A DNA stretch of 45,686 nt, from IMG/VR virus record IMGVR_UViG_3300010149_000035, positions 1-45,686 of that record; one strand, 5' to 3'. The stretch's first letter is position 1; each line of letters starts with the position of its first letter. The notes below the pieces were generated by a model, which was not told the DNA's origin, did no database searches, and was given only the letters and a program-made list of their open reading frames with translations. Source of the DNA: a virus. Shown one piece after another: positions 1 through 45,686 of this stretch. The translations under genes were made by a program, and so were the position numbers.

Positions 1-28
1 ACTGAAACAAAAACAATCGGAGGTTAAT

Positions 29-136
29 ATGGAAGTCTTAGTTCAAATAATTATTATTGCTGGTATAGCTTTATTTATAATTAATAAGAAAAAGCCTGAG
101 TGGATTGATTGGCTAAAATCTAAAATTAACAAATAG
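29..136 (+). CDS. Small single-span membrane protein
   Basis: This 35-residue ORF has an ATG start preceded by a strong Shine-Dalgarno site (CGGAGG, 7 bases upstream). The N-terminal half is one hydrophobic segment rich in Ile and Leu, followed by a lysine-rich cytoplasmic-type tail with two tryptophans. It sits directly after the presumed end of the tail-fibre gene and just before another membrane protein. A holin-accessory or other small lysis-region protein is a reasonable guess, but nothing in the sequence proves a function. Confidence 0.55.
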   Translation: MEVLVQIIIIAGIALFIINKKKPEWIDWLKSKINK

Positions 137-143
137 TTAACCT

Positions 144-494
144 GTGGACCAGGCGGTAAGTTTAATTACAGAGTTAGGCTTTCCTATAGCTGCGTCTTTG
201 GGTCTTGGCTTTTTTGTTTGGAAGCTCATCATGCGTATTATCGATGGTATGGAAACTAAAATCGATACTGTTGATGAAAAAGTCAATGCATCTATTTCTG
301 CTATGGAAGATAGACTTGGAACTAAACTTGATTCTCAGCATGGTATTTTGGTAGCATTAATCGATAGGGTTCGAAGTTTAGACAATGAGATTATACGACA
401 AGATACTCTTATTAAGACTATTCTTGGTGTCCCCCAATTAATAGATAGCAACAAAATTGCTAAGGCGGATAGAGATGACCAAAGAAGAGATTAA
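144..494 (+). CDS. Holin-like membrane and coiled-coil protein
   Basis: The 116-residue product starts at GTG. Residues about 8-30 form one transmembrane segment, followed by a long helical, coiled-coil-like region with regularly spaced Asp, Glu and Lys. The N-terminus resembles the YvrJ-type short phage membrane proteins often found beside lysis genes. The end overlaps csgF by 20 nt, so translation is probably coupled. Holin or holin-accessory function is inferred from topology and context only. Confidence 0.55.
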   Translation: MDQAVSLITELGFPIAASLGLGFFVWKLIMRIIDGMETKIDTVDEKVNASISAMEDRLGTKLDSQHGILVALIDRVRSLDNEIIRQDTLIKTILGVPQLIDSNKIAKADRDDQRRD

Positions 495-972
495 GAAAGC
501 CAAAGAAAAAGATTTAATAATCAAGATTATATCTTTTATAGGAATAATTTTATTTGTAGGTATTTTTGTGCAGAATGTAAAAGCAGATGAAATGGTGCAT
601 AAATTTAAGTCACCTTCGTTCTCTGGTATTGGAACATCCGCACATTATTTGACCATTGATTCACAGGAGTATCAAAGAAAATTAACTGTTAAGGAAGAGC
701 TGAAAGCCATCCAGGAGCAACTCGAGAGAGATAAAGAAAACACAACCTTGGCTAGATTTATTCGTAACTTAGAGTCAAGAATATATGCACAGATATCCAG
801 GCAGATAGTAGAAAATATGTTTGGAGAAACGCAGTCAACAGAGGGTACATTTAATTTAGAAGGAAACACAATTAGTTATACTATCGAAGATGGTATGATT
901 ACACTAACAATAATTGCAAGCGATGGTTCAGAAACTATTATACAACTTCCTCTTGGTGACTTTTCTTTCTAG
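475..972 (+). CDS. csgF: CsgF-like curli assembly/export factor
   Basis: In the curli system CsgF binds the extracellular mouth of the outer-membrane CsgG pore and helps couple export to fibre nucleation. I chose the ATG at 475; an upstream in-frame TTG lacks support. Residues 1-37 form a signal peptide with an unusually long charged n-region and end at VKA. The mature protein opens with a CsgF-like segment (HKFKSPSFSG, compare QFRNPNFGG in E. coli CsgF), then a helix, and ends in the alternating beta segment typical of CsgF (SYTIEDGMITLTI, later GSETIIQL). The 165-residue length is somewhat longer than E. coli CsgF (about 138). It overlaps csgG by 50 nt, as expected for partners. The assignment rests on motif-level similarity read by eye. 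Confidence 0.85.
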   Translation: MTKEEIKKAKEKDLIIKIISFIGIILFVGIFVQNVKADEMVHKFKSPSFSGIGTSAHYLTIDSQEYQRKLTVKEELKAIQEQLERDKENTTLARFIRNLESRIYAQISRQIVENMFGETQSTEGTFNLEGNTISYTIEDGMITLTIIASDGSETIIQLPLGDFSF

Positions 973-1741
973 TTGTGCATTACTGTTCGACCCAATAGAA
1001 AACAATTTACCACCAATACAAGAATCAGAACCAGCAAAGATTGGATCTTTATTGGTGCCTGACTTGGCTAATATAAAGATAGCAAGTAACAAAAAACCAG
1101 TAGTAGCAATTTATGCTGGATCATTTACAGACCAAACTGGTCAACGTAGAAGCAACAGTACATACGCAACCTTTTCATCTGCGGTAACACAAGCTCCAGA
1201 TGCTTACTTAATCAGAGCGTTAAAGCATGCTGGTAGTAATAACAATGGTTTCTTTGAAGTAGTAGAACGTGTTGGTTTAGATAATGTTACTAAAGAACGA
1301 CAGATTATAAGAAGCACAAGACAGGATTTTGACGAGGAAAAGAAGTTACCACCCCTAATGTTTGCTGGCTTGATTATGCAGGGTGGTGTGATATCTTACG
1401 AAAGTAACATTAAAAGTGGAGGGGCTGGTGCTAGATACCTAGGCATAGGAATGTCTAGGCAATATAAACAAGACACAGTCACCATATCTCTTCGCACTGT
1501 TTCCGTAACTACGGGTAAAGTATTGCTTGAAGTGTTAGTTACCAAAACAATATTAAGTGCATCGTTAGACAATGATGTATTTCGTTTTGTAGCCAACCAA
1601 ACAGAGCTAGTAGAAATAGAAAATGGTCTAGTTAGAAACGAATCTATAGACATAGCATTACAAACAGCAATCGAAACCGCAGTCTTGGAAACAGTGAAAC
1701 AAGGAGCAACAAAAAGTTACTGGAGTATAAATGAAGAATAA
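923..1741 (+). CDS. csgG: CsgG-like outer-membrane curli secretion lipoprotein
   Basis: CsgG forms the nonameric outer-membrane channel that exports curli subunits. The ATG at 923 gives 272 residues, close to the 277 of E. coli CsgG. A lipoprotein signal ends in the lipobox L-S-S-C18. Family landmarks are clear: DQTGQ near the N-terminus, SAVTQAP with the following helix, ERVGLDNVTKERQIIR, then YESNIKSGGAGARYLGIG, which matches the CsgG membrane-hairpin region almost word for word, and AIETAV near the C-terminus. It overlaps csgF upstream and the curlin-like gene by 11 nt downstream. Base composition is like its neighbours, so it does not look like a recent insertion. No csgE, csgB or csgD homologue is visible nearby. 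Confidence 0.93.
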   Translation: MVQKLLYNFLLVTFLSSCALLFDPIENNLPPIQESEPAKIGSLLVPDLANIKIASNKKPVVAIYAGSFTDQTGQRRSNSTYATFSSAVTQAPDAYLIRALKHAGSNNNGFFEVVERVGLDNVTKERQIIRSTRQDFDEEKKLPPLMFAGLIMQGGVISYESNIKSGGAGARYLGIGMSRQYKQDTVTISLRTVSVTTGKVLLEVLVTKTILSASLDNDVFRFVANQTELVEIENGLVRNESIDIALQTAIETAVLETVKQGATKSYWSINEE

Positions 1742-2456
1742 ATTTTTAATTGGTTTGTTATTTAGCGTATCTGTATTAGCGGATAATGAAGTTCATGTCG
1801 ATCAAAGCGGAAATTCAGCATCTATTGATTTAGAACAGTTAGGATCATCTAACTTAATCGGTGGTACCCAAGCAACATCTGGAACCATGACTGCTTTAGA
1901 TCTAGACGGAGTTTCAATGACTCTTGATATTAATCAAATAGGTAGTAGTAATATATTTAGATCAGATGCTATAGAAGGAGATAATTTTACAGGTTTCTTT
2001 GAGTTTGATGGTGACTCTAATGTATTTGATTTATTATTAAACAGTACAGGATTAATCACTGCTGATTATGTAAACATGAATATAGATGTTACTGGTAGCA
2101 GTAATACATTTGATTTAAAGGCAGGAGAGGATGATGACGTTTCTTATCTTGACCTGGACTGGATTATCTCTGGAGATTCAAATGATTTTGATTTTGACAT
2201 TGACTATGAGAATGCTACAAACTATGTAGATGTTAACGGAAGCAGTAACACAATTAACTTTCTTGGTAATGGCTATGGAGGCTCAACTTCTTCAGACGCT
2301 GGTTACTTTTACTTGGATCTAGATGGCAGTTCAAATACATTCAATATTAAACAACAGTCAACATTGGCTAGAGACTGGATATCAATTACTAGCTCTGCTT
2401 CTAATTCTAATATCTGTATCATTCAAAGCGACGGCGGAACAACAACCAGCTGTTGA
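1731..2456 (+). CDS. Curlin-repeat (CsgA-like) secreted protein, candidate CsgG substrate
   Basis: The 241-residue product has a classic signal peptide (about residues 1-17, ending VLA). The mature protein contains about seven imperfect repeats of roughly 20-40 residues built on alternating hydrophobic residues followed by G-(S/D)-S-N-x-(F/I), for example DQSGNSASI, NQIGSSNIF, DVTGSSNTF, DVNGSSNTI and DLDGSSNTF. This resembles curlin repeats, but most strand Gln residues are replaced by Asp, so the protein is very acidic. There are two cysteines near the C-terminus. Its position directly after csgF-csgG argues that it is the exported substrate. Its last 134 nt also encode, in another frame, the signal peptide of the next gene. 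Whether it forms amyloid is unknown. Confidence 0.78.
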   Translation: MKNKFLIGLLFSVSVLADNEVHVDQSGNSASIDLEQLGSSNLIGGTQATSGTMTALDLDGVSMTLDINQIGSSNIFRSDAIEGDNFTGFFEFDGDSNVFDLLLNSTGLITADYVNMNIDVTGSSNTFDLKAGEDDDVSYLDLDWIISGDSNDFDFDIDYENATNYVDVNGSSNTINFLGNGYGGSTSSDAGYFYLDLDGSSNTFNIKQQSTLARDWISITSSASNSNICIIQSDGGTTTSC

Positions 2457-3486
2457 TGTTGGAAATATATCTGAGTTAAACGGATCTGCACAAGTAGTAA
2501 GAGGTCAGCCATACAGTGCTGAACTAAAGTTTAATATCCAACAAAACGATGAAGCTATAACTACCAATGGTCGTATGGCTATTACATTCCTAGATGATTC
2601 TAAAGTTAAGCTAACTGAACACTCACAACTAACTATAGACGAATACGTCTTTGATCCTAATCCTAGCAAATCTAAAATGGCTATCACCTTTGGTCTTGGC
2701 ACAGCTAGGTTTATCACAGGCAGTCTCAATAAAATTGATAAAAATAATATAGACTTAAAAACACCTACAGCAAACATAGCTATACGTGGTACTGACTTTA
2801 CGGTAACTGTAGATGAAACTGGACGTAGTTTATTAATACTATTACCTGATATTAATGGTTTATCTAGCGGTGAGATATTGGTAACTACAGCAATGGGTAC
2901 AGTTACACTTAATAAACCATACCAAGCTACAACCGTAGATGTATTTGAAAAACCCCCAACCAAACCAGTTATTTTAGACTTAACTTTGGATATTATAGAT
3001 AACATGCTTATTGTTAACCCACCAAAACAAAATATACAGTTAACAGAAGAAACAACAGCAAACACATCAAGCAATATACTGGATGTGGATTATCTAGAGT
3101 TTGAAGATTTAGACAAAGATTATCTAGAGGATGATAGTCTTGAGTTTACGGAGCTTGACTACAATTGGTTAGATGTAAATTTTCTTGAAGACCTGTTAGA
3201 CATATTAGATGAGCTTGAGGTAATACAAGAAGAAGATCAGTTGGCACAAGACGCAACTACATTAAATATAGTTGGAACTAGGCTTGGTCAAGATCTAGAA
3301 ACTCAAATCACAACTTACATGACAGGAGAAAAGCTAACTATAATAAGAAGCGTAAACAATACTGCAAGAGTAGATATTGATTCTGATACGGGTTATACAG
3401 TTATTTTTATTCAAGATGGAGTATCTAGAGTGGTATCAATAAACGGAGGGGAGGGTAGCACCATAAAGGTTACCCAAAGCAACTGA
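2323..3486 (+). CDS. FecR-domain extracytoplasmic protein
   Basis: The ATG at 2323 lies inside the curlin-like gene in another frame. It is supported because the overlap encodes a good signal peptide: a hydrophobic core LLALLLILISVSF followed by an ATA cleavage site. Residues about 45-190 match the FecR domain, including NGSAQVVRGQ, GRMAITFLDDSKVKLTE, a GTARFITG segment and TPTANIAIRGTDF. A strongly acidic Tyr/Leu/Asp/Glu-rich stretch follows (about 255-300), then a beta-rich C-terminus. FecR-domain proteins encoded beside CHASE2 cyclases are common in bacteria, where both are thought to sense extracytoplasmic signals. The stop overlaps the cyclase start by one base (TGATG), implying tight coupling. 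Confidence 0.85.
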   Translation: MAVQIHSILNNSQHWLETGYQLLALLLILISVSFKATAEQQPAVDVGNISELNGSAQVVRGQPYSAELKFNIQQNDEAITTNGRMAITFLDDSKVKLTEHSQLTIDEYVFDPNPSKSKMAITFGLGTARFITGSLNKIDKNNIDLKTPTANIAIRGTDFTVTVDETGRSLLILLPDINGLSSGEILVTTAMGTVTLNKPYQATTVDVFEKPPTKPVILDLTLDIIDNMLIVNPPKQNIQLTEETTANTSSNILDVDYLEFEDLDKDYLEDDSLEFTELDYNWLDVNFLEDLLDILDELEVIQEEDQLAQDATTLNIVGTRLGQDLETQITTYMTGEKLTIIRSVNNTARVDIDSDTGYTVIFIQDGVSRVVSINGGEGSTIKVTQSN

Positions 3487-5231
3487 TGAGAATATTTTTT
3501 TTATTATTAACTATATTAGCAGCACCTTTAGTATTTCAAAGTCCTCCTACAGAAATATTAAAGTTAAAAGTATTTGATTATTTGGTACCCGAACAACAAC
3601 CATCTGGCTATTTCACAATACTAAACATAGATGAAAATTTTATAGACCAGGAAGGAGGCTATCCTTTACCCAGACAGAGACTTGCAAAAATAAATAATGA
3701 AATATTAAATAATGGTGCTCTTGGTATTGGTTGGGTTATATCTTTTCCTCACCCTGATCGACTTGGGGGGGATAAAGAGTTTGCAGAGTCTTTACAACAA
3801 GGTACATCAATATTGGCAATGTTTGAAGCCCCAAATCAAATATACCCAAAAACAGTTGGTACAGTTATCCTGGGTGAAGAAAAAGGTGGTATGTTATCTA
3901 AAGGTGTAGTTCAAAATACTATCAACCTTAGAAATTATATACAACAGGGTATTGCAACTGCACCTACTGATCTTGACAACTTAGTTCGCAGAATACCTTT
4001 ATTATTAAGAACACCAGATGGATATGTACCCGCGTTTGGTACAGAAGTATTAAAAGCATTGGTAGGTGCAAAAACCTATGTAATAAAAACCAATGATCTT
4101 GGTATAGAGGAAATAAGGGTAAAAGGATTACCACCAGTCAAGACAGATAGTTTAGGTCGGAAGTGGATTAGTTGGGTAGACACACCGCAAACCACATTAG
4201 AGGAAATGAATGTCCAGGGAAAGTTTGTATTTGTTGGAATTACTGCAAACGGAATCATGCCACAAGTTGCAACTCCAGTTGGATTATTAGAGCCACACAA
4301 AATACAAGCAGCATTATCTGAGTCAATTTTAATAGAAAATTCTCCTTATATTCCTGACTGGCATTTAGCAGCCGAAATTTTTATTTTAGGAATTTTTGTG
4401 TCGCTGACATGGCTCACAATTAATTTTCTTGGCATAGGTAAGGGTCTAAGTATAGTAATTATTTTGCTCTTCACTACGGGCTTCTCAGGCGTTTTTAGCG
4501 TTCAGAAAGGCATTTTGTTGGATTTTTCATGGACTTTTATCTCTCAAATCATAACTTCCACTGTTGCTTACTATATTAACTTCAAAAAACAATATAAATT
4601 ACGTCAACAAATAAAAAAGCAGTTTGAGCATTACCTAGATCCAAGACAAGTTAAACAATTACAAAAGAATCCTGACCTTCTGAAACTCGGGGGAGAGAAA
4701 AGAAACTGCACATTTCTATTTACAGATGTCAGAGGTTTTACAAATCTATCTGAAAAACTACCACCAGAAGAAGTTACAGATATTATGAACAAAGTTTTAA
4801 CTGTTCAAGTTAAATGTATCCAGGCACATGGTGGCATGGTAGATAAATTCATCGGCGATGCCTGTATGGCAATATTTAATGCACCATTGGATTTAGACTG
4901 CCATGAAGAAAGAGCTATAGCATGTGCAAGAGATATGCGTACAGCCATTCAACAATTACAAAAAGATTTATCAGAGCCCGTAGCTATTGGGTGTGGAATC
5001 AATAGTGGGTACGCAGTAATTGGAAACATGGGATCAGATACTAGGTTTGATTATTCAGCAATTGGTGATGCTGTTAATGTTGCAGCAAGACTTGAATCAG
5101 CTACCAAGGAAGCAGGGGTTGATATATTGATTGGTGAATCAACTGCAAATAAGTCGCAAATTGGGTTAAAATTACTAAAACCAATAAAAGTTAAAGGTAA
5201 AAGTAAACCTTTAATTATATACACAGTATAA
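3486..5231 (+). CDS. CHASE2-domain class III adenylate cyclase
   Basis: Predicted to make cyclic AMP in the host in response to an extracytoplasmic signal. It is a 581-residue membrane protein: an N-terminal hydrophobic segment, a CHASE2 sensor (about 25-285, with VFDYLVP and ILNIDENFID), three transmembrane helices (about 292-375), then a class III cyclase domain (about 400-581). Catalytic residues are present: metal-binding D414 (FTDVRGF) and D458 (IGDACMAIF), base-recognition K454 and D528, which favour ATP over GTP, and transition-state N531 and R535 (NVAARLE). The enzyme therefore looks active. It is the last gene of the curli block and is followed after 8 nt by a holin gene. A cyclase in a phage late module is unusual. 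Confidence 0.9.
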   Translation: MRIFFLLLTILAAPLVFQSPPTEILKLKVFDYLVPEQQPSGYFTILNIDENFIDQEGGYPLPRQRLAKINNEILNNGALGIGWVISFPHPDRLGGDKEFAESLQQGTSILAMFEAPNQIYPKTVGTVILGEEKGGMLSKGVVQNTINLRNYIQQGIATAPTDLDNLVRRIPLLLRTPDGYVPAFGTEVLKALVGAKTYVIKTNDLGIEEIRVKGLPPVKTDSLGRKWISWVDTPQTTLEEMNVQGKFVFVGITANGIMPQVATPVGLLEPHKIQAALSESILIENSPYIPDWHLAAEIFILGIFVSLTWLTINFLGIGKGLSIVIILLFTTGFSGVFSVQKGILLDFSWTFISQIITSTVAYYINFKKQYKLRQQIKKQFEHYLDPRQVKQLQKNPDLLKLGGEKRNCTFLFTDVRGFTNLSEKLPPEEVTDIMNKVLTVQVKCIQAHGGMVDKFIGDACMAIFNAPLDLDCHEERAIACARDMRTAIQQLQKDLSEPVAIGCGINSGYAVIGNMGSDTRFDYSAIGDAVNVAARLESATKEAGVDILIGESTANKSQIGLKLLKPIKVKGKSKPLIIYTV

Positions 5232-5239
5232 GGATTATT

Positions 5240-5725
5240 ATGGCATTAAAAAGTTTATTAAAAAATGTAGTGGGAGCAGTTGCTCCAACATTGGGAACAG
5301 CATTGGGTGGTCCTATGGGAGGCATGGCGGCAAACCTTATAGCCGAAACATTGGGCGTACCAAACAATCCAAAGTCTATAGAAAGAGCAATAGCTGAAGC
5401 AACACCAGAACAAATGCTCCAGCTCAAAAAAGCAGAGCAGGAGTTTGAGCAACAGATGAAACAGTTAGATGTTGATATATTTAAATTAGAAACTGATGAC
5501 AAGCAAAATGCTAGAAAAAACTTTAGCAAAGATTGGACAACAAGAATTATCGGTATCATTACTTTGAGCGGATTTATGAGTTATATATTTTTAGTAACCA
5601 TACAACCACCAGAGCAAAACAGTGAAGCCTTAATAAATTTAGTGCTAGGATATTTAGGTGGTTTAGCTAGTGCTGTGATATCTTTTTATTTTGGAGCTTC
5701 TCAACAAAAAGAGGATAACAAATGA
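5240..5725 (+). CDS. Phage holin, 3TM-holin type
   Basis: The 161-residue protein matches the layout of the 3TM holin family: a Gly/Ala-rich N-terminal hydrophobic segment (about 8-35), an amphipathic helix with many Glu, Gln and Lys, a conserved-looking NARKNFSKDWTTRIIG stretch, and two C-terminal membrane segments (about 107-122 and 133-153). Holins make the inner-membrane lesions that time lysis. An AAGGA ribosome site precedes the ATG. It overlaps the next small gene by 4 nt (ATGA). Confidence 0.8.
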   Translation: MALKSLLKNVVGAVAPTLGTALGGPMGGMAANLIAETLGVPNNPKSIERAIAEATPEQMLQLKKAEQEFEQQMKQLDVDIFKLETDDKQNARKNFSKDWTTRIIGIITLSGFMSYIFLVTIQPPEQNSEALINLVLGYLGGLASAVISFYFGASQQKEDNK

Positions 5726-5874
5726 GCTGGTTTGGTAATTTATTAGCAAAGATGGGTCTAGTTGAGTCTGAGGTAGTTAGAACAAGGGATAAGAAAGGAC
5801 GCTATGTTGCAGACGATCCCAGGACTGCCAAGAATGAAGCTTACAAAACTGTAAAAAAAAGAAAGAAGAAATAA
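5722..5874 (+). CDS. Small basic phage protein
   Basis: A 50-residue ORF starting inside the holin stop codon (ATGA overlap), which supports real translation. It begins MSWFGNLLAKMG and ends in a lysine/arginine-rich tail (KKRKKK). The central part carries an RDKKGRYVADDPRT stretch. I do not recognise a named family. Proteins of this shape are frequent next to holin genes in marine phages; a structural or nucleic-acid-binding role is possible. Confidence 0.6.
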   Translation: MSWFGNLLAKMGLVESEVVRTRDKKGRYVADDPRTAKNEAYKTVKKRKKK

Positions 5875-5877
5875 ACA

Positions 5878-6300
5878 ATGTATGAATATAAATGCACTGT
5901 TACTAGAATAGTTGATGGTGACACTATTGATGCTGAGATTCATTTGGGTTTTGATATAAATTTCAAATCTAGAATCAGGCTTTATGGAGTAGATACCCCA
6001 GAGTCAAGGACTAGAGATCTCGATGAAAAAGCTAGAGGCAAGTTAGCTTCAAGTTTTTTAAAAGAAAAGATTGAAAGTGCTAAGCTTGTAAAGGTTCAAA
6101 CAAAGCTAGATAAGAAGGGTAAATTCGGCAGAGTTCTAGGAACTATATTTGCTGATGACTTAGATTTAAATATTGAAATGATAAAGAAAAACTTAGCCGT
6201 TGCTTACCATGGTCAGTCAAAAGACGATATAGAGGCAGAGCATATGCATAATAGAGAAAAACTAATAAAGGCAGGAGTATTCATACCAACAGAGAGTTAA
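5878..6300 (+). CDS. Staphylococcal-nuclease-like (SNase) endonuclease
   Basis: The 140-residue protein is a thermonuclease-fold enzyme expected to cleave DNA or RNA. Family landmarks are RIVDGDTID near the N-terminus and RLYGVDTPESR. By position, R34, D39 and E42, and R85 in GKFGRVLG, correspond to the catalytic or metal-binding Arg35, Asp40, Glu43 and Arg87 of staphylococcal nuclease; D15 fits Asp21. There is no signal peptide, so it should act in the host cytoplasm, perhaps in host DNA breakdown. It follows the preceding small gene after 3 nt. Confidence 0.87.
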   Translation: MYEYKCTVTRIVDGDTIDAEIHLGFDINFKSRIRLYGVDTPESRTRDLDEKARGKLASSFLKEKIESAKLVKVQTKLDKKGKFGRVLGTIFADDLDLNIEMIKKNLAVAYHGQSKDDIEAEHMHNREKLIKAGVFIPTES

Positions 6301-6301
6301 C

Positions 6302-7984
6302 GTGGCTGGATTTAAACTTACAACATTTAGTGGATTAAACGAAAAAATTGCACCTAGGTTATTGCCCGAGGATGTAGCACAAAGCACCGAGAATGCTTTT
6401 TTAGATAGAGGAAGGTTAGAGGCTTTACCTCAAGATGTTAATGATGCATCAGAGTCAGGTCCCACGCACCCAGCATCACATATAACCACATCCACCAAAA
6501 CAATATTTAAAGCAACAGATAATGAGTGGTTTACCTTTAATGATGACGTTAATGTTATTAAAAGCCCAATCAAGGAAGATGCATTTAGTAGGTTTTACTT
6601 TACAGGGGTAAGCGGATCTTCTGGCTTTCCAAGAATGGTGGATGCCTCAAATGGTATAACTGGATCAGGTCCTTATCCTGTAACATCCTACAGACTAGGC
6701 TTACCTATCCCCGCCGCATTTACAGCTGCACCGTCGGTCAACAATGCAACAGCAGCAGACGGAGCTGCTATATCTTCTAGAGCATATCTTTATACAGAAA
6801 TAACTGCATTTGGTGAAGAGGGTCCGCCCAGTGCTGTTAGAGCTATAGATATTGTGGATGCCTCTGATGGAGCCACAGTAACTATATCACTGCCAGCAGC
6901 TACAAGCGGAACTTATAATATCTCTAAAAGAAGAATATATAGAACAGATATAAATGGTGTATTTAGGTTTGTTAAAGACGTTACTGGAACCTCTGCTGGA
7001 ACAACAACAGAGGCAGTGCTAGACGCCTCTCTCGGGGAAGAAATAGAATCAACAGACAATCTTGCACCACCAGATGATACCTCAGCAGATCACCCAGATG
7101 GACCTATGTTTGGTATCACTACTATGCCTAACGGTATAACAGCAGGATTTAGTGGTAACACTTTGCTTTTTAGTGAAGCCTTTTTGCCACACTCTTATCC
7201 ACTAGCCAATCAATTAACAACCTCAACAGACATAGTTGCTATAGCATCTATAGCATCTGGTTTACTAGTAACAACAAACGGAAAGCCACTTATTGCATCA
7301 GGCACAGATCCAAGTGCCATGGCTATGGTAGAGATAGACGCAAACCTTCCATGTGCTAATAAAAGATCTCTTGTTGATATGGGAGAGTACGCAATATATT
7401 CATCACCAGACGGTCTAGTATTAGCTTCTAATTCAGGAATACAACTTATTACACAACAGATATTTACCAGAGATCAGTGGCAGGATTACTACCCTTCCAA
7501 CGTAGAGGGTTATGAGTATGAGGGCAAGTATCTTGGATTTACTTGGGATGGTTCAGATGTAAATACTAAAAAGGGTTTTATCTTTGATCCAAGGGGTGGC
7601 AAGAATGCTTTTGTCGATTTAGATTTTTATGCCCATGCTGGCTACAACGATAGAGAAAACGATGAGCTTTATTTGGTTATTGGCGGAGTTCTAAAAAAGT
7701 TCGGCAGATCAAGCAGTAAGAGAACTTATACATGGAAATCAAAAGAGTTTTATACCAATAGACCCATATCACCAGGTGTAGCAAAAGTAAGTGCTGACTC
7801 TTATAACAGTTTAACTTTTAAACTTTATGCTGATGGTGTTTTAAAACACACTCAAACAGTTACTAGTAACAATATATTTAGATTACCTGGAGGGTATAGA
7901 ACAAAATCCTTTCATATTATTTTAGAAGGAACAGACCCAGTCAACGAGGTTTGCGTATATGAAAGTCCCCAGGAGATAACCTAA
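6302..7984 (+). CDS. Phage structural protein, probable head-tail stabilisation/tail hub
   Basis: A 560-residue protein from a GTG start one base after the SNase stop. The opening (AGFKLTTFSGLNEKIAPRLLP) and the repeated glycine-turn beta segments resemble podovirus proteins that plug the portal or form the tail hub, of the P22 gp10 functional class. A region near residues 140-260 looks like an immunoglobulin or fibronectin-type insert (YLYTEITAFGEEGPPS, later RRIYRTDINGVFRFVKD). It overlaps the next gene by one base (TAATG). The structural role is well supported by context; the exact position in the virion is not. Confidence 0.68.
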   Translation: MAGFKLTTFSGLNEKIAPRLLPEDVAQSTENAFLDRGRLEALPQDVNDASESGPTHPASHITTSTKTIFKATDNEWFTFNDDVNVIKSPIKEDAFSRFYFTGVSGSSGFPRMVDASNGITGSGPYPVTSYRLGLPIPAAFTAAPSVNNATAADGAAISSRAYLYTEITAFGEEGPPSAVRAIDIVDASDGATVTISLPAATSGTYNISKRRIYRTDINGVFRFVKDVTGTSAGTTTEAVLDASLGEEIESTDNLAPPDDTSADHPDGPMFGITTMPNGITAGFSGNTLLFSEAFLPHSYPLANQLTTSTDIVAIASIASGLLVTTNGKPLIASGTDPSAMAMVEIDANLPCANKRSLVDMGEYAIYSSPDGLVLASNSGIQLITQQIFTRDQWQDYYPSNVEGYEYEGKYLGFTWDGSDVNTKKGFIFDPRGGKNAFVDLDFYAHAGYNDRENDELYLVIGGVLKKFGRSSSKRTYTWKSKEFYTNRPISPGVAKVSADSYNSLTFKLYADGVLKHTQTVTSNNIFRLPGGYRTKSFHIILEGTDPVNEVCVYESPQEIT

Positions 7985-9228
7985 TGGCTAAAGCCAGAGG
8001 AACCTTTGTTGTACCTAGAGCTTTTGATCATGAAGGAAAAAGATTTGCCTCTAATGTAAATGAGTCTATTGCACAGCTTAAAGGGGAGATAGGAAATCCT
8101 CTTGATGCGGCTGTAACCTTTAGGGATCTTATTGATAAAGGTATTGTAAAACGCGATATAAGAATTAGTGGAACAGGTTCTGTTGTTGGTGGAAGCTCAA
8201 CCAACGTGATTATTGGGGATGAGGAAGTTTTAGATACTCCACCAGTACCAACTGGACTTAGTGCCACAGGTGCTTTTCAAAATATAGTTTTAGACTGGGA
8301 TAATAAAAATTTTGTAGGCTTTTCTCATGCTGAAATATGGTCTGCAACCTCTAATAATTTTGCAAACAGATCTTTTGTTGGACAGACTACTGCCAATGTT
8401 TTTAATCATCAAGTAGGAACTAATCAAACAAGATATTATTGGATACGTTTTGTTAACACTCAAGAAACCCCAGGACCCTTTAATTCAACAACAGGAACAT
8501 CAGCAAGTACTGCATTAATAAATACAGCAGACATTAATGATGGTGCTATATCTTCTGTAAAGATACTTGATGGTGCTATCTTAAATGCAAAGATAGGCAC
8601 AGCAGCTATAGACAGTGCAAAGATAGCAGATGCTGCAATTACTTCAGCCAAGATAGCTGACGCTAATATAACCAACGCTAAGATAGCTGATGCAACCATT
8701 ACAAACGCTAAGATTAGCGACCTCAATGCTACAAAAATAAACGCTGGTCAGCTTGATTCTGCAAGAATAAATGTTGATACTTTGAATGTAAAACATTTTG
8801 ATAATGTTAGTACAGATATAAAATCACATACAGGAGCCTTTGTACCGCTTTTAAGATACGGTTCAGCCATAAGAGGTAGTGGCGGAAACACTACATACAC
8901 AGGATCCAATGCATCCTTTGTGCCAGTAACTATTACTCAGGTTAGAAATAATGCTTCTTACTCTGTAGTTTTGTCTGCCGTGCTAGGTAATGTTAATGGT
9001 GGTAGGGTTCAATATTCTCTAAATAACTCTACGTGGATAACCGCCTCGGGAGGAGAGGCTAATATTTATTGGAGTGCGGGTACATATCGTGGATACACCT
9101 ACACGTATCAGGGACAGATAACAAATATGACGACCTCGCAGAGTACTGTGTATTGGAGGGTTTACTTTTCTGGAACTTATAATCATACGCACATGCAATT
9201 GCACGTTACAATGGATAACACAACCTAA
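7984..9228 (+). CDS. Tail fibre / host-recognition protein with SAKIADA repeats
   Basis: The 414-residue product has an N-terminal attachment region, an FN3-like module (about 85-175, with PPVPTGLSATGAFQNIVLDWD) and a row of 10-residue repeats of the type (S/N)AKIADA-x-IT (about 175-255). A beta-rich C-terminal domain (about 275-414) is rich in Tyr, Thr and Asn. Such repeats form extended trimeric shafts in phage fibres, with the tip binding the receptor. The start overlaps the preceding stop by one base and the end overlaps the next gene the same way. Confidence 0.75.
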   Translation: MAKARGTFVVPRAFDHEGKRFASNVNESIAQLKGEIGNPLDAAVTFRDLIDKGIVKRDIRISGTGSVVGGSSTNVIIGDEEVLDTPPVPTGLSATGAFQNIVLDWDNKNFVGFSHAEIWSATSNNFANRSFVGQTTANVFNHQVGTNQTRYYWIRFVNTQETPGPFNSTTGTSASTALINTADINDGAISSVKILDGAILNAKIGTAAIDSAKIADAAITSAKIADANITNAKIADATITNAKISDLNATKINAGQLDSARINVDTLNVKHFDNVSTDIKSHTGAFVPLLRYGSAIRGSGGNTTYTGSNASFVPVTITQVRNNASYSVVLSAVLGNVNGGRVQYSLNNSTWITASGGEANIYWSAGTYRGYTYTYQGQITNMTTSQSTVYWRVYFSGTYNHTHMQLHVTMDNTT

Positions 9229-9596
9229 TGAAACACTTTACTATATATAAAACAGAGACTGGTATTATTGAATCTGTAATTAGCTCTGACTGTAATGTTG
9301 ATGATATTTTGGTTGGCTCAGATGAAACCATTGTAGAGGGATATTATTCACCATCAAGTATAAAGTTTGTTGATGGCAGCCCAGTTAATGTGTCGGTTGA
9401 TTTTTGGGATGATGTGAGATCACAAAGAAACATTCTTTTGCAAAACTCAGACTGGACGCAAATGTCTGACAGCCCCTTATCAGATTCTAAAAAAACAGAG
9501 TGGGCAAATTATAGACAATCTCTAAGAGATTTACCTAGCTCACAGCACGAAGCGGAGAACTTAGATAGTGTTGCTTTCCCTACAGAGCCTTCTTAA
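9228..9596 (+). CDS. Tail fibre assembly chaperone-like protein
   Basis: A 122-residue protein directly coupled to the fibre gene (TAATG). The C-terminal half has the hallmark of phage tail assembly chaperones and fibre-assembly proteins: RNILLQNSDWTQMSDSPLSD, then WANYRQSLRDLP. These small proteins help fibres fold or trimerise, or remain attached to them. The N-terminal half (about 1-60) looks like a small beta domain. Confidence 0.75.
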   Translation: MKHFTIYKTETGIIESVISSDCNVDDILVGSDETIVEGYYSPSSIKFVDGSPVNVSVDFWDDVRSQRNILLQNSDWTQMSDSPLSDSKKTEWANYRQSLRDLPSSQHEAENLDSVAFPTEPS

Positions 9597-9640
9597 TTAG
9601 TAATATAATGCTACATTATTATATAATTTAATGGTATCTT

Positions 9641-10054
9641 ATGGATAAAATGCTATCACAAGTAGATGTTAGAGTTTATTGGGATCATATAGAACCTGGT
9701 TTGCGGGAAATAAAAAAAGAAGCAAAACCAGAATGGAGACCAGAAGACATATACTCAGCACTAGTAAATGGGGTAGCAGAGCTTTATGTAGATATAGAGC
9801 AAGACCCATGTGAGAGCTTTATTATTCTACAAGTAAAGCCTAGTATTTTTAAGCCCACGCAATCATTATTAATTTGGGTGGCTTATGATAAAAGAGAAAA
9901 TGCTAATGGCAAATACATGGAGTATATTGAACATATGGCTGAACAAAGAGGATGTAACAAAGTAGAGTTTTGGACACCCTGGAAAGGATTAGCAGATGTC
10001 TTGTCTCATATCGGTTATGAAACAAAACAATACATAGTGGAGAAAAAAATATAA
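9641..10054 (+). CDS. GNAT-fold-like phage protein in the virion module
   Basis: A 137-residue protein with the secondary-structure pattern of small GNAT-like proteins found in podovirus structural clusters: a central beta segment LLIWVAYDKR, a helix with YIEHMAEQRGCNKVEFWTP, and a final GYETKQYIVEKKI strand. No clear acetyl-CoA pyrophosphate loop is visible, so enzymatic activity is doubtful. The 44-nt gap upstream is extremely AT-rich and lacks a good ribosome site. Its stop overlaps the next start (TAATG). Confidence 0.55.
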   Translation: MDKMLSQVDVRVYWDHIEPGLREIKKEAKPEWRPEDIYSALVNGVAELYVDIEQDPCESFIILQVKPSIFKPTQSLLIWVAYDKRENANGKYMEYIEHMAEQRGCNKVEFWTPWKGLADVLSHIGYETKQYIVEKKI

Positions 10055-10629
10055 TGTCAGGCGGCGGCGGATCAACAGAAATTAAAGACACAGCATCACA
10101 AAAAGCATTAGCTTCAATAGCTGCACAAAGATTTAATCTTTATCAACAATATTATAGACCTTTAGAAAATGAATTCATGTCACAAGTTGCTGCTATGAAA
10201 GACCCATCAGCTTTTGAAAGTGTTGAGGGTTATGTTAATGCCTTACAGCAACCAGAATTTCAAGCAGCTAGAGCTAATATGCAACAGCAGGCTTTTGCAA
10301 TGGGAGCAGACCCAACAAGCGGTCAGTATCAAGCCAGAGCATCACAGATGCAACAAGCACAAGCCAGAGGAATGGGGTTAGGAACAACCGAAGCACTCTC
10401 AGGGCAAGTAGATAGATATTATCAAGGCATGCAAAATATCATTGCTATGGGTCAAGGTCAAGCAGGGCAAGCCATATCTGGAATATCTGAGGTTGGAAAA
10501 TTAGCACAACAAAGAGGAATAGCAGAAGCAAAACAGTCTTTTCAAAAAGGTCAAGCTGGACAGGCTGTTATTGGTCAGGGACTTGGTTTTGGTACGGGTC
10601 TTATTGTTAGTGGAGGCAAGGGTTCTTAA
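10054..10629 (+). CDS. Internal virion protein, small ejection-type
   Basis: The 191-residue protein starts MSGGGG, is rich in Gln and Ala in long helices, and ends in a Gly-rich hydrophobic tail. Place and composition match the small internal virion or DNA-ejection proteins (T7 gp14 class) that precede larger internal proteins in podoviruses. It is coupled to its neighbours on both sides by one-base overlaps. There is no enzymatic motif. Confidence 0.6.
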   Translation: MSGGGGSTEIKDTASQKALASIAAQRFNLYQQYYRPLENEFMSQVAAMKDPSAFESVEGYVNALQQPEFQAARANMQQQAFAMGADPTSGQYQARASQMQQAQARGMGLGTTEALSGQVDRYYQGMQNIIAMGQGQAGQAISGISEVGKLAQQRGIAEAKQSFQKGQAGQAVIGQGLGFGTGLIVSGGKGS

Positions 10630-11156
10630 TGGCTTTTCGTTCAAGTATATATAACTACGAAAGTGACGGATATTATAATACTATGGGATCTGGTTTTGGT
10701 AATAGTGGTTTTTCTAGGTCCTCACAGCCATCAAGTTATAATTATGTTAATCCGTTTAGGCAGGGAGATCAATCAGCTCAAGACACTCTGGCAGATTTAT
10801 ATGAGGCTGAATTCCAAGATTACTTAAATAGATTTTTTCCTGTAGAACAAGACCTTATTGAACAAATGACTACGGGTTTTGAGGGTTTGCAACAAGAAGA
10901 GATAGGAAGAGCACAAGCGGCAGTGGCAAGACAATACGCGAATGTTAGAGGTCAGGAATCAAGAAGACAAGCTGGTTATGGACTACAACTAAGACCAGAA
11001 GCTCAAGGAGACTATCAAAGATCAGAAACATCTGCATTAGTTGCAGCAAGAAACTTTGCAAGAATGAGAGCTAATGAGAGAAGAACGCAAATACTATCTG
11101 GTGGATTGGGTAGTAGTATGGCACAAAAATCAGTAACAGGAGGTCTAAGTGGCTAG
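10629..11156 (+). CDS. Internal virion-associated protein
   Basis: A 175-residue protein with an aromatic, Ser/Asn-rich N-terminus (YNYESDGYYNTMGSG), a helical Glu/Gln-rich centre and an arginine-rich helix near the C-terminus (NFARMRANERRTQIL). I do not recognise a family. It lies in a tight row of internal-virion-type genes and overlaps the next one by 8 nt, so it is probably a virion component or an assembly factor for the ejection proteins. Confidence 0.55.
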   Translation: MAFRSSIYNYESDGYYNTMGSGFGNSGFSRSSQPSSYNYVNPFRQGDQSAQDTLADLYEAEFQDYLNRFFPVEQDLIEQMTTGFEGLQQEEIGRAQAAVARQYANVRGQESRRQAGYGLQLRPEAQGDYQRSETSALVAARNFARMRANERRTQILSGGLGSSMAQKSVTGGLSG

Positions 11157-11484
11157 TGGATTAGGTGGATTATTGGCAGTAGGTCAAGAAACAAAAAGAC
11201 AAGCAACATCAGGATTGCTAAGTTCAGCAAGAATGGAAGCACAGCAAGATATAGCTGAAAGACAATTAAGTATGCAAAAGCGTGCAGCTGAACAAAGCCT
11301 TATGGGTATGGGTGCGGGTACAGGTGCATACTTAGCGGCACCAGCTGCAAAAGCAGCAGTAGCATCATCAAAGGCAGCAGGAGGAACTTTGCTTGCACAA
11401 GGTGGAGCAGCTCTTGGTGCATTAGCAGGACCAGTATTATTAGGAGTTGCGGCAGCAGCATTACTTAACAAATTATTTGATTAA
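11149..11484 (+). CDS. Ala/Gly-rich internal virion protein with membrane-like C-terminus
   Basis: The 111-residue protein begins at GTG inside the previous gene. Residues about 15-55 form a charged helix, and residues about 50-108 are almost entirely Ala, Gly, Leu and Val. A hydrophobic Ala/Gly segment of this kind could insert into the host membrane during genome ejection, as proposed for podovirus internal proteins. That role is inferred from composition and position. Confidence 0.55.
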   Translation: MASGLGGLLAVGQETKRQATSGLLSSARMEAQQDIAERQLSMQKRAAEQSLMGMGAGTGAYLAAPAAKAAVASSKAAGGTLLAQGGAALGALAGPVLLGVAAAALLNKLFD

Positions 11485-11486
11485 TC

Positions 11487-12962
11487 ATGAGTTTAGCAAG
11501 CGGATTTGAGTCAGGTTTTAATTTAGCATTAAAATTTAACCAACAAGAAAGAGAAGAAGAAAAGCAAAAAAAACAATTTGAGCTTATGGATTTTCAGCTA
11601 GAAGCTGCTCAAGAAGATATTGAGGCTTCTAAGGAACAAAGAGATTTTAAAAGACAAGAATTTGAATTAGAGAAAAAAAGAATTAATGCCGTAATCGGAA
11701 CATACAAGTCTCAAGAAACGCTAGATAAAGCTAGAACACAGGGATATATTAGAGACAATGAAGCAGACGAATTAGCAGCTGGTGAGAGCGAAAAAGCTCA
11801 AGGTTGGACTGAAGCAGTAACGCTTTTAGATTTGCTTTCAACTTTACCAAAAGATCCAAGGGCTAGAGAAGAACAACTTTATTACGCACAACCACAATAT
11901 GAAGATTTAAAAAAGCGTGGTTTTGATTTGCTTTCAATTGCAAGCCCAAAAACTATGAAGGCATTCAGTAACTTAGATCCAGTTTTACAATCTGGTGATT
12001 TTTCACAAATGAATCCAAGCTTTGCAGATGACCTAACACAAATATACAAATCAGATCTTAACCTGTTTGTAGGTAAAAAATTTATTAGCAATGACAACGA
12101 AGAGGGTGAAATTGTAAATGTAAAAATGAATGGTGATATTGTTGGAAAGGAAAATGGTTTAAGTGCTGTTATTGGTGCAACATATACAGTTAATGTAGAT
12201 GGTGAAGAAAAAGAATACGAAGGATTTTTACCAGATTTAAAAAGTAATACAGTCAGACAAGATCTTGAAGGCAATGATGCGAAAGCTGTTTCAGTCAGAG
12301 ATGCTACTGATATTATGTCTAACCTAAGAAGTTTATCTATAGAATTTCAAAATAATCCAGATTTGCTTGAAGCAGCACAGCAAATGGGGTTAAGGGAGAT
12401 AGGAAAATATAAAACTTTTGACCCTAAAGTAAAAGACAAACCAGATACAGTCACTGTAAGAAATATGTATGACAAAGACATGGAAACTTACATAGACGCA
12501 AAAGCAGTGGCAGTTGCAGAGCTTGACTTAACAGCAAACTATGAAGATCAACAAGAGGAAGTCAGTGATGCTATAGCAAAGTTTCAGTTTGATATGCCAG
12601 GTCTTAAATTAGAAAAAAATGAAGATGGTTTGTATGTAATACCAGAGGAATATAATGATAATCTTGGTGCATATTTTGCATCTGTACAACCAGAATTTAA
12701 TACTTACAAACAAATAGTGTCAAATGACCCAAGTATAGCAACAGCACAGCTCAAGCCAGGACAAAGAAGAATATACGGGTTTGGTTCTGCTGTGTTTGGA
12801 TTTAATGCTAAAAGAGAAGATTATATAGATCAGCTTGGCGACCTTTATGGTGCAGATATTATTGATAATTTAGTAGGTCTTGCACCAGAAAATTTAGACG
12901 ATGAACAGTTGCTTGATTATTTATACATGCAATTAAGACAACAAAAACAAGAGAGACAATAG
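11487..12962 (+). CDS. Internal virion protein, coiled-coil N-terminus
   Basis: A 491-residue protein with a long charged coiled coil at residues about 15-75 (many Glu, Gln and Lys) followed by a mixed acidic region. No catalytic motif is visible. It lies directly before the giant polyvalent gene and two bases after the Ala/Gly-rich gene, in the place held by the mid-sized ejection protein (T7 gp15 class) of other podoviruses. The C-terminal part contains a LKPGQRRIYGFGSAVFGF segment. Confidence 0.55.
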   Translation: MSLASGFESGFNLALKFNQQEREEEKQKKQFELMDFQLEAAQEDIEASKEQRDFKRQEFELEKKRINAVIGTYKSQETLDKARTQGYIRDNEADELAAGESEKAQGWTEAVTLLDLLSTLPKDPRAREEQLYYAQPQYEDLKKRGFDLLSIASPKTMKAFSNLDPVLQSGDFSQMNPSFADDLTQIYKSDLNLFVGKKFISNDNEEGEIVNVKMNGDIVGKENGLSAVIGATYTVNVDGEEKEYEGFLPDLKSNTVRQDLEGNDAKAVSVRDATDIMSNLRSLSIEFQNNPDLLEAAQQMGLREIGKYKTFDPKVKDKPDTVTVRNMYDKDMETYIDAKAVAVAELDLTANYEDQQEEVSDAIAKFQFDMPGLKLEKNEDGLYVIPEEYNDNLGAYFASVQPEFNTYKQIVSNDPSIATAQLKPGQRRIYGFGSAVFGFNAKREDYIDQLGDLYGADIIDNLVGLAPENLDDEQLLDYLYMQLRQQKQERQ

Positions 12963-12963
12963 T

Positions 12964-15900
12964 GTGGCAGAGTATAAATTTGGCGTATTACCCGAAGAAG
13001 AAAATGAAGAACAGCTTGTCACTGAAGAGGAACAAGAATACAAGTTTGGTCAATCTCTAGAGCCAAGAGAGCAGGATCCACTAACCCAAGAAAGCAAGTC
13101 TAGATTACAAAAAACTCCACAATACTTTAAACAAGCTGGCATAGATCTTGTCAAAAGTTTTGCTGGTATCCCAGGTGATTTTCTTAATAGTTTAAAACGA
13201 CAGGCATTTGACGATTTATTAAATGATCTAAATGCACAAGTAGACGATAGTGAAGACACAAACAGTTTAAAAAATCAATTAACAAGAGATAGATTTATTG
13301 GCTATGGTTTCATAAGATCGCAAATTGAACAAGATGTAGGTCTTAAAAGAAGCTTCTTTGGATCTGGAGATCTTGCTTTAAGTGGAAGGGCTGCAAAATC
13401 AAAAGAAGAACTACAAACTATTAGAGAAGAAACACAAAAACAATTTATAGCTTGGCGTGACGAGTGGGACAAAGAGCATAAAGAAGAAAGAGCACTCCAA
13501 CAAAAAAGATATAAAGAAGCTGGGTTCACAGATAGAACAGATCAAACAATAACAGGTGCAATAACAAGTATAGGTCTTGTAGCACCATCCTTAATAGCAG
13601 CTTATGCCACCAAGGATTTTCGTCTAGCATATTCTTCTTTGCCTATATTTGGAACACTTACTTATGGCGAGGTATTTGAAGACTCTATTGCAAGAGGTCT
13701 ATCTATAGAAGACGCATATGCCAATGCAAAAATACAGGCTACCTCCGAGGTAGTAACTGAATTGTTGCCAGCCATGAAACTTGCAAAAGGAATTAATATA
13801 TTTAACAAAGGACCAGGCGATGATTATGTTAAGAAAATATTAAACAATGGTGCTCATGCGTTTATTGCAGATGCTACAGGCGAGCAGGTAAACACATTAA
13901 TACAGTCAAGCTCTAATGCATATTTCGATAACCAAGATCAATTAAGAATAGCTTTCGACAATATGAACAATCCATTTTATGAGGGCAGAAAAATTCATGA
14001 AATAGTTGGCGATAATATGGCTCATACTCTTCTTGCTACTACTATAGCTGGTGGAACAATGACAGGAATTAATACCACAATACAGCTCTCTCCAGAAATA
14101 AAAACAGCTTTAAAAAACAAAGGAGAACAAGAAGGTCAACAAATATTAGATGAGTTATCCAACCTTGTTACTAACAAGGATATGACAAAGATTGCTCTTG
14201 ATAAAGCATCTGCAAGACTAAACACTCCCGAGCTTAAAAATAATAAAAGTCTTGATCCTATGCAAATCATAGCAGAGGAAATATTAAACATTGAATATGT
14301 TGGTAAAACTGAAGTACCAGTAACAGAAGACTTATCTTTTGAGCAAGAGGTTAAAACAAAGTTCAATAAGCCAGAAGAAATAAAACCTGAGTATCAGTTT
14401 GGTGCAACAGATCAGTTAGTCAGCATGCCCAGAAAAGAGGCTGGTAAAGAAACATCTGAAATAAACTTAGACACAGCAAATCTTAGTGAAACTATAAATA
14501 AAACACAAAAGAATATAGAACTTAGTTTGCCAACCAGCAGCCCTATAAACATACAAACAATACAAAACGATGCGTATGATTTTAATGAAGTTAACTTAGT
14601 TGAAAACTACGTTATAGATAGTAGAAAATTTGACCCAGAACTTTTTAATGATTTGCCAGTAAGGTTTAGCGATACTAATTTATATAGAGTTAGAGATTTT
14701 GAGTTAGAAGAAAAATCTAACATTGCAAAAGCTTTTATAGATATTAATAAAGCTGGTGTTCCTATGGATGTATTTAGTGATTTACAATTTATAGGAACCC
14801 ACGTCAAGGACAACAGATTTAAAGATTATACGCCAGCATATGGAACATACATGCCACAAATACAGGGCATATCTTTATCGCCTATAACGGGACTTGGTAA
14901 CTTAAATTTTGAAAATCAGCTTGGGGCAAAGATTCAGCTTAGAGATACATTTATACATGAACTCGGTCATCATATTGACTTTACTATAGGCAAAGATTTA
15001 AGCGTACAGGATAAAAATATATTTACTCCAGTAACAGCAAAATCACCATTATTTAATATACCCAACATGACATTTGAAAATGGGGTAATGAATATTGATG
15101 AAAACTCTGGTGGACCTGTTATAAGAGAAGCATTGCAAATATTGCAAGGATCTTTAAATACCCCTGAGGATTATTATGGCGGTAATATGCTTTCTTATCC
15201 ATTGGGCGAACTTATAGCTAATGGAGATCAACTAACTCCTGGACAACAGAAAGCAATTAAATCAGAAACATTTGCACAAATGTATGATTTATATAATACT
15301 AACAGGGAGCTTGTCAGAGAAAAAGCTCCAGAAACATTCAACCTTATAGAGAGAATTAATGATGCAATATCAGTTGACGGAACTACAGCAAAAAATGAGG
15401 GAGTACAACGAGTATTTCAATCACCCAGTGCCAAACGAAGTTATGAAGTACCAGACACAGGACCAGCTGTTGAGCAAGCTGAAGTCAGCCCTGAAGAGCA
15501 GAGAGCCCGTCCTAGAGTGGAAGAACAGACACGAGAAGATGACGGGGACAGTGTTCGACCTGAAATATCAAGAATAGTCGGAGCTCCTCCTGGAGTAGAT
15601 AATCAAAGAAAAGTTGGTGCTTTAAGAAGAAAAGTAAAAGGTCTTGTTAAAGAAGGAGAGCCAAACAGATTTTGGTATGAAGAAAGCAGCAAAGCTATTT
15701 TAGATATAACCAACAATAACATAGAAGACGCAGACAAGTTAGCACAAGCAATCGCAATAACATCTCCAAGCACAAGTGTAGAAGTTAATACAACTTTTGC
15801 ATTACAAGCCTATTATCAATACAAGGCTGGTCAGCCTATAGAGACTGGCAGATATCCACAAGAAATGAGCAAAAAGTTAGAGCAAGCTTTTGCTGGTCAA

Positions 15901-18900
15901 GAGTGGAAGGGTAAAAAAACAGATAAGTTTTATAATAATTTAATGCGTGTTATTGACCCGAGTAGGGCACAGGGAGTAACCGTAGATTTATGGATGATGC
16001 GTTTGTTTGGATACGGCAAAGATACTGTAAACATAACAGAGTATAGATTTGTAGAAGAAGAGATAAATAAAATTGCTGATGAAATAGGCTGGGAGCCACA
16101 GCAAGTTCAAGCAGCCGCATGGGTTGCGGGAAAAGCAAGAGAGGAAGGGACAGAGGTAGTGGAAGCTGGCTTTAATTTTTCAGATGCTCTTCAAAAAAAT
16201 CTTGGTCAAATAAGCACGGAAACTATACCAGGAAGAACAAACAATCATATGAATGAGATGTTTGAAGCACCTTATGAACAAGTTCAGGAATATCACGTAA
16301 ATGCATCTAAAGCTATATTAGATCAAGATGGTAATGACATAATAGCCCAAAGGCTTGGCATATTGTCACCAGGAATGTTTGAAGCACCAGGATATTACGA
16401 AGGCAAGTTGAGTCCTGGAACTCAAATAGAAATAGCAGTTCCACAAGCAAGAAAGACAAAAGATCAGGTAATACAGCCAGAAGCAGAAGACCTTATTAAG
16501 GCTTATGCTTCTGTGTATGGAATTTTATTTAAACAAGATGCTGTTGGATATCATAAGCCTTTTTACCAAACAAACATTCCAAAATCTAAAAGAAACATAC
16601 ATGAGGCAAGAATAGGAAGACAGGTTACAAATGAAGAGATACAGTCGTTAGCTGATGCCATGGAAAGGATTTCTGGAAAAAACTATTTAAACCCAATACC
16701 AGCACCCAAAGGTGTAAGATTTATAAATTTTGCACAAGAGGATGGTATCAACAATATACAATTTTCAAAACTTGTAGACAAGGTATTAAATGAGGTAGAA
16801 TTAGCAAGTAATATAGAAGTCATAGAGGCAGGATCCGCTCTTGGCTATGTGACAAATGACTGGAGTCAAAATAAAAATGGTGAAAATTACCCGCAAACTA
16901 GCCTCGAAGGACGACCCGATCTTCAAGAAAAGGTTCGTGATATCGTCAGGGAGTTACAACCAAGAATTGATGAAGTCGACACAACCCTCTCAGAAAAATA
17001 TGGATGGACAAGAGATGAATCAATCAACTCCGACTACAGAGAGCCAGGAGAAATTGCCAGAAAACCAGAAGACCCAGAGTTAGATCTATCTTTTGAGATA
17101 ACAAAACCCCCTGCCCCACCAGGCAAACCACCATCAGAAAACTACGAATGGACATCTGGAGATGAGCTTAATGCAAATCTTATGCTCCAAAAGTTTTTAA
17201 CTAAAATTCAAAACCAATACGAGAGACAAGTAGTTCTTGAAGAAGTTATTGAAGATCAATTAGGTATGGGCATACTGAAAGATCTAGACCTATCAGTTGT
17301 TGATAAAACCGATCTAATGAAATCAATAGTTGGTGACAGAATGTTAAAAGTCTCAGAAGAGATGGAAACAACTTTAGAAGAAATGTTTGGCTTGGCAGAC
17401 AACAGTTATGCAAATATAAATGAATTTCTTTATAACCTTCATGCACCAGAAAGAAATAAATATATTTACCAAGAAAGAAGAGCCAAGGTTGATGCGGCAA
17501 TAGAAAAATATGGAGACAACCCAACTCCAGCACAAAAGGCACAAATAACAAGATTAACAAATTTGGCAAAGCCTTTTATAGACAATGGATCTGGAATTAA
17601 AACAGAAGAGGCAATTCAAACTTTAAAAGAAAAATACGGAATTGAATATAACGATAAGAATGATTCAATAGAAGCAATAAACGAGACTGGTAAAAAGTAT
17701 TTAAGAGTTAGTGAGCTTTCAAATAATTTTATACAAGGAACCAGAAATGTATATACAAAAGGCGGATTGGTTAGTGAAGAGAATATAGATGATTGGTCTG
17801 ATAGATATAAATACTATGTTCCCTTATCAGGGTTTGCGGCTGATACAAATGTAGATGGTCTTCCAAATAGAAAGGGTAAGGGCTTATCTGTCTACGGACT
17901 AGAGGTTCCTAAAGCTAAAGGTAGAACCTCAATGGCTGGCGATCCTATAATACAAATGTATAAACAAAGAGAGAATGCTGTTGTTCGGGATGAAAAAAAT
18001 AGTGTAGTAAAAACACTTGCCGATCAAGCAAGAACTTTTAAGAATCCAGCAGTGTATGAAACCCTGGACAAAGTTCCAAAAGAAGCAAAACAAAGACCAG
18101 AATGGGATCCTATAAGACAGTCAGCTTATGTTTTCTTTAAAGAAGACGGCAAACAAAAATCTGTAGTAATAAGAGATGAGCGTTTAGCAAGGGCTCTTCA
18201 ACATCTTGATACTCAAGGCATGAACTCCGTTTTACAAACCATAGCCATTGCAACAAGGTTTATGTCTGTTATGAATACAGGTTACAACCCAGACTTTGTA
18301 TTTCCTAACTTCTCAAGAGATGGTTATGCAGCGGCAGCCAGTGCACTTGGTGAACAGTCCACAAAAGGCGGAAGAATATACGGATCTAAAATTGTATGGA
18401 AGTCTATGAAAAATGTATTTCCAAGACTTGGTGAACTATATACATACTATAGAAAGGGACCAGAAGCTATCAAAGATCCTGGTGCAAGAAAAATGATAGA
18501 GACTTATCATGCCATGGGTGCAAAAACTTCTTACTTTGAATTCTTAGATACAGACAAACTTACAAAAAACTTTACGGCACTTTCTAAATACAGGGCTGGC
18601 AAGATAAGTGCACAAGATTTAAAAAGAAATACCTTAGATTTAGTTGGCGATATAAACAACGCTATAGAAAATGGCTGGAGATATTCACAGTTTACAGAAT
18701 ATGTAAAACAAGTAGGTGGCATTGACAATGTTTCACAAACAAATCTTAAGAGAGCAGCAGTTCAAGCCAAAAATGCTTCAGTTAACTTTGATAGAAGAGG
18801 TGAGTGGGGACAAGAAATAGGTGCATTATTGATGTTCTTTAATCCAGCAGTTCAAGGATCTGTGCAATTTATGCGTGGTCAAAATATCTTTACCAAAAGA

Positions 18901-20151
18901 GGAAGAAAAAGATTACAACCACAAAAGCTTGCTCTTAGTCTTGGTGCCGCATCATTGGGAATGCTTTACGAAATGTATAACATTTTAATGAGTGCAGAAG
19001 ATGAGGACGGTGAACTGGTATTAAATAAAATCCCAGACTGGGAAAGAAATAGAAATATGATTTTTGTCATGCCAGATGAAATTAATATGAAAGCTGGAGA
19101 GGGACTAGAAGTTAAAAAGCATGGTGAGGTTAAAAAATACATGAAGGGAGATAATCCTTTTGCTATCGCTATACCTTTGGCTTATGGTTATAACACTCAC
19201 TTTAATATGGGTAGGCTTTTCGTTGATACGCAGGCACATAAAATGTTTCCAGAGAAATTCGATAAGCCTATAATGTCTTTAGAAAAAGCTGGATATGAGC
19301 TAGCTGACGGATTTATAACATCTTTTTCACCAATATCACCTGTTGATACAAGTGCTACAGGTTTAGAGGGCTTAATATCTAGATCTAGAGCTTTTGCACC
19401 ATCCGCTGTTGTAAGACCTTTGCTAGATATAGCAGCAAATGAAACTTATTTTGGAGGTCCAATTACTAAAAAAGATTTCCCGTATGCACCAAAAGAACCT
19501 AAATTTAAAAAAGCTTTTAGGGGAACAGAAAAAGCATATGTTGATTTTACCAAAGCACTTAATGAAATGTCTGGTGGTAACGATTATAGGTCTGGTTGGG
19601 CTGACTTAGATCCAAATAATTTAAAATATTTTATAGACTACCATCTTGGTGGAGCGGGTAGAACTATTACTAGAACAGCCGATCTCCCAAGAAAAATAAA
19701 AGAGGGAATTTTAACATTAGAAGATATTCCAGTAATTAGATCTTTTGTTGCACAGCCAAAACCATACATGAATGGTGAGTTGTATTACGATAGAAAGGAC
19801 AATATAGAGGCTTTAGCTTATGAATATAAAAACCTAGACCCCGATCAAAAACGAGAGTTCAAGAAAAAAGAAAACATGAAAATCGTTAAGCTGGGTGACT
19901 ATATGTCTCCTCTTGAGAAAAAAATATTTAATAAAAGATCAGAAAAAGCAAAAGATGCTACCAGACCAGCACTGTTACAGGCAGAAAAAGAACTTAAAAA
20001 AGTTAGAGATAAAATGACAACTGCCAGAAATCTATATGAAATAAAAGATCCTGACAAATATTCAGAACTTATGAGAAAGTACGATGAAGAAGTTCAAGAA
20101 ATTTATCAAGAGTTCAACAAAAAATATAATAAGGTTAAATCTAAGAACTAA
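12964..20151 (+). CDS. Giant polyvalent internal virion protein with zincin-like protease motif
   Basis: At 2395 residues from a GTG start this is the largest gene. It has the look of phage polyvalent proteins, which string enzyme domains together and are injected with the DNA. A zincin motif HELGHH lies at residues 665-670, with a SETFAQMYD stretch near 766 that could give the third zinc ligand. Residues about 900-1065 resemble a domain seen in other phage polyproteins (SSKAILDITNNN, ITSPSTSVEVNT). A region near 1935-1975 (NFDRRGEWGQEIGALLMFFNP) resembles a large-polyvalent-protein-associated domain, possibly LPD38. The rest is mostly charged helix. It probably protects or delivers the incoming genome and may remodel host proteins. 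Domain names beyond the HExxH motif are tentative. Confidence 0.75.
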   Translation: MAEYKFGVLPEEENEEQLVTEEEQEYKFGQSLEPREQDPLTQESKSRLQKTPQYFKQAGIDLVKSFAGIPGDFLNSLKRQAFDDLLNDLNAQVDDSEDTNSLKNQLTRDRFIGYGFIRSQIEQDVGLKRSFFGSGDLALSGRAAKSKEELQTIREETQKQFIAWRDEWDKEHKEERALQQKRYKEAGFTDRTDQTITGAITSIGLVAPSLIAAYATKDFRLAYSSLPIFGTLTYGEVFEDSIARGLSIEDAYANAKIQATSEVVTELLPAMKLAKGINIFNKGPGDDYVKKILNNGAHAFIADATGEQVNTLIQSSSNAYFDNQDQLRIAFDNMNNPFYEGRKIHEIVGDNMAHTLLATTIAGGTMTGINTTIQLSPEIKTALKNKGEQEGQQILDELSNLVTNKDMTKIALDKASARLNTPELKNNKSLDPMQIIAEEILNIEYVGKTEVPVTEDLSFEQEVKTKFNKPEEIKPEYQFGATDQLVSMPRKEAGKETSEINLDTANLSETINKTQKNIELSLPTSSPINIQTIQNDAYDFNEVNLVENYVIDSRKFDPELFNDLPVRFSDTNLYRVRDFELEEKSNIAKAFIDINKAGVPMDVFSDLQFIGTHVKDNRFKDYTPAYGTYMPQIQGISLSPITGLGNLNFENQLGAKIQLRDTFIHELGHHIDFTIGKDLSVQDKNIFTPVTAKSPLFNIPNMTFENGVMNIDENSGGPVIREALQILQGSLNTPEDYYGGNMLSYPLGELIANGDQLTPGQQKAIKSETFAQMYDLYNTNRELVREKAPETFNLIERINDAISVDGTTAKNEGVQRVFQSPSAKRSYEVPDTGPAVEQAEVSPEEQRARPRVEEQTREDDGDSVRPEISRIVGAPPGVDNQRKVGALRRKVKGLVKEGEPNRFWYEESSKAILDITNNNIEDADKLAQAIAITSPSTSVEVNTTFALQAYYQYKAGQPIETGRYPQEMSKKLEQAFAGQEWKGKKTDKFYNNLMRVIDPSRAQGVTVDLWMMRLFGYGKDTVNITEYRFVEEEINKIADEIGWEPQQVQAAAWVAGKAREEGTEVVEAGFNFSDALQKNLGQISTETIPGRTNNHMNEMFEAPYEQVQEYHVNASKAILDQDGNDIIAQRLGILSPGMFEAPGYYEGKLSPGTQIEIAVPQARKTKDQVIQPEAEDLIKAYASVYGILFKQDAVGYHKPFYQTNIPKSKRNIHEARIGRQVTNEEIQSLADAMERISGKNYLNPIPAPKGVRFINFAQEDGINNIQFSKLVDKVLNEVELASNIEVIEAGSALGYVTNDWSQNKNGENYPQTSLEGRPDLQEKVRDIVRELQPRIDEVDTTLSEKYGWTRDESINSDYREPGEIARKPEDPELDLSFEITKPPAPPGKPPSENYEWTSGDELNANLMLQKFLTKIQNQYERQVVLEEVIEDQLGMGILKDLDLSVVDKTDLMKSIVGDRMLKVSEEMETTLEEMFGLADNSYANINEFLYNLHAPERNKYIYQERRAKVDAAIEKYGDNPTPAQKAQITRLTNLAKPFIDNGSGIKTEEAIQTLKEKYGIEYNDKNDSIEAINETGKKYLRVSELSNNFIQGTRNVYTKGGLVSEENIDDWSDRYKYYVPLSGFAADTNVDGLPNRKGKGLSVYGLEVPKAKGRTSMAGDPIIQMYKQRENAVVRDEKNSVVKTLADQARTFKNPAVYETLDKVPKEAKQRPEWDPIRQSAYVFFKEDGKQKSVVIRDERLARALQHLDTQGMNSVLQTIAIATRFMSVMNTGYNPDFVFPNFSRDGYAAAASALGEQSTKGGRIYGSKIVWKSMKNVFPRLGELYTYYRKGPEAIKDPGARKMIETYHAMGAKTSYFEFLDTDKLTKNFTALSKYRAGKISAQDLKRNTLDLVGDINNAIENGWRYSQFTEYVKQVGGIDNVSQTNLKRAAVQAKNASVNFDRRGEWGQEIGALLMFFNPAVQGSVQFMRGQNIFTKRGRKRLQPQKLALSLGAASLGMLYEMYNILMSAEDEDGELVLNKIPDWERNRNMIFVMPDEINMKAGEGLEVKKHGEVKKYMKGDNPFAIAIPLAYGYNTHFNMGRLFVDTQAHKMFPEKFDKPIMSLEKAGYELADGFITSFSPISPVDTSATGLEGLISRSRAFAPSAVVRPLLDIAANETYFGGPITKKDFPYAPKEPKFKKAFRGTEKAYVDFTKALNEMSGGNDYRSGWADLDPNNLKYFIDYHLGGAGRTITRTADLPRKIKEGILTLEDIPVIRSFVAQPKPYMNGELYYDRKDNIEALAYEYKNLDPDQKREFKKKENMKIVKLGDYMSPLEKKIFNKRSEKAKDATRPALLQAEKELKKVRDKMTTARNLYEIKDPDKYSELMRKYDEEVQEIYQEFNKKYNKVKSKN

Positions 20152-20224
20152 GTCGCAGAGCCAGTAGTCATCCACTGCGAGGGAATATGAATTTGAAAAC
20201 CAGCCCTGCTGAAGGTTTAAGTAA
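20152..20224 (+). other. Structured 73-nt linker between convergent genes; possible attP or terminator
   Basis: This gap lies between the convergent giant virion gene and the integrase. It holds two inverted repeats: TCGCAG/CTGCGA with a 16-nt loop (20153-20180), and a second hairpin AAACC...GGTTT with an inner CAGC/GCTG (about 20196-20219). No T-run follows on the plus strand, so it is not a standard intrinsic terminator. Position next to the integrase 3' end is typical for a phage attachment site, but I cannot recognise a tRNA-derived core. Function unassigned. Confidence 0.3.
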
Positions 20225-21025
20225 CTAAGATATCAGAGTATTACTTGCCTCACAAGCATCGCTCAAATAATCTTTTGATAGGTGTGCATACCTATTTACT
20301 ATATTGAAGTCGGACCACCCACCAAGATGTTGTAACGTATGTAAAGGAGTACCATTTTGTACATGGTGAGTAGCCCAAGTATGTCTGATGTCATGCCATC
20401 TAAAGCCATTCAGTCCAGCTCTATCTAATGCACTATACCAAGCAGTGTTAGACGCTCTATTCATTTTTCTACCAGCATAGGTAAAAACATAAGGACTAGA
20501 CCTTTCAATTGATTCTAGGAGCTCTCTGCATTTAGCATTTAGAGGCACAGATAACCCTCTGCCGTTCTTGGTTTCAGTTCCATCAATTGATATCTGATCT
20601 TTTTTAATGTCTGACCATTTAAGATTAAAGCAGTTGGACATTCTAACCCCAGTGAGGAGTGAGAATATAAATGGTTTCTGCAAATGAAGGGGGAGTTCTC
20701 TTTGCAGTTTTTTTATATCCTCAAGAGTAAAGTATTTATTTCTTTTGGGGGATTCTTTTACTCTTTTAATAATGGGCTTAGCGTCCAACCACCCTAACTC
20801 TTCATATGCATACATAAGTATTGCACGGAAGTAGCTTAAATATCTATTTACTGTTCCTGGTGATCCCTTGATACCAGACCTAGCACTAGCTATTTGTTCT
20901 TTATTAATATCTTTAATGTCCATGTCTGCAAACAATGGCTCAAAGTATTTTCTATAGGTAAAATCATTCTTACCCATTTTATTAAACCTATAATATTCTT
21001 TTATTGCGTCAGTTAATGTTTTCAT
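20225..21025 (-). CDS. int: Tyrosine-family site-specific integrase
   Basis: Catalyses integration and excision of the phage genome at an att site. The 266-residue protein has an N-terminal SAM-like core-binding domain (about 1-85) and a C-terminal catalytic domain. Active-site residues are present: R128 (LLTGVRMS), K153, H211 and R214 (HDIRHTWATHH), W237 (LGGW) at the second His/Trp position, and the nucleophile Y246 (NRYAHLS). There is no separate arm-binding domain, so it is a compact integrase. Its start overlaps the stop of a 40-residue ORF (ATGA). A promoter lies just upstream of that ORF. Confidence 0.93.
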   Translation of the reverse strand: MKTLTDAIKEYYRFNKMGKNDFTYRKYFEPLFADMDIKDINKEQIASARSGIKGSPGTVNRYLSYFRAILMYAYEELGWLDAKPIIKRVKESPKRNKYFTLEDIKKLQRELPLHLQKPFIFSLLTGVRMSNCFNLKWSDIKKDQISIDGTETKNGRGLSVPLNAKCRELLESIERSSPYVFTYAGRKMNRASNTAWYSALDRAGLNGFRWHDIRHTWATHHVQNGTPLHTLQHLGGWSDFNIVNRYAHLSKDYLSDACEASNTLIS

Positions 21026-21144
21026 TTTTTATTTTTTGCAATTAATATTTTCTCATGCTGAGTCCATATTTTTTTAAACTCAGAATCTTTTGATTTTTTT
21101 TTAGCTTTTTTTATTGCGTTAATTTTTTTTGTTAAACCGTTCAT
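21022..21144 (-). CDS. Small lysine-rich protein coupled to the integrase
   Basis: A 40-residue ORF with a GGGGGA ribosome site 3 bases from its ATG; its stop overlaps the integrase start (ATGA). It is very basic (about one third Lys) with one Trp, IWTQHEK. The coupling to int and the small basic character would suit a recombination directionality factor or DNA-binding helper, but no known excisionase motif is visible. Confidence 0.55.
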   Translation of the reverse strand: MNGLTKKINAIKKAKKKSKDSEFKKIWTQHEKILIAKNKK

Positions 21145-21166
21145 TATTTTCCCCCATTAAATATTT

Positions 21167-21206
21167 TGTGTATACATTATAAACATGTATTACACATTAT
21201 TGTCAA
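21167..21206 (-). promoter_or_regulatory. Promoter for the integrase pair, with overlapping inverted repeat
   Basis: On the minus strand a perfect -35 TTGACA (21201-21206) is followed after 19 nt by a perfect -10 TATAAT (21176-21181); the spacing is slightly long. An imperfect inverted repeat, TGTGTA(A)TACAT, occupies 21167-21177 and 21185-21196 and straddles the -10, so a repressor could block it. The -35 lies in the last codons of the upstream nuclease gene. Confidence 0.55.
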
Positions 21207-21651
21207 TAACATATTTTTTAAATAGGTTTACAGGAATCAAGCAAGCCTTTTTAGTCTGATCATCTCCTTCGCCCAGTACATCCTGGACCCTTATGTTATT
21301 TAGTAAAATGCACTCTAATATTTTCTTTGGTTTTATCCACAGGTTTTCTACACCAGTGTGTATGATCCAGTAGTCAGCCTCAGTAGAGAGCAAAGCAGAC
21401 GGCTTACCAAACATATATAGTTCAATAATAATATTGCCAGTCTCTTGGCTCTTGTAGTCAACCTTAACTTCTACCTTAAGATCTTTCTCTGGTATAAATA
21501 TGTCGTAAGGCTTGAACTTTCCTGGTATTAAAACAGCACTAGGATATTTTTTATGAATTGATTTTAAGATCCTGTTTTCTAACTCTTGTCCAGTTAGAAG
21601 ATCTTTTTTGAAAGCTCTACTCGAACTTGTTTTTGATTTCTGCGTAATCAT
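21190..21651 (-). CDS. PD-(D/E)XK-fold nuclease
   Basis: The 153-residue protein has the core of a PD-(D/E)XK nuclease: a helix with a conserved-type Glu (E24), then KPYD50-IFIP and LKVE61-VK63, giving the D...E-x-K metal site. Such phage enzymes act as Holliday-junction resolvases or replication and recombination nucleases. It sits in the recombination cluster with the YqaJ exonuclease and the ERF annealing protein, which fits. It overlaps the DUF1289-like gene by 35 nt. Confidence 0.7.
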   Translation of the reverse strand: MITQKSKTSSSRAFKKDLLTGQELENRILKSIHKKYPSAVLIPGKFKPYDIFIPEKDLKVEVKVDYKSQETGNIIIELYMFGKPSALLSTEADYWIIHTGVENLWIKPKKILECILLNNIRVQDVLGEGDDQTKKACLIPVNLFKKYVIDNNV

Positions 21652-22105
21652 TTTCAGACATTATTGATTGAACTGATATGTCATTAAACTTATGTTTTGA
21701 CTCAGCTATCTTGTTCAATAATGCTATGCATTTATGATCTTGTGGATACATTTCTGATTGATGGGTTGCGACTTGAGTTATCCTCTTAATCACATCACCA
21801 ACAGTAAGATTGTCTATTGTTTTCAATTTTTGTAGTTCCCTCCATCTATCTTCCTGAGAAGATACCTGCCTTATTTTATAACCTTCAGCGGCATTTTTGA
21901 TGTTGATAATTTTTCTTTTTAATTCTGGAAGTTTATTCCATTGGCGTATTTCGTCCTCGTGTCTACCACAAGTTTTACATCTAATATCGCCTATTGTTGT
22001 GGAGCAGACTCCACCATTACAGGGTGATCCTGATAGGGAAGACTCCCCTAGTACAGATGAGAGCCTCTCAGAACCTGAGAGACTCTTTTCTAGTTTTGCA
22101 TTCAT
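21617..22105 (-). CDS. DUF1289-like cysteine-cluster protein
   Basis: A 162-residue protein. Residues 29-58 carry a DUF1289-type zinc/metal cluster: C29, C34, C43 and C46, with DIRCKTCGRHEDEIRQW. The remainder is helical and charged. DUF1289 proteins are small bacterial proteins of unknown function; here the motif is fused to a long C-terminal helical part. It overlaps both neighbours, so it belongs to the recombination operon. Function unknown. Confidence 0.6.
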   Translation of the reverse strand: MNAKLEKSLSGSERLSSVLGESSLSGSPCNGGVCSTTIGDIRCKTCGRHEDEIRQWNKLPELKRKIINIKNAAEGYKIRQVSSQEDRWRELQKLKTIDNLTVGDVIKRITQVATHQSEMYPQDHKCIALLNKIAESKHKFNDISVQSIMSENDYAEIKNKFE

Positions 22106-22425
22106 TTGCTTTCTTTAGATGAACCAGCTCCATTTGTGTTCTTTGTATCTGATTCTACCGCATCTTCAGCTTGTTGTACAACCGTGTACTTCTCTGGGAG
22201 AAGACCTGTAAGTTGATTTTGGTCAACCTGATTTCCTAGTTGAACAAGTCTTATAACCTCAGTAAGCAAAGGCATGATGCTGCTTGAATGAAAATTAAGA
22301 ACATTCAAACGATTAACCGCTTCTTTAGATAAACTATCGACTTCATATTCTCTAGCTTCTCCATCTACGTTTAAGGTGATATTTTTTACAGCCTCTTCAC
22401 CACCAGGCGTTACAATTTTACCCAT
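22102..22425 (-). CDS. Small acidic phage protein, DUF6447-like N-terminus
   Basis: A 107-residue protein. The first 70 residues (short beta turn with NVDGEAREYEVDSLS, then a helix) resemble small proteins of the DUF6447 type. The C-terminal 30 residues are low-complexity and acidic. It overlaps the next gene by 4 nt (ATGA). No catalytic residues are visible. It is likely a recombination-operon accessory protein. Confidence 0.5.
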   Translation of the reverse strand: MGKIVTPGGEEAVKNITLNVDGEAREYEVDSLSKEAVNRLNVLNFHSSSIMPLLTEVIRLVQLGNQVDQNQLTGLLPEKYTVVQQAEDAVESDTKNTNGAGSSKESK

Positions 22426-22433
22426 ATTTCCTC

Positions 22434-22694
22434 CTAGAAAGGTAAGTCATCTTCCGTAATGTCCTTTGGGAACACTTCATTAGATTTTGGTTTTACACTC
22501 TGTGCTTCTTTAGGTGTTAAAGCAAAGCTTAAAGCAGGTGCTTTATCTGGTGCACCTGGAGATCTTCTCCACGCACTAACCCAAAAATCTGCTCCGTTTA
22601 CATTAAGCTCTCCCCTGAAGTCAGGATGTTTTTCAGTTTCTTTTTTATCGTTTTTCCAAATCGCACCGCGATTGGTATTATCATATTCAGCCAT
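22434..22694 (-). CDS. Small DUF736-like protein
   Basis: Starting at the ATG at 22694, which has an AGGAGA ribosome site, gives 86 residues opening MAEYDNTNRGAIWKND. The pattern GAIWKND...HPDFRGELNVNGADFWVSAW resembles DUF736-type small beta-barrel proteins of phages and mobile elements. In the middle of an exonuclease/annealing operon, a single-strand DNA-binding or recombination helper role is possible but unproven. An in-frame upstream start at 22721 lies inside the previous gene and is less likely. Confidence 0.6.
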   Translation of the reverse strand: MAEYDNTNRGAIWKNDKKETEKHPDFRGELNVNGADFWVSAWRRSPGAPDKAPALSFALTPKEAQSVKPKSNEVFPKDITEDDLPF

Positions 22695-22695
22695 T

Positions 22696-22863
22696 CTATT
22701 TCTCCTTATCAGCCCAGTCATCTAAAATCTTGTTAACCATATAGGCAACCTTACGATCATAAAACCTATGACCAGCCTTTTTACTGGCAGACACTAGTTT
22801 ATCGTAAGTGGATTTATTAATCCTTGAACTAATTGATTTTTTTTCATTTTTATTAATAGTCAT
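22696..22863 (-). CDS. Small ribbon-helix-helix-like protein
   Basis: A 55-residue basic ORF placed exactly between the exonuclease stop and the DUF736-like gene, one base from the latter's start. The sequence SISSRINKSTYDKLVSASKK and later RKVAYMVNKILDDW has the strand-helix-helix pattern of small ribbon-helix-helix DNA-binding proteins. It might regulate the recombination genes. A GGAGGAAT-type ribosome site precedes it. Confidence 0.55.
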   Translation of the reverse strand: MTINKNEKKSISSRINKSTYDKLVSASKKAGHRFYDRKVAYMVNKILDDWADKEK

Positions 22864-23802
22864 TTATTCCTCCAGTAGTTTGGTATAAATTCTGGTGTCG
22901 CCCTCTGACCTATAGCCTTCCATAATGTCAAAAGGAATATCCTGATCCTTTACCAATCTGGCGTAGTTTATTCGACCCCTAGCTTGTGTCATATGACATT
23001 TCACTCTTGAGGTACTAAATGCTCCTCCGTGCCTCTTCACAGCTTCGGCTGAAAGTTCTTTCTTTCTTTTATCAAGCAAGCTTTTCCTTTCGTTGAGCTC
23101 ATTTAGTTCGGTTAATACATCTGCAAGCTCTGACGTCTCATCATCATCATCTACAGATTTATAATTGACTCCTGGTTCTTCTTTTGTCTCTGACCACATA
23201 GCAATGTATTTGGGGTCTTTAGATGCATCTTTGTACCAGTCCATAAATTCCTTAGCTTTTGGTATGTAAATTTCTGCCCACCTAGGGTCTCTCTCTACCC
23301 ATTCTTGATAGTGTGCATCTTCATACCATTGAAAGAACAACATCTCATCTATATCCATGCACTCCATGCCCATTTGCATTTGATGCCAATAGTTTCTTTT
23401 CTGCTCTTTAACATTCTTAACTGGTTTGGTTTGCGGGCATTTAATTTCAACAGCAGAAACTTTTCCATTTCTACCAGAAACAATAACTCCGTCAGGGGAC
23501 ATACCCAACCAATCATGTTCAGGGTGCACAACAAAAGATGGCTGAGTTATTTTATAACCCATGCTCTTTAATTGTTCTAAAGCAACTGGTTCGTGATTAC
23601 TACCATAGGTAATAGCAAACATGGCTCTCTGATCAAAAGGGTCTTGAGATAAGTTGTGAGCCTCTCTATAGATATCTCTACCCAAAGCTTCCCATTGGTT
23701 TCCTTTAGCCCACATACACTCTTTGACGGCACGAGGTAGCCTTGTACCAGTTATTCTGTTTTTTCTTTGATCATGCCATTCAGGAGTACCTTGTTTAATC
23801 AT
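22864..23802 (-). CDS. YqaJ/lambda-exonuclease-like recombinase exonuclease
   Basis: A 312-residue 5'-3' exonuclease of the YqaJ family, which resects double-stranded ends for single-strand annealing. N-terminal hallmarks are GTPEWHDQRKNRITGTRLP. Catalytic residues appear in YGSNHEP (Glu), WLGMSPDG (Asp) and AVEIKCPQ (E-x-K). It overlaps the ERF gene by 8 nt; exonuclease plus annealing protein form a Red-like two-component recombination system. Confidence 0.9.
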   Translation of the reverse strand: MIKQGTPEWHDQRKNRITGTRLPRAVKECMWAKGNQWEALGRDIYREAHNLSQDPFDQRAMFAITYGSNHEPVALEQLKSMGYKITQPSFVVHPEHDWLGMSPDGVIVSGRNGKVSAVEIKCPQTKPVKNVKEQKRNYWHQMQMGMECMDIDEMLFFQWYEDAHYQEWVERDPRWAEIYIPKAKEFMDWYKDASKDPKYIAMWSETKEEPGVNYKSVDDDDETSELADVLTELNELNERKSLLDKRKKELSAEAVKRHGGAFSTSRVKCHMTQARGRINYARLVKDQDIPFDIMEGYRSEGDTRIYTKLLEE

Positions 23803-24418
23803 TCTTGTACACCTTTGTAAATGCCAACACTAATTGTTTTTTGATCTCATCATCGCCACTTAAGTTAGCCACCTTTTCATATTTCTTATATATCTCTTTG
23901 GCTTTTTCCTTATTTGCACATGCTTTTATTTCTTTAGTGAAGTCATCAACCATAACGGCTGTTTCGTCTACCTCTTCAGCAGGTGCTCCCTGATCAATGC
24001 CTTCAAGTTCAGGCTCTACGACACCCTCAAAAGGTACGCAAAAAGTTTCAAGCAAAGCGTTACGATATGCAAAAGATCTTGCAGACTCCAAGTCTTTACC
24101 TTGTTGTGACTTGCTGTGCCCAACATAAGACCTGTCAACATAAGACCCATCTTCAGTACATATAAACCTTAAGGTTCCAACAACTCTTGTGAGTGTTGAT
24201 CTTCCATCGTCTAAAAATTTAGTTGATACTTTAAGATCAGGTTGGACCAAAGTTAGTATGTTGTTATCATGCAGTGGTTTTGAAAAAGATTGTATGATCT
24301 GATCTATACCCCTGTATTTATATTTTTGAAATGTATTAACACCCTCTTTTGCAATTGGATTTTGATACATATAATTTTGCACATTTTTAAGTGCTGTATA
24401 TATTTCTTTATTACTCAT
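23795..24418 (-). CDS. erf: ERF-family single-strand annealing protein
   Basis: The ATG at 24418 follows a strong AGGAGG site and gives 207 residues. The N-terminal half matches the ERF superfamily: YTALKNVQNYM..., FQKYKYRGIDQIIQSFSKPLHDNNI, then a GTLRFICTEDG segment and SARSFAYRNALLE. It pairs with the YqaJ exonuclease for homologous recombination or genome circularisation. The C-terminal third is acidic and helical. It is the first gene of the minus-strand recombination/integration operon. Confidence 0.85.
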   Translation of the reverse strand: MSNKEIYTALKNVQNYMYQNPIAKEGVNTFQKYKYRGIDQIIQSFSKPLHDNNILTLVQPDLKVSTKFLDDGRSTLTRVVGTLRFICTEDGSYVDRSYVGHSKSQQGKDLESARSFAYRNALLETFCVPFEGVVEPELEGIDQGAPAEEVDETAVMVDDFTKEIKACANKEKAKEIYKKYEKVANLSGDDEIKKQLVLAFTKVYKND

Positions 24419-24435
24419 AAAAACCTCCTGCAAGA

Positions 24436-24516
24436 ATTGTAAACTTTTAATAAATTAAAAACAATACTTTACAATGATTTATATTTAAAGTTAATATACA
24501 CCAGTGAGGGAAAAAT
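24436..24516. promoter_or_regulatory. Divergent promoter region with inverted repeat
   Basis: This AT-rich gap separates the minus-strand erf operon from the plus-strand replication operon. Minus strand: -35 TTGTTT and -10 TACAAT with a 17-nt spacer. Plus strand: -35 TTTACA (24468-24473) and a TTAATA/TAATAT -10 about 17-18 nt on. An 8-bp inverted repeat, ATTGTAAA (24436-24443) and TTTACAAT (24468-24475), overlaps both promoters. This is a good place for one regulator to control both operons. Confidence 0.5.
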
Positions 24517-25155
24517 ATGTCGCTTGAATACATTACAAAAGTTTTAAAGGTTGAGGTAAATTCAACACAAAAATTATTGCTAATTGTTCTAGCTAATTAC
24601 TCTGATGAGTTTGGCACTTCATATCCCTCCCATAGAAAGTTGACTGAACTCACAGGACTTTCCCTCACAGCTATTAAAGACAATTTAAAAAAACTAAAAG
24701 ATATGGGTTATATAGATTGGGATCGTAGAGATAATACAAGCAATTTATATAAAATATTAGGGGGGTCGGCAGACGGCTATGGGGGGTCGGCAGGTGGCTA
24801 CAATACTAAAGCTTATACTAAAAATGAATTTATATTAGATATTGATTTGATAAATGAGATTTATAAAAGCAAATGTGATCAATCATTTTATGTACATTCA
24901 CAAAATGCACACAAGTATGTTGTTCCATATAAAAAACTAAAAGAGATAGCTAAATCTAAGAAGGGGTATGTCTCGCCCAAAACGGGGAGAAAAATAGATT
25001 TCACATCAAAAGACTTTTGGGAAGCTTACTTTGATATAGCAAACTCAGAAGGTCACAAGAAGTGGATAAGATCTTTTTGGAATGGAAAGCCTACACTTGG
25101 AACTATGTTAGGTATAAATCAATTTGATGCAATTATAGAGAGGAGACATGGATAA
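24517..25155 (+). CDS. HTH replication initiator-like protein
   Basis: The 212-residue protein opens with a winged-helix domain of the HTH_36 type (about 15-80: SYPSHRKLTELTGLSLTAIKDNLKKLKDMGYI). A Gly/Ser/Tyr linker follows (GGSADGYGGSAGGY), then a C-terminal region with KYVVPYKKLKEIAKSKKG and FWEAYFDIANSEGHKKWI. The architecture resembles phage and plasmid initiators that recruit DnaB. It overlaps the DnaB-helicase gene by 8 nt. The linker is encoded by a 21-nt direct repeat that looks like iterons. Confidence 0.72.
   Translation: MSLEYITKVLKVEVNSTQKLLLIVLANYSDEFGTSYPSHRKLTELTGLSLTAIKDNLKKLKDMGYIDWDRRDNTSNLYKILGGSADGYGGSAGGYNTKAYTKNEFILDIDLINEIYKSKCDQSFYVHSQNAHKYVVPYKKLKEIAKSKKGYVSPKTGRKIDFTSKDFWEAYFDIANSEGHKKWIRSFWNGKPTLGTMLGINQFDAIIERRHG
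24760..24801 (+). repeat. Two 21-bp iteron-like repeats inside the initiator gene; candidate origin
   Basis: Two adjacent 21-nt units, each starting GGGGGGTCGGCAG and ending GGCTA(T/C), differ at three positions. They are G/C-rich in a strongly AT-rich gene and are followed by an AT-only stretch (about 24802-24860). Initiator-binding repeats inside the initiator gene next to an AT-rich unwinding region are the arrangement of lambda oriO. That this is the origin is inference. Confidence 0.5.
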
Positions 25156-26467
25156 AGAAATATATGAGCTAGAAGCAAATCTTCTTGGTGCAATGATACT
25201 GGACCACAAAAGATTTATGAAAGCACAAGAGGCTGGTCTGTTACCAGAGGACTTTGAAACAAGTTCTTATCGCCAAGCTTATGAAGTTATGTTAGATGCA
25301 AAGGCATCTGATATTGTCACGATTAGAAATAAAGTTAAGGATGATTTTGCTTTTGATGAGATAAGACAAGCGGCTGGTTACTGCATATCACCAGCTGGAT
25401 TTAGTCACTGGATTAAAGCCATGCATGAGAAGACTGCTAACAACAAACTCATGAGGCTGTCATTAAAGATACCAGAAATAGTCGAAGATAAAATTACTAT
25501 TGATGAGAAAGTAGATCAGGTTAACCAGTTGTTGATTGAGAACAAAATAACAAAAAATACAGGAGCACCACAATCTATAAAAGATATATTATCTACTGTA
25601 AAACAAGAGCTACAAGACGCAAATCTAATTCAACAAAAGTTAATTAAAACTGGATTTAATAACATAGATGAAAGGCTAAATGGATTTAAGGATGGCGATT
25701 TAATTATAGTTGCTGGTAGACCAGGAATGGGTAAGACTACATGGGCACTAAATATAGCAACTAACAATATACTCAAAGGCAAGACAGTATTAGTTTTTTC
25801 TCTAGAGATGACAAACGAACAGCTGATAAAAAAGATAGTTAGTTCAGAGTCAGGGTTATCCATGAAGTCTTTATTAACAGGAAACCTTACCGCAAATGAG
25901 TGGGATAAGTTCAATACTTTTGAAAAAAAATTATCCAAATCAAACTTATATGTTTATGATAAGTCACCAATAACCATAGAAACTCTTGTTAACAAAACCA
26001 AAGCAATACAATCAATTAAAGATATAGACTTGATAGTTGTTGACTATTTACAATTACTTATGACTTCAAATAAAGCACCTAGTAATTCTGATAGTCGAGC
26101 TGCTTCAATGACCTATATTTCCAATCTTCTGAAGGGGCTGGCAAAAGATGTCGGCTGTCCAGTAATCTCGTTGTCTCAATTAAATCGGGGTGTGGAGGCG
26201 AGAGTGGACAAACGCCCAGTCCTTTCAGATCTTAGAGATAGTGGCTCTATAGAACAAGATGCTGATATGGTAATAATGTTATACAGGGAAGAGTACTACG
26301 ATTCCTTGAATACAGGATTAGCAGAAGTTATTGTTAGAAAAAATCGTCTTGGTGAAACAGGAGATTTTAACTTAGCCTTTGATGGTGCCACATCAAAATT
26401 TTTAGATCCTGAAGAGGAGGCATTCGGGAAAAAAGAAACAAGGAAAAAAGACTATGGAATCATCTGA
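25148..26467 (+). CDS. dnaB: DnaB-like replicative DNA helicase
   Basis: A 439-residue hexameric 5'-3' helicase. The N-terminal DnaB domain (about 5-100) begins with EANLLGAMILD. The RecA-like domain carries Walker A GRPGMGKTT (near residue 195), the FSLEM motif, Walker B LIVVDYLQL and the late motifs LSQLNRGVEAR and DLRDSGSIEQDADMV. All key residues are present. No phage DNA polymerase is visible, so the phage probably brings initiator and helicase and borrows the host polymerase. Confidence 0.95.
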   Translation: MDKEIYELEANLLGAMILDHKRFMKAQEAGLLPEDFETSSYRQAYEVMLDAKASDIVTIRNKVKDDFAFDEIRQAAGYCISPAGFSHWIKAMHEKTANNKLMRLSLKIPEIVEDKITIDEKVDQVNQLLIENKITKNTGAPQSIKDILSTVKQELQDANLIQQKLIKTGFNNIDERLNGFKDGDLIIVAGRPGMGKTTWALNIATNNILKGKTVLVFSLEMTNEQLIKKIVSSESGLSMKSLLTGNLTANEWDKFNTFEKKLSKSNLYVYDKSPITIETLVNKTKAIQSIKDIDLIVVDYLQLLMTSNKAPSNSDSRAASMTYISNLLKGLAKDVGCPVISLSQLNRGVEARVDKRPVLSDLRDSGSIEQDADMVIMLYREEYYDSLNTGLAEVIVRKNRLGETGDFNLAFDGATSKFLDPEEEAFGKKETRKKDYGII

Positions 26468-26789
26468 AAACTTTCATCAACAACTAAGAGATATAATACC
26501 AACCATATCAGAGGCTAGAGTAAACGTACTCAAGGCAGAAGTAAATCTTAAAAGAGTGTTCTGGATAGAGCTATGTCAAGCTAAAGACGATGGAGAAAGA
26601 TCATATAACGCACAGAAATCAAAGGCTGAAGCAACAGAAGCATACTACGAAGCGTCAATGATAGTAGCAAAAGCAAAAGCAAAGCTTGATGCATTGCAAA
26701 CAGAAAAGTCTGCTGTAGATATGCAGTTTGAGGAATGGCGAACTAAAATGGCTAACTTAAGAATGGAGAGAAATAGATATGGTGCATGA
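26454..26789 (+). CDS. Coiled-coil protein downstream of dnaB
   Basis: A 111-residue, almost wholly helical protein (SEARVNVLKAEVNLKRVFW, then many Ala, Lys and Glu in heptad-like spacing). It overlaps dnaB by 14 nt and the next small ORF by 11 nt, so it is co-translated with replication genes. I do not recognise a family. A helicase or replisome accessory role is possible. Confidence 0.55.
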   Translation: MESSENFHQQLRDIIPTISEARVNVLKAEVNLKRVFWIELCQAKDDGERSYNAQKSKAEATEAYYEASMIVAKAKAKLDALQTEKSAVDMQFEEWRTKMANLRMERNRYGA

Positions 26790-26937
26790 TAATTTTAAAG
26801 ATTTTTGCAGAATGATGTATGAAGAGTGCAAGTCTGAAAGAAGAAAGTATAATGAGGATCAGATTGATTTTGATGATTATGTGATGCAAAACAATAAACT
26901 TTTAGTTAAAGAATATGCAAGGCAGAACTCCAAATAA
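26779..26937 (+). CDS. Small charged protein
   Basis: A 52-residue ORF overlapping the coiled-coil gene upstream and the HNH gene downstream. It is rich in Asp, Glu, Lys and Tyr with one Cys pair (FCRMMYEECKSERRKY). No motif is recognised. The continuous chain of overlapping starts and stops is the main reason to call it. Confidence 0.5.
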   Translation: MVHDNFKDFCRMMYEECKSERRKYNEDQIDFDDYVMQNNKLLVKEYARQNSK

Positions 26938-27217
26938 AAAAGAAAAACAATGGATGGATTCTATATCTAACTTTGGATGTATTGTTTGCAAGCTTTTTTA
27001 TCAATGCGATAGCCCAGCTGAGATACATCACATAGATGGCAAAACAAAACCAGAGGCACATCTTAAAACACTACCTCTTTGCTATAAACATCACAGAGAG
27101 GGTGTTAACAATGAGCTGTATGTTTCAAGGCACCCTTTTAAAAAAGAATTTGAAAACAGATATGGTAATCAATACCATTTATTAGAAAGGCTAAAGGAGT
27201 TAGTTGAAAATGACTGA
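26915..27217 (+). CDS. Ref-like HNH endonuclease
   Basis: A 100-residue zinc-binding nuclease resembling the Ref/RecA-dependent nuclease group of phages. It has C22-x2-C25, then EIHHIDGKTKP with H38 and H39, and LCYKHHREG with C56, H59 and H60, the last part of the beta-beta-alpha metal finger. Ref of phage P1 cuts DNA at RecA filaments and boosts recombination. A related role beside the replication genes is plausible. Confidence 0.72.
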   Translation: MQGRTPNKKEKQWMDSISNFGCIVCKLFYQCDSPAEIHHIDGKTKPEAHLKTLPLCYKHHREGVNNELYVSRHPFKKEFENRYGNQYHLLERLKELVEND

Positions 27218-27359
27218 ATGGCATGGAGGGAAGGGATCGCGACGTCGAAATACAAACGAAAAAAAGTATCAAGAAAATTGGGAAAAGGTTTTTAAAAAAG
27301 GAAAGAAAAATGTCAGCAACAAAAAAACAAGTAGGCGGAAACCACTACAAAAAATATAA
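27210..27359 (+). CDS. Small basic protein with GGKGS motif
   Basis: A 49-residue ORF overlapping the HNH gene end (8 nt) and running into the start of the DUF3310 gene. The opening EWHGGKGSRRRN followed by KKYQENWEKVF matches a short-protein pattern I know from many podoviruses (GGKGS...Y...W..IF). This conserved pattern argues for it over the frame read upstream of the DUF3310 start. Function unknown. Confidence 0.6.
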   Translation: MTEWHGGKGSRRRNTNEKKYQENWEKVFKKGKKNVSNKKTSRRKPLQKI

Positions 27360-27522
27360 AATACAACCAGTAGAATTTGCACAAGCCAATGAGCTTAACT
27401 ATTGTGAATCAAACATAATTAAATATGCTGTAAGGCACAAGGATAAAAACGGCATAGATGATGTTAAAAAAATAATACATTACGCGGAACTGCTGCTTGA
27501 GCTTGAGTATTCTGAAAAGTGA
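27310..27522 (+). CDS. DUF3310 family protein
   Basis: A 70-residue protein beginning MSATKKQVGGNHYKKYKIQP. The DUF3310 pattern is clear: GGNHYKKYKIQPVEFAQANEL, NIIKYAVRHKDKNG and DVKKIIHYAELLLELEY. These proteins are common in phages and are sometimes annotated as nucleotide-kinase-like, although no nucleotide-binding loop is present. I took the ATG at 27310 because the family starts with this segment. Confidence 0.82.
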   Translation: MSATKKQVGGNHYKKYKIQPVEFAQANELNYCESNIIKYAVRHKDKNGIDDVKKIIHYAELLLELEYSEK

Positions 27523-27815
27523 AGCACGTTGATCAAACGGGTCAAATAGATACGCTCCGCTACGCCAACCAAATAAGTTTATTGAAAACTCATCAAGAGA
27601 GAATCGACTATATGACTGATATAGATGAAAACTTTCATGATTTGGTGTATCTTTTAGGTATGCAGATGGCTATTCCTAAAACCATTGCCAGCCTACCAAC
27701 TCGGGAGGAAAGAAAGAAAGCATGGGAAGAATTGCCAGAACATAACAGAACTATGAGAGGCATGAAAGACATGGTTTATCATAGAGTAATAAGAATTTTT
27801 AAAAACAGGAGCTAA
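27519..27815 (+). CDS. Hypothetical phage protein
   Basis: A 98-residue protein starting at GTG, overlapping the DUF3310 stop by 4 nt (GTGA). It is helical and charged, with MTDIDENFHDLVYLLGMQM and a basic C-terminus (VYHRVIRIFKNR). No family is recognised. It begins the run of small basic genes that fills the rest of this operon. Confidence 0.55.
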   Translation: MKHVDQTGQIDTLRYANQISLLKTHQERIDYMTDIDENFHDLVYLLGMQMAIPKTIASLPTREERKKAWEELPEHNRTMRGMKDMVYHRVIRIFKNRS

Positions 27816-27817
27816 TT

Positions 27818-27904
27818 ATGCCAATGGGAAAAGGAACATACGGGTCTAAAGTAGGAAGACCACCTAAAAAAAAGAAAACTAAAAAGAAAGGTAAAAAGAA
27901 GTAA
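27818..27904 (+). CDS. Tiny lysine-rich protein
   Basis: A 28-residue ORF, MPMGKGTYGSKVGRPPKKK followed by more lysines. Genes beginning MP-x-GKGTYGSKVGRPPKK occur repeatedly in marine phages, and the next start overlaps its stop (TAATG), so I regard it as real. The AT-hook-like GRPPKK suggests minor-groove DNA binding. Confidence 0.6.
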   Translation: MPMGKGTYGSKVGRPPKKKKTKKKGKKK

Positions 27905-28023
27905 TGCCTTTTAAAAAGTACTCATCAAAACAAAAAAAATTAGCCAAGGTTGCAAAGCCCAGGAATAAAATTACAGGAGCTGATTTTAAAAAACTGAGAA
28001 AAAGCAGTGGTAAGAAAAAGTAG
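27904..28023 (+). CDS. Small lysine-rich protein
   Basis: A 39-residue ORF (MPFKKYSSKQKKLAKVA...), starting in the stop of the previous gene and overlapping the following GTG start by 17 nt. It contains an ITGADFKKLRKSS segment. It is probably a nucleic-acid-binding accessory protein; no family is recognised. Confidence 0.55.
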   Translation: MPFKKYSSKQKKLAKVAKPRNKITGADFKKLRKSSGKKK

Positions 28024-28210
28024 CAAGGCTACAAAGAAAAAGTCTACAGTAAACTCTGCTGGTAACTATACTAAACCAGCAATGCGTAAAAGGTTATTCA
28101 ACCAAATCAAAGCTGGGTCAAAGGGTGGAAGAGCTGGTCAATGGTCAGCAAGGAAAGCACAAATGCTAGCCAAAAAATACAAAGCAAATGGCGGTGGCTA
28201 TAAAAAATGA
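28007..28210 (+). CDS. Conserved small basic phage protein
   Basis: A 67-residue, highly basic protein from a GTG start. The segment NYTKPAMRKRLFNQIKAGSK followed by GQWSARKAQMLAKKYK recurs in marine phages and in some bacteria, and the WSARKAQ box is its most recognisable part. A nucleic-acid-binding role is likely from charge. It is linked to the next gene by a 4-nt ATGA overlap. Confidence 0.68.
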   Translation: MVRKSSKATKKKSTVNSAGNYTKPAMRKRLFNQIKAGSKGGRAGQWSARKAQMLAKKYKANGGGYKK

Positions 28211-28350
28211 TTGGCAGACTATTTGATAAATTTATCGAGTGGTCGCTCAACAGACAAGAGGCATACTTAATGAAAAAAACACCGATCAAAAGAAAGGTAT
28301 CTAGAGTAAGAAGAAAAGCAAACGCAAAGAGAAAAGAAACCAAAAAATAA
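28207..28350 (+). CDS. Small basic protein
   Basis: A 47-residue ORF starting in the preceding stop (ATGA). The N-terminal part is amphipathic (MIGRLFDKFIEWSLNRQ); the C-terminal half is nearly all Lys and Arg. An internal ATG (MKKTPIKRK) could be an alternative start. No family recognised. Confidence 0.5.
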   Translation: MIGRLFDKFIEWSLNRQEAYLMKKTPIKRKVSRVRRKANAKRKETKK

Positions 28351-28368
28351 CTATACTTATTTAACATT

Positions 28369-28611
28369 ATGCCATTAAAAAAATCACAAAAATCACTTAA
28401 AATATGGACCAAGCAGAAGTGGCGAACTGCTAGTGGAAAAAAATCTAGTAAGACTGGCGAAGTCTATGCTCCAGCAAAGACAATAGCAAAATTAAAATCT
28501 ACAGCTAAGGGTAGGAAAAAACTAGCCAAGGCAAATCGGGTAAAAAGAAAAGCAACCGCAAAAGGTAAGCAGCATGCTAGACACGGACTACACAAAGGGA
28601 GAAAAAGATAA
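28369..28611 (+). CDS. Conserved basic phage protein
   Basis: An 80-residue protein rich in Lys and Arg. Its pattern KSLKIWTKQKWRTASGKKS followed by TGEVYAPAKTI and RHGLHKGRKR is shared by small proteins of many aquatic phages; it may belong to the DUF5872-type group, which I cannot confirm by eye. The stop overlaps the next start (TAATG). Likely nucleic-acid binding. Confidence 0.65.
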   Translation: MPLKKSQKSLKIWTKQKWRTASGKKSSKTGEVYAPAKTIAKLKSTAKGRKKLAKANRVKRKATAKGKQHARHGLHKGRKR

Positions 28612-28955
28612 TGGCAACAGTTAAAGACACAAAAAGAGTCTCAGGTGGTGTTATGTATCGAGGTAAGAAATACCCAGGATTTAACAAGCCAAGAAGAAAC
28701 ACGGGATCAAGCAAGCACAAAATGGAAGTGCTAGCTAAAAAAGGTAATGAAATTAAAGTTGTCAGATTTGGGCATAAAGATTATGGGCATAATTATTCTA
28801 GTAAAGCTAGGAAGTCTTATCTTGCACGATCCGCAGGAATCAAAAACAAATCAGGCGGGCTTACAAAGAATGATAAGTTCTCTGCGAACTATTGGGCGAG
28901 GAAGAAGCTCTGGGCTGGATCGGGGGGAAGTAAAAAAACTCCACCTAAAAAATGA
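28611..28955 (+). CDS. Conserved basic phage protein, DUF5754-like
   Basis: A 114-residue basic protein. The stretch VVRFGHKDYGHNYSSKARKS, then YLARSAGI and SANYWARKKLWAGSGG, is a strong and recognisable pattern of DUF5754-like proteins known from phages and large viruses. Function is unknown; the family name is from memory. It overlaps the following acidic gene by 4 nt. Confidence 0.68.
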   Translation: MATVKDTKRVSGGVMYRGKKYPGFNKPRRNTGSSKHKMEVLAKKGNEIKVVRFGHKDYGHNYSSKARKSYLARSAGIKNKSGGLTKNDKFSANYWARKKLWAGSGGSKKTPPKK

Positions 28956-29125
28956 AGGTATACTATGGGTCAGTTACCCAAGACGACAAGACTCCCCAAC
29001 AATTTCTAATTATCGCTGAAGATTCATACCAAGCTGAACAGATTATAGAAGACATAGGCTTAGACCTTATAGGTGATCTTAGTGAAGTTTTCGTTTATCA
29101 TGATCATGAGATAACTTATCATTAG
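28952..29125 (+). CDS. Small acidic protein
   Basis: A 57-residue ORF starting inside the previous stop (ATGA). Unlike the basic genes around it, it is acidic, with an alpha/beta pattern (MKVYYGSVTQ, then FLIIAEDSYQAEQIIEDIG and VFVYHDHEITYH). It could be a small regulator or inhibitor. No family recognised. Confidence 0.55.
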   Translation: MKVYYGSVTQDDKTPQQFLIIAEDSYQAEQIIEDIGLDLIGDLSEVFVYHDHEITYH

Positions 29126-29129
29126 CACT

Positions 29130-29327
29130 ATGAACAAGAAGCAAGATTTGATCCAAAGATTTGAACAGCAAGGCTACGACAGAGTTAGCCTTCGATGGGT
29201 GCCAAAAAACCCCTATGGTAAAAAGCACAAAGTCAGCGGATGGATATATAAACTTCATGGAGATTCTGAGTGGTCAAAGCTTGGCAATAACTATGAAGAT
29301 GCCTACAAAGAAATAGATTTAATATAG
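29130..29327 (+). CDS. Small phage protein
   Basis: A 65-residue protein, basic at the N-terminus and with an aromatic beta core (YDRVSLRWVPKNPYG, WIYKLHGDSEWSKLG). It is the last gene of the plus-strand replication operon and converges on a small minus-strand ORF that overlaps its end by 9 nt. No terminator for this strand is evident. Function unknown. Confidence 0.55.
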   Translation: MNKKQDLIQRFEQQGYDRVSLRWVPKNPYGKKHKVSGWIYKLHGDSEWSKLGNNYEDAYKEIDLI

Positions 29328-29495
29328 ATTTACTATTGCGTCTGATACTGAAGCTATAGCAACCATGGCTTTCTTGATATCGTCTTGATTAAGATCTTCA
29401 GGGTAGCCATTCAATAGATCATTATCAACAAAAGAGTTCTGCTCTTTGTCTTTCAAGTCTCTGGCTATTTTTATTATTGCTTCTTTTACTAACAT
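29319..29495 (-). CDS. Small hypothetical protein
   Basis: A 58-residue acidic, helical ORF (MLVKEAIIKIARDLKD, then DDIKKAMVAIASVSDAIVN) with a GAGG ribosome site. It lies downstream of the terminator that ends the accessory operon, so it would need its own promoter or read-through; a GATAATAT-like -10 lies just upstream. It overlaps the opposing plus-strand gene by 9 nt. Confidence 0.45.
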   Translation of the reverse strand: MLVKEAIIKIARDLKDKEQNSFVDNDLLNGYPEDLNQDDIKKAMVAIASVSDAIVNLY

Positions 29496-29554
29496 AGGAA
29501 CCCTCTATATTATCAAAAAGAAAAATGAATAACAGTCTTGACATTTCAAAAAGA

Positions 29555-29586
29555 CAAAAAAAAGCGGAGTAGTTACCCCGCTTCTT
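29555..29586 (-). terminator. Intrinsic terminator of the accessory operon
   Basis: Read on the minus strand: stem AAGCGG/CCGCTT (29562-29567 with 29578-29583), a 10-nt loop and a run of eight T (29556-29563) that begins within the end of the stem. It lies 12 nt after the stop of the zinc-ribbon gene, the last gene of the accessory operon. Confidence 0.72.
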
Positions 29587-29597
29587 TGGATCATGGT

Positions 29598-29744
29598 TTA
29601 CTTTTCTTTTTTATGCTCCTCCTCGTATGTAGTAAACCTTCTTTTGCATTCCAGACATTCCCGTCTGCGTTTGTTAACTGATCCGTCAACAAACTTACGG
29701 ACATCTACAACTCTTGAGTTGCCGCCACATTCTCTACATTTCAT
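29598..29744 (-). CDS. Stand-alone NrdR-type zinc-ribbon protein
   Basis: This 48-residue ORF matches the N-terminal zinc ribbon of the ribonucleotide-reductase repressor NrdR: MKCRECGG with C3 and C6, SRVVDVR, then [18 protein letters not shown] with C30 and C33. The ATP-cone domain that follows in NrdR is absent; the gene simply ends. In NrdR this ribbon binds NrdR boxes upstream of nrd genes. A ribbon alone could compete with host NrdR and raise dNTP supply, or be a retargeted DNA-binding module; both are inference. The start overlaps the upstream stop (ATGA). Confidence 0.75.
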
Positions 29745-30022
29745 GACGCCTCCTCTGCTTCAGCTTTTTTCAAACACTTATTGACCCAAGCTAAAGATTT
29801 TTTTATAGCTTCTGCTTCAGTTTTTGACTTCTCGTTAAAGTAGTCAACATAATGATCAGCCATCCATTTAATACACTCTTCTTTGCTGCCAGCCCAGCCG
29901 TTGCAATTACTAAGATATTGAACTTCCCAGAATGGTTGAAAGTCGTCACGGTTTGTATCAATGCCAGCATGAGCATCACCCTTACAAACAAAGTCTAATT
30001 CAAAACTTCCATCTACAATCAT
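29741..30022 (-). CDS. Hypothetical accessory protein
   Basis: A 93-residue protein with an aromatic N-terminal part ([20 protein letters not shown]) and a helical C-terminus rich in Ala, Glu and Lys. It is coupled at both ends by ATGA overlaps. No family recognised; it is one of the host-interaction candidates of this operon. Confidence 0.5.
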
Positions 30023-30519
30023 GCAACATCCTCCTCTGGTTTAAACTCCCACATATCAACATCACCAATAAGCTTTCTGGAAACAATATCTTTCAAGCTT
30101 TGTGTCATCCAGTAAGCATCAGACTGGACCCAGTTCGCATCCTCACAAGATTGGTACCTGTAGCAACTTATCATGCCGTAGAGCTCCTTCTTGTTAACTC
30201 TAGGATATCCCTTAGCCTTGGCTTGACATTGATTAACAAAGAGTAAGATCATGCTCTCATCAAACTCGTCATCCTTGCCCTCAGGGTTCCATGTAAAGAA
30301 ACCCTTCCAGCTATCTGGATATCTAGCCTGTAAGCTTTTGATATTCTCTCTGGCTAATATCTCAGCCGCCTCTTGCGGGGAAGAAAAAGAAATCCTCTCC
30401 CTTGTCACCATGTTATAGGCATGAGTCACAAGATCATCACTAGCCATTGGCACACTACCGTTAGCAAAGAACTTACTCATCTCACCTATGTGATCAGCAT
30501 TACATAAAAACGCACTCAT
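30019..30519 (-). CDS. Conserved hypothetical protein (MSAFLCNADHI type)
   Basis: A 166-residue protein opening MSAFLCNADHIGEMSKF, with NKKELYGMISCYRYQSCEDA, WVQSDAYW and LKDIVSRKLIG downstream. This pattern (small-residue start, then Y-x-C-Y-x-Y-Q-S-C-E and a Trp/Ser/Ala box) occurs in uncharacterised proteins of phages, plasmids and many bacteria. No activity is known to me. The stop and start overlap neighbours by 1-4 nt. Confidence 0.6.
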   Translation of the reverse strand: MSAFLCNADHIGEMSKFFANGSVPMASDDLVTHAYNMVTRERISFSSPQEAAEILARENIKSLQARYPDSWKGFFTWNPEGKDDEFDESMILLFVNQCQAKAKGYPRVNKKELYGMISCYRYQSCEDANWVQSDAYWMTQSLKDIVSRKLIGDVDMWEFKPEEDVA

Positions 30520-30686
30520 TATTTCACCTCCTGTAATTTCTTTTGCTCTTCACGAATCAAGTCAAAATAAACTTGTACCTCTTTGATTCTTTCAGAGTCA
30601 AGCTTGTCAAACTTCTTGTCATACGCAAGGTCAATTTCGTGTATGTAATTTAGATATTTTCTTATGTTGTTATTTATTGTTTTCAT
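30519..30686 (-). CDS. Small helical protein
   Basis: The ATG at 30686 has a strong AGGAGG site that overlaps the stop of the gene before it (TAGGAGG), and gives 55 residues beginning MKTINNNIRKYLNYIHEID. The product is helical and charged. Two other genes of this operon start MKTL or MKNL after the same kind of ribosome site. Function unknown. Confidence 0.55.
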   Translation of the reverse strand: MKTINNNIRKYLNYIHEIDLAYDKKFDKLDSERIKEVQVYFDLIREEQKKLQEVK

Positions 30687-30697
30687 TGTTGCACCTC

Positions 30698-30982
30698 CTA
30701 TAATGCACTTGGTATTGTTCCGATTGGTTTTCCAAGACCTTCCCCGTACCATTCAGTAAATATTCGATCATCTTCTTTTATTTCTTTTAAAGTCATGCCA
30801 AACATTTCTGCACATTCTCTTTGCCAAAAATCATGCAAATATTTACTTTGTTTTTTAGTAGGGCTTTTTTCTAGTTTAAATAATTTATAATCAACCCCAT
30901 ATTTTGTATGACATTCTAAAATGTATGTCTTTTTCATTTTCTTGAATTGCTTTTGCAATTCTTGTAAATTTTCTGTTGTCAT
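30698..30982 (-). CDS. Hypothetical accessory protein
   Basis: A 94-residue basic, helical protein (ENLQELQKQFKKMKKTYILE, FWQRECAEMFGMTLKEIKED) with a Gly/Pro-rich C-terminus. It is linked to the upstream 45-residue gene by TAATG. No family recognised. Confidence 0.5.
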   Translation of the reverse strand: MTTENLQELQKQFKKMKKTYILECHTKYGVDYKLFKLEKSPTKKQSKYLHDFWQRECAEMFGMTLKEIKEDDRIFTEWYGEGLGKPIGTIPSAL

Positions 30983-31119
30983 TATTTCACCTCCTTTAGT
31001 GTTTCATGATCTTCTTTAGTTGACTCACCATCCAAGACTCTTGATAGAGCCTTAAGTTGGTCCGTGTTTAATTTATCCAATACATCTAAATTGAATATTT
31101 CATTATTAAATAGGTCCAT
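30982..31119 (-). CDS. Small acidic protein
   Basis: A 45-residue ORF (MDLFNNEIFNLDVLDKLN...) with TAATG overlaps at both ends, which is good evidence of translation. It is acidic and helical. Its C-terminal codons (LKEVK) double as the GGAGGTGA ribosome site for the next gene. Function unknown. Confidence 0.5.
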   Translation of the reverse strand: MDLFNNEIFNLDVLDKLNTDQLKALSRVLDGESTKEDHETLKEVK

Positions 31120-31388
31120 TATTTCACCTCCCTTAGTGTTTCTTTTAATTTGTGTAAAACCTTGTCAGTATATTTTCTTACATACTTTGGCAATTCAGCA
31201 GTCTCATTGTTTGGATAAACCTCAACATAATCAAAGTCACTTTCACCATACCATCTTTGTATTTCTACTCTTGATGTATCATCATCTGAAACCTCTAAGT
31301 AATCTGATGCAACCCTTTCATATTGTTTTAAATCCCAATGCCAAACACTGTTGCCATCTTCTGTAAAAATCATAAATTCATAGAGCAT
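31119..31388 (-). CDS. Hypothetical acidic protein
   Basis: I place the start at the ATG at 31388, 8 nt after an AGGAGG site; this gives 89 residues. The protein is acidic and aromatic (YEFMIFTEDGNSVWHWDLKQ, RWYGESDFDYVEVYPN). Like its neighbour it ends with LREVK, again encoding the next ribosome site. No family recognised. Confidence 0.5.
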   Translation of the reverse strand: MLYEFMIFTEDGNSVWHWDLKQYERVASDYLEVSDDDTSRVEIQRWYGESDFDYVEVYPNNETAELPKYVRKYTDKVLHKLKETLREVK

Positions 31389-31389
31389 A

Positions 31390-31572
31390 TTATTCACCTC
31401 CTTGTGTTATTAAACCTTCGTTAATTAAATGCATTGCAGTTCTACCAAACCAGCCTTGAAGTTGCCAAGCTAGACCAGTGTCAACTAAGTGTTGCCACGC
31501 CTCTATAACTTGATCCTCATGATCAGCTGGAATGAATCCCTCTGCAATACCTACAGCTGTGAAATTATCCAT
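31390..31572 (-). CDS. Conserved small phage protein ([20 protein letters not shown])
   Basis: The ATG at 31572 lies 6 nt after AGGAGG and gives 60 residues. The block [19 protein letters not shown] followed by A-x-x-LIxxGLI is a very well conserved small-protein family of marine phages (DUF7417-like, from memory). The fold is probably two or three helices. Function unknown, but its wide spread suggests a useful host-takeover or regulatory role. Confidence 0.65.
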
Positions 31573-31858
31573 TGTCATCCTCCTCGTATAAACTAAATTC
31601 CATATGCCCTCTATCAAGCTCCCACTTGTTCTCACAGACAAGGTAGGCAAGTCTGTTGACCAACCAGTAGCCATTTTGAACAGTGCCATCATCCATAATT
31701 GTCCAAACAAGTCTGTCATCTTGCTTTAAAACAAAGTCAAGCTCTTCACCGTATGTCTCAAAAGCCTTCTCTTGATCATCTTCTGAAAAGTAGCTGTGAT
31801 CATTTGATAGATGATTATCAATAGGTTTATATTTTTCTACGAAAGTATCAATATTCAT
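31565..31858 (-). CDS. Hypothetical accessory protein
   Basis: The ATG at 31858 follows GGAGGG and overlaps the previous stop (ATGA); the product is 97 residues. It is acidic, with an alpha-beta pattern ([35 protein letters not shown]). It overlaps the next gene by 8 nt. No family recognised. Confidence 0.55.
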
Positions 31859-31983
31859 GATTGCCCTCCAAAAGATAAAGCTATTGCAAGTGCCATTGAT
31901 AATCCAACTGGCACACATATTATTATTGCGAACAAGATATAAGTAAGCCTATCTCGTTTCGCTATTTCTTCTTTGTAAGTCAT
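31855..31983 (-). CDS. Small single-span membrane protein
   Basis: A 42-residue ORF: a charged N-terminus (MTYKEEIAKRDRLT) and one transmembrane segment (about 15-37). It is the gene directly behind hammerhead ribozyme 1; the predicted cleavage leaves a 27-nt leader with a GGAGGG ribosome site. Its stop overlaps the next start (ATGA). A membrane-level exclusion or regulation role is possible. Confidence 0.55.
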   Translation of the reverse strand: MTYKEEIAKRDRLTYILFAIIICVPVGLSMALAIALSFGGQS

Positions 31984-32004
31984 ATTCCCTCCTTTGGTTT
32001 GTTT

Positions 32005-32058
32005 GACTAAGACTCCCATTGCTGGGAGTTTCGCTCATTAAGAGCTCATCAGTTAGCC
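32005..32058 (-). ncRNA. Hammerhead ribozyme 1 (type I)
   Basis: On the minus-strand transcript all parts of a hammerhead are present. Stem I is GGCUAA/UUAGUC (32058-32053 with 32010-32005, one G-U). The core is CUGAUGA (32052-32046). Stem II is GCUC-UUAAU-GAGC, followed by GAAA (32032-32029). Stem III is CUCCCA/UGGGAG closed by a GCAA (GNRA) tetraloop. The cleavage triplet is GUC, with the cut between 32011 and 32010. Stem I is the open stem, hence type I. Every invariant core base is present. It lies exactly between the stop of the 129-residue gene (its first base is the G of that TAG) and the ribosome site of the membrane-protein gene. Confidence 0.93.
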
Positions 32059-32447
32059 TAGCTGTGGTACCACATATCCCACTTCTGCACGATCTCATAA
32101 ATATCGTAGTCAGCTTTATTCTGGATAGCTTCCTTTAGATCATTAAAGACTGCTGATCTGTAATCCCATCTATCTGGTTTGTTGATGGTGTAGCCCTTAT
32201 CCATGAAATAGGCATAGTCTTCTACCAGTCCATGATCCTTGGATAGTTCCTTGGTGATCCACTTGACCATATCTATGGCTTGCTCATGAAATGATCTTTT
32301 AAGCTCAACATAGTTCAAGAAGTTAGTGTCTCCAAAGTCAAGAACATCTGCTCCCTGTTGTTCAGCCTTGCCCATTATTTCAGTAGCAATAACCATTTCT
32401 CTTTCCCAAGATTCTTGGGCATCAGTTTTAGTATTTAAGTTTTTCAT
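32058..32447 (-). CDS. Hypothetical accessory protein between two ribozymes
   Basis: A 129-residue protein starting MKNLNTKTDAQESWERE after an AAAGGAGGGA site. It is helical, acidic and Trp-rich near the C-terminus (YEIVQKWDMWYHS). No family recognised. Its message would be released upstream by hammerhead 2 and downstream by hammerhead 1, giving a stand-alone mRNA. The G of its TAG stop is the first base of ribozyme 1. Confidence 0.6.
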   Translation of the reverse strand: MKNLNTKTDAQESWEREMVIATEIMGKAEQQGADVLDFGDTNFLNYVELKRSFHEQAIDMVKWITKELSKDHGLVEDYAYFMDKGYTINKPDRWDYRSAVFNDLKEAIQNKADYDIYEIVQKWDMWYHS

Positions 32448-32468
32448 AGTCCCTCCTTTAATTTGTTT

Positions 32469-32520
32469 GACTAAGACTCCCCGTAGGGAGTTTCGCTCAT
32501 TAAGAGCTCATCAGTTAGCC
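32469..32520 (-). ncRNA. Hammerhead ribozyme 2 (type I)
   Basis: The architecture is the same as copy 1. Stem I is GGCUAA (32520-32515) with UUAGUC (32474-32469), the core CUGAUGA (32514-32508), stem II GCUC-UUAAU-GAGC, then GAAA (32494-32491). Stem III is CUCCC/GGGAG closed by UACG, a stable UNCG tetraloop different from copy 1. The cut is predicted between 32475 and 32474 after GUC. The ribozyme begins at the G of the upstream TAG stop and leaves a 27-nt leader for the next gene. Confidence 0.93.
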
Positions 32521-32918
32521 TATATATATACAGCAAATGATCCGTTATTTTTAAACGGGTGACCATGCACGCTAATCTTTACCATTTTCTTTTCACTCAT
32601 CATGTATTTTTTTTCAGACTGCAAGATTAATTTTTTAACAAAGTCTTTTGCTTCTTTCTTAGTAATTGTTAAGCAGTTGCTGTATAGGTCCTTATAGACT
32701 TCATCGTTATCAATCAGCTCTTGTGTATAGCAATCAGTGCGGATGAGCATGCCAACACTATCACATCTTCTCATCCTAATGATTTTGTCTAACTCTTTTG
32801 GTGTGACAAACATATAGTCGTGTCTTACTTCGACCAGTTCATCAAGATTATCACCATATCCTTTAGCCTTCATTCTTACTGCTATTGCTCTATCTATTTT
32901 ATTTTTTAATGTTTTCAT
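32520..32918 (-). CDS. Hypothetical accessory protein between two ribozymes
   Basis: The ATG at 32918, after TTAGGAGGGA, gives 132 residues beginning MKTLKNKIDRAIAVRMKAKG. It has a mixed alpha/beta pattern and a beta C-terminus with KMVKISVHGHPFKNNGSF. No family recognised. Longer in-frame readings would run through ribozyme 3 and are rejected. It is flanked by ribozyme 3 upstream and ribozyme 2 downstream. Confidence 0.62.
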   Translation of the reverse strand: MKTLKNKIDRAIAVRMKAKGYGDNLDELVEVRHDYMFVTPKELDKIIRMRRCDSVGMLIRTDCYTQELIDNDEVYKDLYSNCLTITKKEAKDFVKKLILQSEKKYMMSEKKMVKISVHGHPFKNNGSFAVYI

Positions 32919-32938
32919 AGTCCCTCCTAATTTTGTTT

Positions 32939-33005
32939 GACTAAGACCATCTCGATTCGCGGGGAAAAAAGATGGTTTCGACCAATCAGGTCTCATCAGT
33001 TAGCC
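32939..33005 (-). ncRNA. Hammerhead ribozyme 3 (type I, divergent stems)
   Basis: The core is identical to copies 1 and 2 (GGCUAA, CUGAUGA, GAAA, GUC, UUAGUC), but stems II and III are different and still pair. Stem II is GACC-UGAUU-GGUC (32992-32980). Stem III is CCAUCU/AGAUGG (32975-32970 with 32952-32947) with a 17-nt loop. The cut is predicted between 32945 and 32944. Two stem II pairs and four stem III pairs changed in a compensatory way against copy 1, strong evidence for selection on structure. It starts right after a TAA stop and leaves a 26-nt leader. Confidence 0.92.
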
Positions 33006-33467
33006 TTATGTATAGTAAGCATCAGAAGCTGGTGACAAATAGCTTGGAGTATTTTTTCTCTCCATAAACTTGGTACCACAAACTTTGTTAGTGCGTTCAA
33101 CCATTGGTTCGTTCTCGTAAAAATAATCATAAGTAACAACTTCTGAATTGCATAATTGCTTGTAGCGTTTCCAGTCGCTGTTATATTCTTTCATCTCTTC
33201 TCGATGAGCATCAATCCCTTCTTGTGTCGCGTATTTATTGGGACCATTCACTTCTTCTGTAAATCTACCGCTGTTATAAAGATTGTTAATATAATTTACA
33301 GTATCATTCAGATCATCTATAAACCATCCATAGTGATGATTCTTTCTTCTAGTAAGATAGCTTTTAGCTTGAGCTTGAGAATTCCACTCTTTGCGTCCAT
33401 ATCTTGTCCCAGTCTTTGGGTTATATATAACGTAAGTTACTGATTTATCGTTGTTTAATGTTGTCAT
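33006..33467 (-). CDS. First accessory-operon gene, conserved phage protein
   Basis: The 153-residue product starts MTTLNNDKSVTYVIYNPKTG. Its N-terminal part (SQAQAKSYLTRR) and its C-terminus (FMERKNTPSYLSPASDAYYT) follow a pattern shared by many aquatic phages, where the end typically reads NTP-x-Y-x-SPSS-x-x-Y. Function unknown. It is the promoter-proximal gene, with a TAGGAGGGA ribosome site, and is followed immediately by ribozyme 3. Confidence 0.65.
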   Translation of the reverse strand: MTTLNNDKSVTYVIYNPKTGTRYGRKEWNSQAQAKSYLTRRKNHHYGWFIDDLNDTVNYINNLYNSGRFTEEVNGPNKYATQEGIDAHREEMKEYNSDWKRYKQLCNSEVVTYDYFYENEPMVERTNKVCGTKFMERKNTPSYLSPASDAYYT

Positions 33468-33507
33468 ATTCCCTCCTAAGGTGTAAACATTTCGTTAATT
33501 GATTACA

Positions 33508-33535
33508 AGTATAGCTATACGATATGTAGTGTCAA
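33508..33535 (-). promoter_or_regulatory. Promoter of the ribozyme-punctuated accessory operon
   Basis: Minus strand: perfect -35 TTGACA (33530-33535), a 16-nt spacer and -10 TATACT (33508-33513). A perfect 12-bp palindrome, GTATAGCTATAC (33509-33520), covers most of the -10 and part of the spacer and could be an operator. Transcription would start near 33500 and run about 4 kb to the terminator at 29555-29586. Confidence 0.68.
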
Positions 33536-33575
33536 GCATTTATTTGAAATTAATTGAAATTAATTTTTGGGGCTG

Positions 33576-33604
33576 TTGAGAATGATCTGCAATTACTGTA
33601 TCTT
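33576..33604 (+). promoter_or_regulatory. Candidate promoter of the lysis/packaging operon
   Basis: Plus strand: -35 TTGAGA (33576-33581), a 17-nt spacer and -10 TATCTT (33599-33604), upstream of the first gene of the late region with an AAAGGAACT ribosome site. The -10 is weak, so an activator may be needed. A tandem 10-bp repeat (TTGAAATTAA twice, about 33544-33563) lies just upstream. Confidence 0.4.
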
Positions 33605-33630
33605 TTGTATGAAACAAACTTAAAGGAACT

Positions 33631-33882
33631 ATGGAGCTACAAGCATTAGAAATGAGACTTGAGAACCTTGAACAAAAAATGTCTGAGGTTCATAAGCTAA
33701 CCTCGATATTGCCAAGACTGGAAGAGAGAATGATTGCTCAAAAGGATGATCTACAAGATCATGAGTTTAGATTGAGAAGTCTTGAGCAGAGTCAACAAAA
33801 GGGTAATGTTTATATTGGCTGGATCGAAAGATTTGCATGGGCTGTTGTCGTTGCACTGGCTGGTAGTTCAATATTTTTTTAA
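33631..33882 (+). CDS. Coiled-coil membrane protein, XhlA/holin-accessory-like
   Basis: An 83-residue protein: a leucine-zipper-like coiled coil (about 3-58, with repeated LEXRL spacing) followed by one C-terminal transmembrane segment (about 64-83) ending SSIFF. This layout is typical of XhlA-like or other phage lysis accessory proteins. It is followed after one base by the DUF5675 gene, supporting a lysis cassette. Confidence 0.6.
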   Translation: MELQALEMRLENLEQKMSEVHKLTSILPRLEERMIAQKDDLQDHEFRLRSLEQSQQKGNVYIGWIERFAWAVVVALAGSSIFF

Positions 33883-33883
33883 T

Positions 33884-34312
33884 ATGTTTTTTGGTCAAAA
33901 AGAATACGATGCAGTCTTAGAAAGATTTGCATATCTACCTGAAGCCACCCTTGGCAAACTTACAGTCAAAGATCATGTATTTTGGATCGCTGAACGCCCT
34001 TGGCGGGGAAATAAAAAAGAGGTCAGCTGTATACCAAATGGCACATATACTTGTAAGGCATACACAAGCAAAAGATTTGGAGAAACCTTTGAGATCACAG
34101 AGGTACCAAACAGAACCTATATCCTATTCCATGTAGGGAACTTCCCTGAGAAAGATTCTCATGGATGTCTGCTAGTAGGATCATCATTGATGGCTGGCAA
34201 GCCAGCAGTATCTGCAAGCAAGAATGCGATGGCTAAATTCAGAGAGGTCTTACAAGGTGTCGAAAGCTTCGATATCGAAATCAAAGACTCAACCCCATAC
34301 GACTGGTCATAA
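33884..34312 (+). CDS. DUF5675-like probable cell-wall-active lysis protein
   Basis: I take the ATG at 33884, one base after the previous stop, giving 142 residues. The DUF5675 pattern is present: TLGKLTVKD, FWIAERPWRGNKKEVSCIP, GTYTCKAYTS, EVPNRTYILFHVGN and DSHGCLLVG. The last part, H-x-GN...S-H-G-C, resembles the His/Cys site of L,D-transpeptidase-like folds. DUF5675 genes occur in phage lysis regions and may replace a classical endolysin. No other obvious lysozyme was seen in the window. Confidence 0.7.
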   Translation: MFFGQKEYDAVLERFAYLPEATLGKLTVKDHVFWIAERPWRGNKKEVSCIPNGTYTCKAYTSKRFGETFEITEVPNRTYILFHVGNFPEKDSHGCLLVGSSLMAGKPAVSASKNAMAKFREVLQGVESFDIEIKDSTPYDWS

Positions 34313-34769
34313 GTCTAGGGTATGTAGAACTTGCAATGTTCGCAAGGCAATAGAACGCTTCGAAATAACTAAAGGATATAGAGCTAGACAATGTCGCTCC
34401 TGCCGTCAAGCGGGGAAAAGAAAAAGAATGAGCGAAAGCCCATATGCTTATATGAACAACCTATACGCACAACTATCACATAGACGCAAGAAGACACACG
34501 ACTTCAACATAGATAGAGAGTATCTACATAAGCTTTATGATCATCAGAAAGGACTCTGTCTATACACTGGTATAGCTATGACTCACATCAAAGATGGAAC
34601 AGGCTATCACTTACAGAATATCTCTATAGATCGCATTGATAACAACCAAGGATATGTAGAGGGAAACATTGCTTTGGTGTGTCTTGCTTGCAACATGATG
34701 AAGTACACGATGGAGTTAAAAGATTTGGTCAAATGGTGTAAACTTATAGCTAAACATAACAAGGAATAA
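34224..34769 (+). CDS. HNH / endonuclease VII-like nuclease beside terminase
   Basis: A zinc-binding nuclease of about 181 residues. A treble-clef zinc site at C34, C37, C57 and C60 is followed by an HNH-like core: GLCLYTGIAMTH, ISIDRIDNNQGYVEGNIALV and CLACNMMK. The start is uncertain: the ATG at 34224 overlaps the DUF5675 gene by 89 nt, and a GTG at 34257 after GAGAGG is an alternative. HNH nucleases next to terminase genes often assist cos cleavage during packaging. Confidence 0.72.
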   Translation: MRWLNSERSYKVSKASISKSKTQPHTTGHKSRVCRTCNVRKAIERFEITKGYRARQCRSCRQAGKRKRMSESPYAYMNNLYAQLSHRRKKTHDFNIDREYLHKLYDHQKGLCLYTGIAMTHIKDGTGYHLQNISIDRIDNNQGYVEGNIALVCLACNMMKYTMELKDLVKWCKLIAKHNKE

Positions 34770-34771
34770 TT

Positions 34772-35182
34772 ATGGCAATTAAAGACAAGACAATGAGACA
34801 AAGGAAAGAGGAATTTGTACAGCATTTCTTAGTGACAAAGAACGCTACTGAAGCCGCAAAAAGGTGTGGGTATTCAGAGAAGAGTTCTTATAATCAGGGG
34901 TACAGATTGATGAACGATGATGAAGTTTCTGAAATGCTTGCAAAAGAGTTATCTGAATCAAAGGAACGTAACCTGAGAGACCATGACAGCATCATAGAGA
35001 GGCTCAAAGAGGAAGCCCTAGGCGATGTAGCAGGTCATACCGCAGGCTCTCGTGTCAAAGCCTTAGAGCTCCTCATGAAATACTACCAAATGATTGATAG
35101 TTCTCAGAAGCTTGAGGTTTCAATGAAAGACTCTTGGTTTGAGACGATTGATTTAGACAATAAAGAGAATCACCTTAATTAG
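34772..35182 (+). CDS. terS: Terminase small subunit
   Basis: A 136-residue protein of the Terminase_2 type. The N-terminal helix-turn-helix (RQRKEEFVQHFLVTKNATEA, AKRCGYSEKSSYNQGYRLM) binds the packaging site; the oligomerisation helix has SRVKALELLMKYYQM. It precedes terL by an unusual 136-nt linker rich in repeats. The assignment is supported by both motif and position. Confidence 0.82.
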   Translation: MAIKDKTMRQRKEEFVQHFLVTKNATEAAKRCGYSEKSSYNQGYRLMNDDEVSEMLAKELSESKERNLRDHDSIIERLKEEALGDVAGHTAGSRVKALELLMKYYQMIDSSQKLEVSMKDSWFETIDLDNKENHLN

Positions 35183-35318
35183 GTGAGTGGCTCTTAGTTA
35201 GTGGACACTATCAAAGAAAGCCCCATATATAAAGGGCGGGGAGTGCTGGACATGGTACCTCATATACATATATACCCATATCCCCCCATGACCTTAAGGG
35301 GGGGTGGTAATTTTGCAA
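35183..35318 (+). other. Repeat-rich linker between terminase genes; candidate packaging or regulatory site
   Basis: A 136-nt non-coding gap, long for this genome. It contains GCCC/GGGC around an AT core (35220-35237), an alternating run of CATATA-type repeats (35260-35280), and a strong C6/G6 hairpin (CCCCCC at 35283-35288 with a G-run at 35300-35306). Position between terS and terL would suit a cos/pac recognition site; a control element for terL is the alternative. No coding potential seen. Confidence 0.35.
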
Positions 35319-36893
35319 ATGCAAACTGAAAAAAATAAAATAAAAAAAATTATAAAAACCTTTAAATCGAGTCTCCCTCAATACGCAAAGCATTGTTTAA
35401 AAATTATAGACAAACAAGGTAAATTAATTAACTTTGAGTTTAACGAAGCACAGAAACTATTAGACGCACAGATAAATAGACAGATTAAAGAGCGTGGCAA
35501 TGTCCGAATATTAATACTAAAGTCTCGTCAGACGGGTATATCTACATACTGCCAGGCAAGAGGGTTCTGGAAAACAGTTAGTGCACAGAATCAAAACGCG
35601 GTAGTTGTATCCCATCTTAATGAATCCACCAAAGCTATCTTTAGCATGGTAAGAAACTTCTATGATAATTTACCGCACCCAGTTGTTACACCAGAGTTAA
35701 AAGAGTCTACTAATAACTCTATGGCATTTACTCACGGATCTAGATGGAGAATCGCTACAGCGAGAACTGGTGAAGTCGGGAGGGGTTGGACTACAAACTA
35801 TCTACATGGTTCAGAGGTAGCCTTCTACCCGAACTCAGATATTATCCCTGGTCTTTTACAAACAGTCCCCGAGGCAGAGTCAGAAATACTATTAGAGTCC
35901 ACCGCGAATGGAGCAGGTGGTTGGTTCTACGATGCATGTATGAGAGCGTTGCGTGGTGAAGGTGAGTGGGAGATATGTTTTATTCCCTGGTACATGATGC
36001 CCGATTACCGCAGGAAGGTAGATCCCTACTTTGAATTAGAGCGTGAGGAAGAAGACATAAAGACTATGTTTAATTTAGACGATGAGCAGATAATGTTTAG
36101 GCGTTTAAAGATTCAAGAACTAGGTGGCGAAGATCTGTTCAGGCAAGAGTACCCGTCTACCCCCCAGGAAGCATTTTTAACAACAGGTAGATTATTTGTT
36201 GAGCCGAAGTTTATAGACCAAGCAGCAGTAGAATGCTTTACCCCGATTTCCCGCTACGATGTGCGAGAGAGTGACTTTGTTCCGCATGAAAAAGGGCTAC
36301 TAAAAATTTTCGAGAATCCAAAGGATTCTCTTAGATATTGTATAGGTGTAGATGTTGCGGAGGGCTTGGAGCACGGAGATTACTCTTGCATTCAGGTGCT
36401 AGATCATATGGGCTACCAAGTTGCCACATGGACTGGGCACGTTGACCCGTTTGACTTAGCTCACATAGTTGCCAAGATTGCACACTTCTACAATAAAGCT
36501 TGGACACTCATTGAAAGAAACAATCACGGACTCACAACTATTAGAAAAATACAAGAATTAAACTATCCCAATCTCTATGTAGAACAAAGTGTAGACGATG
36601 CTTATGTAGACCGCTTAACCAGGCGTGCAGGTTTTTTAACTACAAGCAAGACAAAACCGTTAATTATTGATAACTTAGTACACTTACTACGACAAGGCGA
36701 AAGTGGTATAGTAGACATGGAGCTCATTGACGAACTCAGAACATATGTCGTTGATGCTCGCGGAATTACAAATGCCCAGCAAGGGTGTTATGATGATAGA
36801 ATAATGGCATATGCTATTGCTTTATTCGGGTTGAACAGTATGCCTAGAAAACACAGGCAGAACTTCAAGAGAGTAAAGAAACAATTTTTTTAA
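35319..36893 (+). CDS. terL: Terminase large subunit
   Basis: The DNA-packaging motor ATPase and nuclease, 524 residues from the ATG at 35319; a GTG at 35304 in the G-run is less likely. The ATPase half has the Walker A-like LKSRQTGIS (near 68-75), VVSHLNES and a TTNYLHGSEV region. The nuclease half has an RNase-H-like core: GVDVAEGLEHGDYSCIQVLD, ERNNHG and CYDDRIMAYAIAL with the acidic metal ligands. It cleaves and pumps DNA through the portal encoded next. Confidence 0.93.
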   Translation: MQTEKNKIKKIIKTFKSSLPQYAKHCLKIIDKQGKLINFEFNEAQKLLDAQINRQIKERGNVRILILKSRQTGISTYCQARGFWKTVSAQNQNAVVVSHLNESTKAIFSMVRNFYDNLPHPVVTPELKESTNNSMAFTHGSRWRIATARTGEVGRGWTTNYLHGSEVAFYPNSDIIPGLLQTVPEAESEILLESTANGAGGWFYDACMRALRGEGEWEICFIPWYMMPDYRRKVDPYFELEREEEDIKTMFNLDDEQIMFRRLKIQELGGEDLFRQEYPSTPQEAFLTTGRLFVEPKFIDQAAVECFTPISRYDVRESDFVPHEKGLLKIFENPKDSLRYCIGVDVAEGLEHGDYSCIQVLDHMGYQVATWTGHVDPFDLAHIVAKIAHFYNKAWTLIERNNHGLTTIRKIQELNYPNLYVEQSVDDAYVDRLTRRAGFLTTSKTKPLIIDNLVHLLRQGESGIVDMELIDELRTYVVDARGITNAQQGCYDDRIMAYAIALFGLNSMPRKHRQNFKRVKKQFF

Positions 36894-36899
36894 AAATAT

Positions 36900-38903
36900 A
36901 TGAATAAAGAATTAGGACCCGAAGGAATCTCAGCTGCTGTTGAAGCAACTGAAGAAGAATTACATGAACTAAATTCATTAGGCATGATACTTGAGTCTAA
37001 GTACACAGAGTATAAAGATGCCCGTGATGACATTGAGGACAACTGGATAGAAGACCTCAGAGCTTTTATGGGTCAGTATGATCCAGAGGTTCTAGCTAAG
37101 ATACAGTCTAAAGGCGATAGATCACAAGTCTATGTTGGTCTTACCCGAACAAAGGTGCTCGCAGCATTTTCAAGAATGACAGATCTATTATTTCAACCAG
37201 GTCAAAAATTCTTTTCAATTGAAGCAACCCCAGTTTCTAAACAACCCCTTGTCGAACAAGAACTTACTGAGCAAGCCGCACTAGAAATTATGCAGGCTGC
37301 TGAAGTAGTAGATCCAGGCTTGGTGGATGATCTTATCGTTGCAAGACTAGATGAGCTAAAACAAGAGATAGAAGAAGAGACAGAGCGTAGAGTTGAAAAC
37401 ATGGAAGAGGCTATTCTCGATCAAGCTATTGAAAGCAATCTTGAAGGCAAAATGAAAGACGCTATTATGGAGCAAGTTATCTTTGGTACTGGTGCTATGA
37501 AAGCTGGTACTTTGAGAATAGATAAAGATCATAAGTGGATTAAGGGTGAGGAAGGCTTTCAGTTAGTATACGAAGAGAGTGCATTCCCCGAAATGGAGGC
37601 TGTATCAGTATTTGATTTATACCCCGATCCTCACGCGACAAGCATGGATGATCTAAGAGATTTATTTAGAAGACATATAATATCAAGACAAGAGTTTAAA
37701 GATCTTATAGATTTTCCAGGATTTAATAAAGACTTAATTAATGAGTGTATAGAAATGAATCCCGAGGGTAATCATGACGAAGCACAACACGAAAAAGACA
37801 GAAGGCAGATAGCAAACGTAAATGACAGGTCTTCTGATACTCACAAGTTTGAACTCTTAGAATATTGGGGTTCATTGAATGGTTTTGATTTACAAGATGC
37901 TGGAGTTGAGTTTGGTGAAGAGGATGATCTTGCACAAGAATATCAAGCAAATGTTTGGATAGTAGATGGTAAAGTAATTAAAGCACAGCTTAATCCTTTA
38001 CCTGGTGGCATAATACCTTACTTTATATTCCCTTATGAAAAGAACCCTCACGCATTCTGGGGAACTGGCGTACCTAGAATGATGAGAGATTCACAAGCTA
38101 CCATGAATGCAGCTACAAGAATCTATTTAGATAACGTAGCTCTATCCTCTGGTCCTATGGTTGAGGTTAATACTGACATCATGGCTTCAGGGGAAGATCC
38201 AACTGAGTTATATCCTTGGCGTGTATTCTTGCGAGAGGGCGGAGATGGAAACCAGCCTATGGTTAGATTCTATCAGCCCCAGTCAAACTCACCAGCCCTT
38301 GTATCAGTTATAGAACTATTTAGAAGATTTGCCGATGAGACTACGGCATTACCGTCCTATACCCACGGACAAACACAAAGTTCACTTAATAGAACTGCCA
38401 CAGGTATTTCTATACTCATGAGCAACGCAAACATAGTCTTGAAATCAGTTATTAAAAACATTGATGACTACCTTACCAAACCAATGATACGCTCACTATA
38501 TGATTGGAATATGACATGGAATGAAAATGAAAATGTTAAATCCGATATGCGTATTGTAGCTAAAGGATCCACAGCCCTTATACAGAAAGAAGTACAATCA
38601 CAAAGATTGCTACAGTTCCTTTCTTTAATCAATAACCCAATAGATGCACAAATGGTTGATAGAGAAAAACTATTAACTGATATAGCTAAGTCTTTGGATA
38701 TTGATCCAGAGGAAGTAATAAAATCGCAAAAGGAGATAATGGATGAGCAAGCATTACAACAAGCTATCATTGCCAGCCAGCAAGGCGGTCAAATTGATCA
38801 AGTCCCAAATGGGGACGGAATGGTCGGTCCTGATGGACGAAATGGAGTCGCTCCGCCAAATGGAGCGGGACCAGTTGGAAATAACGGAGGACTACCGCTT
38901 TAG
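36900..38903 (+). CDS. Portal protein
   Basis: A 667-residue portal of the podovirus/P22-like size class. Features: an N-terminal helical clip region, a Glu-rich coiled segment (about 120-180), a core with FDLYPDPHATSMDDLRDLF, an IIPYFIFPYEKNPHAFWGTG block followed by RMMRDSQATMNAATR, and a Gln/Gly/Pro-rich C-terminal tail. It forms the dodecameric ring at one capsid vertex. Its C-terminus overlaps a small gene in another frame. Confidence 0.9.
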   Translation: MNKELGPEGISAAVEATEEELHELNSLGMILESKYTEYKDARDDIEDNWIEDLRAFMGQYDPEVLAKIQSKGDRSQVYVGLTRTKVLAAFSRMTDLLFQPGQKFFSIEATPVSKQPLVEQELTEQAALEIMQAAEVVDPGLVDDLIVARLDELKQEIEEETERRVENMEEAILDQAIESNLEGKMKDAIMEQVIFGTGAMKAGTLRIDKDHKWIKGEEGFQLVYEESAFPEMEAVSVFDLYPDPHATSMDDLRDLFRRHIISRQEFKDLIDFPGFNKDLINECIEMNPEGNHDEAQHEKDRRQIANVNDRSSDTHKFELLEYWGSLNGFDLQDAGVEFGEEDDLAQEYQANVWIVDGKVIKAQLNPLPGGIIPYFIFPYEKNPHAFWGTGVPRMMRDSQATMNAATRIYLDNVALSSGPMVEVNTDIMASGEDPTELYPWRVFLREGGDGNQPMVRFYQPQSNSPALVSVIELFRRFADETTALPSYTHGQTQSSLNRTATGISILMSNANIVLKSVIKNIDDYLTKPMIRSLYDWNMTWNENENVKSDMRIVAKGSTALIQKEVQSQRLLQFLSLINNPIDAQMVDREKLLTDIAKSLDIDPEEVIKSQKEIMDEQALQQAIIASQQGGQIDQVPNGDGMVGPDGRNGVAPPNGAGPVGNNGGLPL

Positions 38904-39012
38904 CCAAGGACGTTGCGACATTCTTAAGTTTATAGTATCTTTAGATACAATTGCTGATAAAGTAATTAATTCGTTGGGCTCCCGAAAGGATACACCCAAC
39001 ATATATAAATAA
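38806..39012 (+). CDS. Small protein overlapping the portal 3' end
   Basis: I place the start at the ATG at 38806 (68 residues, MGTEWSVLMDEMESLRQMER...), inside the portal gene in another frame; further in-frame ATGs at 38830, 38839 and 38857 are possible. The product continues 109 nt beyond the portal stop. The pattern EDYRFSQGRCDILKFIVSL resembles small helical proteins that follow portal genes in other phages, which supports it as real. Function unknown. Confidence 0.55.
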   Translation, partial: QMGTEWSVLMDEMESLRQMERDQLEITEDYRFSQGRCDILKFIVSLDTIADKVINSLGSRKDTPNIYK

Positions 39013-39048
39013 TTTTAATCGACACCCCCAAAACCGAGGACCGTTAAA

Positions 39049-40020
39049 ATGGAAAGAGAAAAAACTAAAGGCGAGAAAATCGCTGAAAAGCTTGAAAAAG
39101 AAGCTGATGAGATGTTGAAACAAATTCAAGACTCTCAACAGGAATCTGAACCAGAAGCCAAAGGGTTAGCTACCAAAGAGGCTGAAGAGCAAGACACCCC
39201 TGAAGAAGTTGTCGAAGATGTGGAAGCTTTACCCGATGAATCTCAGGAAACTGAAGAAGCGTCTGATCAGCAAGAAGAAGAGATTCAGGAAGAAGAAACT
39301 AAATCCGATAAGGGTTTGTTATCTGCTGAACAGTGGGAAGAGAGGTACAAGAATGCTCAGGCACGAATGACCAAAGCTACCCAGAGAGAAAAAGAACTTG
39401 AAGCCAAGATAGCTGAAATGTCTAATAAGATAACAGCAATTGAAAGCATGAAGTCTGAGGCTCGTATTGAAAAACAGAAGGAAGAGGTGAATATAGATCT
39501 AGGTGAGATTATGAAAGATTACCCAGAAATTGTTAAACCGCTTCAAAGTTATGTCGATGCTCGCATCGCATCTGTGGATCAAAAAATGCAACAGGCAACA
39601 GAAGAGGTCTTAAAGTCTCAACAAGAAGAAGCAGATAGGAAGCATTATGCAGCTATTGCTGATGTGCATCCAGATTGGAAATCTGTATCAGCTAGTGATG
39701 ATTTCACTATATGGTTAGAAAGACAATCTAGAATGTGGCGTACTGCCGCATCCGATGGTGATGCCCAAGATGTTGTAGCACTCTTGTCAAAGTATAAAGA
39801 AGATTTAGGTCTAGTTTCCAAAAAAGTTTCCAAGAAGGAATTAGTGGAAAAGGCAAAACAAAATGTTGAACCTTCACTCTCTAAAGCCAGGAAGCAAAAT
39901 GTAGGTAGTAGTAAAAAAATATGGACTGCCCAAGAAATTGGTAAACTTTCTGACAAAGAATTTAGAAAGCTTGAGAAAGATATTGATCAGGCTTATGCTG
40001 ACGGAAGGGTTAGACCGTAG
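39049..40020 (+). CDS. Capsid scaffold-like protein
   Basis: A 323-residue, highly acidic, helical protein directly before the major capsid gene. The N-terminal third is low-complexity Glu/Gln/Asp, the middle is a coiled coil (about 105-145), and the C-terminus is basic (KELVEKAKQNV, later EFRKLEKDIDQAYADGR), as in phage scaffolds that contact coat protein through a basic helix-turn-helix end. No protease motif seen. Confidence 0.8.
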   Translation: MEREKTKGEKIAEKLEKEADEMLKQIQDSQQESEPEAKGLATKEAEEQDTPEEVVEDVEALPDESQETEEASDQQEEEIQEEETKSDKGLLSAEQWEERYKNAQARMTKATQREKELEAKIAEMSNKITAIESMKSEARIEKQKEEVNIDLGEIMKDYPEIVKPLQSYVDARIASVDQKMQQATEEVLKSQQEEADRKHYAAIADVHPDWKSVSASDDFTIWLERQSRMWRTAASDGDAQDVVALLSKYKEDLGLVSKKVSKKELVEKAKQNVEPSLSKARKQNVGSSKKIWTAQEIGKLSDKEFRKLEKDIDQAYADGRVRP

Positions 40021-40069
40021 GAGATTACTACTTTTTAAATTTAATTTTTTATATTAAGAGGTAATTAAT

Positions 40070-40936
40070 ATGGCATATTCATCTTCAAGCGGAAGCTTTA
40101 GCTTCGCAGCTGGTGAGCAACATTTTATACCTGAAGTATTTTCTAGAAAGTTACAAGCTAAGTTTTACTCTCAGACTGTTTTATCTGAAGTAACAACTAA
40201 CGAGTACGAAGGAGAGATTTCAGGGTTAGGTAATAAAGTAAACATTAGAACAGTACCAGCAGTTTCGGTTGCTGATTACTCAGGATCTATTTCCTATTCA
40301 GATGTTACTTCATCTACTATTGAACTTAACATTGATAAGGCTAAAAGCTATGCTTTTAAAGTGGACGACATTTTAAGAGAGCAAGCTGATATCGACTTCA
40401 TGAACGAGGCAGCTAATGACGCAGCTCAGAACATGAAGATTGCTATCGAGCAAGACGTGTTCGCTAACGTTGCAGCAGGATCATCTTTAACAGATATCAA
40501 TGCTACTCCATCAAACATTACAGCAGCTAATGTTTTAGGACACATTCTCGATGCAGGACAGCAACTTGATGAAAACAATATTCCTGAAGAAGGAAGATTC
40601 ATGATCATCAATCCAGCTGTTGCTACATTGTTAAAGCAGTCAGAGCTCAGACAAGCATACTTAACTGGTGACAATGTATCACCATTAAGAAATGGCTTTA
40701 TTGGAACAGTTGATAGATTCAACATGTATGTATCTAACAACTTAAGCACAACATCAGGTGTAACATCTGGTCTGTATGGGCATCCAAAAGCTATTGCTTA
40801 TGCTTCTCAAATGACTAACACTGAAACTGTAAGACTTGAGTCTTCATTCGGTGATGGCGTTAGAGGTCTTTCTGTTTACGGATACAAGGTTATCCTACCA
40901 ACAGCGATTGGTGAATTTAAGTTACAAGTAGCTTAA
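40070..40936 (+). CDS. Major capsid protein
   Basis: A 288-residue HK97-fold coat protein by size, position and pattern: FIPEVFSRKLQAKFYSQTVL at the N-terminus, VNIRTVPAVSVADY, a long helix with DFMNEAANDAAQNMKIAIEQ, the P-domain to A-domain transition ENNIPEEGRFMIINPAVATL, and a C-terminal YGYKVILPTAIG. An AGAGGTAATT ribosome site precedes it. It is followed by a strong terminator, consistent with a highly expressed gene. Confidence 0.9.
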   Translation: MAYSSSSGSFSFAAGEQHFIPEVFSRKLQAKFYSQTVLSEVTTNEYEGEISGLGNKVNIRTVPAVSVADYSGSISYSDVTSSTIELNIDKAKSYAFKVDDILREQADIDFMNEAANDAAQNMKIAIEQDVFANVAAGSSLTDINATPSNITAANVLGHILDAGQQLDENNIPEEGRFMIINPAVATLLKQSELRQAYLTGDNVSPLRNGFIGTVDRFNMYVSNNLSTTSGVTSGLYGHPKAIAYASQMTNTETVRLESSFGDGVRGLSVYGYKVILPTAIGEFKLQVA

Positions 40937-40946
40937 TTTATCTTTT

Positions 40947-40980
40947 GGGGGAGTTTCGGCTCCCCTTTTTTTTGTTTTTT
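40947..40980 (+). terminator. Intrinsic terminator after the capsid gene
   Basis: Stem GGGGAG/CTCCCC (40948-40953 with 40960-40965), loop TTTCGG, followed by eight T and a further T-run to about 40980. It lies 11 nt after the capsid stop and probably limits read-through from the capsid message. Confidence 0.88.
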
Positions 40981-41002
40981 CCCCACTAGCCTGTACCCAT
41001 GT

Positions 41003-41031
41003 TTTTGTGATAACTTAAGCATAGTTATAAT
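41003..41031 (+). promoter_or_regulatory. Candidate promoter for the adaptor/fibre genes
   Basis: A perfect -10 TATAAT (41026-41031) lies 15 nt upstream of the next ATG, just after the capsid terminator. The -35 is poor: TTTTGT at 41003-41008 gives 17 nt spacing. The leader would be very short. The need to restart transcription after the terminator makes a promoter here reasonable. Confidence 0.45.
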
Positions 41032-41046
41032 TAAATCGAGGTTACT

Positions 41047-41331
41047 ATGACAAAAGACGAACTGATTAAATCAGCAAAAGAGAATTTTAATGTTTCTCTT
41101 AACCCAAAGGACAAACTTAAAGACTTGGAACTGCAATATGCATCTCTTGAAAGCACGGTAGATGTTGAAGAGGAAGTTGTGGTTGAGTCAAACTCCAAAG
41201 ATCCAATAGCATCAAGAAGCGAGCATGGAAAAGTAGTTCCATGGAATCCTATGCATAGGTCTGAATTTTGGTCATTTATTTATGACAAAGGATCTTTAAC
41301 AAAAGAAGAGAAAGAGATATTGGGTTTATAA
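41047..41331 (+). CDS. Small protein after capsid, possible head completion factor
   Basis: A 94-residue protein: a helical start (MTKDELIKSAKENF) that resembles short LEM-like or SAP-like helical segments, an acidic Val/Glu stretch (about 38-48) and a WNPMHRSEFWSFIYDKG segment. It abuts the next gene without a gap. The place between coat and adaptor suggests a head-completion or decoration role. No family recognised. Confidence 0.5.
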   Translation: MTKDELIKSAKENFNVSLNPKDKLKDLELQYASLESTVDVEEEVVVESNSKDPIASRSEHGKVVPWNPMHRSEFWSFIYDKGSLTKEEKEILGL

Positions 41332-41997
41332 ATGGCAACTATTAAAGTAATTGATCTCATTGATAAAGCTGAGGATATACTGCAAGACACATCTAATGTT
41401 AGGTGGTCACAGCAATCTCTTTTAGACTATCTTAATGATGCACAAAGAGAGATAGTATTATTCAGACCAGATGCGAATACAGTCAATGCATCTTTTACTT
41501 TAACAGCAAACACTGCAAAACAAAGCTTGCCGAATGCAGGTCTTAGACTTCTTTCTATTTATAGAAACTCAAGCCCAACAACAAAACCAATTACTAATAT
41601 TGAGCGAAGGGTTTTAGATGATCAAATAGAGGATTGGCATGGCACAACAGGAACTAACGTTGAGCATTATGTTTATGACCCTTTAGATCCTAAAGTTTTT
41701 TATGTGTATCCGCATACAACAGCATCGGATGCAACAATAGAAATTGTATATAGCTCTGCTCCAACAGATATAACCATAGGTAATTTTACAACAGACACAA
41801 CAGTCATAGCACTGGATGATGTATATGCAAATGCAATTTTGGACTTTATGTTGTACAGAGCATATCAAAAAGACACTGAATATTCTGGAGACTTACAGAG
41901 ATCTGGGGTTTATTCACAATCTTTTCAGAACGCAATAGGAATTAAAAATCAAGTTGATGCAGGTTCAACCCCAAGACCATCAACACCAACACAATAA
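41332..41997 (+). CDS. Head-tail adaptor-like protein (DUF6682-like)
   Basis: A 221-residue protein with a recognisable phage adaptor N-terminus: DLIDKAEDILQDTSNVRWSQ, then LLDYLNDAQREIVLFRPDAN. Such proteins sit under the portal and join head to tail. The later part is beta-rich with FYVYPHT and a helix with YANAILDFMLYRAYQKD, again typical of this adaptor group. Confidence 0.75.
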   Translation: MATIKVIDLIDKAEDILQDTSNVRWSQQSLLDYLNDAQREIVLFRPDANTVNASFTLTANTAKQSLPNAGLRLLSIYRNSSPTTKPITNIERRVLDDQIEDWHGTTGTNVEHYVYDPLDPKVFYVYPHTTASDATIEIVYSSAPTDITIGNFTTDTTVIALDDVYANAILDFMLYRAYQKDTEYSGDLQRSGVYSQSFQNAIGIKNQVDAGSTPRPSTPTQ

Positions 41998-42003
41998 TAT
42001 TAA

Positions 42004-42681
42004 ATGGCAGTATCAAAAAAAATAGAAACTTTAGTACCAAAAGTAAAAAGGGAGGCACCGAGCTGCCCATCATTTATTGTTATTGAGGAATTAAGAAACA
42101 CTATTATAGATTTTTGTGTAAGCACTGATATCTATTTATCAGACTTGACTCTTTTACAGGTTATATCAGGTATTAATGAATATGAGTCTTCTGATCTAGA
42201 CATACCCATTGGCACAGAGTTAAATCATATAATTGATTTTTATTTTGAGTATGGTGAGTCAGATAATCAAGTAACAGAAAAAAGTTTATCAAGATTAGAG
42301 CCAAAGTCTTTAATAGGAACACCTTCACTTATAGATGCATACGGCAAAGGTAAACCAAAATATTACGCACAAAGAAATCAAGAAACCATTTTATTCGCCC
42401 CCACCCCCGATAAGAATTATTCGTTTTATGCTTTATACAGTTTAAAACCAACAGCCACAGCAACAACAATTCCTAATATTATTGTAAATGAGTATCAGGA
42501 AACTATTGTCCATGGTGCTCTGTATAGACTGCAAATGATGAAGGACAGCCCATGGAGTGACGTACAAGCAGCAGACCTCAATAAAAGAATGTATGATAGG
42601 GGTGAGGCACAGGCAGTTAGAAAATCTAAGTATGGTCTTGTTGGTGCCCCTCTAACAGTTAAATACCAGGAGTTTATGTAA
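42004..42681 (+). CDS. Tail/neck structural protein
   Basis: A 225-residue protein. The first part has helix-strand segments around CPSFIVIEELRNTIIDFCVS; the centre a PKYYAQRNQETILFAPTPDK segment; the C-terminus YQETIVHGALYRLQMMKDSP and a basic KRMYDRGEAQAVRKSKYG helix. This pattern follows adaptor genes in several podovirus genomes and probably belongs to the tail hub or neck. It overlaps the next gene by one base. Confidence 0.6.
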   Translation: MAVSKKIETLVPKVKREAPSCPSFIVIEELRNTIIDFCVSTDIYLSDLTLLQVISGINEYESSDLDIPIGTELNHIIDFYFEYGESDNQVTEKSLSRLEPKSLIGTPSLIDAYGKGKPKYYAQRNQETILFAPTPDKNYSFYALYSLKPTATATTIPNIIVNEYQETIVHGALYRLQMMKDSPWSDVQAADLNKRMYDRGEAQAVRKSKYGLVGAPLTVKYQEFM

Positions 42682-43055
42682 TGGCATATTCAACAACAAT
42701 AAAAGTAGTAGTTGGTGATACACACCCAGAACTAAATTTTACTCTTACAGATTCAAACACCGCAGCTAGTGGAAAAACTTTAGATCCAGAAGATCCAACA
42801 ACTTTTGCCCCAATAGATCTAACAGGTTCTACTACAAGGGTGAGAATAAGAAAGATTGGAACTACAACAATATTAGATACTATCGTTTGTTCTATAACGA
42901 ATGCAACAGCTGGAAAATGCTCTATGGTATTTACATCAAGTACCTTTACCGCAGCGGGTTTTTACGAGGGAGAAATAGAAATAACCAAATCAGATGGTAA
43001 TATACAAACAGTAGGCGATCTAATTAGATTCAATGTCAGAGATGATTTTGACTAA
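42681..43055 (+). CDS. Baseplate/fibre accessory protein, BppU-N-like
   Basis: A 124-residue all-beta protein with the layout of the BppU N-terminal domain: a GDTHPELNFTLTDSN start, then PIDLTGSTTRVRIRKIGT, a T-x-L-D-T-I strand and GFYEGEIEITKSDGNIQTVG. Such domains anchor receptor-binding fibres to the tail. It is flanked by one-base overlaps and lies at the start of the fibre cluster. Confidence 0.62.
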   Translation: MAYSTTIKVVVGDTHPELNFTLTDSNTAASGKTLDPEDPTTFAPIDLTGSTTRVRIRKIGTTTILDTIVCSITNATAGKCSMVFTSSTFTAAGFYEGEIEITKSDGNIQTVGDLIRFNVRDDFD

Positions 43056-43423
43056 TGGCTATAAGGTTAGTTGTAGAGTATCAAAGCCTACAAGCGAGTG
43101 TTCAAACCCAAAAGGCAACCCTAGCTGCTGAGGTAGCAGAAGCCAGTACACCATCTCTACTAAACTTTGTAAACCTAAATCTAGCAGTAGATAATTTAAA
43201 TCTATATGCTGATATTTTATTAGATTCTGACACTAAAAATATCTACTTTACTGGAACAAATCCAAACGTAGCTACTCTTTCCATATCAGAACAAGATGTG
43301 ATATCTTTTAGCAAAAGTATTAATGATACTCTAGCAATATCTGAGACTATAGATATTAAATTTATTGCTAGCTCGAAGAGTGTTTTGAATACGGCTGCAC
43401 TTAATACAGGTGCCCTTAACTAG
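43055..43423 (+). CDS. Tail-associated protein of unknown type
   Basis: A 122-residue protein with an Ala/Gln-rich N-terminal helix and a C-terminal segment of alternating Ser/Ile/Asp (VISFSKSINDTLAISETIDI) ending in NTAALNTGALN, a repeat-like tail. It is coupled to the gene before it (TAATG). It probably belongs to the tail fibre assembly; no family recognised. Confidence 0.5.
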   Translation: MAIRLVVEYQSLQASVQTQKATLAAEVAEASTPSLLNFVNLNLAVDNLNLYADILLDSDTKNIYFTGTNPNVATLSISEQDVISFSKSINDTLAISETIDIKFIASSKSVLNTAALNTGALN

Positions 43424-43431
43424 GAGTTAGA

Positions 43432-43863
43432 ATGATAGTCGATAATTTTCAACTTAAAGGAAAATTAGAAATTAAGATAAACAATCAGGTTGTTGCCAAG
43501 GTTCCAAATATTGTTGTGAATAATGGTAAGGATTTTGTAGCATCTAGAATAAAAGACGCTACTGCAACCGTTATGTCGCATATGGCTGTAGGCACAGGAA
43601 CAACTACTGCGGTTGCTGCTAACACCACCCTAGAAACAGAGCTTTCAGGAAGCAGAACAGCCTTAACTTCAACGACAGTTTCGAGCAATGATGTAATTTA
43701 TGTTGCAACTTTCGGACCTGGTGTAGGTACGGGTGCGGTCACAGAGGCAGGTATATTTAATGCTTCTTCAGGTGGAACTATGTTATGTAGAACAGTTTTT
43801 GCAGTTGTTAATAAAGCAGCATCTGACTCTATGACAATCACCTGGACAGTAACAGTAAGTTAA
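43432..43863 (+). CDS. Tail fibre-associated beta protein
   Basis: A 143-residue beta-rich protein with FQLKGKLEIKINNQVVAKVP at the start, ASRIKDATATVMSHMAVGTG in the middle and a T-x-L-x-x-ELSGSRTAL segment. This domain is common in marine phage fibre clusters and resembles the head of collar/fibre proteins. A GGAGTTAG site precedes the start. Exact role unknown. Confidence 0.6.
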   Translation: MIVDNFQLKGKLEIKINNQVVAKVPNIVVNNGKDFVASRIKDATATVMSHMAVGTGTTTAVAANTTLETELSGSRTALTSTTVSSNDVIYVATFGPGVGTGAVTEAGIFNASSGGTMLCRTVFAVVNKAASDSMTITWTVTVS

Positions 43864-43879
43864 ATAAAAGAGGTAATTA

Positions 43880-45686
43880 ATGGCAATTGTCTTTCGCAAT
43901 AATGCAACCACAGCACTTGCAAGTGATATTACAAACAGTGCTACAAGTATAACCGTCACAGATGGATCTAAGCTTCCATCTATTACAGGCAGTGATTATT
44001 TTTACTGTACCCTTGATGATGGAACAAATAACGAAATAGTAAAAGTAACAGCAATAAGCGGTAATATTCTTACTGTTGTTCGTGCACAGGACAATACAAC
44101 AGCCAGAGCTTTTTCAACAGGAGATCTAGCAGAGCTAAGATTAACAGCAGCAGTTTTAGAAACTTTTACACAAACAGACGCAGGAGAAATAACCGCAGAT
44201 GAATTTATCGGAGATCTTCGTGGTGCTGTTATATTTAAAGCAAAAGCAGGAGAAGCAGTAAGCAAGGGTGATGTAGTTTATGTTTCTGGTATTACTGGAA
44301 ATACCCCAGTTGTTTCCAAAGCAGATGCTGATGATGCAGCTAAAATGCCAGCTTTTGGTTTAATTTTAACAACCGCAACATTGAATGCTTCTACAGAAGT
44401 GGTTACTTTTGGTACTATTTCAGGAATTGATACTTCTGCATTTAGTCTTGGTGATACATTATATGTTTCTACAACTCCTGGTAACTTAACAGCAACCAAG
44501 CCAGCAGGAGAGTCTGCATTAATACAAAACATAGGTAAAGTGCAAAGAGCTCATGCAAGTGCTGGATCTATCAAGGTGGGTGGTGCGGGGAGAACAAATG
44601 ATGTCCCTAACCTTAATGACGGAAACATATTCATAGGAAATGGATCTAATCAATCATCCACCGCATCATTAAATACAAAGGTAGAGGAATACTTAGATGG
44701 TGGAACTTCTACTCCAACTTTTTCAACCTTAAATGTAAGTGGTAACACAACACTGACAGGTGACCTTACTGTTAACGGAACAACAACAAGTTTAAATACT
44801 AATACCCTGGACGTAGAGGACAAGAACATAACCCTGAACTATTCAACAGGAGATTCTTCAGCAAGTGCAGATGGTTCTGGTATAACTATCCAGGACGCAG
44901 TCAATTCTACAACAGATGCTACGATTCTTTGGAATGCTGCAAACGATAGATTTGATTTCTCACATGCTATAAATGTTACAGGTTCTGCTACTGTTGATGG
45001 GTTGACTGTAGATAGTGGCACTGCATCAACCACAGCTGCAACATTTAGCAGTGACCTTTCTAACACATGGTTGCGTTTAGAATCTGGAGCAGATTCAGGG
45101 GTCTATCTAGGCAGTAATTCTGGAAAATTTAGATTGTTAACCAATACGACTAATAGATTAGCAGTTGACGCTGACGGAGACATATCATTTTACGAAGACA
45201 CGGGAACAACTGCAAAACTTTTCTGGAATGCAAGTGCTGAGAGATTAGGTATTGGTACAAGTTCGCCAAGTGAGCTTTTGCACATATATAACACAGGTGG
45301 TGCTGGTAATGATGCTAATGTATTAATAGAGGGTAATGGTTCAGGTGTAAATGCAAAACTAACTATTGATGGTCATGTAACCGGTGGACAGCTTGACTTA
45401 ACATATAGAAGTAATACTCAAAGTAAAACAGTTGCTATGAAATGCCTTAATGATGGTTCTTTTAGAATAGACACATTAGGCAGTGAAGCCATGAGAATAG
45501 TTGACGATAATGTCGGTATTGGGACTCAAGTACCAAGCACTACATTAGACGTAAATGGCACTATAACTTACGGAAGCCTATCAGACGGTACAATTACTAT
45601 AACAGGCTTTGTAGATGAAGATAATATGTCTTCAAACTCTGCAACGCTTGTACCGACTCAACAGTCTGTAAAGGCTTATGTAGATA
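43880..45686 (+). CDS. Large tail fibre protein, cut by the window end
   Basis: An open frame of 602 codons from the ATG at 43880 to the end of the window. The N-terminal 240 residues form a beta-rich attachment region (SITVTDGSKLPS, KAGEAVSKGDVVYVSG). A Gly/Asn/Thr-rich shaft follows (SGNTTLTGDLTVNGTTTSLN, NTLDVEDKNITLNYS), then repeated LGIGT-SPSELLHI-type units (ERLGIGTSSP, DNVGIGTQVP). The last codons (TLVPTQQSVKAYVD) match the usual end of such fibres. If base 1 follows base 45686, the next codons are AAC TGA and the gene ends at position 5. Confidence 0.82.
   Translation, partial: MAIVFRNNATTALASDITNSATSITVTDGSKLPSITGSDYFYCTLDDGTNNEIVKVTAISGNILTVVRAQDNTTARAFSTGDLAELRLTAAVLETFTQTDAGEITADEFIGDLRGAVIFKAKAGEAVSKGDVVYVSGITGNTPVVSKADADDAAKMPAFGLILTTATLNASTEVVTFGTISGIDTSAFSLGDTLYVSTTPGNLTATKPAGESALIQNIGKVQRAHASAGSIKVGGAGRTNDVPNLNDGNIFIGNGSNQSSTASLNTKVEEYLDGGTSTPTFSTLNVSGNTTLTGDLTVNGTTTSLNTNTLDVEDKNITLNYSTGDSSASADGSGITIQDAVNSTTDATILWNAANDRFDFSHAINVTGSATVDGLTVDSGTASTTAATFSSDLSNTWLRLESGADSGVYLGSNSGKFRLLTNTTNRLAVDADGDISFYEDTGTTAKLFWNASAERLGIGTSSPSELLHIYNTGGAGNDANVLIEGNGSGVNAKLTIDGHVTGGQLDLTYRSNTQSKTVAMKCLNDGSFRIDTLGSEAMRIVDDNVGIGTQVPSTTLDVNGTITYGSLSDGTITITGFVDEDNMSSNSATLVPTQQSVKAYVD

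Follow-up and report, generated by a model that had tools for sequence, protein, structure and literature searches.

Operon layout

Which role may be played by three hammerhead ribozymes that occupy three consecutive gene junctions of a single phage operon? This question is raised by the region between positions 32,005 and 33,005 of the IMG/VR virus record IMGVR_UViG_3300010149_000035. The record was analysed over its whole length of 45,686 nucleotides, and this stretch is referred to below as the window.

The region lies in an operon-like run of genes on the minus strand, with one strong promoter match ahead of it and one strong terminator match behind it. The putative promoter at 33508..33535 precedes gene 1. 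It was recognised by its match to the sigma-70 consensus (TTGACA-16-TATACT, 11 of 12 consensus positions), and it is the best promoter site that the region offers on its minus strand. No comparable site is present before genes 2 and 3. The predicted end of the operon is an intrinsic terminator-like hairpin of 13 bp followed by a T-rich tail (29558..29587, minus strand), the best of six such hairpins found, with 2.0 expected.

The first four genes of the run are all encoded by the minus strand. Gene 1 (33006..33467) is an open reading frame of 153 aa, and its TAA stop codon abuts hammerhead 1. Homologues of this gene are found in IMG/VR; it has no Pfam match and one very weak PHROG match. The ATG of gene 2 (32520..32918, 132 aa) lies 26 nt past the predicted cut of hammerhead 1, and its TAG stop codon overlaps hammerhead 2 by one base. 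Gene 3 (32058..32447, 129 aa) repeats this layout, with the ATG 27 nt past the second cut and a TAG overlapping hammerhead 3 by one base. Homologues of gene 3 exist both with and without hammerheads. Gene 4 (31855..31983) encodes a small hydrophobic protein of 42 aa; its ATG is found 27 nt past the third cut, and it opens the remainder of the operon, which would stay uncut. No relatives of the window genes were found when the region was compared with the INPHARED phages by blastn and tblastn. The left arm of the window contains, on the plus strand at 914-1741 and 2323-3486, genes encoding CsgG (curli assembly/transport) and FecR-domain proteins.

The three hammerheads of the window

The preliminary description of this DNA placed complete type I hammerheads in three consecutive intercistronic gaps on the minus strand, with every invariant base present in each of them. 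All of this was borne out by the analysis, and the positions proved right to the base. Hammerhead 1 (32939..33005) has a stem I of 6 bp, a stem II of 4 bp and a stem III of 8 bp, and its predicted cut is at 32945/32944. Hammerhead 2 (32469..32520), in which stem III is capped by UACG, would be cut at 32475/32474. Hammerhead 3 (32005..32058) has a stem III of 7 bp and a predicted cut at 32011/32010. The order of the elements on the minus strand is the same in all three: GGCUAA, CUGAUGA, the 4-bp stem II with a loop of 5 nt, GAA, stem III with A15.1 as its first and U16.1 as its last base, C17 and UUAGUC. The invariant core, C3 U4 G5 A6 N7 G8 A9, G12 A13 A14, A15.1-U16.1 and H17, is complete in each copy. 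Stems II and III are closed by loops and stem I is open-ended, which makes the elements type I hammerheads, an assignment that is also supported by the core and by covariation. The copies are not identical. Stem II reads GACC/GGUC in copy 1 and GCUC/GAGC in copies 2 and 3, stem III differs as well, and the changes are paired.

A structural scan was performed with a pattern consisting of the CUGANGA core, stem II, GAA, a stem III with the A15.1-U16.1 pair, H17 and a stem I of at least 4 bp. The scan accepted the three hammerheads and nothing else in the window; 60 order-1 shuffles gave no match at all. A simple search for the core and GAAA gives four further matches on the plus strand of the window, none of which is accepted as a hammerhead by the structural scan. 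Taken in isolation, each copy folds exactly into the hammerhead structure, at -16 to -19 kcal/mol. In folding predictions with about 60 nt of flanking context, which ignore tertiary contacts, stems II and III were usually kept, and stem I was formed in 23% of 120 relatives and was absent from all three window copies. A covariance model, R1, was built in the present analysis from 55 diverse relatives. Run on the window with filters off, it gave 73.0 bits for hammerhead 2, 70.8 bits for hammerhead 3 and 64.4 bits for hammerhead 1 (E-values 1e-17 to 1e-14), the next-best match scoring 12.8 bits. Two of the window copies were part of the training set; the third (33005-32939) was left out of it and still reached its 64.4 bits.

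The preliminary description had proposed a search with the Rfam hammerhead models as a check, and at the curated (gathering) threshold this search found none of the three copies. At permissive thresholds, they match Hammerhead_1 (RF00163), Hammerhead_HH9 (RF02275) and RAGATH-1-hammerhead (RF03152) at 17-23 bits. The best scores, 20.1, 18.4 and 23.3 bits, respectively, lie far below the gathering values of 34, 52 and 56.3. The catalytic core of the three Rfam families is the same as that of the window copies. RAGATH-1, however, has an additional upstream hairpin, and the stem I of HH9 is longer. The misses extend beyond the window. In 11 loci, one hammerhead among roughly 50 was found by Rfam at the gathering threshold, and the known hammerhead of PaP3 was missed as well, while R1 recovers it (44114-44031, 34.2 bits). 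This shows that the silence of Rfam stems from its models and thresholds and is not evidence against the motif. Owing to this gap, such elements are overlooked in phage annotation.

Covariation and structural constraint

Structural constraint was assessed on 129 distinct pattern matches, whose selection relied solely on the core, on stem I and on the first pairs of the other two stems. The inner pairs of stems II and III are formed in 126-128 of the 129 matches at six of seven positions, and in 101 at the seventh; the control with shuffled partners gave 51-79 of 129. In the alignment of 55 sequences, 98.8% of the cells pair and 13 of the 15 pairs have changed on both sides. The covariation amounts to 0.714, compared with 0.167 for shuffled and at most 0.093 for slid alignments. 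Both sets thus back all three helices round the core. Compensatory changes in the stems, with pairing kept, indicate that selection acts on the RNA structure and not on DNA identity.

Several features recur in the relatives. A GNRA loop caps stem III in 64 of the 129 matches. Stem I has 6 bp in 212 and stem II has 4 bp in 195 of the 232 hammerheads, among the matches listed. A loop II of the UNNNU type is accompanied by A on both flanks of stem I in 76 of 77 cases, and a GNAA loop by other flanks in all six (76/1 versus 0/6, Fisher 2e-8; the sequences are related). Within the limits set by this relatedness, the pattern would fit the docking of loop II with stem I that is known from fast natural hammerheads.

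Distribution among phages

The strict pattern matched 65 IMG/VR stretches and a looser one at least 119. The relatives found in IMG/VR comprise at least 232 distinct hammerheads in at least 122 loci, and this abundance is a lower bound. Searches of whole records gave 14 copies in the 40-kb record G015, 11 in G022 and 10 in G023. The hammerheads of G015 and G023 are concentrated in a region of small genes and are all oriented in the gene direction. The A-rich leaders of G023/L140, which contain no Shine-Dalgarno sites, suggest a Bacteroidota-type host. Five hammerheads at 11853-13736 (plus strand) of contig L105 share two recurring 11-bp A+T-rich stem III sequences, as if they had been duplicated.

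Unannotated copies are also present in cultured phages. The Pelagibacter phage Eistla EXVC025P contains two, at 8785-8849 and 10039-10108, HTVC142P one, and HTVC031P one and a weak second copy; further copies are found in Agrobacterium phage OLIVR1, at 3958-4013, and in Flavobacterium phage elemoA_7-9A. In the last of these (MT497017.1), the annotated CDS elemo79Aphanotate_43 (17275-17382, plus strand) runs antisense over the hammerhead at 17349-17286 (minus strand) and is probably not a gene. A search confined to the open-access literature found no publication that describes hammerheads in these phages. When the strict pattern was applied to approximately 85,000 genomes of bacteria and archaea, a single match was obtained, at 3796-3858 (minus strand) of a Daejeonella MAG contig that may represent a prophage or a co-binned phage sequence, and a plasmid search using one ribozyme returned nothing beyond a weak partial match. 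The arrangement is far commoner and more regular than is apparent from public databases.

Position relative to the flanking genes

The position of the ribozymes between their genes is tightly constrained. Among the matches listed, the stop codons of the upstream genes cluster between approximately -7 and +20 nt relative to stem I, most commonly ending at the first base of the element, as a UAA within stem I or as the UGA of the core, and the downstream genes mostly start 23-33 nt past the cut. In the relatives, 78 of 123 neighbouring pairs of hammerheads enclose exactly one gene (among the matches listed). The suggestion in the preliminary description that hammerheads act as regular gene-to-gene punctuation is thus only partly right; in the window, moreover, all other junctions of the operon are free of ribozymes.

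The flanked genes are not constant. Those located downstream form, among the matches listed, 132 unrelated groups, mostly without an assigned function, and no family is matched by more than three of the 132 non-homologous downstream genes. Genes for RNA polymerase, DNA polymerase, DNA ligase, endolysin and anti-restriction proteins occur as single examples. The ribozyme is 98-100% identical between phages in which the adjacent homologous proteins are about 46-59% identical. When the window is compared with L069, L013 or L035, the element is 100% identical, and the homologous downstream proteins share 46-50% identity.

Comparison of gene ends with and without a ribozyme

Homologues of genes 1 and 3 were fetched by protein, regardless of ribozymes, which allowed a natural comparison. 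An intrinsic terminator within 130 nt was found at none of the 17 gene ends with a hammerhead and at 10 of the 13 gene ends without one. The Fisher value of 1e-5 overstates this contrast, because the contigs within each set are related. Two of the 13 ends, those of L180 and L183, were counted as having no terminator; a further small gene follows in both. A -10 site close to the consensus lies a short distance upstream of most of the ribozyme-less homologues in this comparison. As judged by these predicted signals, the ribozyme of genes 1 and 3 stands where ribozyme-less relatives would start and end separate transcripts.

A general rule, by which ribozymes always replace terminators, fails across all families. 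Only 9 of 80 ribozyme-less homologous ends have a terminator, and these 9 belong mostly to the same two gene families, those of genes 1 and 3. In most ribozyme-less homologues the next gene follows closely, as in an ordinary tight operon without a terminator; the ribozymes are optional. Extension of the comparison to the genes of L095 and L105 yielded no further relatives.

Two kinds of repeats were observed near ribozyme-less homologues. Runs of GATC-containing repeats follow the gene 3 homologue within about 0-60 nt in L175, L176, L178, L179 and L182, and lead into terminators built on GGGGATC...GATCCC. Around the gene 1 homologue of L187, L189, L190 and L191, an imperfect palindrome, ACCCATWATGGGT, is located just before the -10 site of successive small genes and resembles the shared operator of a phage regulon.

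Proposed processing of the operon transcript

Hammerheads cleave RNA so that one product carries a 2',3'-cyclic phosphate and the other a 5'-hydroxyl (PMC3088659). In a halovirus, the mapped 5' end of a transcript is no more than three nucleotides away from the cut of its hammerhead (PMC3088659). We propose that the three type I hammerheads of the window split the co-transcript of the operon into single-gene messages. This explanation is the best supported one, with a probability of roughly 0.77, and it agrees with the preliminary description, which had the three copies cutting one mRNA into separate messages. It rests on the motif, its conservation, its covariation and its placement, from which, together with the one predicted promoter and the one predicted terminator of the operon-like run, we infer co-transcription, cleavage and end protection in this phage. 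The frequent loss of stem I in the folding predictions with flanking context counts against it, as does the optional nature of the ribozymes. The transcript would start at about 33.5 kb and, during or after transcription, would cut itself just after each GUC, once per gene junction. Genes 1, 2 and 3 would thereby end up on separate RNAs of approximately 0.56, 0.47 and 0.46 kb, respectively, and some 2.5 kb of transcript would remain. At every cut, the RNA released upstream is expected to terminate in the stem III hairpin and to bear a 2',3'-cyclic phosphate, and the one released downstream to start with a 5'-hydroxyl, followed by a short leader with the Shine-Dalgarno site. The likely use of this processing is the formation of separately decaying mRNAs, with a 3' end protected by the hairpin and a 5' end without the phosphate that host decay enzymes prefer.

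The early mRNAs of phage T7 are processed by RNase III, which cuts intercistronic structures and gives single-gene mRNAs with a 3' hairpin. The processing proposed for the window is similar in that one transcript would be cut between its genes and a 3' hairpin would be left. T7, however, needs a protein enzyme of the host, whereas the RNA of the window would be self-cleaving, with 5'-hydroxyl and cyclic-phosphate ends as the outcome.

Other explanations of the locus were considered. A motif that arose by chance or has decayed to inactivity would agree with the lack of Rfam hits at the curated threshold, but it is extremely improbable in view of the empty shuffles, the covariation and the near-perfect conservation beside diverged genes. 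The repeats may also represent shared DNA at gene borders that favours gene swapping by recombination, the ribozyme activity being secondary or selfish. The flanking genes are frequently exchanged: among ribozyme pairs from different contigs, 171 share the upstream homologue only and 180 the downstream homologue only, and 25 identical pairs share neither. This frequent exchange on both flanks places the element at module borders, and the 132 unrelated downstream genes (among the matches listed) likewise favour recombination. The stems, however, vary by compensatory substitutions that keep the pairing, which requires selection on RNA structure and not on DNA identity, and every copy examined in full genomes reads along its genes. 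We therefore regard recombination as an unlikely primary role.

More serious, although still tentative, is the possibility that the ribozyme chiefly serves the downstream gene by trimming its leader to a fixed, hydroxyl-ended and weakly structured ribosome-binding site, with gene separation as a by-product. Ribozyme identity does track the downstream gene more closely than the upstream one: its median is 0.85 where the downstream gene alone is homologous and 0.75 where the upstream gene alone is, and 27 identical pairs have a downstream-only homologue compared with 9 that have an upstream-only one. Moreover, promoter-like repeats, TATGTATTTATATGTATG, stand directly before several hammerheads of L140 (approximately 3480-3560, 4040-4080 and 4990-5030), the first of which precedes the first gene of its run, so that some copies, besides separating genes, may shorten the 5' end of newly started transcripts. 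Against this, nearly all copies are located at an intergenic stop codon and not at a transcript start (among the matches listed). The ribosome-binding region is predicted to become only slightly more open after the cut, from 0.58 to 0.63, and this small modelled gain suggests that translation is not the main effect. A translational switch based on pairing between UAGUC, in the 3' strand of stem I, and GACUA at the start codon was rejected, since gene 4, unlike genes 2 and 3, is not preceded by the complement. Finally, a reversal of the hammerhead reaction, or RtcB, might join the ends of the fragments carrying genes 2 and 3 and so produce circular mRNAs. Cleavage yields ends suited to such ligation, and stem I, GGCUAA/UUAGUC, is common to all three window copies, which allows a fragment to pair through its 5' end with the ribozyme at its 3' end. 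In arrays of at least three copies, 52 of 102 neighbours can cross-pair, compared with 43.5 expected by order (p 0.002). Such an excess is, however, expected from local duplication. Half of the neighbours are unable to cross-pair, and the 10-copy array of G023 contributes many such pairs. A scan of the proteins of part of the window ORFs revealed no recognisable RNA ligase. Perreault et al. sought spliced or circular products and found none (PMC3088659). Circularisation is accordingly very unlikely; if true, the circular mRNAs of genes 2 and 3 would be long-lived messages, and linear processing would be only the first half of the mechanism.

Relation to known hammerhead arrays

The preliminary description put the locus forward as a candidate for an undescribed kind of phage arrangement, which is wrong. 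In 2011, Perreault et al. reported that individual genes or short blocks of genes in prophages are often bordered by multiple hammerheads, proposed processing into single-gene mRNAs, and showed that tandem arrays, including a triple array of Agrobacterium tumefaciens, cleave in vitro and, in the case of A. tumefaciens, also in E. coli (PMC3088659). Since the arrangement, its probable effect and its activity had already been described, the claim to novelty falls, while the observation itself was right. The window, in which at least two hammerheads of a phage operon border single genes or short blocks, belongs to this kind of arrangement. As in the prophage arrays of A. tumefaciens (the ardA triple), Clostridium scindens and Azorhizobium caulinodans, several copies per operon are associated with unrelated single genes. 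Compared by description, not stem by stem, the window type differs from these arrays in being a compact type I hammerhead with a 6-bp stem I and a 4-bp stem II, a stop codon at the start of stem I, a fixed distance to the next start codon, up to 14 copies per genome, and in being mostly missed by Rfam. In PaP3 and the haloviruses HF1 and HF2, a hammerhead core is likewise located upstream of an early gene; these differ in having one copy per genome (checked for PaP3), reported core variants and no array.

What is new here is the extent of the arrangement, the fixed geometry of stop codon, ribozyme and start codon, the gap in Rfam, the elements' conservation next to genes that have diverged, the comparison with terminators and the presence in cultured phages. 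In a review of 2017, the role of phage hammerheads was regarded as an open question (PMC6155905). The window and its relatives narrow this question: the ribozymes belong to a tight unit of stop codon, ribozyme and ribosome-binding site, stay nearly constant beside fast-diverging genes, serve many unrelated ones and, in two gene families, are found at the position of a predicted terminator, and often of a new promoter-like site, of the ribozyme-less relatives. As the arrangement is present in phages grown in the laboratory, its purpose can now be tested in vivo.
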